NCBI GenBank assembly: GCA_021204025.1
Contig: JAJQAC010000050.1
Span: 1-64,000 of the forward strand
Length of the DNA: 64,000 bases
Reading direction: 5' to 3'
Origin: Clostridiales bacterium
Lineage (GTDB): Bacteria > Bacillota > Clostridia > Lachnospirales > Lachnospiraceae
In this document: positions 1 to 64,000 of the stretch, one piece after another
Layout of the letters: every line of letters begins with the position of its first letter
How positions within the stretch are numbered: position 1 is the stretch's first letter
Made by a program: the position numbers and the translations under genes
The notes under the pieces: model-generated
Told to the model about the DNA's origin: nothing
Seen by the model: only the letters and a program-made list of their open reading frames with translations
The model's database searches: none

Positions 1-19
1 TCGTAGGTTTTGCAAGCCT

Positions 20-433
20 TTATTTGCGGGCATTTGGAACATCGAATTTAACTCCATGCTTTTTCCCACGGCTGCAATGTGACATAAATTCTGTAATTCC
101 ATCCATCACTTCCTGATCAAGGATATGCTCCATCCGGCATGCATTTTCTTCCGCGATCTCTGAATCTACCCCGATAAAGTCCTGAAGAAACGCAGACAGG
201 ATCTTGTGGCGGTCATAGATCTGCTCTGCCTTGGCAAGCCCGGTTTCGGTCAGTGTGATCTCTCCGGTGCGCCCCATCGTAATAAACCCATTTTCACGAA
301 GGATCCCCATCGCGCGGCTGACGCTGGGCTTGCTGAAATTTAAAGCTCTCGCAATATCAATCGAATGAACTGTGCCCTTTTTTTGTTTCAGCATCAGAAT
401 GGTCTCCAGATAATTTTCTCCCGATTCATGCAT
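20..433 (-). CDS. DtxR/MntR-family metal-dependent transcriptional repressor
   Basis: 137 aa; N-terminal winged helix (ENYLETILMLKQKKGTVHSIDIARALNFSKPSVSRAMGILRENGFI) followed by a DtxR-type dimerisation region (HKILSAFLQDFIGVD...ACRMEHILDQEVMDGI). Confidence 0.9.
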   Translation of the reverse strand: MHESGENYLETILMLKQKKGTVHSIDIARALNFSKPSVSRAMGILRENGFITMGRTGEITLTETGLAKAEQIYDRHKILSAFLQDFIGVDSEIAEENACRMEHILDQEVMDGITEFMSHCSRGKKHGVKFDVPNARK

Positions 434-619
434 GGTTCTTATCTCCTCCCGGCCATTATAAATGTTGTAGTGAATAACCCGTTCACTCTGTTTTGATAAA
501 CATTATCCTTAATCATAAACGAATTTTTCTGTTTCGTCCAGATGTCTGACGATTCTTTTTTCTTAATTTATACAATTTTCATAAAACGATTTCTTTCTGC
601 TTACTGATCTGGCCTTCTA

Positions 620-790
620 TCAGCTGTTCTTCGAGTCTTCTCTTGTTGGCACCTGATGACAGAATCTGCCGCATTCTTTACAGTCACCACCGCAAAGCGG
701 CGAACGTCCGGCCTTTTTATCCCGTATCATGCTGCGGATGATCAAAGCTACGATCAAAATCAGAATTGCAAGTACCAGTAAATCGCCCAT
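620..790 (-). CDS. FeoB-associated Cys-rich membrane protein (56 aa, below the ORF-track size cutoff)
   Basis: Manual translation of the minus strand: MGDLLVLAILILIVALIIRSMIRDKKAGRSPLCGGDCKECGRFCHQVPTREDSKNS*. One TM helix plus CGGDCKECGRFC; directly downstream of feoB. Confidence 0.8.
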   Translation of the reverse strand: MGDLLVLAILILIVALIIRSMIRDKKAGRSPLCGGDCKECGRFCHQVPTREDSKNS

Positions 791-968
791 CTTATACTCC
801 TCCTGTACAACTATCGGACCTGCCGCCGGCAGTCTCTTTCCTGTTCCTATATTATGGCAAACGAAGCCTGCATCCCAAATGCAGGCTTCTGAATGTATCT
901 GTCTGTTTTCTTCCTGATCTTTTCCGATCCCTTCATGGCCCTGATTCCGATGACAGGAATGCGTCGTT

Positions 969-3470
969 TTAATCGGCGCTGATGCTTCTCACATTCTTCA
1001 TCTCCAGCGTATCGCTCTCTTTGTAAGGACGAATCAGCAGGTAGATAAACAGGATAATCACAGCGATCGCAACGATCGTAAATACACCGAATCCCTGTCC
1101 GGTAACAAAGTTGCCGATCTGGTTTACTACCAGGGATACCAGATAAGCAAAACCACACTGATAACCAACCGCGACCCAGAACCACTTTGTATTGTTCATC
1201 TCTCTGCGGATAGCTCCCATGGCTGCGAAGCACGGCGCGCACAGCAGATTGAAAGCAAGGAACGAATAACCGCTGACTGCTGTAAAGGAAGCCGCCATAT
1301 TTGCATAAACACTGGCATCCTCGGAGTTATAAATGATTCCCAGCGTACCTACGATATTTTCCTTCGCAATCAGACCGGTGATAGAGGCAACCGTTGCCTG
1401 CCAGTGACCCCAGCCCTGCGGGATAAAGATCCAGCTGATCGCGTTGCCAAGCATCGCCAGAATACTGGAATCGATCTGGTCCTCCTCAAGCATGGTAAAC
1501 GCGCCATCCACAAATCCGAAATAGGTCAGGAACCAAACCAGGATCGTGGACAGAAGGATGATCGTGCCCGCTTTCTTGATGAAAGAAGAGCCACGCTCCC
1601 ACATACTGCGCAGCACACTGCCGACAGTCGGCAGATGGTAGGCCGGGAGTTCCATAACAAACGGAGCCGGATCGCCGGCAAAAAGCCGGGTTTTCTTTAA
1701 CATAATACCAGAAACAATAATTGCGGCAATTCCCAGGAAGTACGCCGACGGAGCCACCCAGGCTGCGCCACCGAAGACCGCTCCGGCAACCATCGCGATG
1801 AACGGAAGTTTCGCACCGCATGGAATAAATGTCGTCGTCATGATCGTCATCTTGCGGTCACGGTCATTTTCAATCGTACGGGAAGCCATGATACCAGGCA
1901 CGCCGCAGCCGGAACCAATCAGCATCGGGATAAAAGACTTGCCCGAAAGACCGAACTTACGGAAAATACGATCCATGATGAACGCGATACGCGCCATATA
2001 TCCGCAGCCCTCCAGGAAAGCAAGGAAAATGAACAGAATCAGAATCTGCGGTACAAATCCAAGGACAGCGCCGACGCCTGCGACGATACCATCCATGATA
2101 ACTCCGTACAGCGGGCCGTCTGTCACTCCGACAGCAGTCAACGCCGACTCGATAAATACCGGGATACCCGGAATCCAGATACCATAATCTGCCGGATCCG
2201 GAGCCTCGCATCCATACGCCTCCAGGACCTCAAGAGCATCCATAAAATCAGCTCCGGTCGCGGAAGCCTCTTCTGTCGCCAGTGTTTCCTCATCCTCAAC
2301 GATATAGGTTACTTCGGCGCCCTCATCCACAGTAACTGCGAACTCCTGTAAAGCCGCCAGAGCCGCTTCGCCGTCATACTCTTCCGCCTCATCATCCAGA
2401 AGTCCCGCGAGTTCTTCATTCTCCACACTGTCAACGAATGCGCTCACAACGGTCATCGCGTCGCCGTATTCGCCGTCTGCCTCGTCAAACTCCCCGCGTC
2501 CGATCCCGGCCAGATACCAGCCGTCTCCGAACACACCGTCATTTGCCCAGTCTGTCGCGATCCCGCCGACTGTCGTTACTGACACATAGTAAACGATAAA
2601 CATAATCACCGCAAAGATCGGCAACGCCAGGATACGGTTCGTCACAATCTTGTCGATCTTATCGGAGGTTGTTAATCCGTCCGCAGATACATGTTTCTTA
2701 TAGCAGTCACTGATAATCGAAGAGATATAATTATAGCGCTCATTTGTGATGATCGACTCCGTATCGTCGTCCATCTCTTTCTCGATCGCCTGGATCTCTG
2801 TCTCTACATCCGGTGCAGAACTCAGCTGATCAACGATCTTATCATCGCGCTCAAGCAGTTTGATCGCAAAAAATCTCTTCTGCGCATCCGGCACCGCACT
2901 TCCCGCGAGTTTCGTTTCAATGGAAGCAAGAACCTTTTCCACACTTTCGCTGAAATTATGTAACGGCCCAGCAGTCTTTCCCGCCTTGGCAAGAGCGATT
3001 GCCTTTTCCGTCGCTTTGTCAATCCCGTCGCCCTTTAACGCGGAGATCTCAACGACCTCACAGCCCATCTTCTTTGCCAGTGCATCAACCCTGATCGTAT
3101 CGCCGTTTTTGCGCACAAGATCCATCATGTTGACTGCCATGACAACCGGAATTCCGAGTTCCAGAATCTGAGTTGTCAGATACAGGTTACGTTCCAGATT
3201 CGTACCATCGACAATATTGATAATCGCATCCGGACGGTTATTGATCAGATAGTTTCTCGCTACCACTTCTTCCAGTGTGTAGGGAGACAGAGAATAGATT
3301 CCCGGAAGATCGGCGATGATCACATCTTTATTGCCCTTAAGCCGTCCTTCCTTCTTCTCTACCGTAACTCCCGGCCAGTTGCCCACATACTGATTGGAAC
3401 CGGTCAGAGCGTTAAAAAGTGTTGTCTTGCCGCTGTTTGGATTGCCAGCGAGCGCAATTGTAATTGCCAT
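969..3470 (-). CDS. feoB: Ferrous iron transport protein B
   Basis: 833 aa; G1 GNPNSGKTTLFNALTG, G3 DLPGIYSLSPYT, NMMD G4 motif, then Gate/NFeoB membrane domain; carries a ~140 aa acidic insertion. Confidence 0.95.
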   Translation of the reverse strand: MAITIALAGNPNSGKTTLFNALTGSNQYVGNWPGVTVEKKEGRLKGNKDVIIADLPGIYSLSPYTLEEVVARNYLINNRPDAIINIVDGTNLERNLYLTTQILELGIPVVMAVNMMDLVRKNGDTIRVDALAKKMGCEVVEISALKGDGIDKATEKAIALAKAGKTAGPLHNFSESVEKVLASIETKLAGSAVPDAQKRFFAIKLLERDDKIVDQLSSAPDVETEIQAIEKEMDDDTESIITNERYNYISSIISDCYKKHVSADGLTTSDKIDKIVTNRILALPIFAVIMFIVYYVSVTTVGGIATDWANDGVFGDGWYLAGIGRGEFDEADGEYGDAMTVVSAFVDSVENEELAGLLDDEAEEYDGEAALAALQEFAVTVDEGAEVTYIVEDEETLATEEASATGADFMDALEVLEAYGCEAPDPADYGIWIPGIPVFIESALTAVGVTDGPLYGVIMDGIVAGVGAVLGFVPQILILFIFLAFLEGCGYMARIAFIMDRIFRKFGLSGKSFIPMLIGSGCGVPGIMASRTIENDRDRKMTIMTTTFIPCGAKLPFIAMVAGAVFGGAAWVAPSAYFLGIAAIIVSGIMLKKTRLFAGDPAPFVMELPAYHLPTVGSVLRSMWERGSSFIKKAGTIILLSTILVWFLTYFGFVDGAFTMLEEDQIDSSILAMLGNAISWIFIPQGWGHWQATVASITGLIAKENIVGTLGIIYNSEDASVYANMAASFTAVSGYSFLAFNLLCAPCFAAMGAIRREMNNTKWFWVAVGYQCGFAYLVSLVVNQIGNFVTGQGFGVFTIVAIAVIILFIYLLIRPYKESDTLEMKNVRSISAD

Positions 3471-3542
3471 TTTCTTTTCCTCCTGAGCTATTTATAAGCT
3501 CTGATTATTCAGAACCACTTCTGCTTCTATCCATGCGCGATC

Positions 3543-3764
3543 CTACTCAACAAGCACCATTTCCGCGTCTGCCTTACGAACCGACAGTTCATATCCACGG
3601 ACCGTAACCTGGATCGGATCCCCCAGCGGAGCTACTTTACGAACAAAAACAGACTGACCTTTGGTCAGGCCCATATCCATGATTCTTCTCTTTACCGGGC
3701 CGTCTCCGGTCAGCTTTACTACCTTTACTGTCTCGCCTACCGCGGCCTCCTTTAAGGTTTTCAT
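3543..3764 (-). CDS. feoA: FeoA domain protein
   Basis: 73 aa SH3-like FeoA (GDGPVKRRIMDMGLTKGQSVFVRKVAPLGDPIQVTVRGYELSVRKADA). Confidence 0.92.
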   Translation of the reverse strand: MKTLKEAAVGETVKVVKLTGDGPVKRRIMDMGLTKGQSVFVRKVAPLGDPIQVTVRGYELSVRKADAEMVLVE

Positions 3765-3781
3765 CTTTTTTCCTCCCTTAC

Positions 3782-4000
3782 TTATGGATTGACCTGAATC
3801 TTTGACGCCATATCTTTTCCGATGGCCACTCTCGACTCCTTGATATTAACAATCGAATTGCCCTGAGATGTAGCAACCACAGTTACCTGTGCGTCCGGCA
3901 CGAAACCCAGTGTCTCCAGAAACTTTCTGGTTTCTTCTTTTCCTCCCACACGAACAATCGTACACGGTTTCCCCATTTCCATCATCGATAATGGCATCAT
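3782..4000 (-). CDS. FeoA domain protein (second copy)
   Basis: FeoA-like (ETRKFLETLGFVPDAQVTVVATSQGNSIVNIKESRVAIGKDMASKI); start chosen at MMPLSMMEMGK. Confidence 0.85.
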   Translation of the reverse strand: MMPLSMMEMGKPCTIVRVGGKEETRKFLETLGFVPDAQVTVVATSQGNSIVNIKESRVAIGKDMASKIQVNP

Positions 4001-4059
4001 AAATCCCCTCTTTTCCTGATTCTCGCGCTGCAAATCTTATGTTATTGAGAAAAATTATC

Positions 4060-4077
4060 GGTTAGCGTCTCCTAACC
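4060..4077. promoter_or_regulatory. Palindromic operator GGTTAG-N6-CTAACC upstream of feoAAB
   Basis: ggttagcgtctcctaacc, perfect 6+6 inverted repeat just downstream of the feo promoter; resembles DtxR-family boxes. Confidence 0.65.
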
Positions 4078-4087
4078 AACCGTGCTT

Positions 4088-4124
4088 ATTATAGTCCGGC
4101 CTTTTCGAGTTGTCAATAGCTAAC
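4088..4124 (-). promoter_or_regulatory. Consensus sigma-70 promoter for feoAAB with overlapping operator
   Basis: Minus strand TTGACA (4111-4116) - 17 nt - TATAAT (4088-4093); second operator GTTgt-N6-CTAAC at 4109-4124 overlaps the -35. Confidence 0.8.
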
Positions 4125-4174
4125 TCGTCACATTTTTCATTTTTTTGAAAATTTTTTCTCAGTTTCTCTTCTTC

Positions 4175-4441
4175 TCACGCAATCGCTGTCTCCTCCACAT
4201 CGACACGATACATGTTTTTTCGATGAATCAGCCCTGCTTCTTCCAGGGTTTTTACCATACGATAGACCGTCGCCATACCGATGGACGAGTCGCGCTTCGC
4301 CGCCTGATAATAAATTTCCTTACAGCTCCCGCACTCATCCAGCAGTATGATATCCAGCAGCAGTCTCCGCTGACTGGTAATACGGCAGCCATTCTTCTTT
4401 AATTCTCTGATAATGTAATTTTTTTTCGCCTCCTGTGACAT
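4175..4441 (-). CDS. Short Fur-like protein (winged-helix domain only)
   Basis: From the RBS-supported start (aggaggttatgtATG): 88 aa MSQEAKKNYIIRELKKNGCRITSQRRLLLDIILLDECGSCKEIYYQAAKRDSSIGMATVYRMVKTLEEAGLIHRKNMYRVDVEETAIA. Matches the Fur N-domain (R-T-QR, ATVYR.v..L...GL); no C-terminal metal/dimerisation domain. Confidence 0.8.
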   Translation of the reverse strand: MSQEAKKNYIIRELKKNGCRITSQRRLLLDIILLDECGSCKEIYYQAAKRDSSIGMATVYRMVKTLEEAGLIHRKNMYRVDVEETAIA

Positions 4442-4561
4442 ACATAACCTCCTGCTTTCAGCCTGATTTCCTATTACAAAGGACCTTCGCAATCCGGAAT
4501 TCCTTCTGTCCCGCCTGATCGCTCTGATCCTTATCATGAGAAACATGTTCATAATTTCAAA

Positions 4562-4620
4562 GTTAGTTATTGCTAACTCCGAGACATAGTTAGTATAGGC
4601 TAATCATCATTCTTTGTCAA
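4562..4620 (-). promoter_or_regulatory. Promoter plus two GTTAG-N6-CTAAC-type operators upstream of the fur-like gene
   Basis: Minus strand TTGACA (4615-4620) - 17 nt - TATACT (4592-4597). Operators GTTAG-ttattg-CTAAC (4562-4577) and GTTAG-tatagg-CTAAT (4589-4604), the latter covering the -10. Confidence 0.78.
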
Positions 4621-4694
4621 GAAGCATTCTCGCTTTCTTCTGATTAATGAGAAATTTTATCAATAACAAAAGAATTTCCAATCATTACCCACAT

Positions 4695-5513
4695 TCATCG
4701 GATCTGTCTCACAAAACCAATCAGATAAAAGATCAGAAAGATACCCATATCCACAAGCACGACGCTCGCTCCCGCCGGGATGGAACACATGTAGGATACG
4801 GTCAGACCTGTCAGGAAACCAATCACGGCCAGAATCCCCGAACAGATCACCACTCCGCGAAAGCTCTGAAATATCCTCATCGCAGTCAACGCAGGGAAAA
4901 TGATCAGACTTGAAATCAGCATGGCGCCCATCATACGCATACCCAGCACGATAGTAACTGCCGTCAGCACCGCGATCAGAACATTGTAAAAACCCACCCT
5001 TACGCCGGCCGCTCTTGCAAAGCTCTCATCAAAGGTCACCGCAAAGATCTTATTATAACAAACCAGATACAAAAACAGCACAATCACTGACAAAAGCACG
5101 CTCAGACGCACGTCCGCGCGGCTCATCGCCAGAATACTGCCAAACATATAGCTGCTCACATCCGTCGTCATACCGGTAGTGAGCGATGTCACAACGATGC
5201 CGACTGCCAACGATACCGCGGAAAACATCGCGATCGCCGCGTCACTTTTCACCCTTCCGTTTTCTGTTATCCGCAGCAGAAAAAAAGCCGCCAGCGTCAC
5301 AACCGGGATCGATATCCCAAGCGGCGACCAGCCAAACGCGACAGCCACAGAAAGCGCGCCAAACGACACATGTGAAAGACCGTCACCGATCATCGAATAG
5401 CGCTTCAATACCAGACTTACGCCCAGAAGCGCGGCGCACAAAGACACTAGCGTACCGCCAATCAGCGCCCTCACCAGAAAGGAATACGATAACATTTCTG
5501 ATATCAGACTCAT
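4695..5513 (-). CDS. znuB: Metal (Zn/Mn-type) ABC transporter permease
   Basis: 272 aa ABC-3 permease; GDGLSHVSFGALSVAV and typical TM pattern. Confidence 0.88.
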   Translation of the reverse strand: MSLISEMLSYSFLVRALIGGTLVSLCAALLGVSLVLKRYSMIGDGLSHVSFGALSVAVAFGWSPLGISIPVVTLAAFFLLRITENGRVKSDAAIAMFSAVSLAVGIVVTSLTTGMTTDVSSYMFGSILAMSRADVRLSVLLSVIVLFLYLVCYNKIFAVTFDESFARAAGVRVGFYNVLIAVLTAVTIVLGMRMMGAMLISSLIIFPALTAMRIFQSFRGVVICSGILAVIGFLTGLTVSYMCSIPAGASVVLVDMGIFLIFYLIGFVRQIR

Positions 5514-5592
5514 ATTCTCTCACCTCATACCTGTCTATGATGTTGGTGTCAAACTATTTGACCCCTTACGCCATCAGGAAACCTTTTTACTT

Positions 5593-6300
5593 TTACGTAT
5601 ATTCTCCGGCCATTTCTTCTGCAGCCATATGCTGCGCATACTCCTTCGCCGGTCCATCATAAAGCACTCGCTGCTGCAGATGCAGGATCCGGTTTGCCTG
5701 TGTGACCACATTTGCAAGGTCGTGAGAAACCATCACGATTGTGATCCCATCCTTATGATTTAATTCTCTCACCAGACCATAAAAATCCCGGATCGCCGCC
5801 GGATCCAGCCCGGCGATCGGTTCATCCAGAATCAGCATCTGTTCCGTCGCGCACAGAGCCCTGGCAATCAGCGTCCGCTGCTGCTGTCCGCCGGAAAGAT
5901 CACGATAACATCGCTTTCTCAGGCCGGTAATTCCCAGACGTTCCATATTTTTTTCCGCCATCCGGCGCTCCTCACCGGAATAAAAAGGCAGGTTTCCCCG
6001 ATGCCCCAGCGTACCGGACAGCACCACCTCATATACGGTTGCCGGGAAATCCTTCTGCGCCGCGGTCTGCTGCGGCAGGTAACCGATCCCTCCCTGCCTC
6101 AGATCCTCAGCAATTGTGATGGAACCTCTTGTCGGTTTTAAAAGGCCAAGAAGTCCCTTAACCAGAGTGCTCTTCCCTGAGCCGTTTTCACCCACGATAC
6201 ACAGATAATCTCCCGGAAAGATCTCCAGATTCAGATCAATCAGCGCATCAATATTTTCATATTTAAAATCCGCGTGTTCACACGTGATAACTGCTTTCAT
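5593..6300 (-). CDS. znuC: Metal ABC transporter ATP-binding protein
   Basis: Walker A GENGSGKSTLVKG, signature LSGGQQQRTLIARAL, Walker B MLILDEP. Confidence 0.93.
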   Translation of the reverse strand: MKAVITCEHADFKYENIDALIDLNLEIFPGDYLCIVGENGSGKSTLVKGLLGLLKPTRGSITIAEDLRQGGIGYLPQQTAAQKDFPATVYEVVLSGTLGHRGNLPFYSGEERRMAEKNMERLGITGLRKRCYRDLSGGQQQRTLIARALCATEQMLILDEPIAGLDPAAIRDFYGLVRELNHKDGITIVMVSHDLANVVTQANRILHLQQRVLYDGPAKEYAQHMAAEEMAGEYT

Positions 6301-7355
6301 TCTGCAATTCCTTTTCTCAGATTCTCGACATTCTGACGCATCAGCTCCGCGTAGGTTACCCCCCGGTCAAGCTCTGTGCGTGTTACATTATGACAGCTGT
6401 GCAAAAGCAGAGGTTCGGCTCCTGTCTCCTCACTGATAATCTCCGCCACCCGGTGGGTACTCAGTTCCAGATAATAAATGACCGGAATTTTTTCCCCTTT
6501 CACCTTATCAATCAGATAAGCAATTGTATGTGCGCTCGGCTCCGTATCCGTACTGCATCCCGAAAACGCAGCGCGATAATCCAGCCGGTACTCATCGGCA
6601 AAATACCGAAAAGGGAACTTATCCCCAACTACAATCAGGCTGCGCACCCGGCTGTCACTCACTTCGCGGAACGCCGCGTCGATCTCCTGCAGCTCGACCA
6701 GATAATTTTTTGCATTCTGATCATACTCATCCGCGTGGGCCGGATCCCTGGCCACCAGAATATCCCGGATCACCCGGACAATTGCCATCGCGTTTACCGG
6801 TGACGTCCAGACATGCTCGTCGTATTCGATCTCTTCCTCATGCCCGTCATGGTCGACATAATCTTCACCGGCAAAATGATCTTCCTGTTTCTCTTTCTCA
6901 TTCCCGCTGTCAGACGGGGCCAGAGCATGCTCATGTTCTTCTTCTGGATCCTCCATACCCTCGACAATCTCTTCCTCCACGGTATCGACATAATCCATCA
7001 TAAATGCCACAGTCATACCGGAAGTATCTATCGCTTCCAGCACTTCTGTAACCCACGTTTCCATCGCGCCGCCGTTGCCGATCAGGATATCCGCCCCTTC
7101 CATTGTGCGTATATCCGCCGGGGTCGGCTCAAATGAATGACTGTCCATACCGGCCGGCAGCACAAGCGTCAGGTCTACATACTCCCCGGCGATCTGGCGA
7201 ACGAAATCATAATAGGGAAAAAGCGTCGTCACAACCTCCAGCCGGTCGCCGGTCGCGTCTGCCGGTGGTTCTGATACAGAAGAAGCGCCCGAACAGCCGC
7301 CCATAAAAATCGTCAGCGCGGCTGTCAGGCACAACAGGATACGTTTACAGGTCAT
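6297..7355 (-). CDS. znuA: Metal ABC transporter substrate-binding lipoprotein (ZnuA-like, cluster A-I)
   Basis: Lipobox FMGGCSG; VTTLFPYYDFVRQIAG; His/Asp/Glu-rich loop (EEEHEHALAPSD...DYVDHDGHEEEIEYDEHVWTSP). Confidence 0.9.
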   Translation of the reverse strand: MTCKRILLCLTAALTIFMGGCSGASSVSEPPADATGDRLEVVTTLFPYYDFVRQIAGEYVDLTLVLPAGMDSHSFEPTPADIRTMEGADILIGNGGAMETWVTEVLEAIDTSGMTVAFMMDYVDTVEEEIVEGMEDPEEEHEHALAPSDSGNEKEKQEDHFAGEDYVDHDGHEEEIEYDEHVWTSPVNAMAIVRVIRDILVARDPAHADEYDQNAKNYLVELQEIDAAFREVSDSRVRSLIVVGDKFPFRYFADEYRLDYRAAFSGCSTDTEPSAHTIAYLIDKVKGEKIPVIYYLELSTHRVAEIISEETGAEPLLLHSCHNVTRTELDRGVTYAELMRQNVENLRKGIAE

Positions 7356-8605
7356 TAATTTCTCCTCCAGGAAGAAGGCAGGAATAAAATCAGCATCGGA
7401 AAAAGCTCCAGCCGTCCCGCCAGCATGTCAAAACTTAAGATCAGCTTGGAAAATGCCGAAAAACCGCTGTAGTTTCCAGCCGGTCCTACTACGGAGAGTC
7501 CCGGTCCGATATTATTTAACGTCGCAACGACTGCCGTAAAGTTTGTCGTAAAATCAAACTGATCCACACTGATCAGAATCACCGACAGTAAAAGGATGGA
7601 CATATAAGTACAGAAAAATACATTAGCCGAGCGAAGTACTGTGTGTTCAATCTTTTTGCCATCCATTTTCAGGATCTTCACGCTCCGCGGATGTACCAGA
7701 AATGCAAGTTCTTTTTTGATCGTCTTAAAATAGATCAGAATCCTTGACACCTTCATACCGCCGCCCGTACTCCCCGCACACGCACCGATAAACATCAGCA
7801 CAACCAGCAGACTCTTGGAAAGTTCCGGCCACAGGTCAAAATCTGTCGTAGAAAAACCCGTCGTCGTCATCACAGTCGCCACCTGGAAAGCAGCATGATG
7901 CAGATTCATCAGCGGCCTGCCTCCCATCACCGTAGTAAGATTCCACGCGATCACCACTGCGGAAACCGCAAAAATCGCAAAATACCATCGCACTTCCTCG
8001 ATACCAAGAGCCTCTTTCGGCTTCCTCATCAGCATCAGAAAATAAAAGGAAAAATTAACGCCAAATAACATCATGAAAATCGTCAGCACAAGCTGCTGGT
8101 AGGTCGTATAATCCCCGGCGCTTGAATTGACAATGCCAAAGCCACCGGTACCGGCAGTACCAAGCGACATGCAGATCGCGTCAAATAAGGGCATCCTCCC
8201 GATTAACAGGAAAATAAACTCCAGGACAAGCAGACCGATATAAATCGCATACAGCACCATCGCGCTGTTTTTTAACTTCGGTACCAGCTTGCTGACCGAA
8301 GGTCCCGGACTCTCTGCTTTCATAAAGTACACGCTCTCTCCGCCTGCCATCGGCAGGATCGCCAGTACAAAAACCAGCACCCCCATTCCGCCGAGCCAGT
8401 GGGAAAAACTTCTCCAGAAAAGCATACATTTTGACAGCGCCTCGACGTCCTGCAGGATGCTTGCACCGGTTGTCGTAAAACCGGATACAATCTCAAACCA
8501 GGCGTCTACAAAAATCGGGATCTCGCCGCTCAGATAAAAAGGAAGCGCACCAATCAGACTCATGACGATCCAGCCCAGAATGTAAATTATGATCTCGTAA
8601 TTCAT
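7355..8605 (-). CDS. trkH: TrkH/KtrB-family K+ transporter, apparently lacking the N-terminal D0 helix pair
   Basis: 416 aa with SGFTTTGASIL, GTAGTGGFG, TTTGFSTTDF and NNIGPG selectivity motifs; N-terminus MNYEIIIYILGW runs straight into IVMSLIGALPFYLSGEIP. Confidence 0.88.
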   Translation of the reverse strand: MNYEIIIYILGWIVMSLIGALPFYLSGEIPIFVDAWFEIVSGFTTTGASILQDVEALSKCMLFWRSFSHWLGGMGVLVFVLAILPMAGGESVYFMKAESPGPSVSKLVPKLKNSAMVLYAIYIGLLVLEFIFLLIGRMPLFDAICMSLGTAGTGGFGIVNSSAGDYTTYQQLVLTIFMMLFGVNFSFYFLMLMRKPKEALGIEEVRWYFAIFAVSAVVIAWNLTTVMGGRPLMNLHHAAFQVATVMTTTGFSTTDFDLWPELSKSLLVVLMFIGACAGSTGGGMKVSRILIYFKTIKKELAFLVHPRSVKILKMDGKKIEHTVLRSANVFFCTYMSILLLSVILISVDQFDFTTNFTAVVATLNNIGPGLSVVGPAGNYSGFSAFSKLILSFDMLAGRLELFPMLILFLPSSWRRN

Positions 8606-9957
8606 GCCAAAATCTCCCGGATATCATTTAATCCTACATGTGTTGTGACGATAATCACCGAATCTCCCTTTAAGATCATATCCGAACCGGACGGGATAAT
8701 CTGATTCCCGGCTCTTACAATCGTACAGACCAGAACATCATCCCGCAGCTTCAGATCCATCAGACGCACATTCGTCACAGCGGAATCATTCCGGATATAA
8801 AATTCCAGCGCTTCTACCCGGTTATCCATCATGCGGTATACCGCCTCCACATTACTTCCCATCGAATTTTTCAGGGATCGGACATAGCGGATGATATACT
8901 CTGCCGTCAGATTCTTAGGACTCACAATGCTGCCGATCGGAATCTCATTGATAATACCGCCAAGCCGATTTTTATTGATCTTGGTAATCTGTTTGGCATT
9001 GGAAACCTTATTAGCGTACAACGACAGCATGATATTTTCTTCATCCCGGTCGGTCAGTGCAATAAACGCGTCCATCCCGGGAAGCCCCTCTTCGTTCAGC
9101 ACGACCTCATTCGAAGCGTCCGCCTCGATAATCATCGCCTCCGGCAGCTGCTCGCTCAGTTCCTCACAACGTGTATGATCCTTCTCAATAATCTTAACGC
9201 GGATCCGTGAGCGGATCAGGGATTTTGCAAGATAATAGGAAATCCGGCTGCCGCCCGCAATCATCACATTGCGAATCACCCGATGTGGAATTCCCAGCTT
9301 GTCAAACAGAATATTCGTGTATCGGGGCGCTACCATGACGGAGATTTTATCCCCGCTTCGCAGCACGGAACGTCCGTCCGGAATGATAATCTCATTTCCC
9401 CGCTGAATAATACATGCCAGAAAATTCCCGTCAAAGTCGGAAGATATCTCCCGGATTGTTTTATCCTTCCATCGAAAATCTTCAGGGAGCTCAAATTTGA
9501 TCAGATTTACCCGTCCCCTGGCAAAGGTATCGATCTCCATTGCCAGCGGAACCTGGATCAGGCGCGCGATCTCAGACGCTGCCGCAAGCTCCGGGTTAAT
9601 GACCATCGATAACCCCAGCTTAGACTTTAGGAATCCTATTTCGTCATAATACTCCGGATTCCGTACCCGCGCAATCGTCTGACAATTTCCCGTCTTTTTG
9701 GCAATCAGGCAGGCGAGAAGATTTACCTCATCCATATCAGTCACCGCGATCAGGATATCCGCGTCCTCAACGCCGGCTTCCTCCTGCACCCGGTAGCTGC
9801 TGCATGTCCCGTTGATTCCGATCACATCCAGACCGGTCGTCGCCGCATCCAGTTCATCCGGCCGGGTATCAATCACACAGATATCATGCTTTTCCTCGCT
9901 TAACTGCTCCGCCAGGGCATATCCCACATTTCCGCATCCCGCAATAATGATTTTCAT
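8602..9957 (-). CDS. trkA: Trk system K+ uptake regulatory protein
   Basis: 451 aa; two RCK units (MKIIIAGCGNVGYALAEQLS and VMIAGGSRISYYLAKSL), TrkA-C domains; ATGA overlap with trkH. Confidence 0.95.
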   Translation of the reverse strand: MKIIIAGCGNVGYALAEQLSEEKHDICVIDTRPDELDAATTGLDVIGINGTCSSYRVQEEAGVEDADILIAVTDMDEVNLLACLIAKKTGNCQTIARVRNPEYYDEIGFLKSKLGLSMVINPELAAASEIARLIQVPLAMEIDTFARGRVNLIKFELPEDFRWKDKTIREISSDFDGNFLACIIQRGNEIIIPDGRSVLRSGDKISVMVAPRYTNILFDKLGIPHRVIRNVMIAGGSRISYYLAKSLIRSRIRVKIIEKDHTRCEELSEQLPEAMIIEADASNEVVLNEEGLPGMDAFIALTDRDEENIMLSLYANKVSNAKQITKINKNRLGGIINEIPIGSIVSPKNLTAEYIIRYVRSLKNSMGSNVEAVYRMMDNRVEALEFYIRNDSAVTNVRLMDLKLRDDVLVCTIVRAGNQIIPSGSDMILKGDSVIIVTTHVGLNDIREILA

Positions 9958-9978
9958 GAATCTTTCCTCCGGTTCTTT

Positions 9979-10782
9979 TTAAGAATCTTCCTGTGCTTTT
10001 GCTGCCCCGTCTGCAGCAGCTTTTGTCCTGTCGACCTTTAACGGAAGATTGACTCCCAGTAGGTTTAACACCACGCCATTCGCGTCCGGCGCGAGGATCC
10101 GCGGCAGCTTTGCCGCTTCTACCACAATCGCCTGGTAGTTCTTCTCCCGGTTAAATTTCTGAAACTCCAGGATGTCCGTAAACATTGGCTGGTATTTCTC
10201 TCCGTTTTTCAGTTTCAGCATTGGAATCGCCTTCTGTCCGTTTGCCACCGGCTGAATCAGCCTTCCTCTGGACATATGTGCGGCAATCTCTTCCAGCAGC
10301 TCTCTGTGTTCTCTGGAAAAGGTGTGATCCGAAGTCTTACGTATCTCCTGCATCAGATAGATCGCCGTCAGCTGTAACTCCGGATTTTCCACCCAGACCG
10401 GCCCGTTCTTTTTCTCTTCAGGAAGTTTTCTTTTGACGATATCCGGCAGCTGAAGCCGCAGCTTTTCTTTGTCTCCGGTCACCATGACCGCGTTGACGCC
10501 CATGGTATATAAAGATGTATAAAAATACAAAAATAATTTCTTTTTCAGTGTGATTAACGAAACCGGCACCTGACTTTCTTTCAGTCGTTCCTCTGCCTGC
10601 TTTCCGGCATCGACGGTCAGATAAAGAAATATCTCATCGTCGCAGGTCTCCGGGTCGCAAACCACGTACGGACATTTGGTGACTGTCGAAAACACGACAT
10701 AGACTTCCTCGTTTTCGCGCAGCTGAGAAAGAATCTCGTCCTTTTTCTCCTCTCCCATTGGTTTTCTCCCTCTTTTCATCAT
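9979..10782 (-). CDS. SseB-like N-terminal domain protein
   Basis: 267 aa; VYVVFSTVTKCPYVVCD...IFLYLTVD and QPMFTDILEFQKFN resemble SseB-family proteins. Confidence 0.5.
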   Translation of the reverse strand: MMKRGRKPMGEEKKDEILSQLRENEEVYVVFSTVTKCPYVVCDPETCDDEIFLYLTVDAGKQAEERLKESQVPVSLITLKKKLFLYFYTSLYTMGVNAVMVTGDKEKLRLQLPDIVKRKLPEEKKNGPVWVENPELQLTAIYLMQEIRKTSDHTFSREHRELLEEIAAHMSRGRLIQPVANGQKAIPMLKLKNGEKYQPMFTDILEFQKFNREKNYQAIVVEAAKLPRILAPDANGVVLNLLGVNLPLKVDRTKAAADGAAKAQEDS

Positions 10783-10813
10783 TCTATATCTATATCATCA
10801 ACAGTATATCTTA

Positions 10814-10968
10814 CAGTCCGTTCCCGATGGGAAAGAATATCTTCCGAGGACCGTTCGCACTTAGGTTTTCACGTAGCGGTACTAAACTCACCGGAAAAAC
10901 ATCCGGTTCGTTAAGTGCCGACGTGAAAAATGTCCTCTACAGATATTCTTTCCCATCAGGAACTACTG
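10814..10968 (+). repeat. R1 structured repeat, copy A (full length, ~155 bp imperfect palindrome)
   Basis: gatgggaaagaatatct ... agatattctttcccatc outer arms; nested gaggac/gtcctc and ttttcacgt/acgtgaaaa helices; inner ccgga-aaaaca-tccgg hairpin. Homologous to 47303-47452. Confidence 0.9.
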
Positions 10969-10992
10969 TATTGGCATATAATCAACAGTATT

Positions 10993-12810
10993 TCAAGCAC
11001 CAGTCTCCTCCGGCGGTTCCTCTGCCGAAGACCCGCTACTCTCGCCCGGTCCTGCTGTCTGTGATCCGGAACCGGCGACTACAACCGGCGACGTTTCGCT
11101 CTCCTCAGGCGCAGCCTGTTCTGCTCGTCGCGCCGCACTCTGACCGGCTACGATCACATTGGAGCCTGTTGTCGGCTGTGCGGCTTCCCCGGAGGGTGCC
11201 GCTGATGGCCCGGACTGTGGCTCATCCTGCAAAATCGCAGTGTCTGACTCTGTTGTCCCGACAGCAGTTTCTGCGGTCTCATTTTCTGCTTCCCCTGTCC
11301 CGGGTTCCGGCGTAACTGACTGTGCTGCTGCAGGCGCGTTTCCTGACGAAGATGGCGTTAAATTGGTCGATGCCACAGTCGTCACGCTCTCTGCGGCTGT
11401 ACCTCCCAGATGATAACAGAGCACTGCTGTCCCCGCCTCGATATTCTCATAAATGGTTTTAGCCACTGCAGGCGGAAGATTAATGCAGCCGTGAGAGCCA
11501 TTTGTCTTATAGATGGTTCCTCCAAAGCTATTGCGCCAGTCAGCGTCGTGCATCCCGATATTGCGGTTAAACGGCATCCAGTAAGAGACCGGAGAAGCAT
11601 AACCCTGCCCGCGCAACACAGCGTTTCTCTGCTTATAGGTAATCGGATACGCTCCGTCCGGCGTCCCATTGCCTCTGGATTCATTGCCGGAGACAAAATC
11701 ACTCTCAACCAGCAGTTCCCCATCTTTATAATAATACAGATGCTGCGCTGTCAGATTGATTTCTACATAAGTATCTCCGTAATCCTTCCCCTCATGGCTT
11801 GCCGCTCTCTGCAGGTAAACAGGCTCGCGTTCTTCCCCCTGTCCCGAAAGAATAATTTCCTTCAACGCGGCAGTCTCCTCTTTCTGCGAGATCCGCCAGC
11901 CATAATTTCCCTTTGTAATTGTCACGGTATCTCCGTAACTTGTGATAAATTCTTTCGGCTGATATGCGGTATCATATTTGCCCGCCAGCTCCTTTACATA
12001 TTCTGCGACTGCGGTCTCATCCACGGACACCGTCCCATCCTCCGCAGCTGTCAGCCACTTCTGGATCTCAACTCCCTCCAGAATCTCCTCACTCTCTCCG
12101 AACCGGTAAACAACCGTCATCGCCGCATATCGGTTTAACTCCTCCAGACGCGCCACTAGCTCTTCATTTTCTGCAGTGATCTCTGCCTGGGCGTAAACAC
12201 CGGCATCCTCCAGAGATATCTCCGGCTCCAGAGCACGGACGGCTGAGGACAATGCGGCTATCACTGCTTTGGGATCGAGCTTTGTCCCCGCCTCTTCCGG
12301 TATAATCTCGTAACCAGTCCCTTCTATGTATCCGGAAATAGCCGCATTAACCGGCTCCTTCATCCGGCTCTCGTCCATCCAGGGAAATCCGGCAAGTTCA
12401 TCCTTCATCTTATTTTCATCAAAGACGATCATCGTCTCCATGGTAATCTCAGTATCCCGCAGCAAATGCAGCCCCCAAAGATACGGATTCTGTCCCGCCA
12501 TTACCTGCTCCAGCGAATCGTCATACTCCATCCGCAGACCAATCGTCTCTCCGGAAATTTCATCCTCGCCGGTACGTGTTATGATCCGGCAGGTATATCC
12601 GGCTATTCCCTCATCAATCTGTGTTTTTACCTCCCTCACATTCAATCCTGAGACGTCAATATGGTTTACGACAGTCCGCGGAAAAAAGCACTCGTTATAC
12701 CGCTGCGCTGTCCCGATATAGGCCGCGGCTGCAAACACCAGCAGAGCCACGCCTGCCGCAAACACAGCCTTTCTGCGGTTTCCAGACTGCTCCTTTTCTT
12801 CTTTTTCCAT
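10993..12810 (-). CDS. L,D-transpeptidase (YkuD) with PG-binding-4 type domain
   Basis: 605 aa; N-terminal TM; YkuD motif HDADWRNSFGG...GSHGCINLPP; C-terminal Ala/Glu/Pro/Thr-rich tail. Confidence 0.9.
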   Translation of the reverse strand: MEKEEKEQSGNRRKAVFAAGVALLVFAAAAYIGTAQRYNECFFPRTVVNHIDVSGLNVREVKTQIDEGIAGYTCRIITRTGEDEISGETIGLRMEYDDSLEQVMAGQNPYLWGLHLLRDTEITMETMIVFDENKMKDELAGFPWMDESRMKEPVNAAISGYIEGTGYEIIPEEAGTKLDPKAVIAALSSAVRALEPEISLEDAGVYAQAEITAENEELVARLEELNRYAAMTVVYRFGESEEILEGVEIQKWLTAAEDGTVSVDETAVAEYVKELAGKYDTAYQPKEFITSYGDTVTITKGNYGWRISQKEETAALKEIILSGQGEEREPVYLQRAASHEGKDYGDTYVEINLTAQHLYYYKDGELLVESDFVSGNESRGNGTPDGAYPITYKQRNAVLRGQGYASPVSYWMPFNRNIGMHDADWRNSFGGTIYKTNGSHGCINLPPAVAKTIYENIEAGTAVLCYHLGGTAAESVTTVASTNLTPSSSGNAPAAAQSVTPEPGTGEAENETAETAVGTTESDTAILQDEPQSGPSAAPSGEAAQPTTGSNVIVAGQSAARRAEQAAPEESETSPVVVAGSGSQTAGPGESSGSSAEEPPEETGA

Positions 12811-12945
12811 AATTATCTATCCTCAAACAAGTACTGTCATTTCTTTATATATGGGAGTTTCTTCTCCTCTTATGCCGAAACTCACGTCTATTATAGGGTA
12901 ATTTGTTAAGAAACACAAGACAGAATTCTTTAAGAACAAAGAATA

Positions 12946-13005
12946 CGCCGCAGTGCGATCCGTCGGAGACTTTTTATCTTACAGGACGAACTTTCCTGTA
13001 AAATA
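12946..13005 (+). repeat. R3 structured repeat, copy a
   Basis: CGCCGCAGTGCGATCCGTCGGAGACTTTTTAT followed by hairpin cTTACAGGA-cgaactt-TCCTGTAAa; 32-nt identity with 15677-15708. Confidence 0.9.
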
Positions 13006-13067
13006 AAAAATCTTCCCGGAAAAGATTTCCGACCATGTACCAGTTGCCCGGAACACGGTCGGAAATA
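13005..13067 (-). terminator. Hairpins downstream of feoAB (likely terminator)
   Basis: Minus strand: ATTTCCGACCGTGT...ACATGGTCGGAAAT stem, then AATCTTttccgggAAGATT followed by TTTTATTTT. Confidence 0.6.
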
Positions 13068-13104
13068 ACAATAAACTCAAAAAATCACAGGCATTTTCAC
13101 CGGA

Positions 13105-15438
13105 TCAGAAAATTAATATTCCGATCGTGCGCACCACCCAGGCAGCCGCCCAGGCGATGACACATTGTCCCAGGATAACGTAAATGGCCCATTGGCTGCC
13201 CAGCTCGCGCCGGATCGACGCAATCGCCGCAACGCATGGCGTATAAAGGAGACTGAATACCAGCATGGTTGCCGCAGTAAGCGGCGTCAGAAGCGAGGTC
13301 ACTTCACCGGCAAACAGGATTTCCATCGTCGAAACAACGCTCTCTTTTGCCATAAATCCACTGATCAGAGACGTGCAGATACGCCAGTCTCCCAGTCCAA
13401 GCGGCCGGAAAACCGGCGTCAGCAGTCCGGCAACGGCTGCCAGCATACTATCCTGAGAATCGGTAACCACATTCAGCCGCGGATCAAACGTCTGCAGGAA
13501 CCAGATCGCAATGGTAGCAAGCAGAATGATGGTAAATGCCCGATACAGGAAATCCTTCGCTTTCTCCCAGAGAAGCTGCAGCACATTTTTAGCGGAAGGG
13601 AGCCGATAGTTGGGCAGTTCCAGCACAAAAGGTACCGCTTCCCCGCCAAACAGCGTTTTGTATAGAAACGCCACCAGAATTCCTACTACAATTCCCAGCA
13701 GGTACAGGCCGGTCACAATCAAACCGCTGTACTTTGGGAAAAATATATTCACAAAAAACATATAAATCGGTAATTTTGCCGTGCAGCTCATAAACGGCGT
13801 GAGCAGGACTGTCATTCGACGGTCTCGTTCACTGGGCAGCGTCCTGGTCGCCATAACAGCCGGTACTGTACAGCCAAATCCGATCAGCATCGGGACAATG
13901 CTTCTCCCGGAGAGTCCGATTTTGCGCAGGAAACTGTCCATAACAAATGCCACGCGGGCGATATATCCGCTGTCCTCAAGCAACGACAGAAAAAAGAACA
14001 GGCACACGATGATCGGCAGGAAACTTAAAACGCTGCCGACACCCGCGAAAATACCGTCGCTAATCAGAGCTCTCAGTACCGGATGTACATCCGCGGCAAT
14101 CAGCGCAGTCTCGGCCGCTCCCGTCAGCGTATCAATACCCATCTCCAGAAGTCCCTGCAAAAAACTCCCGATTACGTTAAAGGTCAGATAAAACACCAGA
14201 AACATAATGCCCATAAAGCAGGGAATCGCCGTATATTTACCTGTAAGAATACGGTCAATCTTTTCGCTGCGTTTTCTCTCCCTGCTCTCTTTTGGTTTTT
14301 GCACCGTCTGCGCACAGAGCTTCTGGATAAACGAAAATCTCATATCAGCAATTGCCGCCGTCCGGTCCAGACCACGCTCCTGTTCCATCTGCACCAGGAT
14401 ATGCTCCACCATCTCTTTTTCATTTTCATCGAGTTTCAGCTGATCCAGGATCAGCTGATCGCCCTCCGCCACCTTGGTCGCCGCAAAACGAACCGGCACG
14501 CCTGCCTTCTGCGCATGATCCTCAATCAGATGCATGATACCGTGCAATGCCCTGTGAACGGCCCCGCCGTGATCATTCTTATCACAGAAATCATATCGTC
14601 TGGGACGCTCCTGATATTTCGCCACATGAAGCAGATGCGAAACCAGTTCATCGATTCCCTCATTTTTTGCCGCTGAGATCGGCACTACCGGGATACCCAG
14701 CATTTCCTCCATCTCATTGATCCGGATGGAACCGCCGTTTTCTCTCACCTCATCCATCATATTCAGCGCCAGAACCATCGGCGTATCCAGCTCCATGAGC
14801 TGCATGGTCAGGTAAAGATTGCGCTCTATATTCGTAGCATCTGCAATATTGATGATGCCATGCGGACGCTCATTCAGTACAAAATTTCTTGTTACCAGTT
14901 CTTCCCCGGAATACGGTGACATCGAATAAATCCCCGGCAGATCCGTCACAAGTGTATCCTCATGCCCGCGGATCACACCGTCCTTACGGTCAACCGTGAC
15001 TCCCGGAAAATTTCCCACATGCTGGTTTGAGCCGGTCAGCTGATTGAACAATGTCGTTTTACCACAATTCTGATTCCCTGCCAGCGCAAATGTCAGAATC
15101 GTCCCTTCCGGCAGCGGATTCTCACCTGCTTTGCTGTGATACTTTCCGCCTTCTCCAAGACCCGGGTGTTTCATCTCTCTTTTTTGACCACGGCGTTCCT
15201 CCCTGGGCGTCTTGGAAATTTCCGCGACCTCAATCTTCTCTGCGTCGGCCAGCCGCAGCGTCAACTCATAACTGTGGATCCGCAGCTCCATCGGATCTCC
15301 CATCGGCGCAAACTTCACCAGCGTAACCTCCACGCCGGGAATCAGTCCCATGTCAAGGATGTGCTGCCTTAACGCGCCCTCACCGCCAACCGTGCGGATA
15401 ACGGCGCTTTTTCCTGTCTTTAGTTCCTTCAAAGTCAT
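13105..15438 (-). CDS. feoB: FeoA-FeoB fusion ferrous iron transporter
   Basis: 777 aa; N-terminal FeoA domain (GEGALRQHILDMGLIPGVEVTLVKFAPMGDPMELRIHSYELTLR), linker, then FeoB GNQNCGKTTLFNQLTGSNQHVGNFPGVTVDRK. Confidence 0.95.
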   Translation of the reverse strand: MTLKELKTGKSAVIRTVGGEGALRQHILDMGLIPGVEVTLVKFAPMGDPMELRIHSYELTLRLADAEKIEVAEISKTPREERRGQKREMKHPGLGEGGKYHSKAGENPLPEGTILTFALAGNQNCGKTTLFNQLTGSNQHVGNFPGVTVDRKDGVIRGHEDTLVTDLPGIYSMSPYSGEELVTRNFVLNERPHGIINIADATNIERNLYLTMQLMELDTPMVLALNMMDEVRENGGSIRINEMEEMLGIPVVPISAAKNEGIDELVSHLLHVAKYQERPRRYDFCDKNDHGGAVHRALHGIMHLIEDHAQKAGVPVRFAATKVAEGDQLILDQLKLDENEKEMVEHILVQMEQERGLDRTAAIADMRFSFIQKLCAQTVQKPKESRERKRSEKIDRILTGKYTAIPCFMGIMFLVFYLTFNVIGSFLQGLLEMGIDTLTGAAETALIAADVHPVLRALISDGIFAGVGSVLSFLPIIVCLFFFLSLLEDSGYIARVAFVMDSFLRKIGLSGRSIVPMLIGFGCTVPAVMATRTLPSERDRRMTVLLTPFMSCTAKLPIYMFFVNIFFPKYSGLIVTGLYLLGIVVGILVAFLYKTLFGGEAVPFVLELPNYRLPSAKNVLQLLWEKAKDFLYRAFTIILLATIAIWFLQTFDPRLNVVTDSQDSMLAAVAGLLTPVFRPLGLGDWRICTSLISGFMAKESVVSTMEILFAGEVTSLLTPLTAATMLVFSLLYTPCVAAIASIRRELGSQWAIYVILGQCVIAWAAAWVVRTIGILIF

Positions 15439-15463
15439 ACGATATCTTCGCTCCTTTTATTTT

Positions 15464-15553
15464 TATGCGCAGAGCCGTGCATGGTATTTTGCGGCTAATG
15501 CCGCACCCGGCTCGCGCAGCGAGTATAAGACAAAAAGCTGCCTCCTACTCGAT
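15464..15553 (+). repeat. R2 structured repeat, copy a
   Basis: TATGCGCAGAGCCGTGCATGGTATTTTGCGGCTAATGCCGCACCCGGCTCGCGCAGCGAGTATAAGACAAAAAGCTGCCTCCTACTCGAT. Confidence 0.9.
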
Positions 15554-15613
15554 AATCATTGACCCGTACGACCTATCGTATCACAAAGCTGCAGGAATTT
15601 CCATAAAGTAAAA

Positions 15614-15636
15614 AGAATCCTGCAAAGCAGGATTCT
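15614..15636. repeat. Perfect hairpin AGAATCCTGC-aaa-GCAGGATTCT
   Basis: 10-bp perfect inverted repeat with 3-nt loop in the feoAB upstream region. Confidence 0.75.
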
Positions 15637-15675
15637 CCGCCTGCGGCGGGTCGCTTTAGCGACATAATTCCACTC

Positions 15676-15735
15676 CGCCGCAGTGCGATCCGTCGGAGAC
15701 TTTTTATTTCATAGGACGCACTTTCCTATGAAATA
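15676..15735 (+). repeat. R3 structured repeat, copy b
   Basis: CGCCGCAGTGCGATCCGTCGGAGACTTTTTAT then TTTCATAGGA-cgcactt-TCCTATGAAA; stem sequence differs from copy a but remains paired. Confidence 0.9.
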
Positions 15736-15738
15736 AGT

Positions 15739-15767
15739 AAAAAGCAGCGATTGCTCGCTGCTTTTTT
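15739..15767. terminator. Bidirectional terminator-like hairpin
   Basis: AAAAAGCAGCGA-ttgc-TCGCTGCTTTTTT. Confidence 0.75.
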
Positions 15768-16141
15768 CTTTTGTAACTCCCAAAATGCCGTTCTTACTTA
15801 TTGACGCCTAGCAAAAGCCAGGTGGGCAACCTCACGTGAGCTTCTGCCTTCCACTCAGAAGGAGGCCTGACATCCACTCACAAATATTGGAATCCCTAAG
15901 TCAGAAATGTAGGATCAAAATTAGTAAGGTTGTCGAACATCCCAGGAATCCTCTTTTATTTTCTGAAGCCATTATACAACAGTCTCTTTGGATTTTCAAG
16001 TTCCTTTTCCTGTCAGATTCCAGGTTGACCGGAATAAGAAAATCTCTTATACTCAGTTTAACTTTCCCATTTGCCGCGCAATTATGATCCCGGCAGATGA
16101 TCGGATCAAAATCCCCGATTTTAAAAAACAAGAGGTATCTC

Positions 16142-17074
16142 ATGCAGGAATCTTTTTCTATCACTACAGAACTCTTTACGCACTGTGAACTCTGCCCCAG
16201 AAGATGCGGCGTCAATCGATACCGGACTCATGGCTATTGCGGCTGCGGTACGACACTGACTGCAGCCCGCGCCGCTCTCCACCATTGGGAAGAACCATGT
16301 ATCAGCGGCACCAGAGGCAGCGGTGCCGTCTTCTTCACCGGCTGTACGCTGCGCTGCCGCTTCTGCCAGAACCAGTCCATCAGTCAGGACGGCTTTGGCA
16401 AATCCCTGTCCGTTTCCAAACTGGCTGATATTTTTTTACGACTTCAGGAGGAAGGCGCGCATAATATCAATCTGGTCACAGCCACGCAATATCTGCCCCT
16501 GATCCTGCCGGCGCTTGATCTCGTACGCAATCGTCTTCACATCCCCGTCGTCTATAACTGCGGCGGATATGAACGCGTGGAAACCGTACGGGCGCTGCAG
16601 GATTATGTCGATATCTGGCTTCCCGACCTCAAATATTATGACCCGGGACTCTCCGAATCTTTTTCCGGTGCGCCGCATTATTTTGCAATCGCGTCAGAAG
16701 CAATCCTGCAGATGATCCGCCAGACCGGTGCTCCGGCCTTTCAACTGTCCCCGGATAGCGACATCCCGATCATGACCCGCGGCGTCATCATCCGCCATCT
16801 TGTACTTCCCGGTCACTATAAAGATTCCCTCTGGATCCTTGCCTGGATGCAGGGACATCTGCCGGAGAACCAGTATCTCATCAGTCTGATGAGCCAGTAT
16901 ACACCTTATCATACAGATCCGCTCTATCCCGAATTAAATCGCCGGATCACCACCTACGAATACGAGAAGGTCGTCGATGCTGCTCTTGCCCTGGGACTTG
17001 ACGCGGGATTTATGCAGAAGAAAAGCAGCGCGAAAGAAGAATATACCCCTCCCTTTGACCTGGAGGGGCTGTAA
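16142..17074 (+). CDS. Radical SAM protein (PflA-like, [4Fe-4S] CxxxCxxC)
   Basis: TGCTLRCRFCQNQ cluster motif; N-terminal CELCPRRCGVNR; GGYERVETVRAL; DIWLPDLKYYDP. Start at MQESFS. Confidence 0.88.
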   Translation: MQESFSITTELFTHCELCPRRCGVNRYRTHGYCGCGTTLTAARAALHHWEEPCISGTRGSGAVFFTGCTLRCRFCQNQSISQDGFGKSLSVSKLADIFLRLQEEGAHNINLVTATQYLPLILPALDLVRNRLHIPVVYNCGGYERVETVRALQDYVDIWLPDLKYYDPGLSESFSGAPHYFAIASEAILQMIRQTGAPAFQLSPDSDIPIMTRGVIIRHLVLPGHYKDSLWILAWMQGHLPENQYLISLMSQYTPYHTDPLYPELNRRITTYEYEKVVDAALALGLDAGFMQKKSSAKEEYTPPFDLEGL

Positions 17075-17091
17075 CAATCTGCACACCTCTA

Positions 17092-18249
17092 TTACCGCAT
17101 CGCCGCTACGAGCTCCTGCATCTTCGCAGCCGATGCCGCATTCATTGCGGAACGGATCGTCACCACCGGCTCCACAATCTCGATCTCCTTCATACTCTCA
17201 AGCGTCTGACGCATAATCTTCGCCGCCATCGGCGCCCAGGAGCCATTCTCGATCAGACCGAATTTCCGCTTCTGATAATTTTTGGACTTCAGATGGGAGA
17301 GAAATTCCTCCATGCAGGGGAAGATGCCTCCGTCATACGTCGCACACGCAAGAACCACCCGGTCATAATAAAACGCTTTCCGCACCGCATCGGACACGTC
17401 GGTACGTGAGAGATCCACAATCTCCGTCTCCTCGCCGGCTTCTGTCAGCATCTGTGCCATCTCTTTTGCCGCGGCAGCCGTATGTCCGTGAATGGACGCA
17501 TAGGCTACCAGTACGCCGTGCTTCTCCGCCGCATAGCTGCTCCACGTCTGATACAGACCAATATAATATCCCAGATTATCTTTTAAAACCGCGCCATGCA
17601 GCGGGCAGATCATCGCGATATCCAGAGCTGATGCTTTCTTTAATAAAGCCTGTACCTGAACTCCGTACTTGCCGACGATATTCAGATAATACCGCGCCGC
17701 CTCATCGGTCCATTCTCCATCATAACTGAGCATGCCAAAACGTCCAAAGCCATCCGCAGAAAAAAGGATTTTCTCGCTCGACTCATAAGTAACCATCACT
17801 TCCGGCCAGTGTACCATCGGCGCCATCACAAACTGCAGTGTGTGACTGCCCAACGAAAGCGTATCGCCTTCTTTTACCGTCACCTGACGTCCCGCCAGAT
17901 CCAGATCAAAAAACTGCCCGATCATGCCAAAGGTCTTGACATTACCTACGATCTTTGCCTCCGGATACATTTCTGCGAAACGTTTGATATTGGCGGCGTG
18001 ATCCGGCTCCATATGGGACACCACCAGATAGTCCACCGGACGGCCGGCAAGCTCTGCCTTCAGATTGTCAAACCATTGCTCCGTCGCGCGTTCGTCTACG
18101 GTATCCATAACCACAACCTTTTCATCCAGAATCACATAAGAATTATAAGTCACTCCGTTCGGTACCGGATACTGGCTCTCAAACAGATCCAGCGTCGTAT
18201 CCTCCACTCCGATATATCTCACGGAATCACTGATCCACATTTTGCTCAT
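17092..18249 (-). CDS. Flavodiiron protein (FprA family)
   Basis: 385 aa; diiron MBL domain VVSHMEPDHAANI, HWPEVMVTY, CPLHGAVL; C-terminal flavodoxin domain VLVAYASIHGHTAAAAKEMAQ. Confidence 0.93.
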   Translation of the reverse strand: MSKMWISDSVRYIGVEDTTLDLFESQYPVPNGVTYNSYVILDEKVVVMDTVDERATEQWFDNLKAELAGRPVDYLVVSHMEPDHAANIKRFAEMYPEAKIVGNVKTFGMIGQFFDLDLAGRQVTVKEGDTLSLGSHTLQFVMAPMVHWPEVMVTYESSEKILFSADGFGRFGMLSYDGEWTDEAARYYLNIVGKYGVQVQALLKKASALDIAMICPLHGAVLKDNLGYYIGLYQTWSSYAAEKHGVLVAYASIHGHTAAAAKEMAQMLTEAGEETEIVDLSRTDVSDAVRKAFYYDRVVLACATYDGGIFPCMEEFLSHLKSKNYQKRKFGLIENGSWAPMAAKIMRQTLESMKEIEIVEPVVTIRSAMNAASAAKMQELVAAMR

Positions 18250-18623
18250 ATCCTCGTCTCCTTTTCTCTGCGATACCGTTCCACCATCTGCTTTAGCTGC
18301 GCACGGGTGTACGGTTTCTCAATAAACCCGTATGCCTGAATTTTCCATGCTTCCAGAGAAAATCCGGGAATACTCGAAAGAAGCACCACTACAGGCGGTT
18401 CTTTCTGCTTTTGTATCTCCTTTGCCAGCCGGATCCCGCTGATATCCGGCATAACGATATCGGTAAATACCATATCCGTCGGGTTCTCCCGAACATAATC
18501 TACCACCGCCACAGCCTCCTCAAACCGGGCGGTCAGTTCTACCTCTTCTATACTTTTCAGGCTGTCGCTGATCTTGTCCAGCAGCTCCGGATCATTATCC
18601 ACAGCCACGACCCGTATCTTCAT
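18246..18623 (-). CDS. Stand-alone response-regulator receiver domain protein
   Basis: VVAVDNDPELL (acidic pocket), FTDIVMPDISG (phosphoacceptor Asp), VLLSS, EKPY; no output domain. ATGA overlap with the downstream flavodiiron gene. Confidence 0.9.
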   Translation of the reverse strand: MKIRVVAVDNDPELLDKISDSLKSIEEVELTARFEEAVAVVDYVRENPTDMVFTDIVMPDISGIRLAKEIQKQKEPPVVVLLSSIPGFSLEAWKIQAYGFIEKPYTRAQLKQMVERYRREKETRI

Positions 18624-18641
18624 CTCTACCACCTTTGTTCC

Positions 18642-19211
18642 TCACCGCGGCATCAGGCTCTCCCCATGCTCCTTCAGCCATTTTCTGCGAAGCCTGTAAT
18701 CGGGAAGAACCGCTTCCACCACCGCCCAGAATCTGGGCGAATGATTCATCTCCAGACGGTGAGCCAGCTCATGAACAACAACATAATCCAGCACTTCCTC
18801 CGGTGCGAGAATCAGCCTCCAGTTATAATTCAGATTTCCCACCGCCGTACAGCTGCCCCAGCGGGTTTTCTGATCACGGATGGAAATTCTCCCATAACTC
18901 ACATGCATCAGAGCCGCGTATAACGCCGTCTTTTTCTCAAATACCGCCGCTGCCAGCTTCCTGGCCTTTCCTGCTTCTTCCTCTGTCAGCGTGAAACGGC
19001 TGCTGCGCTCCTGAGCAATCAGTTCCTGTCTCCGGCGAAGTTCCTGCTGCTTTTGCAGGATCCATCCGTTCTTTTCTTCCAGAAAGTTTTCTATCAACGT
19101 CCTGCTGCATCGCCTGGGTGCGCGAACCAGCACTTTTCCCTCCGGAGTCAGCTGGATCGCCAGCGTCTTTCTGTCCGAACGGATACATTCGTATTCCATC
19201 GATGTTTTCAT
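18642..19211 (-). CDS. YgjP-like (SprT/M48-type) metallopeptidase domain protein
   Basis: 189 aa; KTRWGSCTAVGNLNYNWRLILAPEEVLDYVVVHELAHRLEMNHSPRFW (HExxH). Confidence 0.9.
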   Translation of the reverse strand: MKTSMEYECIRSDRKTLAIQLTPEGKVLVRAPRRCSRTLIENFLEEKNGWILQKQQELRRRQELIAQERSSRFTLTEEEAGKARKLAAAVFEKKTALYAALMHVSYGRISIRDQKTRWGSCTAVGNLNYNWRLILAPEEVLDYVVVHELAHRLEMNHSPRFWAVVEAVLPDYRLRRKWLKEHGESLMPR

Positions 19212-19254
19212 CTTTTTTCCTTGTGCCCGTTACTGTCTTTTTCTTTGATTCCGG

Positions 19255-20049
19255 TCACTCCTGTGCTTTCCTTTTTCCATCATCGACACTCCCAGAATTT
19301 TGCCTCTGACGTTTCTTAACATCGTTCTTCTCGCAGATATCCTCCAGGCAGCATTGACCGCAGGCCGGATTGGTCCTTGCCGTACAGACTTCCCGCCCAT
19401 GATACACCAGTCGGTGACAGAAGCTGCTACCCTCCTCGGGCGGTATGATTTTCCATAGCGCCATCTCAACTTTTTTCGGATCTTTCGTCCCCTCTACCAG
19501 ACCAATCCGGTTTGTTATCCGGATGCAATGAGTATCGGTGACAATCGCCGGTTTACCGAATACATCTCCCATGATCAGATTCGCGCTTTTACGACCCACA
19601 CCCGGAAGCGCCAGCAATTCGTCAAAACGATCCGGCACTTTCCCCTGATACTGATCACGCAGGATCCGCATACAGGCGCTGATATCGCGTGCCTTGCTGC
19701 GCCCCAGTCCGCAGGGACGGACAATCTCCTCGATGTCCTCCGGAGATGCCGCAGCGAGCGCGTCCACATCCGGATATTTCTCATAGAGCTTTTCTACCAC
19801 AATATTTACTCTCGCGTCCGTACACTGCGCCGCGAGCCGCACACTTACCAGCAGCTTCCACGCCTCGTCATAATCCAGCGTACAATCCGCATCCGGGTAT
19901 GCCTCTTTCAGTCGTGCAATCACTTCCCGTGCCAGTTTCCGTTTTTCTGACATTCTTTCATCTACAGCTGCCGCCGGTTCTGTCTGTCTGTCCTTCTCTT
20001 CTATTTTTCGTAACGGTTCATTCCTTATCGCTTCTTCCGCCATCCTCAT
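19255..20049 (-). CDS. nth: Endonuclease III
   Basis: HhH-GPD LPGVGRKSANLIMGDVFGKPAIVTDTHCIRITNRIGLV; C-terminal Fe-S cysteines C-TARTNPACGQCCLEDIC. Confidence 0.94.
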   Translation of the reverse strand: MRMAEEAIRNEPLRKIEEKDRQTEPAAAVDERMSEKRKLAREVIARLKEAYPDADCTLDYDEAWKLLVSVRLAAQCTDARVNIVVEKLYEKYPDVDALAAASPEDIEEIVRPCGLGRSKARDISACMRILRDQYQGKVPDRFDELLALPGVGRKSANLIMGDVFGKPAIVTDTHCIRITNRIGLVEGTKDPKKVEMALWKIIPPEEGSSFCHRLVYHGREVCTARTNPACGQCCLEDICEKNDVKKRQRQNSGSVDDGKRKAQE

Positions 20050-20068
20050 CCTTCTTCCCGCAATGTCC

Positions 20069-21184
20069 TTATCCGACCCACGGCATTACCTCGGAATGTA
20101 CTTCCGCGCCATCCTCGATGGCACGCTCCATCAGGACCCACAGATAAGCGTCCTGAAGCGCTTCTGCCAGTGGATAAACCTCTGTGCCATCTTCCAGATA
20201 CCGGCTCATCCCAAGAAGGATTGTCCCCACCGCAGTCTCATCCTCTGGAAGCACCACTGCCTGTCCCAGCCGGACAAAAGGATTCTCATAGAAAATCCCG
20301 CCGGATACCGCTTTCTCACCGTTCTCACAAAACCGTACCCTACGGATCCCTCCGCTGTAAGGGTCTCGTTCCGTCTTCAGCTCAAGCTGATGAGGCACAT
20401 GATTTTCATCTACATAAGAAAGCACATTGTCAAAGAGTTCTCCTCTTTGTCCACGTACACACACATGGCGCCCCCGGATCCTGCTGTGATACTGCACTCC
20501 GTCAAAATCATAAAACGCATATTTTCCTGTGCCATCCTTACATGTAAATGTAAAATCTGCGCGGACTCTCCTGCGCATTTTCACCGTCCCGTCCGTCACC
20601 GCTCCGTCGCGGGATCCCGTCTCTTCTACCGGAAAATGATATTCTTTTGCCGTGATTCTGACCGACTCCAGTCCTAACTTCAGATAGCGTCGGATCAGGC
20701 TCGCCGCATGATAATCATGCACAGTTGAAATATCAATCGCGTAAGGCTCTCCCAGATAACCATGTCTCACCGCCGCAATCGCTGCCGCATGAGTCGGATG
20801 AGCGAAATACTGTTCCGCTACCTGAATACGCGCGCCATATTTTTTACGCCATTGCCAGAGTCTTTTACAATCCTTTTCTTCCATGGCAGCCGGCGTTTCC
20901 AGCAGAACCGGAAATCCCCTTTCCAGCCACTCCTCGCCTGTCTGCACGATCGCGTCCTTACTGACCGCGACCACTATAAAATCCGGTTTTTTCTCCTCGC
21001 ACTCCGCAGCCGAAATAACCGCCGGAATCCCATACAGACTCCGCATCCTCTCTGCTTTTTCCTCCGTGCGGCAAAGCATCGCCTCCATCCGGAAAAGCGA
21101 CGGATAAGCCTGAGCGACCCTCCAGTAAAAAAGAGAACGCCAGCCCGAACCCACGGTCACAAATGTTATTGGGGTGTCTTTCAT
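20069..21184 (-). CDS. Gfo/Idh/MocA-family oxidoreductase
   Basis: 371 aa; N-terminal Rossmann-like VTVGSGWRSLFYWRVAQAYP, DFIVVAVSKDAIV, LLETPAAMEEKDC. Confidence 0.82.
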   Translation of the reverse strand: MKDTPITFVTVGSGWRSLFYWRVAQAYPSLFRMEAMLCRTEEKAERMRSLYGIPAVISAAECEEKKPDFIVVAVSKDAIVQTGEEWLERGFPVLLETPAAMEEKDCKRLWQWRKKYGARIQVAEQYFAHPTHAAAIAAVRHGYLGEPYAIDISTVHDYHAASLIRRYLKLGLESVRITAKEYHFPVEETGSRDGAVTDGTVKMRRRVRADFTFTCKDGTGKYAFYDFDGVQYHSRIRGRHVCVRGQRGELFDNVLSYVDENHVPHQLELKTERDPYSGGIRRVRFCENGEKAVSGGIFYENPFVRLGQAVVLPEDETAVGTILLGMSRYLEDGTEVYPLAEALQDAYLWVLMERAIEDGAEVHSEVMPWVG

Positions 21185-21228
21185 CCCAAACCTCCATCAT
21201 AAACTGTAACTTTTCTGCATCCCTGGAT

Positions 21229-21300
21229 GCACGCAACCATTATGCGTTACATGGGTGTAACACGCAACCATTATACTCCATGCCCGCATATTTCGTCAAA
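21229..21300 (-). promoter_or_regulatory. Putative promoter/operator for the oxidoreductase with a 14-bp direct repeat
   Basis: CACGCAACCATTAT at 21230-21243 and 21261-21274 (31-bp period), GTTACA-ccca-TGTAAC palindrome between them; minus strand TTGACG-18-TATAAT overlaps the distal repeat. Confidence 0.5.
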
Positions 21301-21395
21301 CTTTTGTTTTCCAGATTTTTTGTATTCAGTAGCAATCTGACATTTTTTATGTTATACTGAAAATATTGTGGAATTACTTATCTGGAGGTTTATAA

Positions 21396-22480
<1,085 letters not shown>

Positions 22481-22484
<4 letters not shown>

Positions 22485-22517
22485 GCTGCAAAACTTCCTT
22501 ACACGCCCGTGTGCATA
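22481..22517 (-). repeat. R2 5'-half fragment overlapping the trpS stop codon
   Basis: Reverse complement TATGCACACGGGCGTGTAAGGAAGTTTTGCAGCTTAA matches the R2 5' half up to the inner loop; the trpS TAA (22482-22484) lies in it. Confidence 0.7.
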
Positions 22518-22519
22518 TA

Positions 22520-22566
22520 AAAGGACACGCAGTCACTGTTTTTTTAGCACTGCGTGCCCTTTTCGT
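22520..22566. terminator. trpS terminator (bidirectional hairpin)
   Basis: aaaaggacacgcagt-cactgtttttttagc-actgcgtgccctttt. Confidence 0.75.
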
Positions 22567-22582
22567 CTGTTTTCCTTTTCTT

Positions 22583-23149
22583 CTATCTTTTGTTCAGGGA
22601 GTACCCCAGCACTGCTCCCACGATACCTCCCACAATATGCGCCATATTGGAAATATTATCATCCAGCACCACTCCCTCATACAGCTGCTGCCCGATAAAA
22701 ATAACGGCAACCAGAAGAAAGGTCAGCGGAATCTCGCCCTCACGAAAACCGGTAAAGGACGCGAGCAGGATAAAAGCAAATACGACGCCGCTCGCCCCGT
22801 ACAGACCGACATTCCAGAAGAACACATAGTTAACCAGCCCTGTAACAAGCGCTGTGATTGCCATAATCACCAGCAGGTCCCTCGATCCGTATTTTTCCTC
22901 CAGCATCGGGCCAAGCAAAAGCAGATACGAAGCGTTTCCGATAAAATGGCTCCATCCCTCATGCCCAAATACATGCGTAAAGAACCGCACATATGTCATC
23001 GGGCTGCTGAGAGACGAATGCCAGGTCATAAAAAACATCTGTGTCGTCATTCCTGATGTAACCACCCCCAGCAGCGTAACCACCGCGCAGGCCAGTACAA
23101 ACGTCAGCACCACAGGCGCATTAAAGGTGATACGTAATCTTCCCGGCAT
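22583..23149 (-). CDS. Rhomboid-family intramembrane serine protease
   Basis: Multi-TM; FTHVFGHEGWSHFIGNASYLLLLGP, catalytic GASG (LYGASGVVFA), HIVGGIVGAVLGY. Confidence 0.88.
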   Translation of the reverse strand: MPGRLRITFNAPVVLTFVLACAVVTLLGVVTSGMTTQMFFMTWHSSLSSPMTYVRFFTHVFGHEGWSHFIGNASYLLLLGPMLEEKYGSRDLLVIMAITALVTGLVNYVFFWNVGLYGASGVVFAFILLASFTGFREGEIPLTFLLVAVIFIGQQLYEGVVLDDNISNMAHIVGGIVGAVLGYSLNKR

Positions 23150-23171
23150 CTTTTGTTCCCCATCCTTTCTC

Positions 23172-24347
23172 TTAATCCAGAAGCATTTCCCGGAAAACGA
23201 CATTACTCACATCCGTTCCATAGTCGGTCAGTCTCACATAAGGCGCCTCCACCTCGATCAGCCCCTGTTCCCGCAGCTTTGGCAGCACGTCAGCATAGAC
23301 GTTCCACATATTTTCTCCGAAACGTTCCATAAAATCACTTCCAGAAACTCCCTTTGTCATGCGCAGACCCAGGAACATAAATTCCTCCATCCGGTCATTG
23401 ACAGTCATCTCTTCGATCTCTCTGGCAGCCTCGCCCGGGACTTCCAGGTTCAGGTCCAGATATTCCTTCATATCTTCCGTATTGTGATAGCGGTAACCGC
23501 CGATATAAGAAGACGCACCCAGTCCCAGACCCAGATAATCCACTCCCGTCCAGTATCCGATATTATGACGACACTCCCTGCCCGGCCTTGCGTAATTGGA
23601 AATCTCATATCGGCTGTAACCGTGCTCCGCAAGCATGGACTTCGTCAAATGATAAATTTCCCGGTCCGTATCCTCGTCCGGCAGCGGCAGCCATCCATCC
23701 ATTGACACAGGCGAAGCATTTTCACCATAATGGTCAAAAAAGGGCGTCCCTTCCTCAATGATCAGACTGTACGCAGAGATATGTTCCGGACGCAGCATCA
23801 GCACCTTGCGCAGCGTATTCCTCCACGATGATACCGTCTGTCCCGGCAGCGCCGACATCAGATCAACATTGATATTATCAAAACCGGCCAGGCGGGCCGT
23901 CTGATAGCTCTTTAAGAATTCATCGAAGGAATGAATTCTGCCCAGGCGTCTTAACTCCCGGTCATCCGCCGACTGCAGCCCCAGGCTTAAACGATTCACG
24001 CCATGCTCCCGATAGAGAGTCACGCGATCCTGCGTCAGCGTACCAGGATTTGCCTCCAGTGTGATTTCCGCATCTGTTTCTATCGCAAAGGCTTCTCTCA
24101 CCGCCGTTAAGATCTCTCCCATCAATGCAGCCGGCAGGACCGAAGGCGTCCCGCCTCCCACAAAGATACTCGTCACGCGACGGTCCGTAAAGCAGGTTCC
24201 CTGCGTCCGGATCTCTGTCACCAATTGCCGGGTATACTCCTGATACGTCTTTACCGGCGCACGGAAAGACAGGAAATCACAGTACAGGCACTTCTGCGCG
24301 CAGAATGGAATGTGGATGTATAATTCCAGTCCATTATCCTTCATCAA
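23172..24347 (-). CDS. hemW: Radical SAM heme chaperone / HemN-like protein
   Basis: [36 protein letters not shown]; adjacent to lepA as in other Firmicutes. Confidence 0.93.
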
Positions 24348-26145
24348 GTTTCAGCACACTCATAAACGCTTTCTGCGGGATCTCCACATTGCCAACCTGC
24401 CGCATGCGTTTCTTTCCTTCCTTTTGTTTTTCCAGCAGTTTCTTCTTGCGGGTAATGTCGCCGCCGTAGCACTTTGCCAGGACGTCCTTTCTCATCGCTT
24501 TCACCGTCTCTCTGGCGATAATCCGACCGCCAACCGCCGCCTGAATCGGAATCTCAAATAAATGCCGCGGAATCTCTTCCTTCAGCCGCTCGCACATCTT
24601 CCGCCCGCGCTCGTAAGCAGAGTCCGCGTGGACGATAAAGGACAGCGCGTCCACCGCTTCCCGGTTAATCAGAATATCCAGCTTGACCAGCTCGGATCGC
24701 TGGTAACCTTTCAGATCATAATCAAAAGACGCATAACCGCGGGAACGGGATTTTAACGCATCAAAGAAATCATAAATAATCTCATTTAACGGAAGGTCAT
24801 ATTTTAACAGCGCCCTGGTTTCCTCGATGTACTCCATGCCATTATAAATTCCTCTGCGCTCCTGACAGAGCGTCATGATCGAACCGACAAATTCGGTCGT
24901 CACCATGATCTCCGCCTCCACGATCGGTTCTTCCATATAATCGATCTCCGACGGATCCGGCAGGTTGGACGGATTGGTCAGCTCAATCATCTCACCATTC
25001 GTCTTGTGTACCCGGTAAACCACGCCCGGCGCTGTCGTTACCAGGTCGAGCTGGTACTCCCTCTCCAGGCGCTCCTGGATGATCTCCAGATGAAGCAGTC
25101 CCAGAAAGCCGCAACGGAAGCCAAATCCCAGCGCAACGGATGTCTCCGGCTCAAAAAACAGGGAGGCGTCATTGAGCTGCAGCTTTTCCAGTGCGTCGCG
25201 CAGGTCGTTATATTTTGCCCCGTCAGCCGGGTACAGGCCGCAGTAAACCATAGACGTTACCTTTTTATAACCGGGAAGCGGACTTGCGCATGGATTTTCC
25301 GCGTCTGTAACAGTATCGCCAACCGTAGTGCTCCTGACGTCCTTAATGCTCGCCGTCAGATAACCGACCATACCGGCGCTGAGCTCCTCACAGGGGATAA
25401 ACTGCCCCGCACCAAAATATCCGACCTCTACGACCTCTTCCTCGGCTCCGGTCGCCATCATACGGATCCGCATCCCCTTGCGGACCGTCCCCTGACGGAT
25501 GCGGCAGAAAACAATTACCCCCCGGTAAGAATCATAAAGCGAGTCAAAGATCATTGCCTGCAGCGGCGCGTCCGGATCGCCCTCCGGCGCCGGTATCTTC
25601 TCTACAATCGCCTCCAGCACATCTTCGACATTCAGCCCGGTCTTTGCCGAGATACGCGGCGCGTCCTGCGCCTCAATCCCGATCACATCCTCAATCTCAT
25701 TTGCCACCCGGTCCGGTTCCGCGCTCGCCAGATCGATCTTATTAATCACAGGGAACACATCCAGATCATGATCCAGCGCCAGATAGACATTTGCCAGCGT
25801 CTGTGCTTCGATCCCCTGCGCCGCGTCAACCACCAGGATCGCGCCGTCGCAGGCCGCCAGACTACGCGAAACCTCGTAGTTAAAATCCACATGTCCAGGA
25901 GTATCGATCAGATTAAAGATATATTCATTTCCATCCTTGGCCTTATAAACCGTGCGGACGGCCTGCGACTTGATCGTGATACCGCGTTCCCTCTCCAGAT
26001 CCATATTATCCAGGACCTGATCCTGCATCTCCCTGCTCGTTAAAAGTCCCGTCATCTCGATAATGCGGTCCGCCAGCGTCGATTTGCCATGGTCAATGTG
26101 CGCGATAATACAAAAGTTACGGATTTTACTCTGGTCAACTGACAT
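24334..26145 (-). CDS. lepA: Elongation factor 4
   Basis: 603 aa; [45 protein letters not shown], LepA C-terminus. Confidence 0.98.
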
Positions 26146-26191
26146 AAATCATTCTCTCCCGTTTCGATAATAGGACTAGTTTATCATTTTT

Positions 26192-27313
26192 TCATTTCCC
26201 TTGCAACACCCGATCCAAAACTTCCGCCAGCGGCTCCATCGCGTTCACCGCCTCCTCCAGCGTATTGGTCTGCGCTCCGACTTCAATCAGCGACGAACGC
26301 GCCCGAAGGTGCAGATTATAACGAAGTCCTTTCATATAGATTTTTCTCATCAGATCCGGATATTCACGGCATGCCAGCAGCTGCATCTGAAAGGAAAATG
26401 CCAGATTGCCGGAGAGATTGGGATTTGGCAGGTAAGAGATCTCTCCTTCGGGCGTGCGGCTCATCCCCTGAAACAGCATGATCCTGGCGGTCGGTTTTCC
26501 GTTCACCTGCGTTACCAGCCGGGTTCCTTCCGCAACGCCGTCCCGATGGATATCAAGAATCACCTGGATTGTCGGATGTTCCTCCAGGATCTCTGTAATT
26601 CCTTCCAGTGCGTACGTATAGGCACGGCTGCGATCGAGACTCCCGCCCTTCATATCATAGGCTGTCGTATCATGGATCACATTCCATCCCTTTTCCTCCA
26701 GCAGTCCGGTCAAACGATTCCCCACACTGACTACCGTAGCCTCCGGATGCGCCGGACCATAGTCTGCGTAAGTTTCCTGCGAATGCGTGTGGTAAATCAG
26801 GATCTGCGGAGCGGAAGTCTCCTGCACAATCGTCAGATCCGTTCCTAGGAACTGATCCGCCTTCATCAGCGACCGGGGCGCAGTCGTCGACGGGTGGACG
26901 CTGTAATAGGTTTTCATCAGAAAATCGTAATCCTGAAGCCGGGAAAATTCCTCAATTTTCTCTGAAAGGATTCCATTTGCAGTACTGCCCGCTTCCCCCA
27001 TACGGGTACCTGCGTCCTGATATCCTGCCTGGTCATCTTCTGCCCCGGCTCCCGGTTTCCCGTCAGTCGATACTCCTTCCTTTTCTGACGCAAAAAACAG
27101 GTATCCGTATGTTTCATACGCATACCTGTATCTCTGATAAATCTTATAGGAGGGATCGCGTTCTCCAGCCTCTCCCGGTTCTGTAAGCATAAAAAAGGTC
27201 AGAAACAGCGTGCGGCAGACGATCACGGAAATGCCAAACATCCCGGCCAGCGCCAGCCCGATATACGCCGGCCGAAACCAGATCCGTTTCCCATATCTAC
27301 TCGAAGCAGACAA
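26192..27313 (-). CDS. spoIIP: Stage II sporulation protein P
   Basis: SpoIIP amidase motifs [14 protein letters not shown] and [10 protein letters not shown]; synteny with lepA-hemW. Confidence 0.93.
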
Positions 27314-28037
27314 TATCCTTTTTCAGCCTCTTCATAATCTTCTTTTCCAGGCGGGAAATATAGGACTGGGAAATTCCCATCAGATCTGCCACTTCCTTCT
27401 GCGTCATTTCATTCCCGTCCGCCGTCTTAAGCCCATACCGCAGCTCGACGATCCTGCGCTCACGCGGCGTCAGCCGGCTGATCGCATGATTCAGCAGATC
27501 TTTTTCGGTCTCATCCTCCAGTCCCCGGTAAATGATATCCTCATCAGTACCCAGAATATCCGCCAATAGCAGTTCGTTTCCGTCCCAATCAACATTGAGC
27601 GGCTCATCGATGGACACCTCCATCCGGGTCTTATTATTTTTTCTGAGATACATAAGGATCTCATTTTCGATACACCGGGACGCGTAAGTCGCGAGCTTGA
27701 TATTTTTCTCCGGGTTAAATGTATTAATCGCCTTGATCAGCCCGATCGTTCCAATCGAGATCAGATCCTCCACGCCCACACAGGTATTATCAAATTTTTT
27801 TGCTATGTAAACAACCAGACGCAGATTGTGCTCGATCAGCAGAGAACGGGCTTCCTTTTCATCACCGGATCCCAGCCGGCGGATCATCTCCGCCTCCTGC
27901 TTTGCGTCCAGCGGCGCCGGCAGGATATCCGCACCACCGATATAATGAACCTCACCCTGTTTCTGAAAAAGCATCGCCGCAAACGACGGGGCGGACTTAA
28001 ACTGCATCCGGTTCGGTATAGATACTTTCATGATCAT
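27297..28037 (-). CDS. sigE: RNA polymerase sporulation sigma factor SigE
   Basis: 246 aa; [83 protein letters not shown]-type region; adjacent to spoIIGA. Confidence 0.95.
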
Positions 28038-28060
28038 TTTTTGTTCCTCCTAGTTCCAGC

Positions 28061-28918
28061 TTATGATTCTTCTGTATGTAAAAGCATTTCATAGCCATGC
28101 CCGCGTGAAAGCGGATACCGGCTGATCGCGATCCAGGGATGATCATACTGTCTCACAGTCCCTTCTTCTGTCTCTACCTGCATATGATCGATCCGTACAC
28201 AAGGCAGAACTCCATACCGGACTCCGATCGAGCGGAAGGGGACATAGATCACCTGGTTCACCCGATCAATCAGTCTCCTGCCCACCACCTCTGATACGAT
28301 ATGCACCGGATGATGATGATATGGTTCAAATAACCGGTTTCCTGTATCACAGAGCGCGGTAACCGTCTCTGTCTTTCCCCGGTAACACAGCGTCACCCGG
28401 AAAAAAATCTCCCGATGTTCTTCCCTGCGTCCCAAATGACGCCACAAGAAAAGAAGTCCACTGTAAATCACGATTCCCCACAGAATAACCGGTAAAAGTT
28501 TCCACTGCCGACAACACCCGGAAATCGTGAGCCCCCATTCCCGAGGGATATGGACGCCAAGCAGCTCCAGCGTTCCCCCCATAAGCGCTCCCATAAGATA
28601 AAGCGTTACAAATCTGTGCGCAAATTCCTGTACCGGGACTCTCCCAAAAGCGACCCACAACATCAGAGCTGACACCGCCGGTCCCTCTATGGCAATCTCC
28701 GAAATTTCCCGTAACACCTCCACTCCGGATCCCCATGCAGCAAACTCCCACAGCCGAAAGGCGACCACCAGCACGCAGTTGATCGTTCCTCCCGAAAATG
28801 CCGCCAGCCAGAGTCTCTTCTTTCCTGCATATAGCTTCAGAAAATGCTTTGTCAGATCAAGGAGCAGCAGATTCATCAGAATATTGATCAGCACAAAAGC
28901 ATCCAGATACAATATCAT
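28061..28918 (-). CDS. spoIIGA: Sigma-E processing peptidase SpoIIGA
   Basis: Start at MILYLDAFVLINILMNLLLLDLTKHFLKLYAGKKRLW; TM-rich N-terminus and aspartic-protease motif ALCDTGNRL. Confidence 0.93.
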   Translation of the reverse strand: MILYLDAFVLINILMNLLLLDLTKHFLKLYAGKKRLWLAAFSGGTINCVLVVAFRLWEFAAWGSGVEVLREISEIAIEGPAVSALMLWVAFGRVPVQEFAHRFVTLYLMGALMGGTLELLGVHIPREWGLTISGCCRQWKLLPVILWGIVIYSGLLFLWRHLGRREEHREIFFRVTLCYRGKTETVTALCDTGNRLFEPYHHHPVHIVSEVVGRRLIDRVNQVIYVPFRSIGVRYGVLPCVRIDHMQVETEEGTVRQYDHPWIAISRYPLSRGHGYEMLLHTEES

Positions 28919-29116
28919 GACAGCGGCTCTGCCGTTTTCACCTCCCCCTTCATCCTCTCTCATCATAGCAATCTGACTCTGCAAATGCTGTCGAATCCGC
29001 GTCTTACTTTCATTTTTTTCCACGACAAAAAAGGACAGAAAACTCTGTAGTCTTCTGTCCTTCACATGGATCCTCTTGGATAATTCTGTTTTCCTGTCTT
29101 TTCCGTCTCCACCCGA

Positions 29117-30355
29117 TCAACGACCGCGCTTTGGATTCTTAAGGAAATCGGGAATATTGATCTGATTGGGCTGCGTTCTCGCACGATAAGACGGTGCCGG
29201 GGTCTCCGCTGCGGTATCGCTCTTTGCCGCCGTCTGAGGAGCCGCTGTCTTTGCTCTTACTGCCGGTTCTACAGTAGCTGCCGCCCCGGAGGATGCGGTA
29301 TTAAACGCCGGTATATTCAACTGAGAAACCGGAGCTGCCTGCGGTTTGGACGGTTTGAAGCTGCCAAAACCAGCCATCGCTTTATTGACCGGAGACTCAT
29401 TCTGATGAGCATCCAGACCGGTCGCAATCACCGTGATCGTCGCTTCATCCTGCGCGTTCTGGTCATACATCGCGCCAAAAATGATATTGGCGTCATCACC
29501 GGCAAGTTCCTGCACATAGGTAGCAGCCTCATTTGCCTCAATCAGGCTGATATCGCCTGAAATATTAATAATCACATGGGTCGCGCCCTCGATCGTCGTC
29601 TCCAGAAGCGGGCTGGCAACGGCCTGTTTCACTGCCTCAACTGCCTTGTCATCTCCTTTGGCATGTCCGATACCAATATGCGCGATACCCTTATCCGTCA
29701 TAACTGTCTGTACATCCGCAAAATCCAGATTAATCAGACCGGGAACATTGATCAGATCCGTAATCCCCTGTACTGCCTGCTGCAGCACCTCATCTGCTTT
29801 CTTTAAGGCATCCGGCATCGTAGTCCTGCGGTCAACAATCTCCAGCAGCTTGTCATTGGGGATAACAATCAGCGTGTCGACGTTCTCTTTCAGATGCTCG
29901 ATGCCCGTCATCGCGTTTGCCATACGAGTCTTTGCCTCAAAACGGAATGGCTTGGTCACAACCCCTACCGTCAGGATACCCATATCCTTTGCCAGTCTCG
30001 CGATCACCGGCGCCGCACCGGTGCCGGTACCGCCGCCCATACCACAGGTGACAAACACCATATCCGCGCCTTTCATCGCCTCTGAGATCTGATCGGAACT
30101 CTCCTCAGCAGCCTTCTGTCCCACCTCCGGTCTCGCACCGGCTCCAAGACCCTTTGTCAGCTTCTCACCGATCTGCATGGCTGTCTGCGCCTTGCAGAAC
30201 TGGAGAGCCTGTTTGTCTGTATTAATCCCGATAAATTCCACTCCGGCAATATTTTCATCGATCATGCGGTTTACCGCGTTGTTACCTGCTCCTCCCACGC
30301 CAATTACAATAATCTTTGCCGAATTCTCAGATTCATTTATGTTAATCTCGATCAA
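29117..30355 (-). CDS. ftsZ: Cell division protein FtsZ
   Basis: [13 protein letters not shown], tubulin signature [14 protein letters not shown]-terminal [16 protein letters not shown]. Confidence 0.99.
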
Positions 30356-30492
30356 GATTTTCGTCCTCCTTCAATCAATATTCTCCCCTTTTGTAATAGT
30401 TGTAATGGTTTTGTAACGCTTAAAAATTCAGCTAACTACTACTATAGGTGATTTCTAAAAAAATATCAACCTATTCTTTCAACTTTTTTCTC

Positions 30493-31224
30493 CTATTTTT
30501 CCGGCTTAAATGCGTATCCGGCGCTCGCTCCGGTATCATCGTAATCATCCAGATACAACGTTCCTTTCCTTCCTTCCAGAATCGGCAGCATATCACTCAG
30601 TTCCGCAATTTTTCCATTCAGGCTTTCATTACTCCCCAAAACCACCTGAATATCGCCGATATACAACGTCGCCTCCCCATAAGTGCTGTACTGGATCTTG
30701 TCAACGCTCAGATGATAAATCGATAAAATCTGAGTAAGGTTCAGAATCTCCTCAAAAATGCTGTCACTCTCTACCGGCAGCTTCTGATAAAGCACAATCT
30801 GCCCGAATTTCAGTCCTGTAATCCAGGGAATTCCCGACAGCTTTTCGTTGGCACTCTCCACGATAATTCCGTCTTTATCAAAATACATATAGCTGCTCAT
30901 ATAGGATACATAACCAACCACGGATTTTTCATAGACAAGAACCTCTACCCGGTTAGGTCCCCGGAAAACGATCCGGTACTCCTGCACAAATGGAATACTC
31001 TCATGCGGACGTACCTTATCCCGGATATAACAATAAAGGGAATTGCGACTCAGCCGATCCGGAAAAAGGATCTCTTCGATCTGCTCCGATGTATACCGTT
31101 CATTCCCCGTGATCTCAATTTCCCTGATATTAATACTAAGACAGAGTATCAGAACCAGCAGCACAACCACTGTCACTACGATAACAATCCTCTTTTTTCC
31201 CCCTGCCTGTGTTTCTGTTCTCAT
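30493..31224 (-). CDS. ftsQ: Cell division protein FtsQ/DivIB
   Basis: Single N-terminal TM then POTRA-like INIREIEITGNERYTSEQIEEIL; position between murA and ftsZ. Confidence 0.88.
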   Translation of the reverse strand: MRTETQAGGKKRIVIVVTVVVLLVLILCLSINIREIEITGNERYTSEQIEEILFPDRLSRNSLYCYIRDKVRPHESIPFVQEYRIVFRGPNRVEVLVYEKSVVGYVSYMSSYMYFDKDGIIVESANEKLSGIPWITGLKFGQIVLYQKLPVESDSIFEEILNLTQILSIYHLSVDKIQYSTYGEATLYIGDIQVVLGSNESLNGKIAELSDMLPILEGRKGTLYLDDYDDTGASAGYAFKPEK

Positions 31225-31250
31225 ATCATTATTGTCCCCTGCGTATAGGA

Positions 31251-31287
31251 ATCGAGCAGGAGGCAGCTTCTGGCCTCATACTCGCTG
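31251..31287 (-). repeat. R2 3'-half fragment overlapping the murA stop codon
   Basis: Reverse complement CAGCGAGTATGAGGCCAGAAGCTGCCTCCTGCTCGAT versus copy b GGCGAGTATGAAGCGAAAAAGCTGCCTCCTACTCGAT; murA TGA (31276-31278) lies inside GAGTATGA. Confidence 0.75.
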
Positions 31288-32580
31288 TCTGTCGTTTGCG
31301 ATAAGCCGGATTGCGGCTCCCACGGATTGAAGATCCCCACAGATATCCTCATATCCTCTGGCGATACAGGGATATCCGTCTACCAGTGTCGTTCCCTCCG
31401 CTATCAGCCCGGCAACTGCCAGAGCCGCGCCACCGCGCAGATCACGCGCACAGACAGAGGCGCCGGACAGACGCTGACCGCCCTCCACATATACTGTGTT
31501 TCCTTCTATTATAATATTTGCCCCTAATTTCTGCAATTCTTTTGCCGTGGCAAATCTTTCCTCAAAAACCATCTCGCGGATTCTCGAAATCCCATCGGCC
31601 CTGAGCGCCGCCGTCAGCATCACAGACTGCAGATCCGTCGAAAATCCCGGATACGGTCCGGTCTCCAGGATGACCAGTCTTAATATCCCATCCTGTTTTA
31701 CGAGAATCCCGTTCGAAAAGGTCCGCGTCCGGGTACCCATTCTCCCTGCCACCCGCAGATTTTCTTTCATTGCGTTTTCAGGCGCATCACGCAGAAAGAC
31801 CTCGCCGCCTGCCGCCATCACGGCCCCCAGATAGGTTCCTGCCACGATCCGGTCACCCGGTATCGTAAATTCACAGTCCCGCCGGAATTCCCCGCTTCTG
31901 ACTGACAACACATTACTTCCGACCCCTTCGATCTGTACACCCATTTCTTCCAGGAAATGGCAGAGTACCTCAATCTCAGGCTCTCTCGCCGCTCCGGTCA
32001 GCACCGTACTCCCCTCTGCAGCCGCTGCCGCCATCAGCGCCGTCTCCGTAGCGCCTACGCTCGGATACGGCAGATTCATCAACGCTCCGCGCAGCCCGCA
32101 TGTTCTGGCAAACATACGGCTTTCCGTCTCCGTTACGGACACCCCGGTCTCTGTCAGTACCTTCAAATGCAGATCTATCGGCCTCCTGCCAATCGAGCAT
32201 CCCCCCGGCCGTCCAAAAACCACCTCACCAAGTCTTGCCAGAAGCGGAGCACAGAGCATAATCGACGAACGCATTTTTTCCGCTTCATCTGCCGGAATCT
32301 CGCACGAGGTAAGAGCATCCGCCTCGATCACCAACACATCCCCCGCGAACTTCACTCCGCAGCCAAGCGCCCTGAGGATCCGGATCATGCAAAACACATC
32401 CTGAATTCGCGGAACATTTCTTATAACCGTAGTTCCCCGGTTAAGAAGCGATGCTGCCATAACCGGCAGCACCGCGTTTTTAGAACCCTGTATTCTGATT
32501 TCACCCGTAAGTCCCCGTGTTTCCCTGACCTCAATTACTCTGGTATCCGCCATCGTCTCATCTTTCTTCCCTGTCGGCAA
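31276..32580 (-). CDS. murA: UDP-N-acetylglucosamine 1-carboxyvinyltransferase
   Basis: 434 aa; GSKNAVLPVMAASLL; GGCSIGRRPIDLHL; FATAKELQKLGA. Confidence 0.93.
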   Translation of the reverse strand: MPTGKKDETMADTRVIEVRETRGLTGEIRIQGSKNAVLPVMAASLLNRGTTVIRNVPRIQDVFCMIRILRALGCGVKFAGDVLVIEADALTSCEIPADEAEKMRSSIMLCAPLLARLGEVVFGRPGGCSIGRRPIDLHLKVLTETGVSVTETESRMFARTCGLRGALMNLPYPSVGATETALMAAAAAEGSTVLTGAAREPEIEVLCHFLEEMGVQIEGVGSNVLSVRSGEFRRDCEFTIPGDRIVAGTYLGAVMAAGGEVFLRDAPENAMKENLRVAGRMGTRTRTFSNGILVKQDGILRLVILETGPYPGFSTDLQSVMLTAALRADGISRIREMVFEERFATAKELQKLGANIIIEGNTVYVEGGQRLSGASVCARDLRGGAALAVAGLIAEGTTLVDGYPCIARGYEDICGDLQSVGAAIRLIANDRQRV

Positions 32581-32641
32581 TCGGGTACCTCCCGTGTTTG
32601 AAACACTTACTGTATCCTATGCCGCCATGATCGGAAAGGTT

Positions 32642-33772
32642 TTACTTTTCCAGGCGAATCTGATTGGAAACACCCAGCGCCATACCAATTTCAATCATAA
32701 AGAAGAGCACCGACGTACCCCCATAACTGATAAACGGTAACGTAATGCCGGTATTGGGAATTGTGTTTGTCACAACCGCAATATTGAGAATCACTTGGAT
32801 CGCGATATGTCCCATCACTCCTACCACCAGAAGCGCGCCAAACAGATCCGGCGCATTTTCCGCGATCAACATCAGGCGATAAAGCAAGAACAGAAAAACA
32901 AGAATGATCGACGCCGCGCCAAAAAGTCCCAGTTCCTCACAGATGATCGAAAAAATCATATCATTCTGAGCCTCAGGCACAAATCCCATCTTCTGGATAC
33001 TCTCGCCAAGACCCTTTCCCACCAGTCCTCCGGAACCGATTGCATATAATCCCTGGAGCACCTGAAAGCCGCCGTCCTGCGGATAGGCTTCCGGATTCAG
33101 CCAGACATGAATTCTTTCCAGCTGATAGGGCTGCAGCAGGTTAATCTTTTCCAGAAAAATTGCCAGAGGTCCCGCAGTGGCAAATACCCCCACTCCTGCG
33201 GCTCCGCATACAAAAAACGGCCATTTGATCTTACAGGCCACAAAGAGCATGATAAAAGCGATTCCCACGATAATGATACCGGAGCTTAAGTTATTTGCCG
33301 CAACAATCCCGGCAATCGGCAGCGTCATCACGATCACCAGCCCGCTTCCTCTGAGAGAATTAATCTGCGAGTCCATTTTGGTGATCACCAGAGCCAATGC
33401 GATGATCAATGTAATCTTTACCAGTTCGGTCGGCTGAAAGCTCAGAGAACCCACTCCCAGCCAGCGCCGTTTCCCATTTACACGCCGTCCGAAAAGTGAC
33501 ACCGCAATCATCAGCACATAAGAAAGGAGATAACCAAAAACCGCGACCCGTTCATAGATGTGATAATTAATTTTGGATATCAGCAAAGCGCCTAAAAGCC
33601 CCGCCCCCGCGATCTTCAGCTGGCGCATCATAAAGTAAGAGGCATCATCATACATGAGCTGGGCAGTATAAGAGCTCGCGCTGTAGATCATCACCAGACC
33701 GAAAGCAGTCAGAAAAATTACACAGAATAACAGGCTGTAATCATAAAAATGTTTTCCCTTTTTCTTAGCCAT
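32642..33772 (-). CDS. ftsW: Peptidoglycan glycosyltransferase FtsW/SpoVE
   Basis: SEDS protein; GRRVNGKRRWLGVGSLSFQPTELVKI; FVPEAQNDMIFSIICEELG; TGITLPFISYGGTS. Confidence 0.95.
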   Translation of the reverse strand: MAKKKGKHFYDYSLLFCVIFLTAFGLVMIYSASSYTAQLMYDDASYFMMRQLKIAGAGLLGALLISKINYHIYERVAVFGYLLSYVLMIAVSLFGRRVNGKRRWLGVGSLSFQPTELVKITLIIALALVITKMDSQINSLRGSGLVIVMTLPIAGIVAANNLSSGIIIVGIAFIMLFVACKIKWPFFVCGAAGVGVFATAGPLAIFLEKINLLQPYQLERIHVWLNPEAYPQDGGFQVLQGLYAIGSGGLVGKGLGESIQKMGFVPEAQNDMIFSIICEELGLFGAASIILVFLFLLYRLMLIAENAPDLFGALLVVGVMGHIAIQVILNIAVVTNTIPNTGITLPFISYGGTSVLFFMIEIGMALGVSNQIRLEK

Positions 33773-33864
33773 CTGCCCTTCTCCTCCTGCTCGATTCTTT
33801 TCTCTATCCAATCATTCCGGCGGCTCAGGCATACGATCTGTCCGGCTGCCTGACAACACTTTCA

Positions 33865-35220
33865 TCATAGAGCTCTGACACATTCCTTAAAAATGCGTCC
33901 GCGCTGCTCATAATTGTCAAACATTCCCCAGCTTGCACAGGCCGGTGACAGAAGTACATTCTCACCGGGATTTGCGTAAGCCGCGCATACGCGCACTGCC
34001 TCCGGCATATCCTCCGCATACATGATATCCGTAAATCCATGGGCCCGGGCACAGGCTGCGATCTTATCCCGCGTCTGACCGATCAGCACCAGATATTTCA
34101 CCTTGCCTTCAAAAGCTTCGATCCACTCGTCATATTCACTGTGCTTATCATACCCACCGGCAATCAGTACCGTCGGTCCTGGCATCGCACGGATCGCCTG
34201 AATAGCGGCATCCGGATTGGTTCCCTTGGAATCATTGTAATATCGAACGCCGGAGCGTTCCAGTACAAACTCGATCCGGTGTTCTACCGCCTGAAACTCC
34301 TTCACCGCCTTACAGATATTCTCTAACGGTACTCCCATCTTTAAAGAAATGCCGATCGCCGCCATAATATTCTCATAATTATGCTTTCCCAGCAGGTGCT
34401 GCTCATGGACGTTCAGAAGTTCTTCCTTTTTGCCGTCATGAGCATACATAAACAGATCACCATCCAGATACAATCCCTTTTCCAGTACCTGAGTACTGGA
34501 AAAGAACATCACCTGAGGCTTACATTCTTCGCTCTCACCGAACTCACGCAGCACCGGATCGTCATAATTCAGCACGACCCAGTCTTCCTCTGTCTGGTTC
34601 TCCGTCACACGCTTTTTGATATTAATATAATTTTCCATCGTGCCATGTCGGTTCAGATGATCCGGTGTAATATTTAAGATTGCGCTGACATCCGGGCGAA
34701 AATCCATGATCGTCTCCAACTGAAAGCTCGATACCTCCGCCACCGTCACGGATTTTTCCGTAGTCTCAAGAGCCATCTCCGTATACGGCGTTCCAATATT
34801 TCCCACCACAAAAACTTCCTCATAGAAAGTTTTCATGATCTCTCCGGTCAGTGCCGTCGTCGTCGTCTTGCCGTTTGTGCCTGTAATAGCAGCCAGCTTT
34901 CCCTTTGCCACATGATACGCAAGCTGGATCTCACTCCAGATCGGGATCTCTGCTTCGTCAATCACCGGCACAAAAGGCGCGTCCAGCGGAATCCCCGGAC
35001 TGATAATCGCCAGCTCCACCCCTATCAGATCCAGACACTCCAGTTTACCGAAAAGGAGAGTAACTTTCGCGTCCTCCGCAAAATTTTCCCTGATCGTATC
35101 CGGATCCAGTTTATCGTTGCCGTCATACAGGATAATCTCGCCACCTAGGGACAGCAGCAGCTTCGCCGCAGCGATACCGCTCTTACCTGCTCCCGCCACA
35201 AGGACCTTCTGACTGTTCAT
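33865..35220 (-). CDS. murD: UDP-N-acetylmuramoyl-L-alanine--D-glutamate ligase
   Basis: VLVAGAGKSGIAAAKLLLSLG; AITGTNGKTTTTALTGEI; HRIEFV; YNDSKGTNPDAAIQAI. Confidence 0.97.
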   Translation of the reverse strand: MNSQKVLVAGAGKSGIAAAKLLLSLGGEIILYDGNDKLDPDTIRENFAEDAKVTLLFGKLECLDLIGVELAIISPGIPLDAPFVPVIDEAEIPIWSEIQLAYHVAKGKLAAITGTNGKTTTTALTGEIMKTFYEEVFVVGNIGTPYTEMALETTEKSVTVAEVSSFQLETIMDFRPDVSAILNITPDHLNRHGTMENYINIKKRVTENQTEEDWVVLNYDDPVLREFGESEECKPQVMFFSSTQVLEKGLYLDGDLFMYAHDGKKEELLNVHEQHLLGKHNYENIMAAIGISLKMGVPLENICKAVKEFQAVEHRIEFVLERSGVRYYNDSKGTNPDAAIQAIRAMPGPTVLIAGGYDKHSEYDEWIEAFEGKVKYLVLIGQTRDKIAACARAHGFTDIMYAEDMPEAVRVCAAYANPGENVLLSPACASWGMFDNYEQRGRIFKECVRAL

Positions 35221-35231
35221 GTTTTTTCCTC

Positions 35232-36200
35232 CTATAATCCTAAGTAAGCCACCAGGCACATAATCGTTGTCACAATAGAAAACACCGCTACCACTCTGGT
35301 TTCCGACCAGCCGCCCAGTTCAAAATGATGATGGATCGGCGCCATGCGGAAAATACGTTTCCCATGCGTCGCTTTAAAATAGCTGACCTGCAGGATTACT
35401 GACAGCACCTCCGCCAGATAAATCAGACCAATCAACGGAATAAACAGAGGAAGCCGCATCATAAACGCACTCGAAGCGACGAAACCTCCCAACGCCAGCG
35501 AACCCGTATCTCCCATAAAAACTCTCGCCGGATATACATTGAAAAGCAAAAACCCGAGCAGACTTCCGACAACCGCTCCCGTGATCGGACTGATGCCGCT
35601 GTCTTCCCCCAGCGAGACGATGGTCAGAAATGTCGCCACCAGAATCGTCACACTGGTGCAAAGCCCGTCCAGTCCATCTGTAAAATTAACGCCATTATCC
35701 GTCCCCAGCACGACAAAAAAGACAAACGGGATAAAGAAAATCCCGATGTCCAGAAAATACCCGTCTTTAAAACCTCCGGTAAAAGGAATCAGCATCGTCG
35801 TCTCTACTTCGCCGGAATGAATCAGATACCAGATAAAGATCCCCGTAATCACAAACTGTCCGGCAAGTTTCTGTTTCGGATTCAGTCCCTCGGAACGTTT
35901 CATAACAATCTTGATATAATCATCCAGAAAACCAATGACGCCGAAACCTGCCGTCATAAAAAGCACCGGAATAACCGCCGGATAATCCCGGATATAGAGA
36001 AGTGATGTTATAACGATACTCGCAAGTATCATCAAACCACCCATCGTCGGAGTCCCCTGCTTTTTCAGATGTGTCTGCGGCCCGTCACTCCGGACCTGCT
36101 GGCCGAATTTCAGCCGATGCAGAAAGGGGATCCCGATCGGACATAAAATCGAACTGATCGCAAACGAAATAATTATTGCAAGTATTGTCTCATCAATCAT
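35232..36200 (-). CDS. mraY: Phospho-N-acetylmuramoyl-pentapeptide-transferase
   Basis: HLKKQGTPTMGGLMI; FLDDYIKI; NFTDGLDGL; FMGDTGSLALGG; PIHHHFELGGWSE. Confidence 0.97.
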   Translation of the reverse strand: MIDETILAIIISFAISSILCPIGIPFLHRLKFGQQVRSDGPQTHLKKQGTPTMGGLMILASIVITSLLYIRDYPAVIPVLFMTAGFGVIGFLDDYIKIVMKRSEGLNPKQKLAGQFVITGIFIWYLIHSGEVETTMLIPFTGGFKDGYFLDIGIFFIPFVFFVVLGTDNGVNFTDGLDGLCTSVTILVATFLTIVSLGEDSGISPITGAVVGSLLGFLLFNVYPARVFMGDTGSLALGGFVASSAFMMRLPLFIPLIGLIYLAEVLSVILQVSYFKATHGKRIFRMAPIHHHFELGGWSETRVVAVFSIVTTIMCLVAYLGL

Positions 36201-36305
36201 GATCTGCTCCTGGTGATATGTAACATCAAACGGCAGAATACGCCGCTGTTACGATATGTAATAGAAATACAACACTGTATAGTATACGCTTTTTCCGCCG
36301 AACAA

Positions 36306-38042
36306 TCAACCTTTGTTTCCGCTTTCCCCGATTCTCAGATATGGCAGGATATTCCGGAAAATATCCGCAATTACCGGCGCGGCAATCGTACCGCCGTAAT
36401 AAATTCCCTGTGGTTCATCGATCGTAATCAGTGCGATAATCTGCGGATCATCCGCCGGCGCGAACCCGATAAAGGATGAAATATATTTTTTCAGGCTTCG
36501 CGGCAGCTTCTCGGATGTCGCAGTCTTGCCCCCAATCCGGTATCCTTCGATTGCCGCCTTGTTTCCGCTCCCTTCCGACACTACATGCTCCAGAATCATC
36601 CGCATCGTCGCACTTGTTTTCTCTGATACGATCCCCTTTTGCACCGGCCAGGAGAACTCACTGACCGAGTTTCCATCCGCGCTTACCGTCTTCACTGCAA
36701 AATGCGGCGTGATCCGGTCGCCGCCGTTAATCACCGATACCGCTGTCGTGATCAGCTGGATCGGCGTAATCTGAAACGACTGTCCAAAGGACACGGTCGC
36801 CAGCTCCACAAGTCCCATATTTTCTTTTTTATGCATGATCGTCGAGGCCTCGCCCGGCAGATCGATCCCTGTTTTCTGTCTTAAACCAAACTGATCAAAA
36901 TAACGGACATAGTTTTCAATGCCAAGGCGCTGGCCTACGTCAATAAATACCGGATTGCACGAATTCATCGCACCCTCCAGAAATGTCTCCGTCCCATGTC
37001 CTCCCACCTTATGACAACGGATCCTGCGATCCTCCACGATCCGGTACCCGGGACAAGAAAAGGTATCCTCCGGCGTCACAACACCGGCCTCAAGTCCCGC
37101 TGCCGCCGTTATGATTTTAAAAGTAGAACCCGGCTCATACGTGTCGTTGATCGCCGGATTTCTCCACATCTGATTCAGAAGTTCCTGCATCCCCGCCGCA
37201 GAGATTCCGGCCGGAGCCTCCGTATTCAGCGCAAACGGATCATTACAGTCAAATTCCGGAACACTTACCATCGCAAGCATTTCACCGTTTTTCGGATTCA
37301 TGACGAGGATCGAAACGCCCTTCGCACCTTTTCTTTCCATCGTCTCATACGCGGCCTGCTCACAGTATTTCTGGATATTGATATCCAGGCTGATGATCAG
37401 ATCTCGTCCCGCAACCGGCTCCACCCGGTCCTCTGCCGCATTTTCAATCTCCACGCCTGCCGCATCGGTCATCGTAAGGATTTTCCCATCGATTCCCTTC
37501 AGGATCTGCTCATACATGACTTCCAGTCCGACGATTCCCTGATTGTCTCCCCCGGTAAAGCCCAGTACCCGGGAAGCGAGCGATCCGTACGGGTAATAAC
37601 GCTTATAATCCTCATCCACCTTCACTCCCGGCAGCTTTCTCGCGCGGATCCGATCCCCGGTCTCCTTATCCACATTGGTCCGGATAATCTCACGTGAACT
37701 TCTTTTTTCCACACGCTTACGCACTGCGGATTCTTCCATCCCCAGTTCTTCACAGAGCGCAGCGATCACCGTTTCCCGGTCCTCGATCTGGTTATAGATC
37801 ACCGAAATTGTGCAGACGCTGCGGTTGGACGCGATCTTCTGACCGGTCGCGTCTATAATATTTCCTCTCGCAGCCTTGATCGTCCGTTCGCGTTCATGCA
37901 GATCCTCCGCCATCCTGCTGTAATGCAGGGAACAAAACATCATCAGATACACCAGCCGTCCGATCAGACCCACCATGCAAAGACACAGCACGATACTGAG
38001 AACGGTTATATTTTTCCTGTGCCGCGTCCGATTATGTTCCAT
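36306..38042 (-). CDS. Class B penicillin-binding protein (SpoVD/FtsI type)
   Basis: YEPGSTFKIITAA (SxxK), SCN (MNSCNPVF), KTATSE (KTG-like); N-terminal TM. Confidence 0.93.
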   Translation of the reverse strand: MEHNRTRHRKNITVLSIVLCLCMVGLIGRLVYLMMFCSLHYSRMAEDLHERERTIKAARGNIIDATGQKIASNRSVCTISVIYNQIEDRETVIAALCEELGMEESAVRKRVEKRSSREIIRTNVDKETGDRIRARKLPGVKVDEDYKRYYPYGSLASRVLGFTGGDNQGIVGLEVMYEQILKGIDGKILTMTDAAGVEIENAAEDRVEPVAGRDLIISLDINIQKYCEQAAYETMERKGAKGVSILVMNPKNGEMLAMVSVPEFDCNDPFALNTEAPAGISAAGMQELLNQMWRNPAINDTYEPGSTFKIITAAAGLEAGVVTPEDTFSCPGYRIVEDRRIRCHKVGGHGTETFLEGAMNSCNPVFIDVGQRLGIENYVRYFDQFGLRQKTGIDLPGEASTIMHKKENMGLVELATVSFGQSFQITPIQLITTAVSVINGGDRITPHFAVKTVSADGNSVSEFSWPVQKGIVSEKTSATMRMILEHVVSEGSGNKAAIEGYRIGGKTATSEKLPRSLKKYISSFIGFAPADDPQIIALITIDEPQGIYYGGTIAAPVIADIFRNILPYLRIGESGNKG

Positions 38043-38100
38043 TCACGACTCCCTGCACGCCATCATTAAAATATATGAGACAGTCAGACGAATAGAACTT

Positions 38101-40407
38101 TTATTCTTCGCTTTCCGTTTCGATTATGATCTCTTCGTCCTGTGCGTTTCGGGATTCCTCTGCTTCCCAGTTATCTTCCGGATTGACGCTCACACTGCTG
38201 TCGAAATCTTCCAGGTCGGACCAGTCCTCCCCATAAGAAGGGTCGATCTCAACCACATTTTCCTGCGCCAGTACATTATCCGGCAGTCCGGTATCACTCT
38301 CGACCTCCGGGGCTACATATTCATCCGTCTCATACACCCTGGTTTTCTCCGGGACTTCCTCTTCCGGCAAAGCGCCGGAATTTCCGGAGATTCCTTCCTC
38401 CTCCGGCAATACGCCCGACGTATCTGCCAATCCTTCTTCGCTGTCTGCAGACGGGAAAATATTCATGTACGGCAGAATCTCAGCCATGATTTTGGCAAAA
38501 ATTCCGCTCGCATAGCTGCTGTGCGGCTGATCTTCCACATGAGGAGTATCGATAATCACATAAACCAGCACCTCCGGGTCATTTGCCGGCGCAAACCCAC
38601 AGAAGGACACCAGATAATTGCCCTGTCCGCGAGGATATTTTTCAGCGGTACCTGTCTTTCCCGCGATATCATAACCTTCTACCGCCGCCGCCTTTCCGGT
38701 ACCCTCGCTCACCGTCCGGAAAAGTGCTTCTTTGATAAAATTGCTGGTACTTTCCGAAACCGTTTCCCTCACCAGATTCGGTTCTATCCGTTTAATCACA
38801 GAACCCTGTTCATTTAAAATCTGCTTTACCACATGCGGCTCATAATAGGAACCGCCGTTAATGACGGAACAATACGCCGCCGCCATCTGGATCATCGTGC
38901 AGTTATAGTTCTGTCCGAAGGAGTTTGTCGCCAGGTCAGACGGCTTCATCGTATCTTCGGTATAAATCAGCCTGGAAGTATCCGCCTCTCCGGGAAGATC
39001 AATGCCGGTCCTGGAGCCAAACCCGAATAATCTCTGATAATAGGAAAATTTACTGCGTCCTGTCATCGCCGCAATCTGCATCATCGCGTCATTACAGGAC
39101 TGCATCAGAGACTCCTGCACCGTCAGGTAACCGTGCCCGTAGCGGTTAACACAACGGATCCTCCAGCCGCCGACCTCCTGGTATCCGTCGCAGAGGAAGC
39201 TCTCGTTCCCCGTAAGGACTCCTTCTTCCAGCGCCGCAGCCACGGTAAATATCTTGGAAGGGGAACCAGGCTCATACGTATCACTGACACAAAAATTTCT
39301 CCATTCCTGATTCCAGGCCACCTGCAGTCCATACGAACGGATCTCATCTTCCTCGTAATATTGCGTCACTTCATCCTGCGTAATTGTCGCCTTTCCATCC
39401 TCCTTTGGATGGTTCTTGTAGACGTTTACCGCTTCCTTTAAACCCATCGCACGGATTTCTTCATCGGTATATTTCTCGGAAACTGCCTGCGGATGATTCA
39501 GGTCAAACATCTGGTCGCTCGCCATCGCCAGGACTTCTCCGGTATTGGGATCCATCACAACCACGGCCGTCCGCTCAGAACCGGTCTGGGTCTGCCACTC
39601 ATTAATATATTTCTCCACAACACTCTGAATATTCACATCAATCGTGGATACAACCGTATTGCCGTTTACCGCATTCTTAATCACGCGCTCCAGATTGGAA
39701 TCATCGTTCAGATAGCCGTATTCTCTTCCATTTGTCCCGACCAGGCTGTCATTATAATAAGTTTCAATCCCTCCGTTTCCGCCACCTCCGTCACTGGTAG
39801 CAAAGCCGATCACATTGCACGCCAGCGAGTTATTGGGATAGATCCTGCGGTATTCATCCTCAAACCATACGCCTCTGACCCGCGCTTTGGAATTTGCCGC
39901 GGCATTTGCTTTATTCACCGTCTCCTGCTGCGTCTCAAACGCTTCCTTCTGATCATAAGACAGCCGGCGGCCGTCCGCATAACGAACATATGCCTTACCC
40001 TGATTCTCCGTAATGATCCTGCGAAGTTCGGCCGTGTCAAAGCCAAAAACCTCTGTCAGCGCGCTGATCGTCGTCTCCAGGTAATTTTCCTCGTCTGTCA
40101 TGATCTGCCTGGGATCCAGAATCAGATTATAAACTTTTTCTGTGGTAGCCAGATAAGTGCCATTACGATCAACGATATCCCCCCGTCGATAAGGAATCAC
40201 CCGGCTGTCATACTGCTGCTGCGACAGGACAATCTGATTATAGCTGTCCTGATTCTGGTCGACGATCCGGTAAATCACCCATATCAAAGCAAGCAAAGCC
40301 AGCGTAATTATGATAAACATAACCGCCAGCTTTCTCTGCATATATTTTCGGAATATTCTTTTTTTCTGCGGGTCCTGCTCCAGATCAGTATTTTGGGATG
40401 TTCTCAT
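38101..40407 (-). CDS. Class B penicillin-binding protein (FtsI/PBP2B type) with acidic C-terminal tail
   Basis: YEPGSPSKIFTVAA, MQSCNDAMM, GKTGTAEKYPRG; ~110-residue Glu/Asp-rich C-terminus. Confidence 0.93.
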   Translation of the reverse strand: MRTSQNTDLEQDPQKKRIFRKYMQRKLAVMFIIITLALLALIWVIYRIVDQNQDSYNQIVLSQQQYDSRVIPYRRGDIVDRNGTYLATTEKVYNLILDPRQIMTDEENYLETTISALTEVFGFDTAELRRIITENQGKAYVRYADGRRLSYDQKEAFETQQETVNKANAAANSKARVRGVWFEDEYRRIYPNNSLACNVIGFATSDGGGGNGGIETYYNDSLVGTNGREYGYLNDDSNLERVIKNAVNGNTVVSTIDVNIQSVVEKYINEWQTQTGSERTAVVVMDPNTGEVLAMASDQMFDLNHPQAVSEKYTDEEIRAMGLKEAVNVYKNHPKEDGKATITQDEVTQYYEEDEIRSYGLQVAWNQEWRNFCVSDTYEPGSPSKIFTVAAALEEGVLTGNESFLCDGYQEVGGWRIRCVNRYGHGYLTVQESLMQSCNDAMMQIAAMTGRSKFSYYQRLFGFGSRTGIDLPGEADTSRLIYTEDTMKPSDLATNSFGQNYNCTMIQMAAAYCSVINGGSYYEPHVVKQILNEQGSVIKRIEPNLVRETVSESTSNFIKEALFRTVSEGTGKAAAVEGYDIAGKTGTAEKYPRGQGNYLVSFCGFAPANDPEVLVYVIIDTPHVEDQPHSSYASGIFAKIMAEILPYMNIFPSADSEEGLADTSGVLPEEEGISGNSGALPEEEVPEKTRVYETDEYVAPEVESDTGLPDNVLAQENVVEIDPSYGEDWSDLEDFDSSVSVNPEDNWEAEESRNAQDEEIIIETESEE

Positions 40408-40888
40408 ATTGTCTCACATACTCGCTTTCCGTCTTATCATACAATAAAACCTGATTTCGGTTGGCATACACCATACCCAGTTCTTCCGTTGCTATCTGAT
40501 AAACACGATCCAGGTTAATATTCGTATGAATCCGGGTTTCGAGAGCATCATTCTCTGTCCGGAGCATTTCCAGCTCTGTTTCCAGAGCCTCTATGTTATA
40601 GATCTTCGCATTAATAGAGGACTGTACATGGAGATAATTGACAAGAATCACCAGCACACACGCGATTGCCAGCGACAGGATAATCACATAGGGAAGATCC
40701 ATCTGCAATGCTTTCTCACGGTTTCTGCGAACCGCGTGAATCTCCGCCATCGTGTGTTCACGCTGCCGCGGCTGTTCTTCATAGCGGCGTTCCGGTTCCC
40801 GTACCCGTACGGTATTGCCGTAAATATAGCTGTCATAGTTTTCATTTCTGCTTCCTGTTGATCTTCTCTCCTTAGCCATGGCAGCCAC
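40385..40888 (-). CDS. ftsL: FtsL-like septum formation initiator protein
   Basis: One TM, short coiled-coil (INAKIYNIEALETELEMLRTENDALETRI), positioned between rsmH and the PBP gene. Confidence 0.8.
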   Translation of the reverse strand: MAAMAKERRSTGSRNENYDSYIYGNTVRVREPERRYEEQPRQREHTMAEIHAVRRNREKALQMDLPYVIILSLAIACVLVILVNYLHVQSSINAKIYNIEALETELEMLRTENDALETRIHTNINLDRVYQIATEELGMVYANRNQVLLYDKTESEYVRQYENIPKY

Positions 40889-40891
40889 CCC

Positions 40892-41827
40892 CTACCTTTT
40901 TTCAAATACCCTCAGCTTCGCGCTCTTCGCGCGTTTATTCCCTGCCAGTTCTTCCTCTGAGGGAAGAATCGGTTTTCTTGTTATCACTGTTCCTCTGCTC
41001 ACTCTGCCGCAGGTACATACCGGAAACTCCGGCGGGCAGATACAGGGATTTTCATTTTGGCGGAACCGGCTTTTTACGATTCTGTCCTCCAGCGAATGGA
41101 AAGTAATAATACTCAGCCGCCCTCCCGGCTTTAAACGTTCAATCATCGTGTCAATCGAGCGATTTAAAACCTCCAGTTCCTGATTCAGTTCAATACGGAT
41201 CGCCTGAAAAGTCCGTTTCGACGGATGTCCGCCGGTTGCCTGAATCTTCTTCGGAATCGAAGCCCGGATAATCTCCGTCAGCTCTCCCGTCGTCTCAATC
41301 GGCTTTTTCTGCCTTGCAGCCACAATATGCTTTGCAATGTTTTTCGCGAAACGATCCTCGCCGTAATCACGGATGATCCGATATAGATCTGCTTCCTCAT
41401 ACGTATTGACAATATCGGCGGCCGTCTGCGGATTTCTCTGATCCATCCGCATATCGAGCGGCGCGTCCTCACGGTAAGTAAAGCCGCGTTCGGCATGATC
41501 AAGCTGATAAGAAGAAACTCCCAAATCCAGGTAAATCCCATCCACCTTTGTGATGCCCAGAGAATCTAAAATTTCCGCGATCCTGACATAATTGCTGCGA
41601 ACAATCTGAACCTGTCCGCCATATACGGCAAGCCGATCGGAGGCGGCGGCGACTGCGTCCGCGTCCTGGTCAATCCCGATCAGTCTTCCGGTTCCATCCA
41701 GCCGTTTTAACACCTCAAAGGCATGTCCGCCTCCTCCCAGTGTCCCATCCACGTAGATGCCGCCCGCGTGAATCTGCAGGCTGTCTACCGTTTCCTCCAG
41801 AAGAACCGATTTATGTTCAAACATCAT
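40892..41827 (-). CDS. rsmH: 16S rRNA m4C1402 methyltransferase
   Basis: [60 protein letters not shown]. Confidence 0.98.
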
Positions 41828-42258
41828 ATGCCAAGACCTTCCATGTTTTCCGCAATTTCTTCCATATCGTCGTAGGTATTGGCCGCCTTCCAGTTCTCGC
41901 TGCTCCAGATCTCGATGCGGCTGCCCACTCCGACAAGCACGACATCCTTCTCAATCTTCGCAAACTGACGCAGCACAGCCGGCAACAGGATCCTGCCCTG
42001 CCGGTCGACCTCACATGAGGTTGCCCCCGCGAGGAAAAAACGCGTAAACTTTCTTGCGTTGGCGTTGGTCAGTGGGAGTGAGTGGAGTTTTTCTTCCAGA
42101 GCTTTCCATTCGGTGTTTTCATAGACGAACAAACAGCCGTCGAGTCCTTTTGTTACTACAAATTCGTCTCCGAGCTGTTCCCTGAACTTAGAAGGAACGA
42201 TCAGTCGTCCCTTAGAATCCACTGTGTGATTATACTCGCCCATGAACATTTTTATCAC
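41824..42258 (-). CDS. mraZ: Transcriptional regulator MraZ
   Basis: [27 protein letters not shown] and second SpoVT-like repeat [19 protein letters not shown]. Confidence 0.97.
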
Positions 42259-42270
42259 CTGTTACCCTGT

Positions 42271-42358
42271 TGCCCACTCTTCTTCCATTTAAAACCACTT
42301 TAAACCACTTTCCACCACCTGGTAGCATTATTTTAGTACATTCATCATGAAATGGCAA
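42271..42358 (-). promoter_or_regulatory. dcw/mraZ promoter with MraZ-box array
   Basis: Minus strand TTGCCA (42353-42358) - 17 nt - TAAAAT (42330-42335), then GTGGTGGAAA GTGGTTTAAA GTGGTTTTAA ATGGAAGAAG AGTGGG with 10-nt period. Confidence 0.8.
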
Positions 42359-42372
42359 GGAATTTTTCACAA

Positions 42373-42424
42373 AAAAAACGCAAAAAAAGAGACGCCTGAA
42401 AATGGGTTTTCAATCGTCTCCAGA
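42373..42424 (-). terminator. Terminator downstream of lgt
   Basis: Minus strand GAGACGATTGAAAACCCATTTTCAGGCGTCTCTTTTTTTGCGTTTTTTT. Confidence 0.85.
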
Positions 42425-42477
42425 TGTTGTACAAACATATTTTCGTCTACAAGATATAGGCTCTGATCCTCAGGCCC

Positions 42478-43347
42478 TTAACGCCGCTTCTCCCGCGCCG
42501 CTTTCCCACGATGGTACATAATCGCCGCTCCTCCAATCATCATCAGCAACAGGGACACGGCCTGCGACACCGGTATCCCGGTTCCAAAGAGGATCAGCTG
42601 ATCCGAACGAAGTCCCTCGATCCAGTATCGACCCATCCCATATCCGAAAAAGTACATACAAAGGACCTCCCCGTCAAAAGATTTCCATTTACGGTACCAG
42701 AGCAGGAAAATCAGCAGACACAGATTCCAGCAGGACTCATATAAAAAGGTCGGATGGACCTGGATGTATTCGATCCCCTCTTCCACAATCTGATGCGCCA
42801 GAATGTCCGCGTTCAGCATATTCGGATTAACCAAGGACGTGCGGATCCTCATCGCGAAAAGATTGTCTGTGTAACCGCCGAATGCCTCACAATTAAAGAA
42901 ATTTCCCCATCGGCCAATGATCTGTCCCGTCACCAGTCCGAGTACTACCGTATCCACGACAGAGAAAAAATTCAGCTTACAAATCCGGCAAAAGATAACC
43001 GTCGTAAGGATTCCCGCCAGAATACCTCCGTAAATCGCGAGACCACCCGCGCGCAGATTGAAAATCTGAAGCAGATTGTCCTTATAATATTCCCACTGAA
43101 AGATCACATAATACATCCTGGCGCCAATAATTGCAAAAATAATATCATACAGAGCCAGATCCAGATACATATCCGGATCCTGTCCTCTCCGCTTCGCGTC
43201 GCTCTGAATCAGCGCGATGCCCGCCAGCATCCCGCAGCCGATAATGATCCCGTAAAAAGCGATCCGGAAGCCAAAGATCGAAATGCTGTTTTTCAAATGC
43301 TGAATGGTTATTCCCAGATGTACAAAACCGATATCCGCTCCTGCCAT
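42478..43347 (-). CDS. lgt: Prolipoprotein diacylglyceryl transferase
   Basis: Lgt signature TGQIIGRWGNFFNCEAFGG; RQN-like GRYWIEGLRSDQL. Start at MAGADIGFVHLG. Confidence 0.95.
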   Translation of the reverse strand: MAGADIGFVHLGITIQHLKNSISIFGFRIAFYGIIIGCGMLAGIALIQSDAKRRGQDPDMYLDLALYDIIFAIIGARMYYVIFQWEYYKDNLLQIFNLRAGGLAIYGGILAGILTTVIFCRICKLNFFSVVDTVVLGLVTGQIIGRWGNFFNCEAFGGYTDNLFAMRIRTSLVNPNMLNADILAHQIVEEGIEYIQVHPTFLYESCWNLCLLIFLLWYRKWKSFDGEVLCMYFFGYGMGRYWIEGLRSDQLILFGTGIPVSQAVSLLLMMIGGAAIMYHRGKAAREKRR

Positions 43348-43633
43348 CGAAATACCCTCCCTGTCTGCGATAGGATAAAATGCCGTGAATTGCTGCAAAG
43401 CATAAGTTCGATTACGAAAATCAAAGATTTTCTATCTCACTTATCCCTGCTTCACACTCATGCCATTCATGCTATCACAAAGCCGTGAAAAAAGCAAATT
43501 TTATTCGAGATCTCCATACTTTTCATTGACTTTTCTCTCATTCTGTGATAATCATTTAATGTGTGCGTTAAAGCATTAAAGTTCAAAACTGTAAAGTTCA
43601 GCGCATCAATTTATTTTACACACTAAGAAAAGG

Positions 43634-45226
43634 ATGGGGACATTTATGAAACTGGTAATTCTTCTGTTTTATTTTGCCGTAATGATCAGCATCGGCCTTT
43701 ACTGCCGCAGACACGCGACGGACGTCAACGGATTTGTACTCGGCGGACGCTCGGTCGGTCCGTGGCTGACCGCTTTCGCTTACGGCACCTCGTATTTCTC
43801 CGCAGTCGTATTCGTCGGATACGCGGGACAGTTTGGATGGAAATACGGCATCTCGGCCACCTGGGCCGGTATTGGCAACGCGGTTATCGGCTCACTCCTC
43901 GCATGGGTGGTTCTGGGACGACGGACACGCATTATGACCAGGCATCTCGACTCCGCGACTATGCCGCAGTTTTTCGGTCAGCGTTTCCAGAGTACGCCGT
44001 TAAAGATCATGGCTTCTGTCATTATCTTTATCTTTTTGATTCCTTACACGGCTTCTCTCTATAACGGTCTCTCGCGCCTGTTCGGTATGGCGTTTGATAT
44101 CGACTACTCGGTCTGCATCGTCCTGATGGCGGTTCTCACCGCGGTCTACGTCATTGCCGGCGGTTATATGGCTACCGCTATCAACGACTTCATCCAGGGA
44201 ATCATCATGCTCTTTGGTATCTCAGCGGTTATCTCGGCCATCTTAAAGAGCAACGGCGGATTTCTGGCTTCCCTGGACGGTCTCGCACGCATCACGGATG
44301 AAAGTGTATCCACTACGCCCGGCGTCTTTGCCTCCTTCTTCGGACCAGACCCGCTGAATCTGATGTTCGTCGTCATCCTGACCTCTCTGGGAACCTGGGG
44401 TCTGCCGCAGATGGTACAGAAATTCTACGCGATCAAAGACGAAGAAGCCATCAAAAAGGGAACGATCATTTCCACGCTCTTCGCTCTCGTTGTTTCGGGC
44501 GGATGCTATTTCCTCGGCGGATTCGGACGGCTCTATTCTGATCAGATTGACGTGGCAGCCAATGGCTATGACTCGGTCGTCCCGACGATGCTCCAGAACC
44601 TGACACCCGCCATGATCGCTCTTGTGGTTATCCTGGTCCTCTCCGCTTCCATGTCAACCCTTTCGTCCCTTGTCATCGCATCCAGTTCTACCCTGACAAT
44701 CGACTTTCTGAAAGACAATTTTATTAAGGAAATGGACGAGAAAAAACAGGTGCTCTACATCCGTGTCCTGGTCGTCGTATTTATCGCAATCTCCGCTATC
44801 ATCGCGCTGATCCAGTATAAGATGGCAGTCACCTTTATCGCTCAGCTGATGGGGATCTCCTGGGGAGCGCTGGCCGGCTCTTTCCTCGCGCCTTTCCTGT
44901 ACTCCCTGTACTGGAAAAAGACTTCACGGGCGGCCTGCTGGGTTTCTTTCTTCTTCGGCTCGATCCTGATGGTCGTCGATATGCTGGTTCCCTCCTGTCT
45001 GCCGGCAATCATGCGTTCTCCGATCAACTGCGGAGCCATCGCCATGCTGACCGGATTTATCATCGTACCGGTTGTGAGTTTCCTCACGCCAAAGATGGAT
45101 GCTAAATATATGGAAGAAGTATTTTCCTGCTATGATGTCGTTCATGAGGTTCCGCTCAAGGTAGCGCTGCCCAAAGACAAAAACGCAAATAACAAAAACC
45201 ATAAAAGCAAAAAAAATCGCAGATAA
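43634..45226 (+). CDS. Sodium:solute symporter (SSS family)
   Basis: 530 aa, ~13 TM; ATDVNGFVLGGRSVGPWLTAFAYGTSYFSAVVFVGYAG. Confidence 0.92.
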   Translation: MGTFMKLVILLFYFAVMISIGLYCRRHATDVNGFVLGGRSVGPWLTAFAYGTSYFSAVVFVGYAGQFGWKYGISATWAGIGNAVIGSLLAWVVLGRRTRIMTRHLDSATMPQFFGQRFQSTPLKIMASVIIFIFLIPYTASLYNGLSRLFGMAFDIDYSVCIVLMAVLTAVYVIAGGYMATAINDFIQGIIMLFGISAVISAILKSNGGFLASLDGLARITDESVSTTPGVFASFFGPDPLNLMFVVILTSLGTWGLPQMVQKFYAIKDEEAIKKGTIISTLFALVVSGGCYFLGGFGRLYSDQIDVAANGYDSVVPTMLQNLTPAMIALVVILVLSASMSTLSSLVIASSSTLTIDFLKDNFIKEMDEKKQVLYIRVLVVVFIAISAIIALIQYKMAVTFIAQLMGISWGALAGSFLAPFLYSLYWKKTSRAACWVSFFFGSILMVVDMLVPSCLPAIMRSPINCGAIAMLTGFIIVPVVSFLTPKMDAKYMEEVFSCYDVVHEVPLKVALPKDKNANNKNHKSKKNRR

Positions 45227-45241
45227 TTTGCAGTTCTTTGC

Positions 45242-45270
45242 TTGACTTTACGCATATGCCCGGCTATACT
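45242..45270 (+). promoter_or_regulatory. Sigma-70 promoter of the queuosine operon
   Basis: TTGACT (45242-45247) - 17 nt - TATACT (45265-45270). Confidence 0.82.
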
Positions 45271-45278
45271 TGACGACA

Positions 45279-45322
45279 GACAGTTCGTTGGCACCATCCT
45301 GTCTTTAAACAAAACCAGGGCT
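45279..45322 (+). ncRNA. preQ1-I riboswitch aptamer (candidate)
   Basis: GACAG-ttcg-TTGG-caccatc-CTGTC-tttaaacaaaa-CCAG: P1 GACAG/CTGTC, H-type pseudoknot TTGG/CCAG, A-rich tail; immediately downstream of the promoter and upstream of queD. Confidence 0.78.
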
Positions 45323-45369
45323 GATTGCGAAATTGCTTATCAATCATTATGATTATTTAGAACAATGAA

Positions 45370-45398
45370 CGCAGGCCCATTTCGGTGCCTGCGTTTTT
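45370..45398 (+). terminator. Intrinsic terminator of the riboswitch leader
   Basis: CGCAGGC...GCCTGCG followed by TTTTT, 30 nt before queD. Confidence 0.82.
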
Positions 45399-45428
45399 AT
45401 TTTTCATCAAATCTCAGGAGAATATTGT

Positions 45429-45866
45429 ATGTTTCTTTTAAAAACAGAGCATTCCTTTGACGCCGCACATTTTCTTGCCGGATATGAGGGAAAATGCAGA
45501 AATATTCACGGACACCGATGGCGCGTCGTGCTGGAGGTATGTGGAACAGCGCTTAAGACCGATGGACAGCAGCGGGGAATGCTGGTGGATTTTTCCCATC
45601 TCAAACAGGACCTCAGAGAAGTTGTGGACACATTTGACCATACTCTGATCGTGGAAAAGGGTTCTCTGTCTGCCGCTCTCGACAGTCTGTTAAGGCAGGA
45701 GGGCTTTTCTGTAACAGAGGTACCGTTTCGCCCGACCGCCGAAGAATTTGCGCGGTATTTTTATGAACAGATAGCCGCGCGCGGATATGACGTAGCCCGA
45801 AGCACAGTATATGAGACACCGGCCAATTGCGCGGAATATCTGGGAAAGGCAGGCGATCCGGCATGA
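45429..45866 (+). CDS. queD: 6-carboxytetrahydropterin synthase
   Basis: HSFDAAHFLAGYEGKCRNIHGHRWRV; VVDTFDHTLI; YETPANCAEYLG. Confidence 0.95.
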   Translation: MFLLKTEHSFDAAHFLAGYEGKCRNIHGHRWRVVLEVCGTALKTDGQQRGMLVDFSHLKQDLREVVDTFDHTLIVEKGSLSAALDSLLRQEGFSVTEVPFRPTAEEFARYFYEQIAARGYDVARSTVYETPANCAEYLGKAGDPA

Positions 45867-46543
45867 AACAGAAAACTCAGAATTTATTTCCGGTCGCCGA
45901 GATCTTTACCAGCATTAACGGTGAAGGCGTTCTGGCAGGACAGCTCTCCGTCTTTGTCCGCTTCTGCGGCTGCAACCTGAACTGTTCCTTCTGTGATACA
46001 ACCTGGGCCAACCAGCCGGATGCCGCCCACACCGTCATGAGTTCAAAGGAAATTGTCAGCGCTGTCTCCCAAACAGAGATCCGCAACGTCACACTAACCG
46101 GCGGCGAACCGCTTCTCCAGCCGGCGATCCGCGAACTCCTGCTGCACCTGTCCGCCCTTCCACAGCTGCGCACAGAGATTGAAACCAACGGAAGCATTGA
46201 TCTCACCCCATACAGGGGCATCCCACGTATCACGTTTACCATGGACTGTAAACTTCCGGGAAGCGGAATGTACGACCAGATGTGTCATGATAATTTTGCC
46301 CTTCTGAGACCTGACGATACGGTCAAATTTGTCGTGGGAGACCGGGATGACCTGCTATGCGCACTCGAAGTCATCCGGCATTACCACCTGACGCATCGCT
46401 GCCATGTCTACTTCAGTCCGGTCTACGGCAAAATCCAGCCGGCTGAAATTGTAGATTTCATGAAAGAATATACATTGAATAACGTGAACCTGCAGCTGCA
46501 GATGCACAAATACATCTGGGATCCCAATGCCAGGGGCGTCTGA
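45863..46543 (+). CDS. queE: 7-carboxy-7-deazaguanine synthase
   Basis: EIFTSINGEGVLAGQLSVFVRFCGCNLNCSFCDTTWA; TLTGGEPLLQ; ATGA overlap with queD. Confidence 0.96.
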   Translation: MKQKTQNLFPVAEIFTSINGEGVLAGQLSVFVRFCGCNLNCSFCDTTWANQPDAAHTVMSSKEIVSAVSQTEIRNVTLTGGEPLLQPAIRELLLHLSALPQLRTEIETNGSIDLTPYRGIPRITFTMDCKLPGSGMYDQMCHDNFALLRPDDTVKFVVGDRDDLLCALEVIRHYHLTHRCHVYFSPVYGKIQPAEIVDFMKEYTLNNVNLQLQMHKYIWDPNARGV

Positions 46544-46630
46544 TCTACTGATAAAAGACGCGGTAAGCTCTGACAGGCACTTATCATCCGTGTCTGTCAT
46601 GCACAACATAGAAAGAGGAGGAATTTCACT

Positions 46631-47203
46631 ATGGCGATCGATACACAGGCTGTGAAAGAACATATCCGCGGGCTCCTAATCGCTCTCGGCGATAACCCGG
46701 ACCGCGAGGGACTAAAGGACACGCCCGAACGTGTCGCGCGAATGTATCAGGAAGTCTTTGAAGGAATGCAGTATACCAACGAAGAGATCGCAAAGATGTT
46801 CGACAAAACTTTCGTAGATGAGCTGGACTTTGAAACCGATTCCCGCGACATGGTCATTGTGCGGGATATCCGGATCTTCAGCTACTGCGAACATCACATG
46901 GCCCTCATGTATGATATGACCGTTACGGTCGCGTACATTCCCAACGGAAAAGTCATCGGCTTAAGTAAGATCGCCCGTATCGCCGACATGGTGTCCAAGC
47001 GCCTGCAGCTGCAGGAACGCATCGGCAGCGACATCGCCCAGATCATGCAGATCGTCACCGGCTCCGAAGACATCGCGGTCCGCATCCAGGGTTCTCACAG
47101 CTGTATGACCGCCCGCGGCATCCGCCAGCCCGATGCCAAAACCATAACCACCACCGTGCGCGGCCGCTTCCTCAGCGAGCCGTCTCTGTTGAATCAACTA
47201 TAA
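46631..47203 (+). CDS. folE: GTP cyclohydrolase I
   Basis: 190 aa; [60 protein letters not shown]. Confidence 0.97.
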
Positions 47204-47235
47204 CGATATATCACGGAAACCTGCCAGCGCCCCCT

Positions 47236-47269
47236 TTTATCGGCAGTTGCTGACGCAACTTCCGATAAA
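47236..47269. terminator. Hairpin downstream of folE
   Basis: TTTATCGGcAGTTGc-tga-cGCAACTtCCGATAAA. Confidence 0.6.
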
Positions 47270-47302
47270 TTACATAATCATTTACTACCCATATACCATA
47301 AC

Positions 47303-47452
47303 GTAGTCCCTGAGAAGGAAAAATATCTGGAGAGGACATTTTTCACGTCGGTTCTTAGTGAGCCGGATGCACTTCCGGCGAACTTAGCACCGCTACGTGA
47401 AAACCTAAGCGCGAGCGGTCCTCGTAAGATATTTTTCCTTCTCAGGGACGGA
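47303..47452 (-). repeat. R1 structured repeat, copy B (full length)
   Basis: Reverse complement ctgagaaggaaaaatatcttacgaggaccgctcgcgcttaggttttcacgtagcggtgctaagttcgccggaagtgcatccggctcactaagaaccgacgtgaaaaatgtcctctccagatatttttccttctcag aligns end to end with copy A. Confidence 0.92.
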
Positions 47453-47483
47453 TGATTACCATGAAAACATGAAAGGAAATATT

Positions 47484-48200
47484 ATGAGAGTATTAGTCCT
47501 CACCAGCGGCGGTGTTGACAGCACGACCTGTCTCGCTCTCGCCGTTGACCGCTATGCCAAAGAAAATGTCACTGCACTGGCCATTACCTACGGACAGAAA
47601 CACTCCAAAGAGATCCAGTCCGCCCGTAAGGTCGCCGCTTACTATGGCGTCGAACTGATCGAACTGGACCTGGCGGAAATCTTCCGCTATGACACGCACT
47701 GCACCCTGCTGACCGGTTCCGCCGGCGACATACCGCAGGAATCCTATGCCGAACAACTGGAAAAGACCAGTGGCAAGCCGGTTTCCACCTATGTTCCTTT
47801 CCGCAACGGTCTTTTTCTCTCCAGTGCGGCCAGCATCGCTCTCTCAAGAGAATGCAGTCTGATCTACTATGGCGCTCACAGTGACGACGCTGCCGGAAAC
47901 ACCTACCCTGACTGCAGCGAATCTTTCAACCGGGCAATGAATGAAGCGATCTGGCTGGGCAGTGGTAACCAGCTGCGCATCGAGGCGCCCTTTGTCAGCC
48001 TCACCAAAGCCGACGTCGTCCGTCTGGGTCTGCAGCTGAAAGTTCCCTATGAACTCACCTGGAGCTGTTATGAGGGCGGTGAGGTTCCCTGCGGCGTCTG
48101 CGGCACCTGCCGGGACCGCGCGGCGGCCTTTGCCGCAAATGGAGTGGAAGATCCTGCTGCATCTGCTCAGTCATCTGCCGGAAAGGAGGCATCCCTATGA
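47484..48200 (+). CDS. queC: 7-cyano-7-deazaguanine synthase
   Basis: [17 protein letters not shown]-terminal zinc cysteines [18 protein letters not shown]. Confidence 0.96.
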
Positions 48201-48694
48201 CCGGAAGAGACTCATCCGAAACGGATGGCATCACTCTGCTCGGAAACCAGCACACAAAATACCGGGATGATTACGCTCCGGAAGTGCTCGAAACCTTTAT
48301 CAATAAACACCCGGACAATGATTATTTTGTTAAATTCAACTGTCCGGAATTCACCAGTCTTTGCCCCATCACCGGTCAGCCGGACTTTGCCACGATCACG
48401 ATCTCCTATGTTCCCAGTGAGCGCATGGTAGAGAGTAAATCTCTCAAGCTGTACCTTTTCAGTTTCCGCAATCATGGCGATTTTCACGAAGACTGCGTGA
48501 ATATCATTATGAAAGATCTCATCCGCCTGATGGATCCGAAATACATCGAAGTGTGGGGAAAATTCACTCCACGCGGCGGCATCTCCATTGACCCCTATTG
48601 CAATTACGGGAAACCCGGCACCAAATGGGAAGATGTTGCCTGGGAACGTCTCTCCCATCACGACCTGTATCCGGAAAAGGTAGACAATCGATAA
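48197..48694 (+). CDS. queF: preQ1 synthase (NADPH-dependent nitrile reductase)
   Basis: [54 protein letters not shown]. Confidence 0.96.
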
Positions 48695-48816
48695 GGATTT
48701 TTTCGGCAAAAAGATCAATTTTTCCTAAATTTATTTTACAAAAATAGTACATCTTTTATAAAAATGTGTTAAACTAAGGATAACTGTTGGATTCATTTTT
48801 ATAAAGGGGGATTACT

Positions 48817-50289
48817 ATGATTGACAATTACAACGCGCTTTTAAAACCAGACGACGAGGAACTCTCCGCGCGTCTCGAGGCAGCGCACACCAGGCTTTTC
48901 GCGCAGCAGATGCAGATGAAAGAGACCCAGCTGCCGGTTGTCGTACTCTTTGAGGGATGGGGCGCAGCCGGCAAGGGAACCATGATCGGCAGAATCATCC
49001 GCAATCTGGATCCGCGCTTCTTTACCGCGGTATCCATGCATGACCCAACGCCCGATGAACAGCGCAAACCGTTTCTGTGCCGGTACTTTTCTCAGATACC
49101 GGAAGCCGGTCGCTTTCTTTTCATGGACACCGGCTGGATGTCGGAAATCACACACAGTGTTCTGAAAGGAACCATGAACCGTCAGGTTTACCGCGACCGC
49201 ATAGGTTCTGTACGTCGTTTTGAGCGCGGTCTGACTGACAATGGCTACCTGGTTCTCAAATTTTTCTTCCATATTACCAAAAAAGAGCAGAAAAAGCGTC
49301 TCGACGCTCTGCTGGATTCCAGGGATACTGAGTGGCAGGTGGATGACTATGACCTCTGGGAAAATAAACACTATAATGAATGTGAAGCCGTATTTGACGC
49401 ATTTCTGGATGATACCAGCACGGCTTCTTCTCCCTGGTACGTCGTCGACGCAAAATCCAAGAAATGGGCGGAACTGCAGGTAATGGAAACCATCGTAGCC
49501 GGGATCGACATGGCGTTAAAAAATCACACCCTGACTGTCCCGCTGGTTCAGAATACCTTCCCACTGCTTCCCATGCCAAAGCTGGCAGACGTCGATCTGA
49601 ACAAAACAATCGCCCCTGAGGAATACAAAACCGAATTAAAACAGCTTCAGGAGCATCTGAGAGAACTGCACAATAAAGCCTATCGGATGCGGATCCCGAT
49701 CATCATCGCCTATGAAGGCTGGGACGCGGCCGGCAAAGGCGGCAACATCAAGCGTCTCACCAGCGCTCTCGACCCACGCGGTTATGAAGTAATCCCCATT
49801 GCCAGTCCCAAGCCTCATGAGAAGAGCCGCCATTTCCTGTGGCGTTTCTGGACCCGACTGCCGAAAACCGGCCATATCGCGATCTTTGACCGTACCTGGT
49901 ACGGCCGTGTCATGGTAGAACGTCTCGAAGGTTTCTGCAGTGAAAACGACTGGCAGCGCGCCTACAATGAGATGAACGAATTCGAAAAAGAGCTCAGCGA
50001 CTGGGGCGCAGTTATTATTAAATTCTGGGTACACATCGATAAAGACACTCAGCTCGCGCGCTTTACCGAACGCCAGAACAACCCTGACAAACAATGGAAG
50101 ATCACAGATGAGGACTGGCGCAACCGCGAAAAATGGGATGTCTATGAGCAGGCCGTCGATGAGATGATTGCCAAGACCAGTACATCCTATGCTCCGTGGC
50201 ATATCCTCGAATCCAATGATAAACACTACGCGCGCATCAAAGCGCTGCGTATCGTCATCGAAGCACTGGAGGACGCCATTTACCATTAA
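48817..50289 (+). CDS. pap: Polyphosphate:AMP phosphotransferase (two-domain PPK2)
   Basis: 490 aa with two PPK2 domains: FEGWGAAGKGTMIGRI...DTGWMSE and YEGWDAAGKGGNIKRL...DRTWYGRVMVERLEG. Confidence 0.92.
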   Translation: MIDNYNALLKPDDEELSARLEAAHTRLFAQQMQMKETQLPVVVLFEGWGAAGKGTMIGRIIRNLDPRFFTAVSMHDPTPDEQRKPFLCRYFSQIPEAGRFLFMDTGWMSEITHSVLKGTMNRQVYRDRIGSVRRFERGLTDNGYLVLKFFFHITKKEQKKRLDALLDSRDTEWQVDDYDLWENKHYNECEAVFDAFLDDTSTASSPWYVVDAKSKKWAELQVMETIVAGIDMALKNHTLTVPLVQNTFPLLPMPKLADVDLNKTIAPEEYKTELKQLQEHLRELHNKAYRMRIPIIIAYEGWDAAGKGGNIKRLTSALDPRGYEVIPIASPKPHEKSRHFLWRFWTRLPKTGHIAIFDRTWYGRVMVERLEGFCSENDWQRAYNEMNEFEKELSDWGAVIIKFWVHIDKDTQLARFTERQNNPDKQWKITDEDWRNREKWDVYEQAVDEMIAKTSTSYAPWHILESNDKHYARIKALRIVIEALEDAIYH

Positions 50290-50295
50290 ATCTCA

Positions 50296-50330
50296 ATTAT
50301 CATAAAATACCTTACGCGATCGTGTGATCG
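50296..50330 (-). repeat. R2 5'-half fragment adjacent to the pap 3' end
   Basis: Reverse complement CACACGATCGCGTAAGGTATTTTATG, like the R2 5' half (CACACGGCCGCGTAAGGAATTTTATGG). Confidence 0.6.
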
Positions 50331-50417
50331 GACAGGAGACGGCTCTTTGTCTCCTGTCCGCCTGCGCCGGCCGCGTATGGCGTAAGCCATAAAATTCCTT
50401 ACGCGGCCGTGTGCATA
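50328..50417 (-). repeat. R2 structured repeat, copy d
   Basis: Reverse complement TATGCACACGGCCGCGTAAGGAATTTTATGGCTTACGCCATACGCGGCCGGCGCAGGCGGACAGGAGACAAAGAGCCGTCTCCTGTCCGAT: same two-hairpin layout with different stem sequences. Confidence 0.85.
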
Positions 50418-50423
50418 CAAACG

Positions 50424-50460
50424 TCAGGCAGGAGGGATGAATAACATCCCTCCTGCCTGT
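50424..50460. terminator. Bidirectional terminator-like hairpin between pap and the MBL gene
   Basis: CAGGCAGGAGGGATG-aataa-CATCCCTCCTGCCTG. Confidence 0.7.
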
Positions 50461-50483
50461 TTGCGCGAAGTGTGATACCATAT

Positions 50484-51320
50484 TTATTTCATCAGTGCCT
50501 TTACCTGACGCACTCTCTCATCGATGAAGTCCGCCCACACTGTGGTATCCAGATATGGCTGGCTCTCGTCTGTATAAGTGCCCGCCCGATCTGTCACTGT
50601 AATCTGATTCGGATGGCTCGGAAGCGCAATATCCACATGAATCTGTTTCAGTTTATCCGCATCTGCGAAGAACCGCTCTCTCAGATCCGGCGTCAGATAT
50701 TTACTGGTCGCATAATACTGGTCATTCATCGTATTTGCACCCACGCCGCCATGCATGCCAACCACATATTCCTCTCCATTTGCCGGATTCTTCACTGTCC
50801 AGAAAAAGCTGGTACAGCCGATCGTATGTCCCGGAGTCAGCATCGTACGGATCGTAACATTACCCATCGTGATCGGTTCATCATCCGCATAATACTCATC
50901 CACTGTAAACTCCTGCGGATGGGAATCCTTATCCAGCACCAGAGTTTCCTCCGGGCATTTCTCCATAAATTCCGTATCCTCTCTGGACATGTAAAGCGTA
51001 GCGCCGGTCAGCTCTTTCATCAGACGCGCCGCACCGCAATGGTCGAAATGCGCGTGGCTGATCAGAATCTTTTTAATGTCTGTCGGTCTGAATCCCAGCT
51101 TATAGATAGAATCCACCAGCATATAAGCGCTCTCCGGGATCGCGGTATCCAGCAAAATCAGCCCCTCCCCCGTATCAATCAGATAACAGCCAACCCAGGT
51201 CTGTCCGGCCACATACCATGTATGCGGCGCCACCTGAAAAGGCTCAACTGCCAGTGTCCACGGTCTGTATGCCAGCGTGGCTACCGGATCTTTAATTGCA
51301 GGACTGCAGCGAAAGCTCAT
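50484..51320 (-). CDS. Metallo-beta-lactamase-fold hydrolase (B3-like)
   Basis: 278 aa; ILISHAHFDHCGAARLM (HxHxDH), TPGHTIGCTSFFW, SHPNQ. Confidence 0.85.
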   Translation of the reverse strand: MSFRCSPAIKDPVATLAYRPWTLAVEPFQVAPHTWYVAGQTWVGCYLIDTGEGLILLDTAIPESAYMLVDSIYKLGFRPTDIKKILISHAHFDHCGAARLMKELTGATLYMSREDTEFMEKCPEETLVLDKDSHPQEFTVDEYYADDEPITMGNVTIRTMLTPGHTIGCTSFFWTVKNPANGEEYVVGMHGGVGANTMNDQYYATSKYLTPDLRERFFADADKLKQIHVDIALPSHPNQITVTDRAGTYTDESQPYLDTTVWADFIDERVRQVKALMK

Positions 51321-51380
51321 CGTTCCTGTCTCCTTTCTGTCTTACTTCATGCCAATTTTCATTATCAATCATTGTCAGCT

Positions 51381-52871
51381 TTATGTATTCTTTCTGCCCT
51401 TTTCAACAATCGCCCGTATAATCGGCGAGAAGATACAGAAGATTGCGATCACCATCAGTACTCCGGACACCGGACGGGTAAAGAAGCTCGTCCAGGTGCC
51501 GCTGTACTGGAATGCCTTCAGCATATTTTTCTCCAGCGTCGGTCCCAGAATGAAGGCCAGGATCAGCGGGGAAGTCGGAAGTCCGCCAAATTCCATCGCG
51601 ATGCCGACCGCGGCAAATACCATCATCATACCGCACTTATAGAGATTGCCGGAGTCCACATATGCGGACGCAAGGCAGATCACCAGCAGTGCCGGATACA
51701 TATACACACTCGGCACCTTCAGGATATACGGGAAATACCGCTTGCCGACAGACTGCATCAGCAGAACGACCACTGCTACTACCATAACCGTAAAGAACAT
51801 CAGATAAACCACATCGCCGCTGTTGGCAAATACCATCGGGCCCATTTCCAGTCCGTGGATGGTCAGTGCGCCGATCAGAAGCGCCGTCGTCGAGTCTCCC
51901 GGGATACCCAGAGCCGCCATGGGGATCATCGCGCCGCCGATGGAAGCGTTATTTGCCACCTCAGGTGCCCAGATACCACCCGCCGCGCCGTGTCCGTACT
52001 CCTCCGGATGTTTGGAAGCATTTTTCGCCGTAGAATACGCAACCAGATTGGACAAACCGGAACCCATGCCGGGCAGGAATCCGATGCCAAGGCCGATCAG
52101 GAAGGAACGAATAATATTTACAAATTCGTCTTTGATATCGCCAATCGTCAGGCCAAACCCTTTGAGCCCCTTGCTGTCCACCTCCGGAGCCGGATCAAAT
52201 CCTTTGCCGAAGGTCACCATGATATGGCTCACTGCAAAGATACCGGTCAGCACTACGATCATGCCAAGTCCGCTCATCAGATACATATTGCCGAAAGTAA
52301 AGCGAAGCTCCGCGTCAATCGGAGAATATCCGACACTCGCCAGGATCAGGCCGATACAGGTCGAAGCAAGTCCCTTAAACATATTTCCCTTGGAAATCGC
52401 CAGTACCATCGTCATCGCCACCAGACAAAGCGCCGCATATTCCCATGCGCCCATCGCAAATGCGAAGTCAGCTACCTTTTCCGCAAGCAGAGCCGCCGCG
52501 AATGCACTGAAGAAAGTTCCGGTAAAGGAAGCGGTCATACCAATCGCAAGGGCTTTGGACGCCTGCCCTTTCTGAGCCATCGGATGCCCATCCCAGCACG
52601 TAGATACCGCAGAAGCAGAACCGGGAATACCCAGCAGCACTGACCCGATAAAAGCGCCGGAGCATCCGCCGATCCACAGCGACAGCAGGAAGATGATCGC
52701 CGTACCGGACTCCATCGTATAAGTCAGCGGCATGAAAAGCATAACCGCCATTGTGCCCGACAGTCCCGGGATCGCTCCAAAGATAATACCGACGAAAGTA
52801 CCCGCGACCATCAGAATCAGATTCATCGGAACCGCAAACTGTGAAAGTATGTAAGGAAGATTTTCTAACAT
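51381..52871 (-). CDS. tctA: Tripartite tricarboxylate transporter permease TctA
   Basis: 496 aa; GIIFGAIPGLSGTMAVMLFMPLTY; GIPGDSTTALLIGAL. Confidence 0.95.
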   Translation of the reverse strand: MLENLPYILSQFAVPMNLILMVAGTFVGIIFGAIPGLSGTMAVMLFMPLTYTMESGTAIIFLLSLWIGGCSGAFIGSVLLGIPGSASAVSTCWDGHPMAQKGQASKALAIGMTASFTGTFFSAFAAALLAEKVADFAFAMGAWEYAALCLVAMTMVLAISKGNMFKGLASTCIGLILASVGYSPIDAELRFTFGNMYLMSGLGMIVVLTGIFAVSHIMVTFGKGFDPAPEVDSKGLKGFGLTIGDIKDEFVNIIRSFLIGLGIGFLPGMGSGLSNLVAYSTAKNASKHPEEYGHGAAGGIWAPEVANNASIGGAMIPMAALGIPGDSTTALLIGALTIHGLEMGPMVFANSGDVVYLMFFTVMVVAVVVLLMQSVGKRYFPYILKVPSVYMYPALLVICLASAYVDSGNLYKCGMMMVFAAVGIAMEFGGLPTSPLILAFILGPTLEKNMLKAFQYSGTWTSFFTRPVSGVLMVIAIFCIFSPIIRAIVEKGRKNT

Positions 52872-52882
52872 ATTCTCACCCC

Positions 52883-53353
52883 CTAGTCAAAGAGTAATCC
52901 GCCTGGCAGAGTCATGCCGAATAACGGAACATACATCGCGTAGAGAATCAGACTGACCGCGATCGAAAATACGATCCGCGCCCAGAGCTTTGTCGGCAGA
53001 TTGCTCGCCTTTGAAAAGTAAGTCGTCAGAATATAAAGCACAATCGGGCTTGCAATCAGGAATCCCACATACTTCATCGCCAGTACATAAACACAGAGAA
53101 TGACAAAGGTGATCACAATACGGATAAAACCGGTCAGATCCACCAGCAGCTTATCGTCTGCTTTCTGACGGCAGCCATTCACAAATACTCCCGCGCCGCA
53201 CACCACCAATCCAAATACGGCAATTGCCGGTAGCAGCTTTGGTCCCGGATATTCCGGAGTAAACGGTTTGGAAAACTGGCTCGTCAGATATCCAAAGATG
53301 ATGCCAACGATAATCAGCGCCAGTCCGCAAACCTGGTCTCTCTTGACTTTCAT
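52883..53353 (-). CDS. tctB: Tripartite tricarboxylate transporter TctB-family protein
   Basis: ~156 aa, 4 TM; GPKLLPAIAVFGLVVCGAG; between tctA and tctC. Confidence 0.88.
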   Translation of the reverse strand: MKVKRDQVCGLALIIVGIIFGYLTSQFSKPFTPEYPGPKLLPAIAVFGLVVCGAGVFVNGCRQKADDKLLVDLTGFIRIVITFVILCVYVLAMKYVGFLIASPIVLYILTTYFSKASNLPTKLWARIVFSIAVSLILYAMYVPLFGMTLPGGLLFD

Positions 53354-53503
53354 TAGAAACTCTCCTTTCCCAAAAGAATTCAATCCTTATCATTCATCGC
53401 CTTTTTCCGAAAAAAGTGTATACAAAAGGCACCCTTCCCATCATAGAACATGAAATCAGTCAGGTGCCCTTATGCTACCTCCTCACGATCAGGCTTCTTA
53501 TAT

Positions 53504-53595
53504 TATGCGCACGGACGGATTTGGAAATTTTGCAGCTGACGCTGCATCCGTCCGGCGCGGCGAGTATGAAGCGAAAAAGCTGCCTCCTACTCGAT
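53504..53595 (+). repeat. R2 structured repeat, copy b (between tctC and tctB)
   Basis: TATGCGCACGGACGGATTTGGAAATTTTGCAGCTGACGCTGCATCCGTCCGGCGCGGCGAGTATGAAGCGAAAAAGCTGCCTCCTACTCGAT. Confidence 0.92.
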
Positions 53596-53610
53596 TCCAT
53601 CAGTTACCGA

Positions 53611-54684
53611 TTACTTGCTCAGTCCCAGTTCCTCACAGACAACATTCAGGGATTCCTGCTGCGCCTGCATCGCCGGCTGCGCGTCCTCATACGGTACGAA
53701 TTCCATACCCATACCTGCGCTCTCCAGGATAGCCGCGGTATCCGGATCCTTTGCCGCCGCGTCAAACAGAGCTAAGATCGCCTGTGCGGTCGCGTCATCC
53801 ATCTCCGGATTTGCCAGAATGTAGAAGTAGGTACCGTATACACATCCGTCATAACCCTGCTCTGCAAAAGAAGGAACATCCGGAAGGATATCGTTTCTGC
53901 CGCCTTCATCGGTAGCGGAGAAGCATGCAATCGCATTGACCTTGCCCGCTTCGATATACTGCTTTGCCTGGTTTGCATTAACCAGCGCGCAGTTGATGCT
54001 GCCTCCTACCAGAGCGGTCAGCTTATCGGTATCCGCACCGGCTTCCACGTACTTCAGTTCAATACCAAGAGCCTTGCTCAGCATACCTGCCATAATATGG
54101 GAAGAACCACCGGTCTCAACACCGATCATCATGTTGCCGCCGGCTGCCTTTGCCGCCTCAACGAAGCTGTCCACATCCGTAATATCTCCTGCCGGAGTTA
54201 CCAGGATATAACCACCTTTGTTAGTCGGGGTAGCAGCTCCGATCACCTTAAAATCCTCATGTCCGGTATGCTCATAAACGCCGGTTGCTGTCTTAATGCA
54301 CATCGACGTGTGGAAGAATAACAGCTCACTGCCATCCGCCTTGCCGGTACGGACCGTCTCCATCGCTACCACGCCGCTGCCGTCCGTGTTATTCACTACG
54401 GTTGTATTGCTGTCAGAATTGCTGTTGATATAGCTGCTCAGAGCTCTTGCAACTACGTCCGTGCCGCCGCCCGCGGACGCCGGAACCTGCATCTCGATCT
54501 TCTTGGGAAGCTCTACATCAGAAGCAGCCGCCTCTCCGGCTTCTGCTGCCGCCTCGGTTTCTCCCGATGCCGCCGCTGCTGTCGTAGATGTTGAACTCGA
54601 GCTCGAGCTGGAACTGCTCCCGCAGCCCGCCAGAGACAACGCCATCATTCCCGCCAATGCCAGTGCCAATAACTGTTTTTTCAT
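53611..54684 (-). CDS. tctC: Tripartite tricarboxylate transporter substrate-binding lipoprotein TctC
   Basis: Lipobox SLAGCGSSS; EMQVPASAGGGTDVVARAL; typical TctC C-terminus. Confidence 0.93.
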   Translation of the reverse strand: MKKQLLALALAGMMALSLAGCGSSSSSSSSSTSTTAAAASGETEAAAEAGEAAASDVELPKKIEMQVPASAGGGTDVVARALSSYINSNSDSNTTVVNNTDGSGVVAMETVRTGKADGSELLFFHTSMCIKTATGVYEHTGHEDFKVIGAATPTNKGGYILVTPAGDITDVDSFVEAAKAAGGNMMIGVETGGSSHIMAGMLSKALGIELKYVEAGADTDKLTALVGGSINCALVNANQAKQYIEAGKVNAIACFSATDEGGRNDILPDVPSFAEQGYDGCVYGTYFYILANPEMDDATAQAILALFDAAAKDPDTAAILESAGMGMEFVPYEDAQPAMQAQQESLNVVCEELGLSK

Positions 54685-55018
54685 GATCCTCTCTCCTGAT
54701 TCCGGCCGGAGTCATTTTACCGGCCTTAATAATAAGATTTGTTGTTTTCGTTACCTTTTCACTTCGCGCGCTTGAAGTTTGTTGATAAATTTATTATAAT
54801 CACAATATAGACTAAGTTCAAGCAATTATTATTTATTTTAAAACTTAATTTATTTAAGGATTCTTTCTTATGAAGAGATTCTTTACCTGTAAACGTTTGC
54901 ATATTCGGTAATTTTAACGAAACTCTGTTTCAACAGTTGAGTTCTCCGTACACCATAATCTAAGGATTCTACAAATTTCAAAAAGATTCACCATACCCTG
55001 CAGATGGAGGAAACATCC

Positions 55019-55960
55019 ATGGATTTACACCAGATTCAGTATATCGTAACAATCGCAGAGGAACAAAGTATCACCAAAGCGGCAGAAAAATTATTTATGA
55101 CCCAATCCGCTCTTAACCAGCAGCTTCTCAAACTCGAGCGGGAGCTGGGCACACCTCTCTTCGAGCGAAAGAAACACAGCATGATCCCCACCTTTGCCGG
55201 AAATATCTACCTGGAATCCTGCCGCCAGATCCTGAATATCAAAAAAGACACCTATAAAATCATCTATGACATCTCTCAGGAAGACGCCGGTATGATCTCT
55301 GTCGCTTATACTCCGGAACGGGGTGCGCAGATGTTCTCAGAAATTTACCTGTATTTTCATCAGAAGTATCCCAAGGTTCTCTTCAAGATCCATGAAGGCC
55401 GCGCAAAAGATATGGAACAGATGATCTTAAAACGCGAAGCAGATATCGCCTTTTGCGTCTATGAAAACGGCCATACCCGTCCACAGTTTGAGTATATCGA
55501 ATTAAAGACGGAACCGATTGTTCTGGCGGTTCCGAAGACCCACCCGCGCGCGGTGCTCGCCGGCTCCAACAGCCACGAGACGCTTCCGGAGATCGACATC
55601 CGGCTCTTAAGAGACAGTGACTTTATCCTCTCCTCTAAGAGTACCCGGATCCGCGACATGAGCGAACAGGTTTTTGAGAAAGCCGGCTTCCGTCCCCATG
55701 TACTCTTTGAATCAACCAGCACCTCCACCATCATCAACATGGTTCGCAGCCAGGTATGCTGCGCTTTTATTCCCGGCTCTTATATCGACCCGGCGGAACC
55801 CATGGTCTACTTTACCGTGACCCCCAGAATCTACTGGACCCAGAGTGCTATGATGCTTCCGGGTACCTATCTGACCAAACCGGAAAAATACCTGATCAAA
55901 CTGGCAAAACTTCAGGCCTGTCATCAGCTGCCGGTATCAGGCGCAGAAGGGGCGGAGTAA
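55019..55960 (+). CDS. LysR-family transcriptional regulator, divergent from tctCBA
   Basis: MDLHQIQYIVTIAEEQSITKAAEKLFMTQSALNQQLLKLERELGTPLFERKK. Confidence 0.93.
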   Translation: MDLHQIQYIVTIAEEQSITKAAEKLFMTQSALNQQLLKLERELGTPLFERKKHSMIPTFAGNIYLESCRQILNIKKDTYKIIYDISQEDAGMISVAYTPERGAQMFSEIYLYFHQKYPKVLFKIHEGRAKDMEQMILKREADIAFCVYENGHTRPQFEYIELKTEPIVLAVPKTHPRAVLAGSNSHETLPEIDIRLLRDSDFILSSKSTRIRDMSEQVFEKAGFRPHVLFESTSTSTIINMVRSQVCCAFIPGSYIDPAEPMVYFTVTPRIYWTQSAMMLPGTYLTKPEKYLIKLAKLQACHQLPVSGAEGAE

Positions 55961-55974
55961 CTCGCTCCGCCCCT
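55949..55974 (+). terminator. LysR gene terminator enclosing the stop codon
   Basis: GGGGCGGAG-TAActcg-CTCCGCCCC; the TAA in the loop is the stop codon. Confidence 0.75.
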
Positions 55975-56067
55975 TACTGCTACAGTTATTCTCCTGATAC
56001 CCTTCTTCCCATACGGCTTATCCGCATATCTCTGCATAATCGCTGATCTGCCAAAAGTCTCAGCTGA

Positions 56068-56667
56068 TTATAACACTTCTTTTATCGCCGCCAGCAACTC
56101 CCCGTAAGTCTCAAACGCCGGCAGATCCGGATTGTCCGCCATAATCTGCTCCGTGCTCTTAAAAAGGAAGCCTGCCTTACTCGCGCGGATCATCCCCAGA
56201 TCATTATGGCTGTCTCCGGCCGCGATCGTCTCATAGCCGATCGACTGCAGCGCCTTGACTGTCGTAAGTTTCGACTGCTCACAGCGCATACGAAAACCTG
56301 TGATCTCACCATCCTCCGCAACCTCCAGGGAGTTGCAGAAAATCGTCGGCCAGCCAAGTTTTTCCATCAGCGGCGACGCGAACTGGGTAAACGTATCGCT
56401 AATAATAATGACCTGTGTCAGAGAGCGAAGCTCGTCCAGAAACTCCTTCGCACCAGGCATGGGATCGATCCTGCGGATCGTTTCCTGGATCTCCTTTAAG
56501 CCAAGTCCGTGCTCCTTTAAAATACCAATTCTCCACTTCATTAATTTATCATAATCGGGTTCGTCGCGAGTCGTCCTTTTTAATTCCGGGATCCCGCTCG
56601 CCACAGAAAACGCGATCCAGATTTCCGGTACCAGTACACCTTCCAGATCCAAACATACAATATTCAT
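56068..56667 (-). CDS. thrH: Phosphoserine phosphatase / homoserine phosphotransferase (ThrH-like HAD)
   Basis: MNIVCLDLEGVLVPEIWIAFSVASGIPELKRTTRDEPDYDKLMKWRI; GDSHNDLGMIRASKAGFLFK. Confidence 0.9.
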   Translation of the reverse strand: MNIVCLDLEGVLVPEIWIAFSVASGIPELKRTTRDEPDYDKLMKWRIGILKEHGLGLKEIQETIRRIDPMPGAKEFLDELRSLTQVIIISDTFTQFASPLMEKLGWPTIFCNSLEVAEDGEITGFRMRCEQSKLTTVKALQSIGYETIAAGDSHNDLGMIRASKAGFLFKSTEQIMADNPDLPAFETYGELLAAIKEVL

Positions 56668-56936
56668 ATTCTTCCTCCTGAACTTACAGTGTTTCACGTG
56701 GACAATTATAGCTTATGAACAGAAATGACGCAAGGAAATTATCTTTTTTGCTTGCACTTACGGCATAAAATTGATAATCTATAGGAGCGGTTACGGACAA
56801 TCATCCTGTCCGGATAGACGCCTGACATATAGGATTGATTCTCTGCAATCTTTTCAGATATTTCACAGCACAGACTTTTCTCCGAAATGAAAAGGGAAAA
56901 TTATATCATAAAGAAATCCGGAGCTTGTCAATAATA

Positions 56937-58241
56937 ATGAAGTATAATGAAACAACACAAAACAACGATTCCTATGAGGAAACGCGCCGTATACGCAGAC
57001 GCAGACAGCGCAGGCGTCAGCAACGGCAGCGCCGCCTGATGATCCGGAGACTGATCGCCGTATGCGTCCTCCTTCTCCTGATGATTCTCCTCTTTCTCGC
57101 AGGACGCGGAGTCCTGCGCATCCTTCATGGAAACAGGGAGACCGATACCCGCACGACAGAAAGCGCCATTATCAACGCCGAAACCAATTCCGGGGGGATT
57201 TCAGAAGATCACTCTGACAGCATCGCCGATGATGCCGGAACCGGCGAAACAGTAATGGACGCTCCTGTATCCGGCCTGCCGGAGAGCAATTACACGACCG
57301 GTGATGGCTCCGCCCGCGCCGCATCCATCGGCGCTTCCCAGACAGGAAACGGTGCCTCTGTCGGACTTCTTTCTGCCAATCCGGTTCTGCCGGACGGTAC
57401 GATCCAGGTTGGGGATGTGCGATTCCTTGCCGGTTATACGGCGAATGTCTCCTCAACCGCTGCCTGGCCCGCGGAAAGCGACGTCCAGAGCAGCCACGCG
57501 GTTCTCATCGATGAAAGTACCGGAACGATTGTCGCGCAAAAGGATGCTGACAGCATGATCTACCCGGCGTCCATGACAAAGATTCTCACCATCCTTGTCG
57601 CCGCGGAGCATGTATCATCTCTGGATGATACCTTTGCCGTTACGCAGGAGATTACGGATTATGCCTACAAAAACGGCTGCAGCATCGTTGGTTTTCAAGT
57701 TGGCGAAGAGGTTCCCATCCGGGATCTTTTCTATGGAACGATCCTTCCCTCCGGGGCAGACGCCGCCCTTTCGCTGGCAGTCTATACTGCAGGCTCCCAT
57801 GAGGCATTTGTCGAATGGATGAATGAAAAGCTCACTGAGCTGGGGCTCTCAGACTCGGCGCATTTTACCAACTGCGTCGGGATTTATAACGATAATCACT
57901 ACTGTACAACCACGGATATGGCGATGATCCTGAAAGCGGCTGTTGAAAATGATTTCTGCCGGGAAGTACTGACCGCGCACAAATATACGACTACGCCTAC
58001 CGCCGAACATCCGGACGGCATTGAGATCTCCAACTGGTTTCTGAGGCGCATTGAGGATAAGGATTCCGGCGGCGTTGTGCAAAGTGCCAAGACCGGTTAT
58101 GTCACTCAGTCGGGGAACTGCGCCGCGAGCTATGAGATCTCGGACTCCGGTATCCCTTATATCTGCGTGACTGCCAATGCGCATAGTGCATGGCGGTGTA
58201 TTTATGATCATGTGGCGATGTATAAAAATTATGCGCCCTGA
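56937..58241 (+). CDS. D-alanyl-D-alanine carboxypeptidase (peptidase S11)
   Basis: SxxK in IYPASMTKILTILVAAEH; SGAD; KTGY; basic N-terminus plus TM anchor. Confidence 0.92.
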   Translation: MKYNETTQNNDSYEETRRIRRRRQRRRQQRQRRLMIRRLIAVCVLLLLMILLFLAGRGVLRILHGNRETDTRTTESAIINAETNSGGISEDHSDSIADDAGTGETVMDAPVSGLPESNYTTGDGSARAASIGASQTGNGASVGLLSANPVLPDGTIQVGDVRFLAGYTANVSSTAAWPAESDVQSSHAVLIDESTGTIVAQKDADSMIYPASMTKILTILVAAEHVSSLDDTFAVTQEITDYAYKNGCSIVGFQVGEEVPIRDLFYGTILPSGADAALSLAVYTAGSHEAFVEWMNEKLTELGLSDSAHFTNCVGIYNDNHYCTTTDMAMILKAAVENDFCREVLTAHKYTTTPTAEHPDGIEISNWFLRRIEDKDSGGVVQSAKTGYVTQSGNCAASYEISDSGIPYICVTANAHSAWRCIYDHVAMYKNYAP

Positions 58242-58264
58242 GCCTGTGGCTAAACGCCCACCCC

Positions 58265-58358
58265 GGAGGGAAAACAATATCTTACGAGTACCCCACGCGC
58301 TCAGGTTTTCACATAGCGATACTCCCTGTGATGTGTCACCGACACATCACAGGGATAC
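58265..58358 (+). repeat. R1-like repeat, copy C (5' half only, alternate inner hairpin)
   Basis: gagggaaaacaatatcttacgagtaccccacgcgctcaggttttcacatagcgatact matches the R1 5' half; then ccctgtgatgtgt-caccg-acacatcacaggg perfect hairpin; 3' arm missing. Confidence 0.75.
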
Positions 58359-58387
58359 TAATTCATAAGTTCACAAATCATGATCAT

Positions 58388-59188
58388 TTACTTCCTGAGG
58401 ATATCCACTGTATGTGCCCCCGCGCCGATCAGGTCTTCCCGCTCGCAGACGGCCTCCTGATAGCGGATGAATTCTTCAAATTCTTCCTCAGTCAGGCGGT
58501 TCAGGGCTGTGCGGATATAATCTGCGGGACCGTCCGGCGACAGGAGTTTCAGTCTGGTGAGCCCGGCGTCTGAGGATAATCTGCGAATGTCTTCGACGCG
58601 CACATAATCATACAGATTCTCCGGGCGTGAGATCGTGTGGTAATCTCCGGTAAAACGCCCGGCCTCCCTGCACTCCCGGACATGGTTTTCTTTAAATGCA
58701 TATGTGATGACACCATATTCGTTCATACAGTACGCGACAAAAATCACCCCTCCGGTCTTTGTCACGCGCTTTGCCTCTGTCAGCGCCTGCAATTTATCCT
58801 CATGAGAAAAGAGATGATACATCGGACCAAAAAGGATCGCAACGTCAAAGGTCTCGTCTTCTAATCTTAATTTTCTTAAATCAAGCGCATTTCCCTGAAT
58901 CGCTTTTACCGCACTTTTCTTTGTCTTTAACACGCCCAGATTATACCGCACCAGTTCCACCGCAGTCACGTCATAGCCTTCTTCGGCCAGCGGCACCGCA
59001 TAGCGTCCTGTACCTGCTCCGATGTCCACGATGCGGATCTCATCCTTTGGTCGATTGATCTGTGACAGATATTCCCGGATATATTTCATCGATATGCGGA
59101 ATTCTACCTGGCCGTGGCGGGAATCCAGACGTTTTTCCTCGCTGAATTTATTATAATAATCAATCAGATTGTCAAACTGCTTTTCCAT
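58388..59188 (-). CDS. Class I SAM-dependent methyltransferase
   Basis: IVDIGAGTGRYAVPLAEEGYDVTAVELV; FDVAILFGPMYHL. Confidence 0.9.
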   Translation of the reverse strand: MEKQFDNLIDYYNKFSEEKRLDSRHGQVEFRISMKYIREYLSQINRPKDEIRIVDIGAGTGRYAVPLAEEGYDVTAVELVRYNLGVLKTKKSAVKAIQGNALDLRKLRLEDETFDVAILFGPMYHLFSHEDKLQALTEAKRVTKTGGVIFVAYCMNEYGVITYAFKENHVRECREAGRFTGDYHTISRPENLYDYVRVEDIRRLSSDAGLTRLKLLSPDGPADYIRTALNRLTEEEFEEFIRYQEAVCEREDLIGAGAHTVDILRK

Positions 59189-59205
59189 ACTTATGCTGTT
59201 TCCTG

Positions 59206-59685
59206 TCAGTTCGTCTTATTCTTCCCATCGTTTTTCGGTCCTGTTTCCTGACCATTCTCCTGATCTTCCTTCAGGATTTGCTCCCAGATCCGATGAATCT
59301 CCGGGAACGAGCGCTTAAGAGATAACAGCTGCCCCTGTGGATTCAGGAAGCAGTGACTGCTCTCTCCCGTGCAGCGGACTTCTCCGCTCTCCCTGTCTGT
59401 CAGCACATAAGAGATCGTCATCTTGATCCCGTTGTATTTCTTCAACCGGGCATCGACACAGACGATATCCAGGAAATGGGACATTGCCCTGTACTCCGCG
59501 CTGACTGCTGTCACCGGCACGATGATGCCCATTTCTTCCATCTGGCGGTAGCTGCATCCTCTCGCCTCCAGGATGAAGTTTCTGGCCTCCTCAAACCACC
59601 GGATATAATTGGAATGATGGACGACCCCCATCTGATCCGTCTCGTAATATTGTACTTTGTGTTCGTATAACTGTCGTTCCTGCAT
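59206..59685 (-). CDS. Acyl-CoA thioesterase (YbgC/FadM hotdog family)
   Basis: VQYYETDQMGVVHHSNYIRWFEEARNFIL. Confidence 0.92.
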   Translation of the reverse strand: MQERQLYEHKVQYYETDQMGVVHHSNYIRWFEEARNFILEARGCSYRQMEEMGIIVPVTAVSAEYRAMSHFLDIVCVDARLKKYNGIKMTISYVLTDRESGEVRCTGESSHCFLNPQGQLLSLKRSFPEIHRIWEQILKEDQENGQETGPKNDGKNKTN

Positions 59686-59717
59686 TATGATCTGCCTCCT
59701 GATTTTCCATTCTGCTA

Positions 59718-59807
59718 ATCGAGCAAAGGGCGACTTGCCGACTCTTGCTCGCTGCGCGGGCCGGGTGCGGCATTAGCCGCAAAATACCATGCCCGGCTCT
59801 GCGCATA
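59718..59807 (-). repeat. R2 structured repeat, copy c
   Basis: Reverse complement TATGCGCAGAGCCGGGCATGGTATTTTGCGGCTAATGCCGCACCCGGCCCGCGCAGCGAGCAAGAGTCGGCAAGTCGCCCTTTGCTCGAT; near-identical to copy a over its first ~60 nt. Confidence 0.92.
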
Positions 59808-59810
59808 TAA

Positions 59811-59841
59811 TCGAGCAGGATGATATCCTCATCCTGCTCGC
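59811..59841. terminator. Hairpin downstream of the cell-wall-binding-repeat protein
   Basis: CGAGCAGGATGA-tatcc-TCATCCTGCTCG. Confidence 0.65.
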
Positions 59842-59851
59842 CGCATAACTC

Positions 59852-60343
59852 CTATTCATACAGATTCAGCTTTAATTTTGTCTGCTGTGACTGAGCCACA
59901 TTTGTCCGACGATTGATATCAAAAGTATTCAGCGTCGTTGTCCACTCATCCGGTGCCGTCTCCATGATAATGGAAACTACGATCTTGGATTTGTTGGCCT
60001 CATCGACCTTATAGTGCAGGATACCATACAAATCTTCATCATCATACCAGCCGGTCTTATTTACCGCGTTTTCCACCAGATAACACGCGGACTCCTGAGT
60101 GAGCGCCGGACGGCTGACCCACTCAGCGGTCTCGGTATCCATATAATACCATACGCCGTCGATATACTGCCATCCGGTCAGATATTCTCCGTCCTGCTCA
60201 TATTTCCAGGCTCCGTCTTCCTGCTTCTGCCACTCGCCCGCCCAGGCGGTCAGGCTCATCGCACCCATCATCAGTACCGCCGCTATGACCGTCAGCCATG
60301 CGCGGCTTTTCCGTTTTTTTCCTTTTCCTTCATAAAATTTCAT
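59852..60343 (-). CDS. Secreted protein with cell-wall-binding-type repeat
   Basis: Signal peptide (KKRKSRAWLTVIAAVLMMGAMSLTAWA) then GWQYIDGVWYYMD choline-binding-like repeat. Confidence 0.65.
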   Translation of the reverse strand: MKFYEGKGKKRKSRAWLTVIAAVLMMGAMSLTAWAGEWQKQEDGAWKYEQDGEYLTGWQYIDGVWYYMDTETAEWVSRPALTQESACYLVENAVNKTGWYDDEDLYGILHYKVDEANKSKIVVSIIMETAPDEWTTTLNTFDINRRTNVAQSQQTKLKLNLYE

Positions 60344-60623
60344 TGAACTGTCACTCCTTCTTTTGGTATCGCTGATGAGAGAAGGTAATTCTTCTGTCCC
60401 TGCATGGAAAAATATTCCCTGCGGATATTCCACCTTCCCTCTCTCAGAAACTATTCGGCATGTACCTGTACAGGCCGAGGTCATGATGCCATATACTCTA
60501 AGTATAATTGCTTCTCCTGATAAAAGCAAAGAAACAATTCTGAAATTTTTATGAACGATATTTCATGGTCTGATGGTCTGACCACAGACCCGATGTTTTC
60601 CTCCTGGATTTTCCGCCGATTTC

Positions 60624-61490
60624 TTAATCAACCGTAATCAGCTCGTACTCTCTTGACCCAAAGCCCAGTGCCGCGGCTGCCTCGATCGTATGAACTCCGT
60701 TCCGGCTCTCCACTCTCTCCAGGAAATGTGCTTTTCCCGGATCATCGCAGGCATATACCAGATCGATGCACGCCTGATCGATCGCGATCGGATCATCCGA
60801 GATCAGCACGCCCATATCCTGCAGGCATGGATCCTCCGCAACCGCGCAGCAGTCACAGTCCACCGACATATTTTTCATCACATTGATGTAAACCGCATTG
60901 CCGTTAAAATATCTCACCACCGATGAAGCCGCGTCCGCCATCGATTCCAGGAACGAGTCATGATCAGCGGTCCATATCTGATCCGGGTCTCCAGCCCCAT
61001 GGATATATGCTTTCCCATAGGAAGAACCAATGCCGATCGAAAGCTGCTTTAACGCGCCGCCGAAGCCTCCCATCGGATGTCCCTTAAAATGCGACAGCAC
61101 CAGCAGAGAATCATAGTTTGCCAGGTCTTTGCCCACGTAATTTTTCTGGATCCGTTTTCCATCCGGGATATCCAGAACCATATCCGGTCCCTCCGCATCC
61201 ATCAGATCGACCGTAAAATAATCATTCCAGCCGTGCTCACGGATCGTCTTTAAATGCTTCTTCGTCGTGTTTCTCTCACCGTCGTAAGCGGTATTACACT
61301 CAACCACAGTACCGCCAACGTATGAAACAATATCCTTCCAGAAATCCGGTCTTAGGAAATTCTGATTGCCCTTCTCGCCGGAATGCACCTTGATTGCGAC
61401 ATTTCCTGTCAACTCTTTTCCAAGTGTCTGATACATCTTAAGTACCTGCTCCGGAGTAACGTTCTTTGAGAAATAAACTTTTGCTGCCAT
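60624..61490 (-). CDS. DUF362-domain protein
   Basis: MAAKVYFSKNVTPEQVLKMYQTLGKELTGNVAIKVHSGEKGNQNFLRPDFWKDIV; SHFKGHPMGGFGGALKQLSIGIGS; CDCCAVAEDPC. Confidence 0.85.
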   Translation of the reverse strand: MAAKVYFSKNVTPEQVLKMYQTLGKELTGNVAIKVHSGEKGNQNFLRPDFWKDIVSYVGGTVVECNTAYDGERNTTKKHLKTIREHGWNDYFTVDLMDAEGPDMVLDIPDGKRIQKNYVGKDLANYDSLLVLSHFKGHPMGGFGGALKQLSIGIGSSYGKAYIHGAGDPDQIWTADHDSFLESMADAASSVVRYFNGNAVYINVMKNMSVDCDCCAVAEDPCLQDMGVLISDDPIAIDQACIDLVYACDDPGKAHFLERVESRNGVHTIEAAAALGFGSREYELITVD

Positions 61491-61521
61491 TTTGCAAACC
61501 TCCATTTCATAACTCGTGTAC

Positions 61522-61540
61522 CCGGGGCTGAAAGCCCCGG
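61522..61540. repeat. Hairpin CCGGGGCT-gaa-AGCCCCGG near the Tn554-like cassette end
   Basis: Perfect 8-bp inverted repeat. Confidence 0.7.
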
Positions 61541-61557
61541 AAATACTGTGTTTTTAC

Positions 61558-61578
61558 TTCGAGTACACCGTACTCGAA
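61558..61578. repeat. Perfect palindrome TTCGAGTAC-acc-GTACTCGAA adjoining the tnpC stop
   Basis: 9+3+9 inverted repeat ending one base before the tnpC stop codon (61579-61581). Confidence 0.75.
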
Positions 61579-61956
61579 CTACTCCTTTTTTTCGTATAGC
61601 ACCCGGCGAAGAACATCTAATTCTTGCCGAAGACGCTGGTTTTCTTCCTCCAGTTTTGCTATACGCTTATCCTTTGCTTCTATAATCACATCTTTCGATT
61701 TTGATGTGCGGTCATATTTTCTGTGCCAAGCACCCGCTCTTTCTGCCTCCAGCGATCTTTGGCTTTCAATCTCTTTCCGCACAACCTCATTCGTGTACAA
61801 ATAGTTCTTGGATACTCCGCTTTTTAAATGAACTGTGTTGAAGTTAACCGGCTCTCCGTTTGTTCGTAGCTCTTTAATCGCTTTTTGCACTTTTGCCTGC
61901 GCCTGGTCTGACCGCCTATGCCAGCTCGCCTCCAGATATTTTGATGGATCTTCCAT
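61579..61956 (-). CDS. tnpC: Tn554 TnpC-like protein (DUF6262 type)
   Basis: 125 aa basic/coiled-coil; RRSDQAQAKVQKAIKELRTNGEPVNFNTVHLKSGVSKNYLYTN; immediately downstream of the large tyrosine recombinase. Confidence 0.75.
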   Translation of the reverse strand: MEDPSKYLEASWHRRSDQAQAKVQKAIKELRTNGEPVNFNTVHLKSGVSKNYLYTNEVVRKEIESQRSLEAERAGAWHRKYDRTSKSKDVIIEAKDKRIAKLEEENQRLRQELDVLRRVLYEKKE

Positions 61957-61957
61957 G

Positions 61958-63895
61958 TCAGGCCTCCCTCATGGAACCGCTTTTATGGATGATCCCCTTT
62001 TCTGTCAGCTCTTTCTGAATCCGTATAAGCCGGTCAAGGTATTCCTGGTTTTTCTTTATCCATTCTTCCCGCCCGAGTATCTGGCTGATCTGGATCATGG
62101 TGCTGGTTTTCTTTATCTCCGCGGCATATTCATCCAGATTTTCCCTGGTGGAACAGAAACTCGGGCATTCCATACACTGTTCGGTCTGCCTGCGGCAGCC
62201 CGCCTTTGACGGCTTGAAACACACACCAAACGGCACCCTCACCGCGTCCAAGTTCGACCGGACGTTTTCGTAATGGACCGCTTCTTCCTGTTCTGACGCT
62301 TTGCCCGGCGGCGGTACCGTCAGCTTAAACAGATCCAGCCGCTCTGTATTTTTCCATTTCTGATATAACGTGTCCTCTGTAACCTTCGCGTAATGCAGGC
62401 TCATCTGCAGGGAACAATGCCCCAGGAGACGCTGGATGATGCCGATTGGCATGCCCTGTTCCGCATACTCCATGGCACGGGTGTGCCTCAATCCATGTGC
62501 TTTGAAATGGAACAGCTGCCCATCTGCATCGCGGATGTCATTCTTATCGATCATTTTCTGGACTGCCCTCGAAAATGCCGGCTTGCTGAACGGCAGCCCC
62601 ATACATCTGCCTTCATAGCAGTTAAAGAGATACCGGTCAGGATTATTCTCGCGGGTACTTTTTGCCGCAGCCTCGTCCGCCAGGAACTTAACCATCCCTG
62701 CCACTTCCTTGCGGATCGGGTCTTTCAGCTGCGGGATGCCTACTTTCGTAATCTCCCCGCATAAATAGGGGACGGAGCGGTTCTCTTTCGCGTTCCAAAT
62801 ATACTGCAGGCAGTTGTCATAACGCAGGTTCAGCACATCCGTGCCGCGCCATCCGGTTTCCCGCAGGAGGATATAAACCGGCCTCATCTCTGCTGGTTCT
62901 ATCTGTTCAATGCACGCATCCATCTGCTGGATGACCGGTGCCGGGATATACCGGACCTTTTCCATCGTATCTGCAGCGCGTTCCCTTTTCGGCACATCAT
63001 CATCAAAAATGAGCCGTTCTATGCTTTGTACCGGTGCCTGCGGGTATTCGGCGATCTGGATATAATCCAGCCAGCTCCTGATAAATGAAACCGCTTTGCT
63101 GCGGTATGTCGCATTTTTCTTATCATAATCATCTGCCACCCAACACAGGTATTTCTCTACATCCTGCCGGCTGAGTTTCTCCAGAAACCCATCTGTATAT
63201 CCATTCCTGTAAAAAACACTGAAAAAGTACTGGATGTACATCAGCATTTCCCTGCAGTACGACCAGCTCCGCCGTATGACTAAACGCTTCATGAAGCGTT
63301 TGACCAGCATCCGGTAAGCATCACGGATTCTTTGGAAGTTCAGGCTGGGGTTCTGGCGCTTCATTGCCGCCGAAAGCTTCACTCCGGGAATCCTGAGCGC
63401 ATGCCAGACATCTTTTTCTGTTTCCTCCCGGTCATCATAATAATCGGCAAAGAATTCCCGTATTCCGTTGAGAAATCCCACATAATTCGCTGCTACTGTT
63501 GGCTCCGTATCCTCTGGCAATGGCTCTTTTGTACGAATCCCTATCTCTTCAAAACTGCTATACGCGCCTGAGGAAACGACATTCCTTCCAACCAGGCGGA
63601 TCACTGACATCAGGACATCCTGCACATATGCCGGGCTTCTCCACTGGCTCTTCAGGGAATAAAGGATGTAATACTTCAATTCCATCTTCATGTAAACATC
63701 CTGGCACTCTGTAAAATCTGCAAGGATACCTTCCCGCCGGCTCTCTCGAACCACACCTGTCCTGTATGCCTCCGTATCTGTACGCCATATATCATTCTGG
63801 ATCCAATACCAGTCCTCCGCAGAAAGATATTCCTCTATCTCCTCCTGCCAGGGGTTTAACGGCAGTTTTAAAGCAGAACTTCCTTCTGTTATCAT
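61958..63895 (-). CDS. tnpB: Tyrosine recombinase, Tn554 TnpB-like
   Basis: 645 aa; catalytic RETGWRGTDVLNLRYD (R), HFKAHGLRHTRAMEYAEQG (HxxR), LGHCSLQMSLHYAKV (LGH...Y); Cys-rich C-terminus. Confidence 0.9.
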   Translation of the reverse strand: MITEGSSALKLPLNPWQEEIEEYLSAEDWYWIQNDIWRTDTEAYRTGVVRESRREGILADFTECQDVYMKMELKYYILYSLKSQWRSPAYVQDVLMSVIRLVGRNVVSSGAYSSFEEIGIRTKEPLPEDTEPTVAANYVGFLNGIREFFADYYDDREETEKDVWHALRIPGVKLSAAMKRQNPSLNFQRIRDAYRMLVKRFMKRLVIRRSWSYCREMLMYIQYFFSVFYRNGYTDGFLEKLSRQDVEKYLCWVADDYDKKNATYRSKAVSFIRSWLDYIQIAEYPQAPVQSIERLIFDDDVPKRERAADTMEKVRYIPAPVIQQMDACIEQIEPAEMRPVYILLRETGWRGTDVLNLRYDNCLQYIWNAKENRSVPYLCGEITKVGIPQLKDPIRKEVAGMVKFLADEAAAKSTRENNPDRYLFNCYEGRCMGLPFSKPAFSRAVQKMIDKNDIRDADGQLFHFKAHGLRHTRAMEYAEQGMPIGIIQRLLGHCSLQMSLHYAKVTEDTLYQKWKNTERLDLFKLTVPPPGKASEQEEAVHYENVRSNLDAVRVPFGVCFKPSKAGCRRQTEQCMECPSFCSTRENLDEYAAEIKKTSTMIQISQILGREEWIKKNQEYLDRLIRIQKELTEKGIIHKSGSMREA

Positions 63896-64000
63896 TGTTC
63901 CGCCTCCTTCTCCGGGAGATGGAACCTGCCCGCTGCTTCCTTAAATGCCTCTGTCACTTCTTCTTCTGATGGATGGACATAGGTATTCAGGGTCGTGTAG
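63892..64000 (-). CDS. tnpA: Tyrosine recombinase, Tn554 TnpA-like, C-terminal fragment (cut by window edge)
   Basis: Manual translation: ...YTTLNTYVHPSEEEVTEAFKEAAGRFHLPEKEAEQ*; catalytic-Tyr region, ATGA overlap with tnpB. Confidence 0.72.
   Translation of the reverse strand, partial: YTTLNTYVHPSEEEVTEAFKEAAGRFHLPEKEAEQ

Follow-up and report, generated by a model that had tools for sequence, protein, structure and literature searches.

Group II introns of the bacterial class C (group IIC) insert directly after intrinsic transcription terminators (PMC4424553, PMC8919778). Acting alone, IIC ribozymes splice almost only by hydrolysis, and their protein-assisted mobility proceeds via lariats (PMC7161350). 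Surveys of bacterial group II introns begin from domain V or from the protein (PMC8919778), and a review judged that few introns without an ORF have escaped notice, except where domain V departs from the known forms (PMC4424553). The group III introns of Euglena plastids, 90-120 nt in length, sometimes consist of DI and DVI only, with no domain V, and presumably rely on factors acting in trans (PMC4424553). In the open-access literature, to which the search was confined, no account was found of bacterial group II elements that are miniature or lack domain V.

Here we describe R2, an uncatalogued, terminator-targeted repeat family which reaches up to ~50 copies per genome. As R2 lacks domain V, it would be invisible to the kinds of survey mentioned above. 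We consider it rather likely that R2, at ~90 nt, derives from group IIC introns, is non-autonomous and is probably mobilised by them in trans.

Architecture and folding of R2

The window (the whole stretch of DNA analysed, 64,000 nucleotides of a Lachnospiraceae genome) contains four complete copies of R2 type A, located at 53504-53595 (+), 15464-15553 (+), 59718-59807 (-) and 50327-50417 (-). Three of these are exactly where the preliminary description had placed them, while the fourth is one base longer than the 50328-50417 given there. With R1, a covariance model trained on own-genome copies including these four, they score 82-108 bits: 108 bits (E 1.9e-24) for the copy at 53504-53595, 88.0 bits each for those at 15464-15553 and 50327-50417, the latter with strong covariation in P1-P3, and 82.3 bits for that at 59718-59807. 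The copy at 53504-53595, on which the description below is based, lies antisense between two minus-strand genes.

The R2 unit is 92 nt in length, lacks any ORF and forms two hairpin arms, and follows the shared plan reported earlier: a stem P1, a conserved bulge, an inner hairpin P2 and a third hairpin ending in CGAT. It begins with TATGCRCA and continues with P0 (GCGC/GCGC with a bulged A), P1 of 9 bp, a one-sided bulge of 11 nt (AAGGAATTTTT or ATGGAAATTTT), P2 of 5 bp with a 4-nt loop, the returning strands P1' and P0', a short linker and finally P3 with its terminal CGAT. On the plus strand of the window, the 5' end TATGCGCA occupies 53504-53511 (compare the 5' GTGCGCC of IIC introns), and the first arm, delimited by fold and covariation, extends over 53507-53558 with P0 at 53507-53510/53555-53558, P1 at 53512-53520/53546-53554, the bulge at 53521-53531 and P2 at 53532-53536/53541-53545. 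P3, which resembles the domain VI hairpin of group II introns, is found at 53561-53593, where the A equivalent to the branch point (53589) is paired with T 53565, and the 3' end CTACTCGAT (53587-53595) is identical to that of IIC introns. Remnants are also present, all on the minus strand: a P3 hairpin at 59810-59864 directly before the copy at 59718-59807 (22.2 bits, E 0.0018), another at 31251-31303 (26.4 bits, E 1.7e-4) and, preceded by a hairpin and T-run, a 5' half at 22481-22517 (nhmmer 24.7 bits, E 2e-6, and by sequence). Degenerate second copies, seen downstream of R2 at three loci (L005, L006, L030) and in the window at ~50300-50320 (-), have an AAGGAG or AAGGT bulge and TTTTATG immediately ahead of the following gene, as though the bulge had been recruited as a Shine-Dalgarno site.

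Measured against dinucleotide shuffles, the R2 fold has a z score of -4.28 as RNA and -4.31 as DNA. Among 25 copies of the host genome (G000), standard pairs fill 95.0% of the pair cells, compared to 87.3% after shuffling, and changes on both sides occur at 15 of the 30 pairs (shuffled mean 7.2). Copies from other genomes show both-side changes at all 30 pairs, with 250 compensatory cells against 60 when shuffled, and reach a covariation score of 0.555, compared to 0.166 when shuffled and less than 0.09 with slid partners, the rows being related and the alignment (A2) fitted to the model, and the slid-partner controls preserving the relatedness. The proposal that P1 and P2 change in sequence yet stay paired, and that selection acts on folded RNA or single-stranded DNA, is thus borne out across genera, where every pair shows compensatory change. 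The accompanying proposal, that the copies are not simply the result of recent duplication, stands for the host but not for a relative, G375, in which near-identical copies are found behind unrelated terminators, pointing to recent spread. The variation among the four window copies reflects in part a few subfamilies and not independent changes. One P0 pair (columns 6 and 53 of alignment A1) is either G-C (16) or A.C (9) in the host, and never A-U; this one-sided variation from G to A suggests that TGCRCA is recognised as sequence and not by pairing alone.

Genomic distribution and terminator target

When the host assembly of 3.04 Mb is searched with one copy, BLAST yields 51 matches, and this genome holds ~50 copies of R2, complete and partial, at sites covered by 40 stretches inspected at the sequence level. 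The preliminary description had looked to a covariance-model search for further copies, and these were recovered both in the host and in related Clostridia. The family is patchy: with the covariance model it is detected in 25 of 392 genomes of the order, belonging to 19 genera and several families, within the genus of the host in three of 24 genomes, and in a class-wide sample of 392 genomes only in the host and one member of its family. No R2 was found in phage, plasmid or viral-contig collections. The earlier statement that R2 belongs to no named Rfam family is supported: in the window, 6S RNA alone is matched at gathering thresholds; at relaxed thresholds R2 and an extra module of its arm receive only chance matches, and no Rfam group II match falls on R2 itself. 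This extra module (CTCCGCTTCGGTCGTTGCTAAA..GTGCCACTGGCAC..AGCAAC) is structured, ~50-100 nt long, and located at one fixed place in the P1' arm in several genomes (loci L036, L038, L039, L013; L135, L143, L148, L149). Identical H1-core-hairpin elements occur with unrelated flanks in two genera (G160, G301; L079, L080, L105-L112), and represent recent exchange or spread.

R2 is located after intrinsic terminators. A T-run and a stable hairpin are found directly upstream of 76 of the 96 distinct copies but in only three of 96 control stretches, these being taken downstream of copies, and the 45 nt upstream have a median MFE of -19.3 versus -6.7 in the controls (p 2.6e-22). The first base 3' of non-tandem R2 is a T in 41 of 47 cases, and likewise in most IIC introns here. 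Where copies are arranged in tandem, their junctions (marked by a slash) read CTCGAT/CGCA or CTCGAT/TGCRCA, and the neighbour on the terminator side is the one with the better fit to the profile in 18 of 18 pairs. Such a polarity would be expected if newcomers insert at one fixed point, the alternative being selection for the first copy only. The first bases of R2, TATG, are retained at new sites and missing at tandem junctions, which a simple insertion model does not account for. The flanks of G375 copies were traced across its genus, in which the intergenic DNA is too diverged for breakpoints, and the tracing yielded no exact empty site.

The window also contains a sister element, type B, at 15610-15734 (-), where it follows the terminator of the 6S RNA gene. 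As recognised by eye and by folding, it consists of a 5' hairpin, a linker, a core of P0, P1, 11-nt bulge and P2, and an intrinsic terminator replacing P3. A second host element of this type precedes the IIC intron (G000:C23, L188), and the host type-B copies examined likewise sit after terminators. Type B has the arm geometry in common with type A, begins with another hairpin, mostly ends in an intrinsic terminator and is mostly without domain VI; it may be a separate mobile family which brings its own landing site with it.

Relation to group IIC introns

R2 mostly ends in CTACTCGAT or CTGCTCGAT, the former being also the end of the IIC introns in these genomes, and its 3' hairpin ends in CUACUCGAU, as does domain VI of the introns. 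P3 is homologous to this domain: when P3 from six genera was aligned with IIC domain VI, at most one of 2000 shuffles did as well. The intron domain VI has the form GAG-AGGGG...CCCCT-A-CTC with the A bulged, and P3 the form GAG-T-AGGGG...CCCCT-A-CTC with the A paired. Between an R2 of G204 (GGCGAGTAGGGG..CCCCTACTCGAT) and an intron of G015 (TGTGAGAGGGG..CCCCTACTCGAT) the main difference is one T opposite the branch A. This A is paired in 79 of the 94 parsed R2 (T-A in 60, C-G in 13, T-G in six), whereas the introns have no partner base opposite it. At the 5' end R2 mostly starts with AUGCR, with GTGYR in five of 81 distinct first copies (GUGYG in IIC introns), and the base of its arm, (R)UGCGC/GCGCR, is similar to the base of the first hairpin of the introns, a resemblance which is the weaker part of the argument. 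No counterpart of the rest of the arm with its 11-nt bulge was found in the introns, and R2 is without domain V, D1-D4 and the exon-binding domains, as well as the intron-encoded reverse transcriptase. No protein families recur beside R2, the clusters of nearby ORFs being almost all translations of R2 itself. As it has no domain V, D1-D4 or protein, and as its branch nucleotide is sequestered, R2 falls outside the group II introns, even though its target and end work like those of one.

Introns and R2 also meet in the genomes. Across the genomes the IIC introns start with GTGCGCC...GGCGCAC a few bases past the T-run of a terminator, and end in CTACTCGAT. In G000 and G204 they end in CTCCTACTCGAT and R2 starts at the very next base (CGCAGG..), a junction equal to the CTCGAT/CGCA of tandem R2. 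The count of group II introns in the host is one, with a D1-D4 match on contig C23 and matches to the maturase domain and to domains V-VI on C77. Its 3' end reads ...CACCGCCTCCTACTCGAT, with an R2 copy beginning at the following base, and its 5' end ...GCAGGATTCTTTTTTATG/GTGCGCCTGGCGGCGCAC, with the junction TTTTTTATG/GTGCGCC. If C23 and C77 carry one intron, in line with the counts, these junctions place it between the TATG and the CGCA of an R2. The only IIC protein frame of the host breaks off after YADD at a contig end and continues, out of unrelated sequence, on a different contig, and the intron gene looks interrupted. In G204 (C65, L167) the IIC intron adjoining R2 itself seems to be interrupted, within domain I, by another group II intron.

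That the interior of such introns may be lost and the remainder joined just behind the first hairpin is seen in G363 (C43, L249:1413-1577), where an IIC intron after a terminator has been deleted internally to 165 nt and retains the first hairpin, DV, and DVI with its bulged A. Among 397 genomes a close full-length match to this derivative is present in G363 alone, together with a 204-nt match of 64% in G901. IIC introns are present in seven of 11 genomes with type A and in 92 of 381 others (Fisher p 0.007, with classes assigned by eye and kinship ignored), a supporting but weak association; over all R2 genomes, ten of 25 carry one (p 0.095), and the association is likewise weak. No group II introns are detectable in the R2-bearing genomes G006, G166 and G357, which speaks against mobilisation of R2 by such introns. 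The maturase domain GIIM alone shows no clear correlation with R2, the Rfam IIC model being more informative.

The descent of R2 from IIC introns is well supported and the structural link between the two is firm; descent from, or parasitism on, these introns is the best explanation of the family. The equality of target and 3' end, as well as the deleted intron of G363, would also agree with each R2 being an immobile, in-place relic of an IIC intron reduced to its 5' hairpin and domain VI, the distribution then reflecting old insertions. This is unlikely, given the near-uniform length and single core geometry across genera, the covariation at all pairs, a core arm which is no part of the introns, near-identical copies at unrelated sites and the ~50 copies of the host, which has a single intron. 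Alternatively, R2 could serve IIC introns only as a preferred landing site, being a hairpin repeat that mimics a terminator or resembles attC and owes its spread to something else. However, the majority of the IIC introns in these genomes adjoin no R2, and R2 has the introns' own 3' end in the same polarity while its A1 consensus is without the AAC/GTT core of attC; although two IIC introns adjoin R2 and attC hairpins are also used by IIC introns (PMC4424553), we regard this as very improbable.

Strong covariation, the invariably better preservation of the first copy in arrays and a position between a terminator and the next gene are features also expected of a structured RNA or DNA beneficial to the host (a regulator in a 3'-UTR or 5'-leader, or a site for the nucleoid or for polymerase stalling), with mobility secondary or past. 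Such a role has little likelihood, since the window copies have both orientations relative to the neighbouring genes, occurrence within the genus is patchy, the location after terminators is one where RNA is scarce, and the homology to domain VI is left unexplained. R2 might also be a DNA element of the REP, MITE or PATE kind, which a transposase, HUH (Y1) or other, mobilises in single-stranded form. Y1 is, however, absent or fragmentary in the R2-bearing genomes G006, G166, G357, G363, G383 and G078 and present in many R2-free ones, and no GTAG motif, TIR or duplication was seen. Hairpin ends without inverted terminal repeats do recall those of the IS200/IS605 type, and the host has two broken IS200-like Y1 genes (L041, L042; G000:C55, C14), but the reading is weakened and highly unlikely. 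The ends of these two genes are unlike R2. The earlier observation that no mobilising gene is adjacent to R2 holds throughout the window. With regard to REP/RAYT, a Y1_Tnp search of the host and 43 genomes gave no correlation with R2, and the RAYT-like genes of G375, G160, G184, G031 and G041 have no R2 nearby; with regard to MITEs, the ends TATGCG and CTCGAT are not inverted repeats and the flanks contain no target-site duplication.

Putative mobility and comparison with known systems

We infer a mobilisation of R2 by IIC introns in trans, with an RNA intermediate, the use in trans of the intron protein and ribozyme, and a docking role for the arm. Type A has the build of a stripped-down IIC intron, with a 5' arm and a domain VI homologue and nothing between. 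R2 RNA may arise by read-through past the terminator and then join the ribonucleoprotein that a complete IIC intron forms in that cell, the conserved arm with its 11-nt bulge being the likely docking site. Insertion in trans would follow directly after intrinsic terminators, by reverse splicing or by 3'-end-primed integration, the DNA copy being made by the reverse transcriptase of the IIC intron, and repeated insertion at the same point would give rise to tandem arrays. Having no domain V, R2 itself catalyses nothing. The paired branch A in 79 of 94 R2 implies that the IEP-dependent lariat route is not open to them as such (PMC7161350), and as R2 is without normal branch formation, integration via a linear 3' end would be expected. 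Since the protein frame of the host intron is broken, movement of R2 in the host is probably past.

A further-reaching reading, possible but rather doubtful, is that R2 are domain-V-less mini-introns of ~90 nt, which would be excised as well as re-inserted in trans by a separate IIC catalytic core and reverse transcriptase. If so, they would provide a natural analogue both of the passage from self-splicing to spliceosome-dependent introns and of the parasitism of SINEs on LINEs. If R2 is a non-autonomous derivative moved by IIC introns, as we prefer, bacteria harbour parasites which resemble SINEs and exploit a ribozyme retroelement, and the change from a self-sufficient to a trans-dependent intron, the supposed route to the spliceosome, would become testable in a cultivable bacterium.

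Among dispersed repeats, REP/RAYT and BIME elements are, like R2, intergenic hairpins at gene ends, but R2 has no GTAG, no RAYT nearby or correlated, and another fold. The BOX-type repeats of streptococci are intergenic, structured and modular. R2 is modular as well in that its arm can hold an extra hairpin module (BOX being compared by description only), and to our knowledge BOX repeats do not have group II intron ends. Group IIC introns (bacterial class C; Rfam RF02001 and RF00029) share with R2 their orientation and position immediately behind intrinsic terminators, the CUACUCGAU end in a domain VI hairpin and the 5' UGCGC at the base of the first hairpin. They are, however, roughly 2 kb in length, whereas R2 is ~90 nt and without D1-D4, domain V and protein, and differs further in its paired branch A and its extra arm with an 11-nt one-sided bulge. 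The length of ~90 nt, the DVI-like part and the lack of DV fit the group III introns, the identity of the arm with DI being putative; group III introns, though, are spliced from genes, while R2 sits after terminators and its bulged A is gone. SINEs are short, non-autonomous elements that have their 3' end in common with a reverse-transcriptase element (LINE). R2 is likewise short and non-autonomous, but it is bacterial and its putative partner is a ribozyme-based retroelement. By analogy, R2 may best be read as a bacterial counterpart of SINEs or of the Euglena group III introns.
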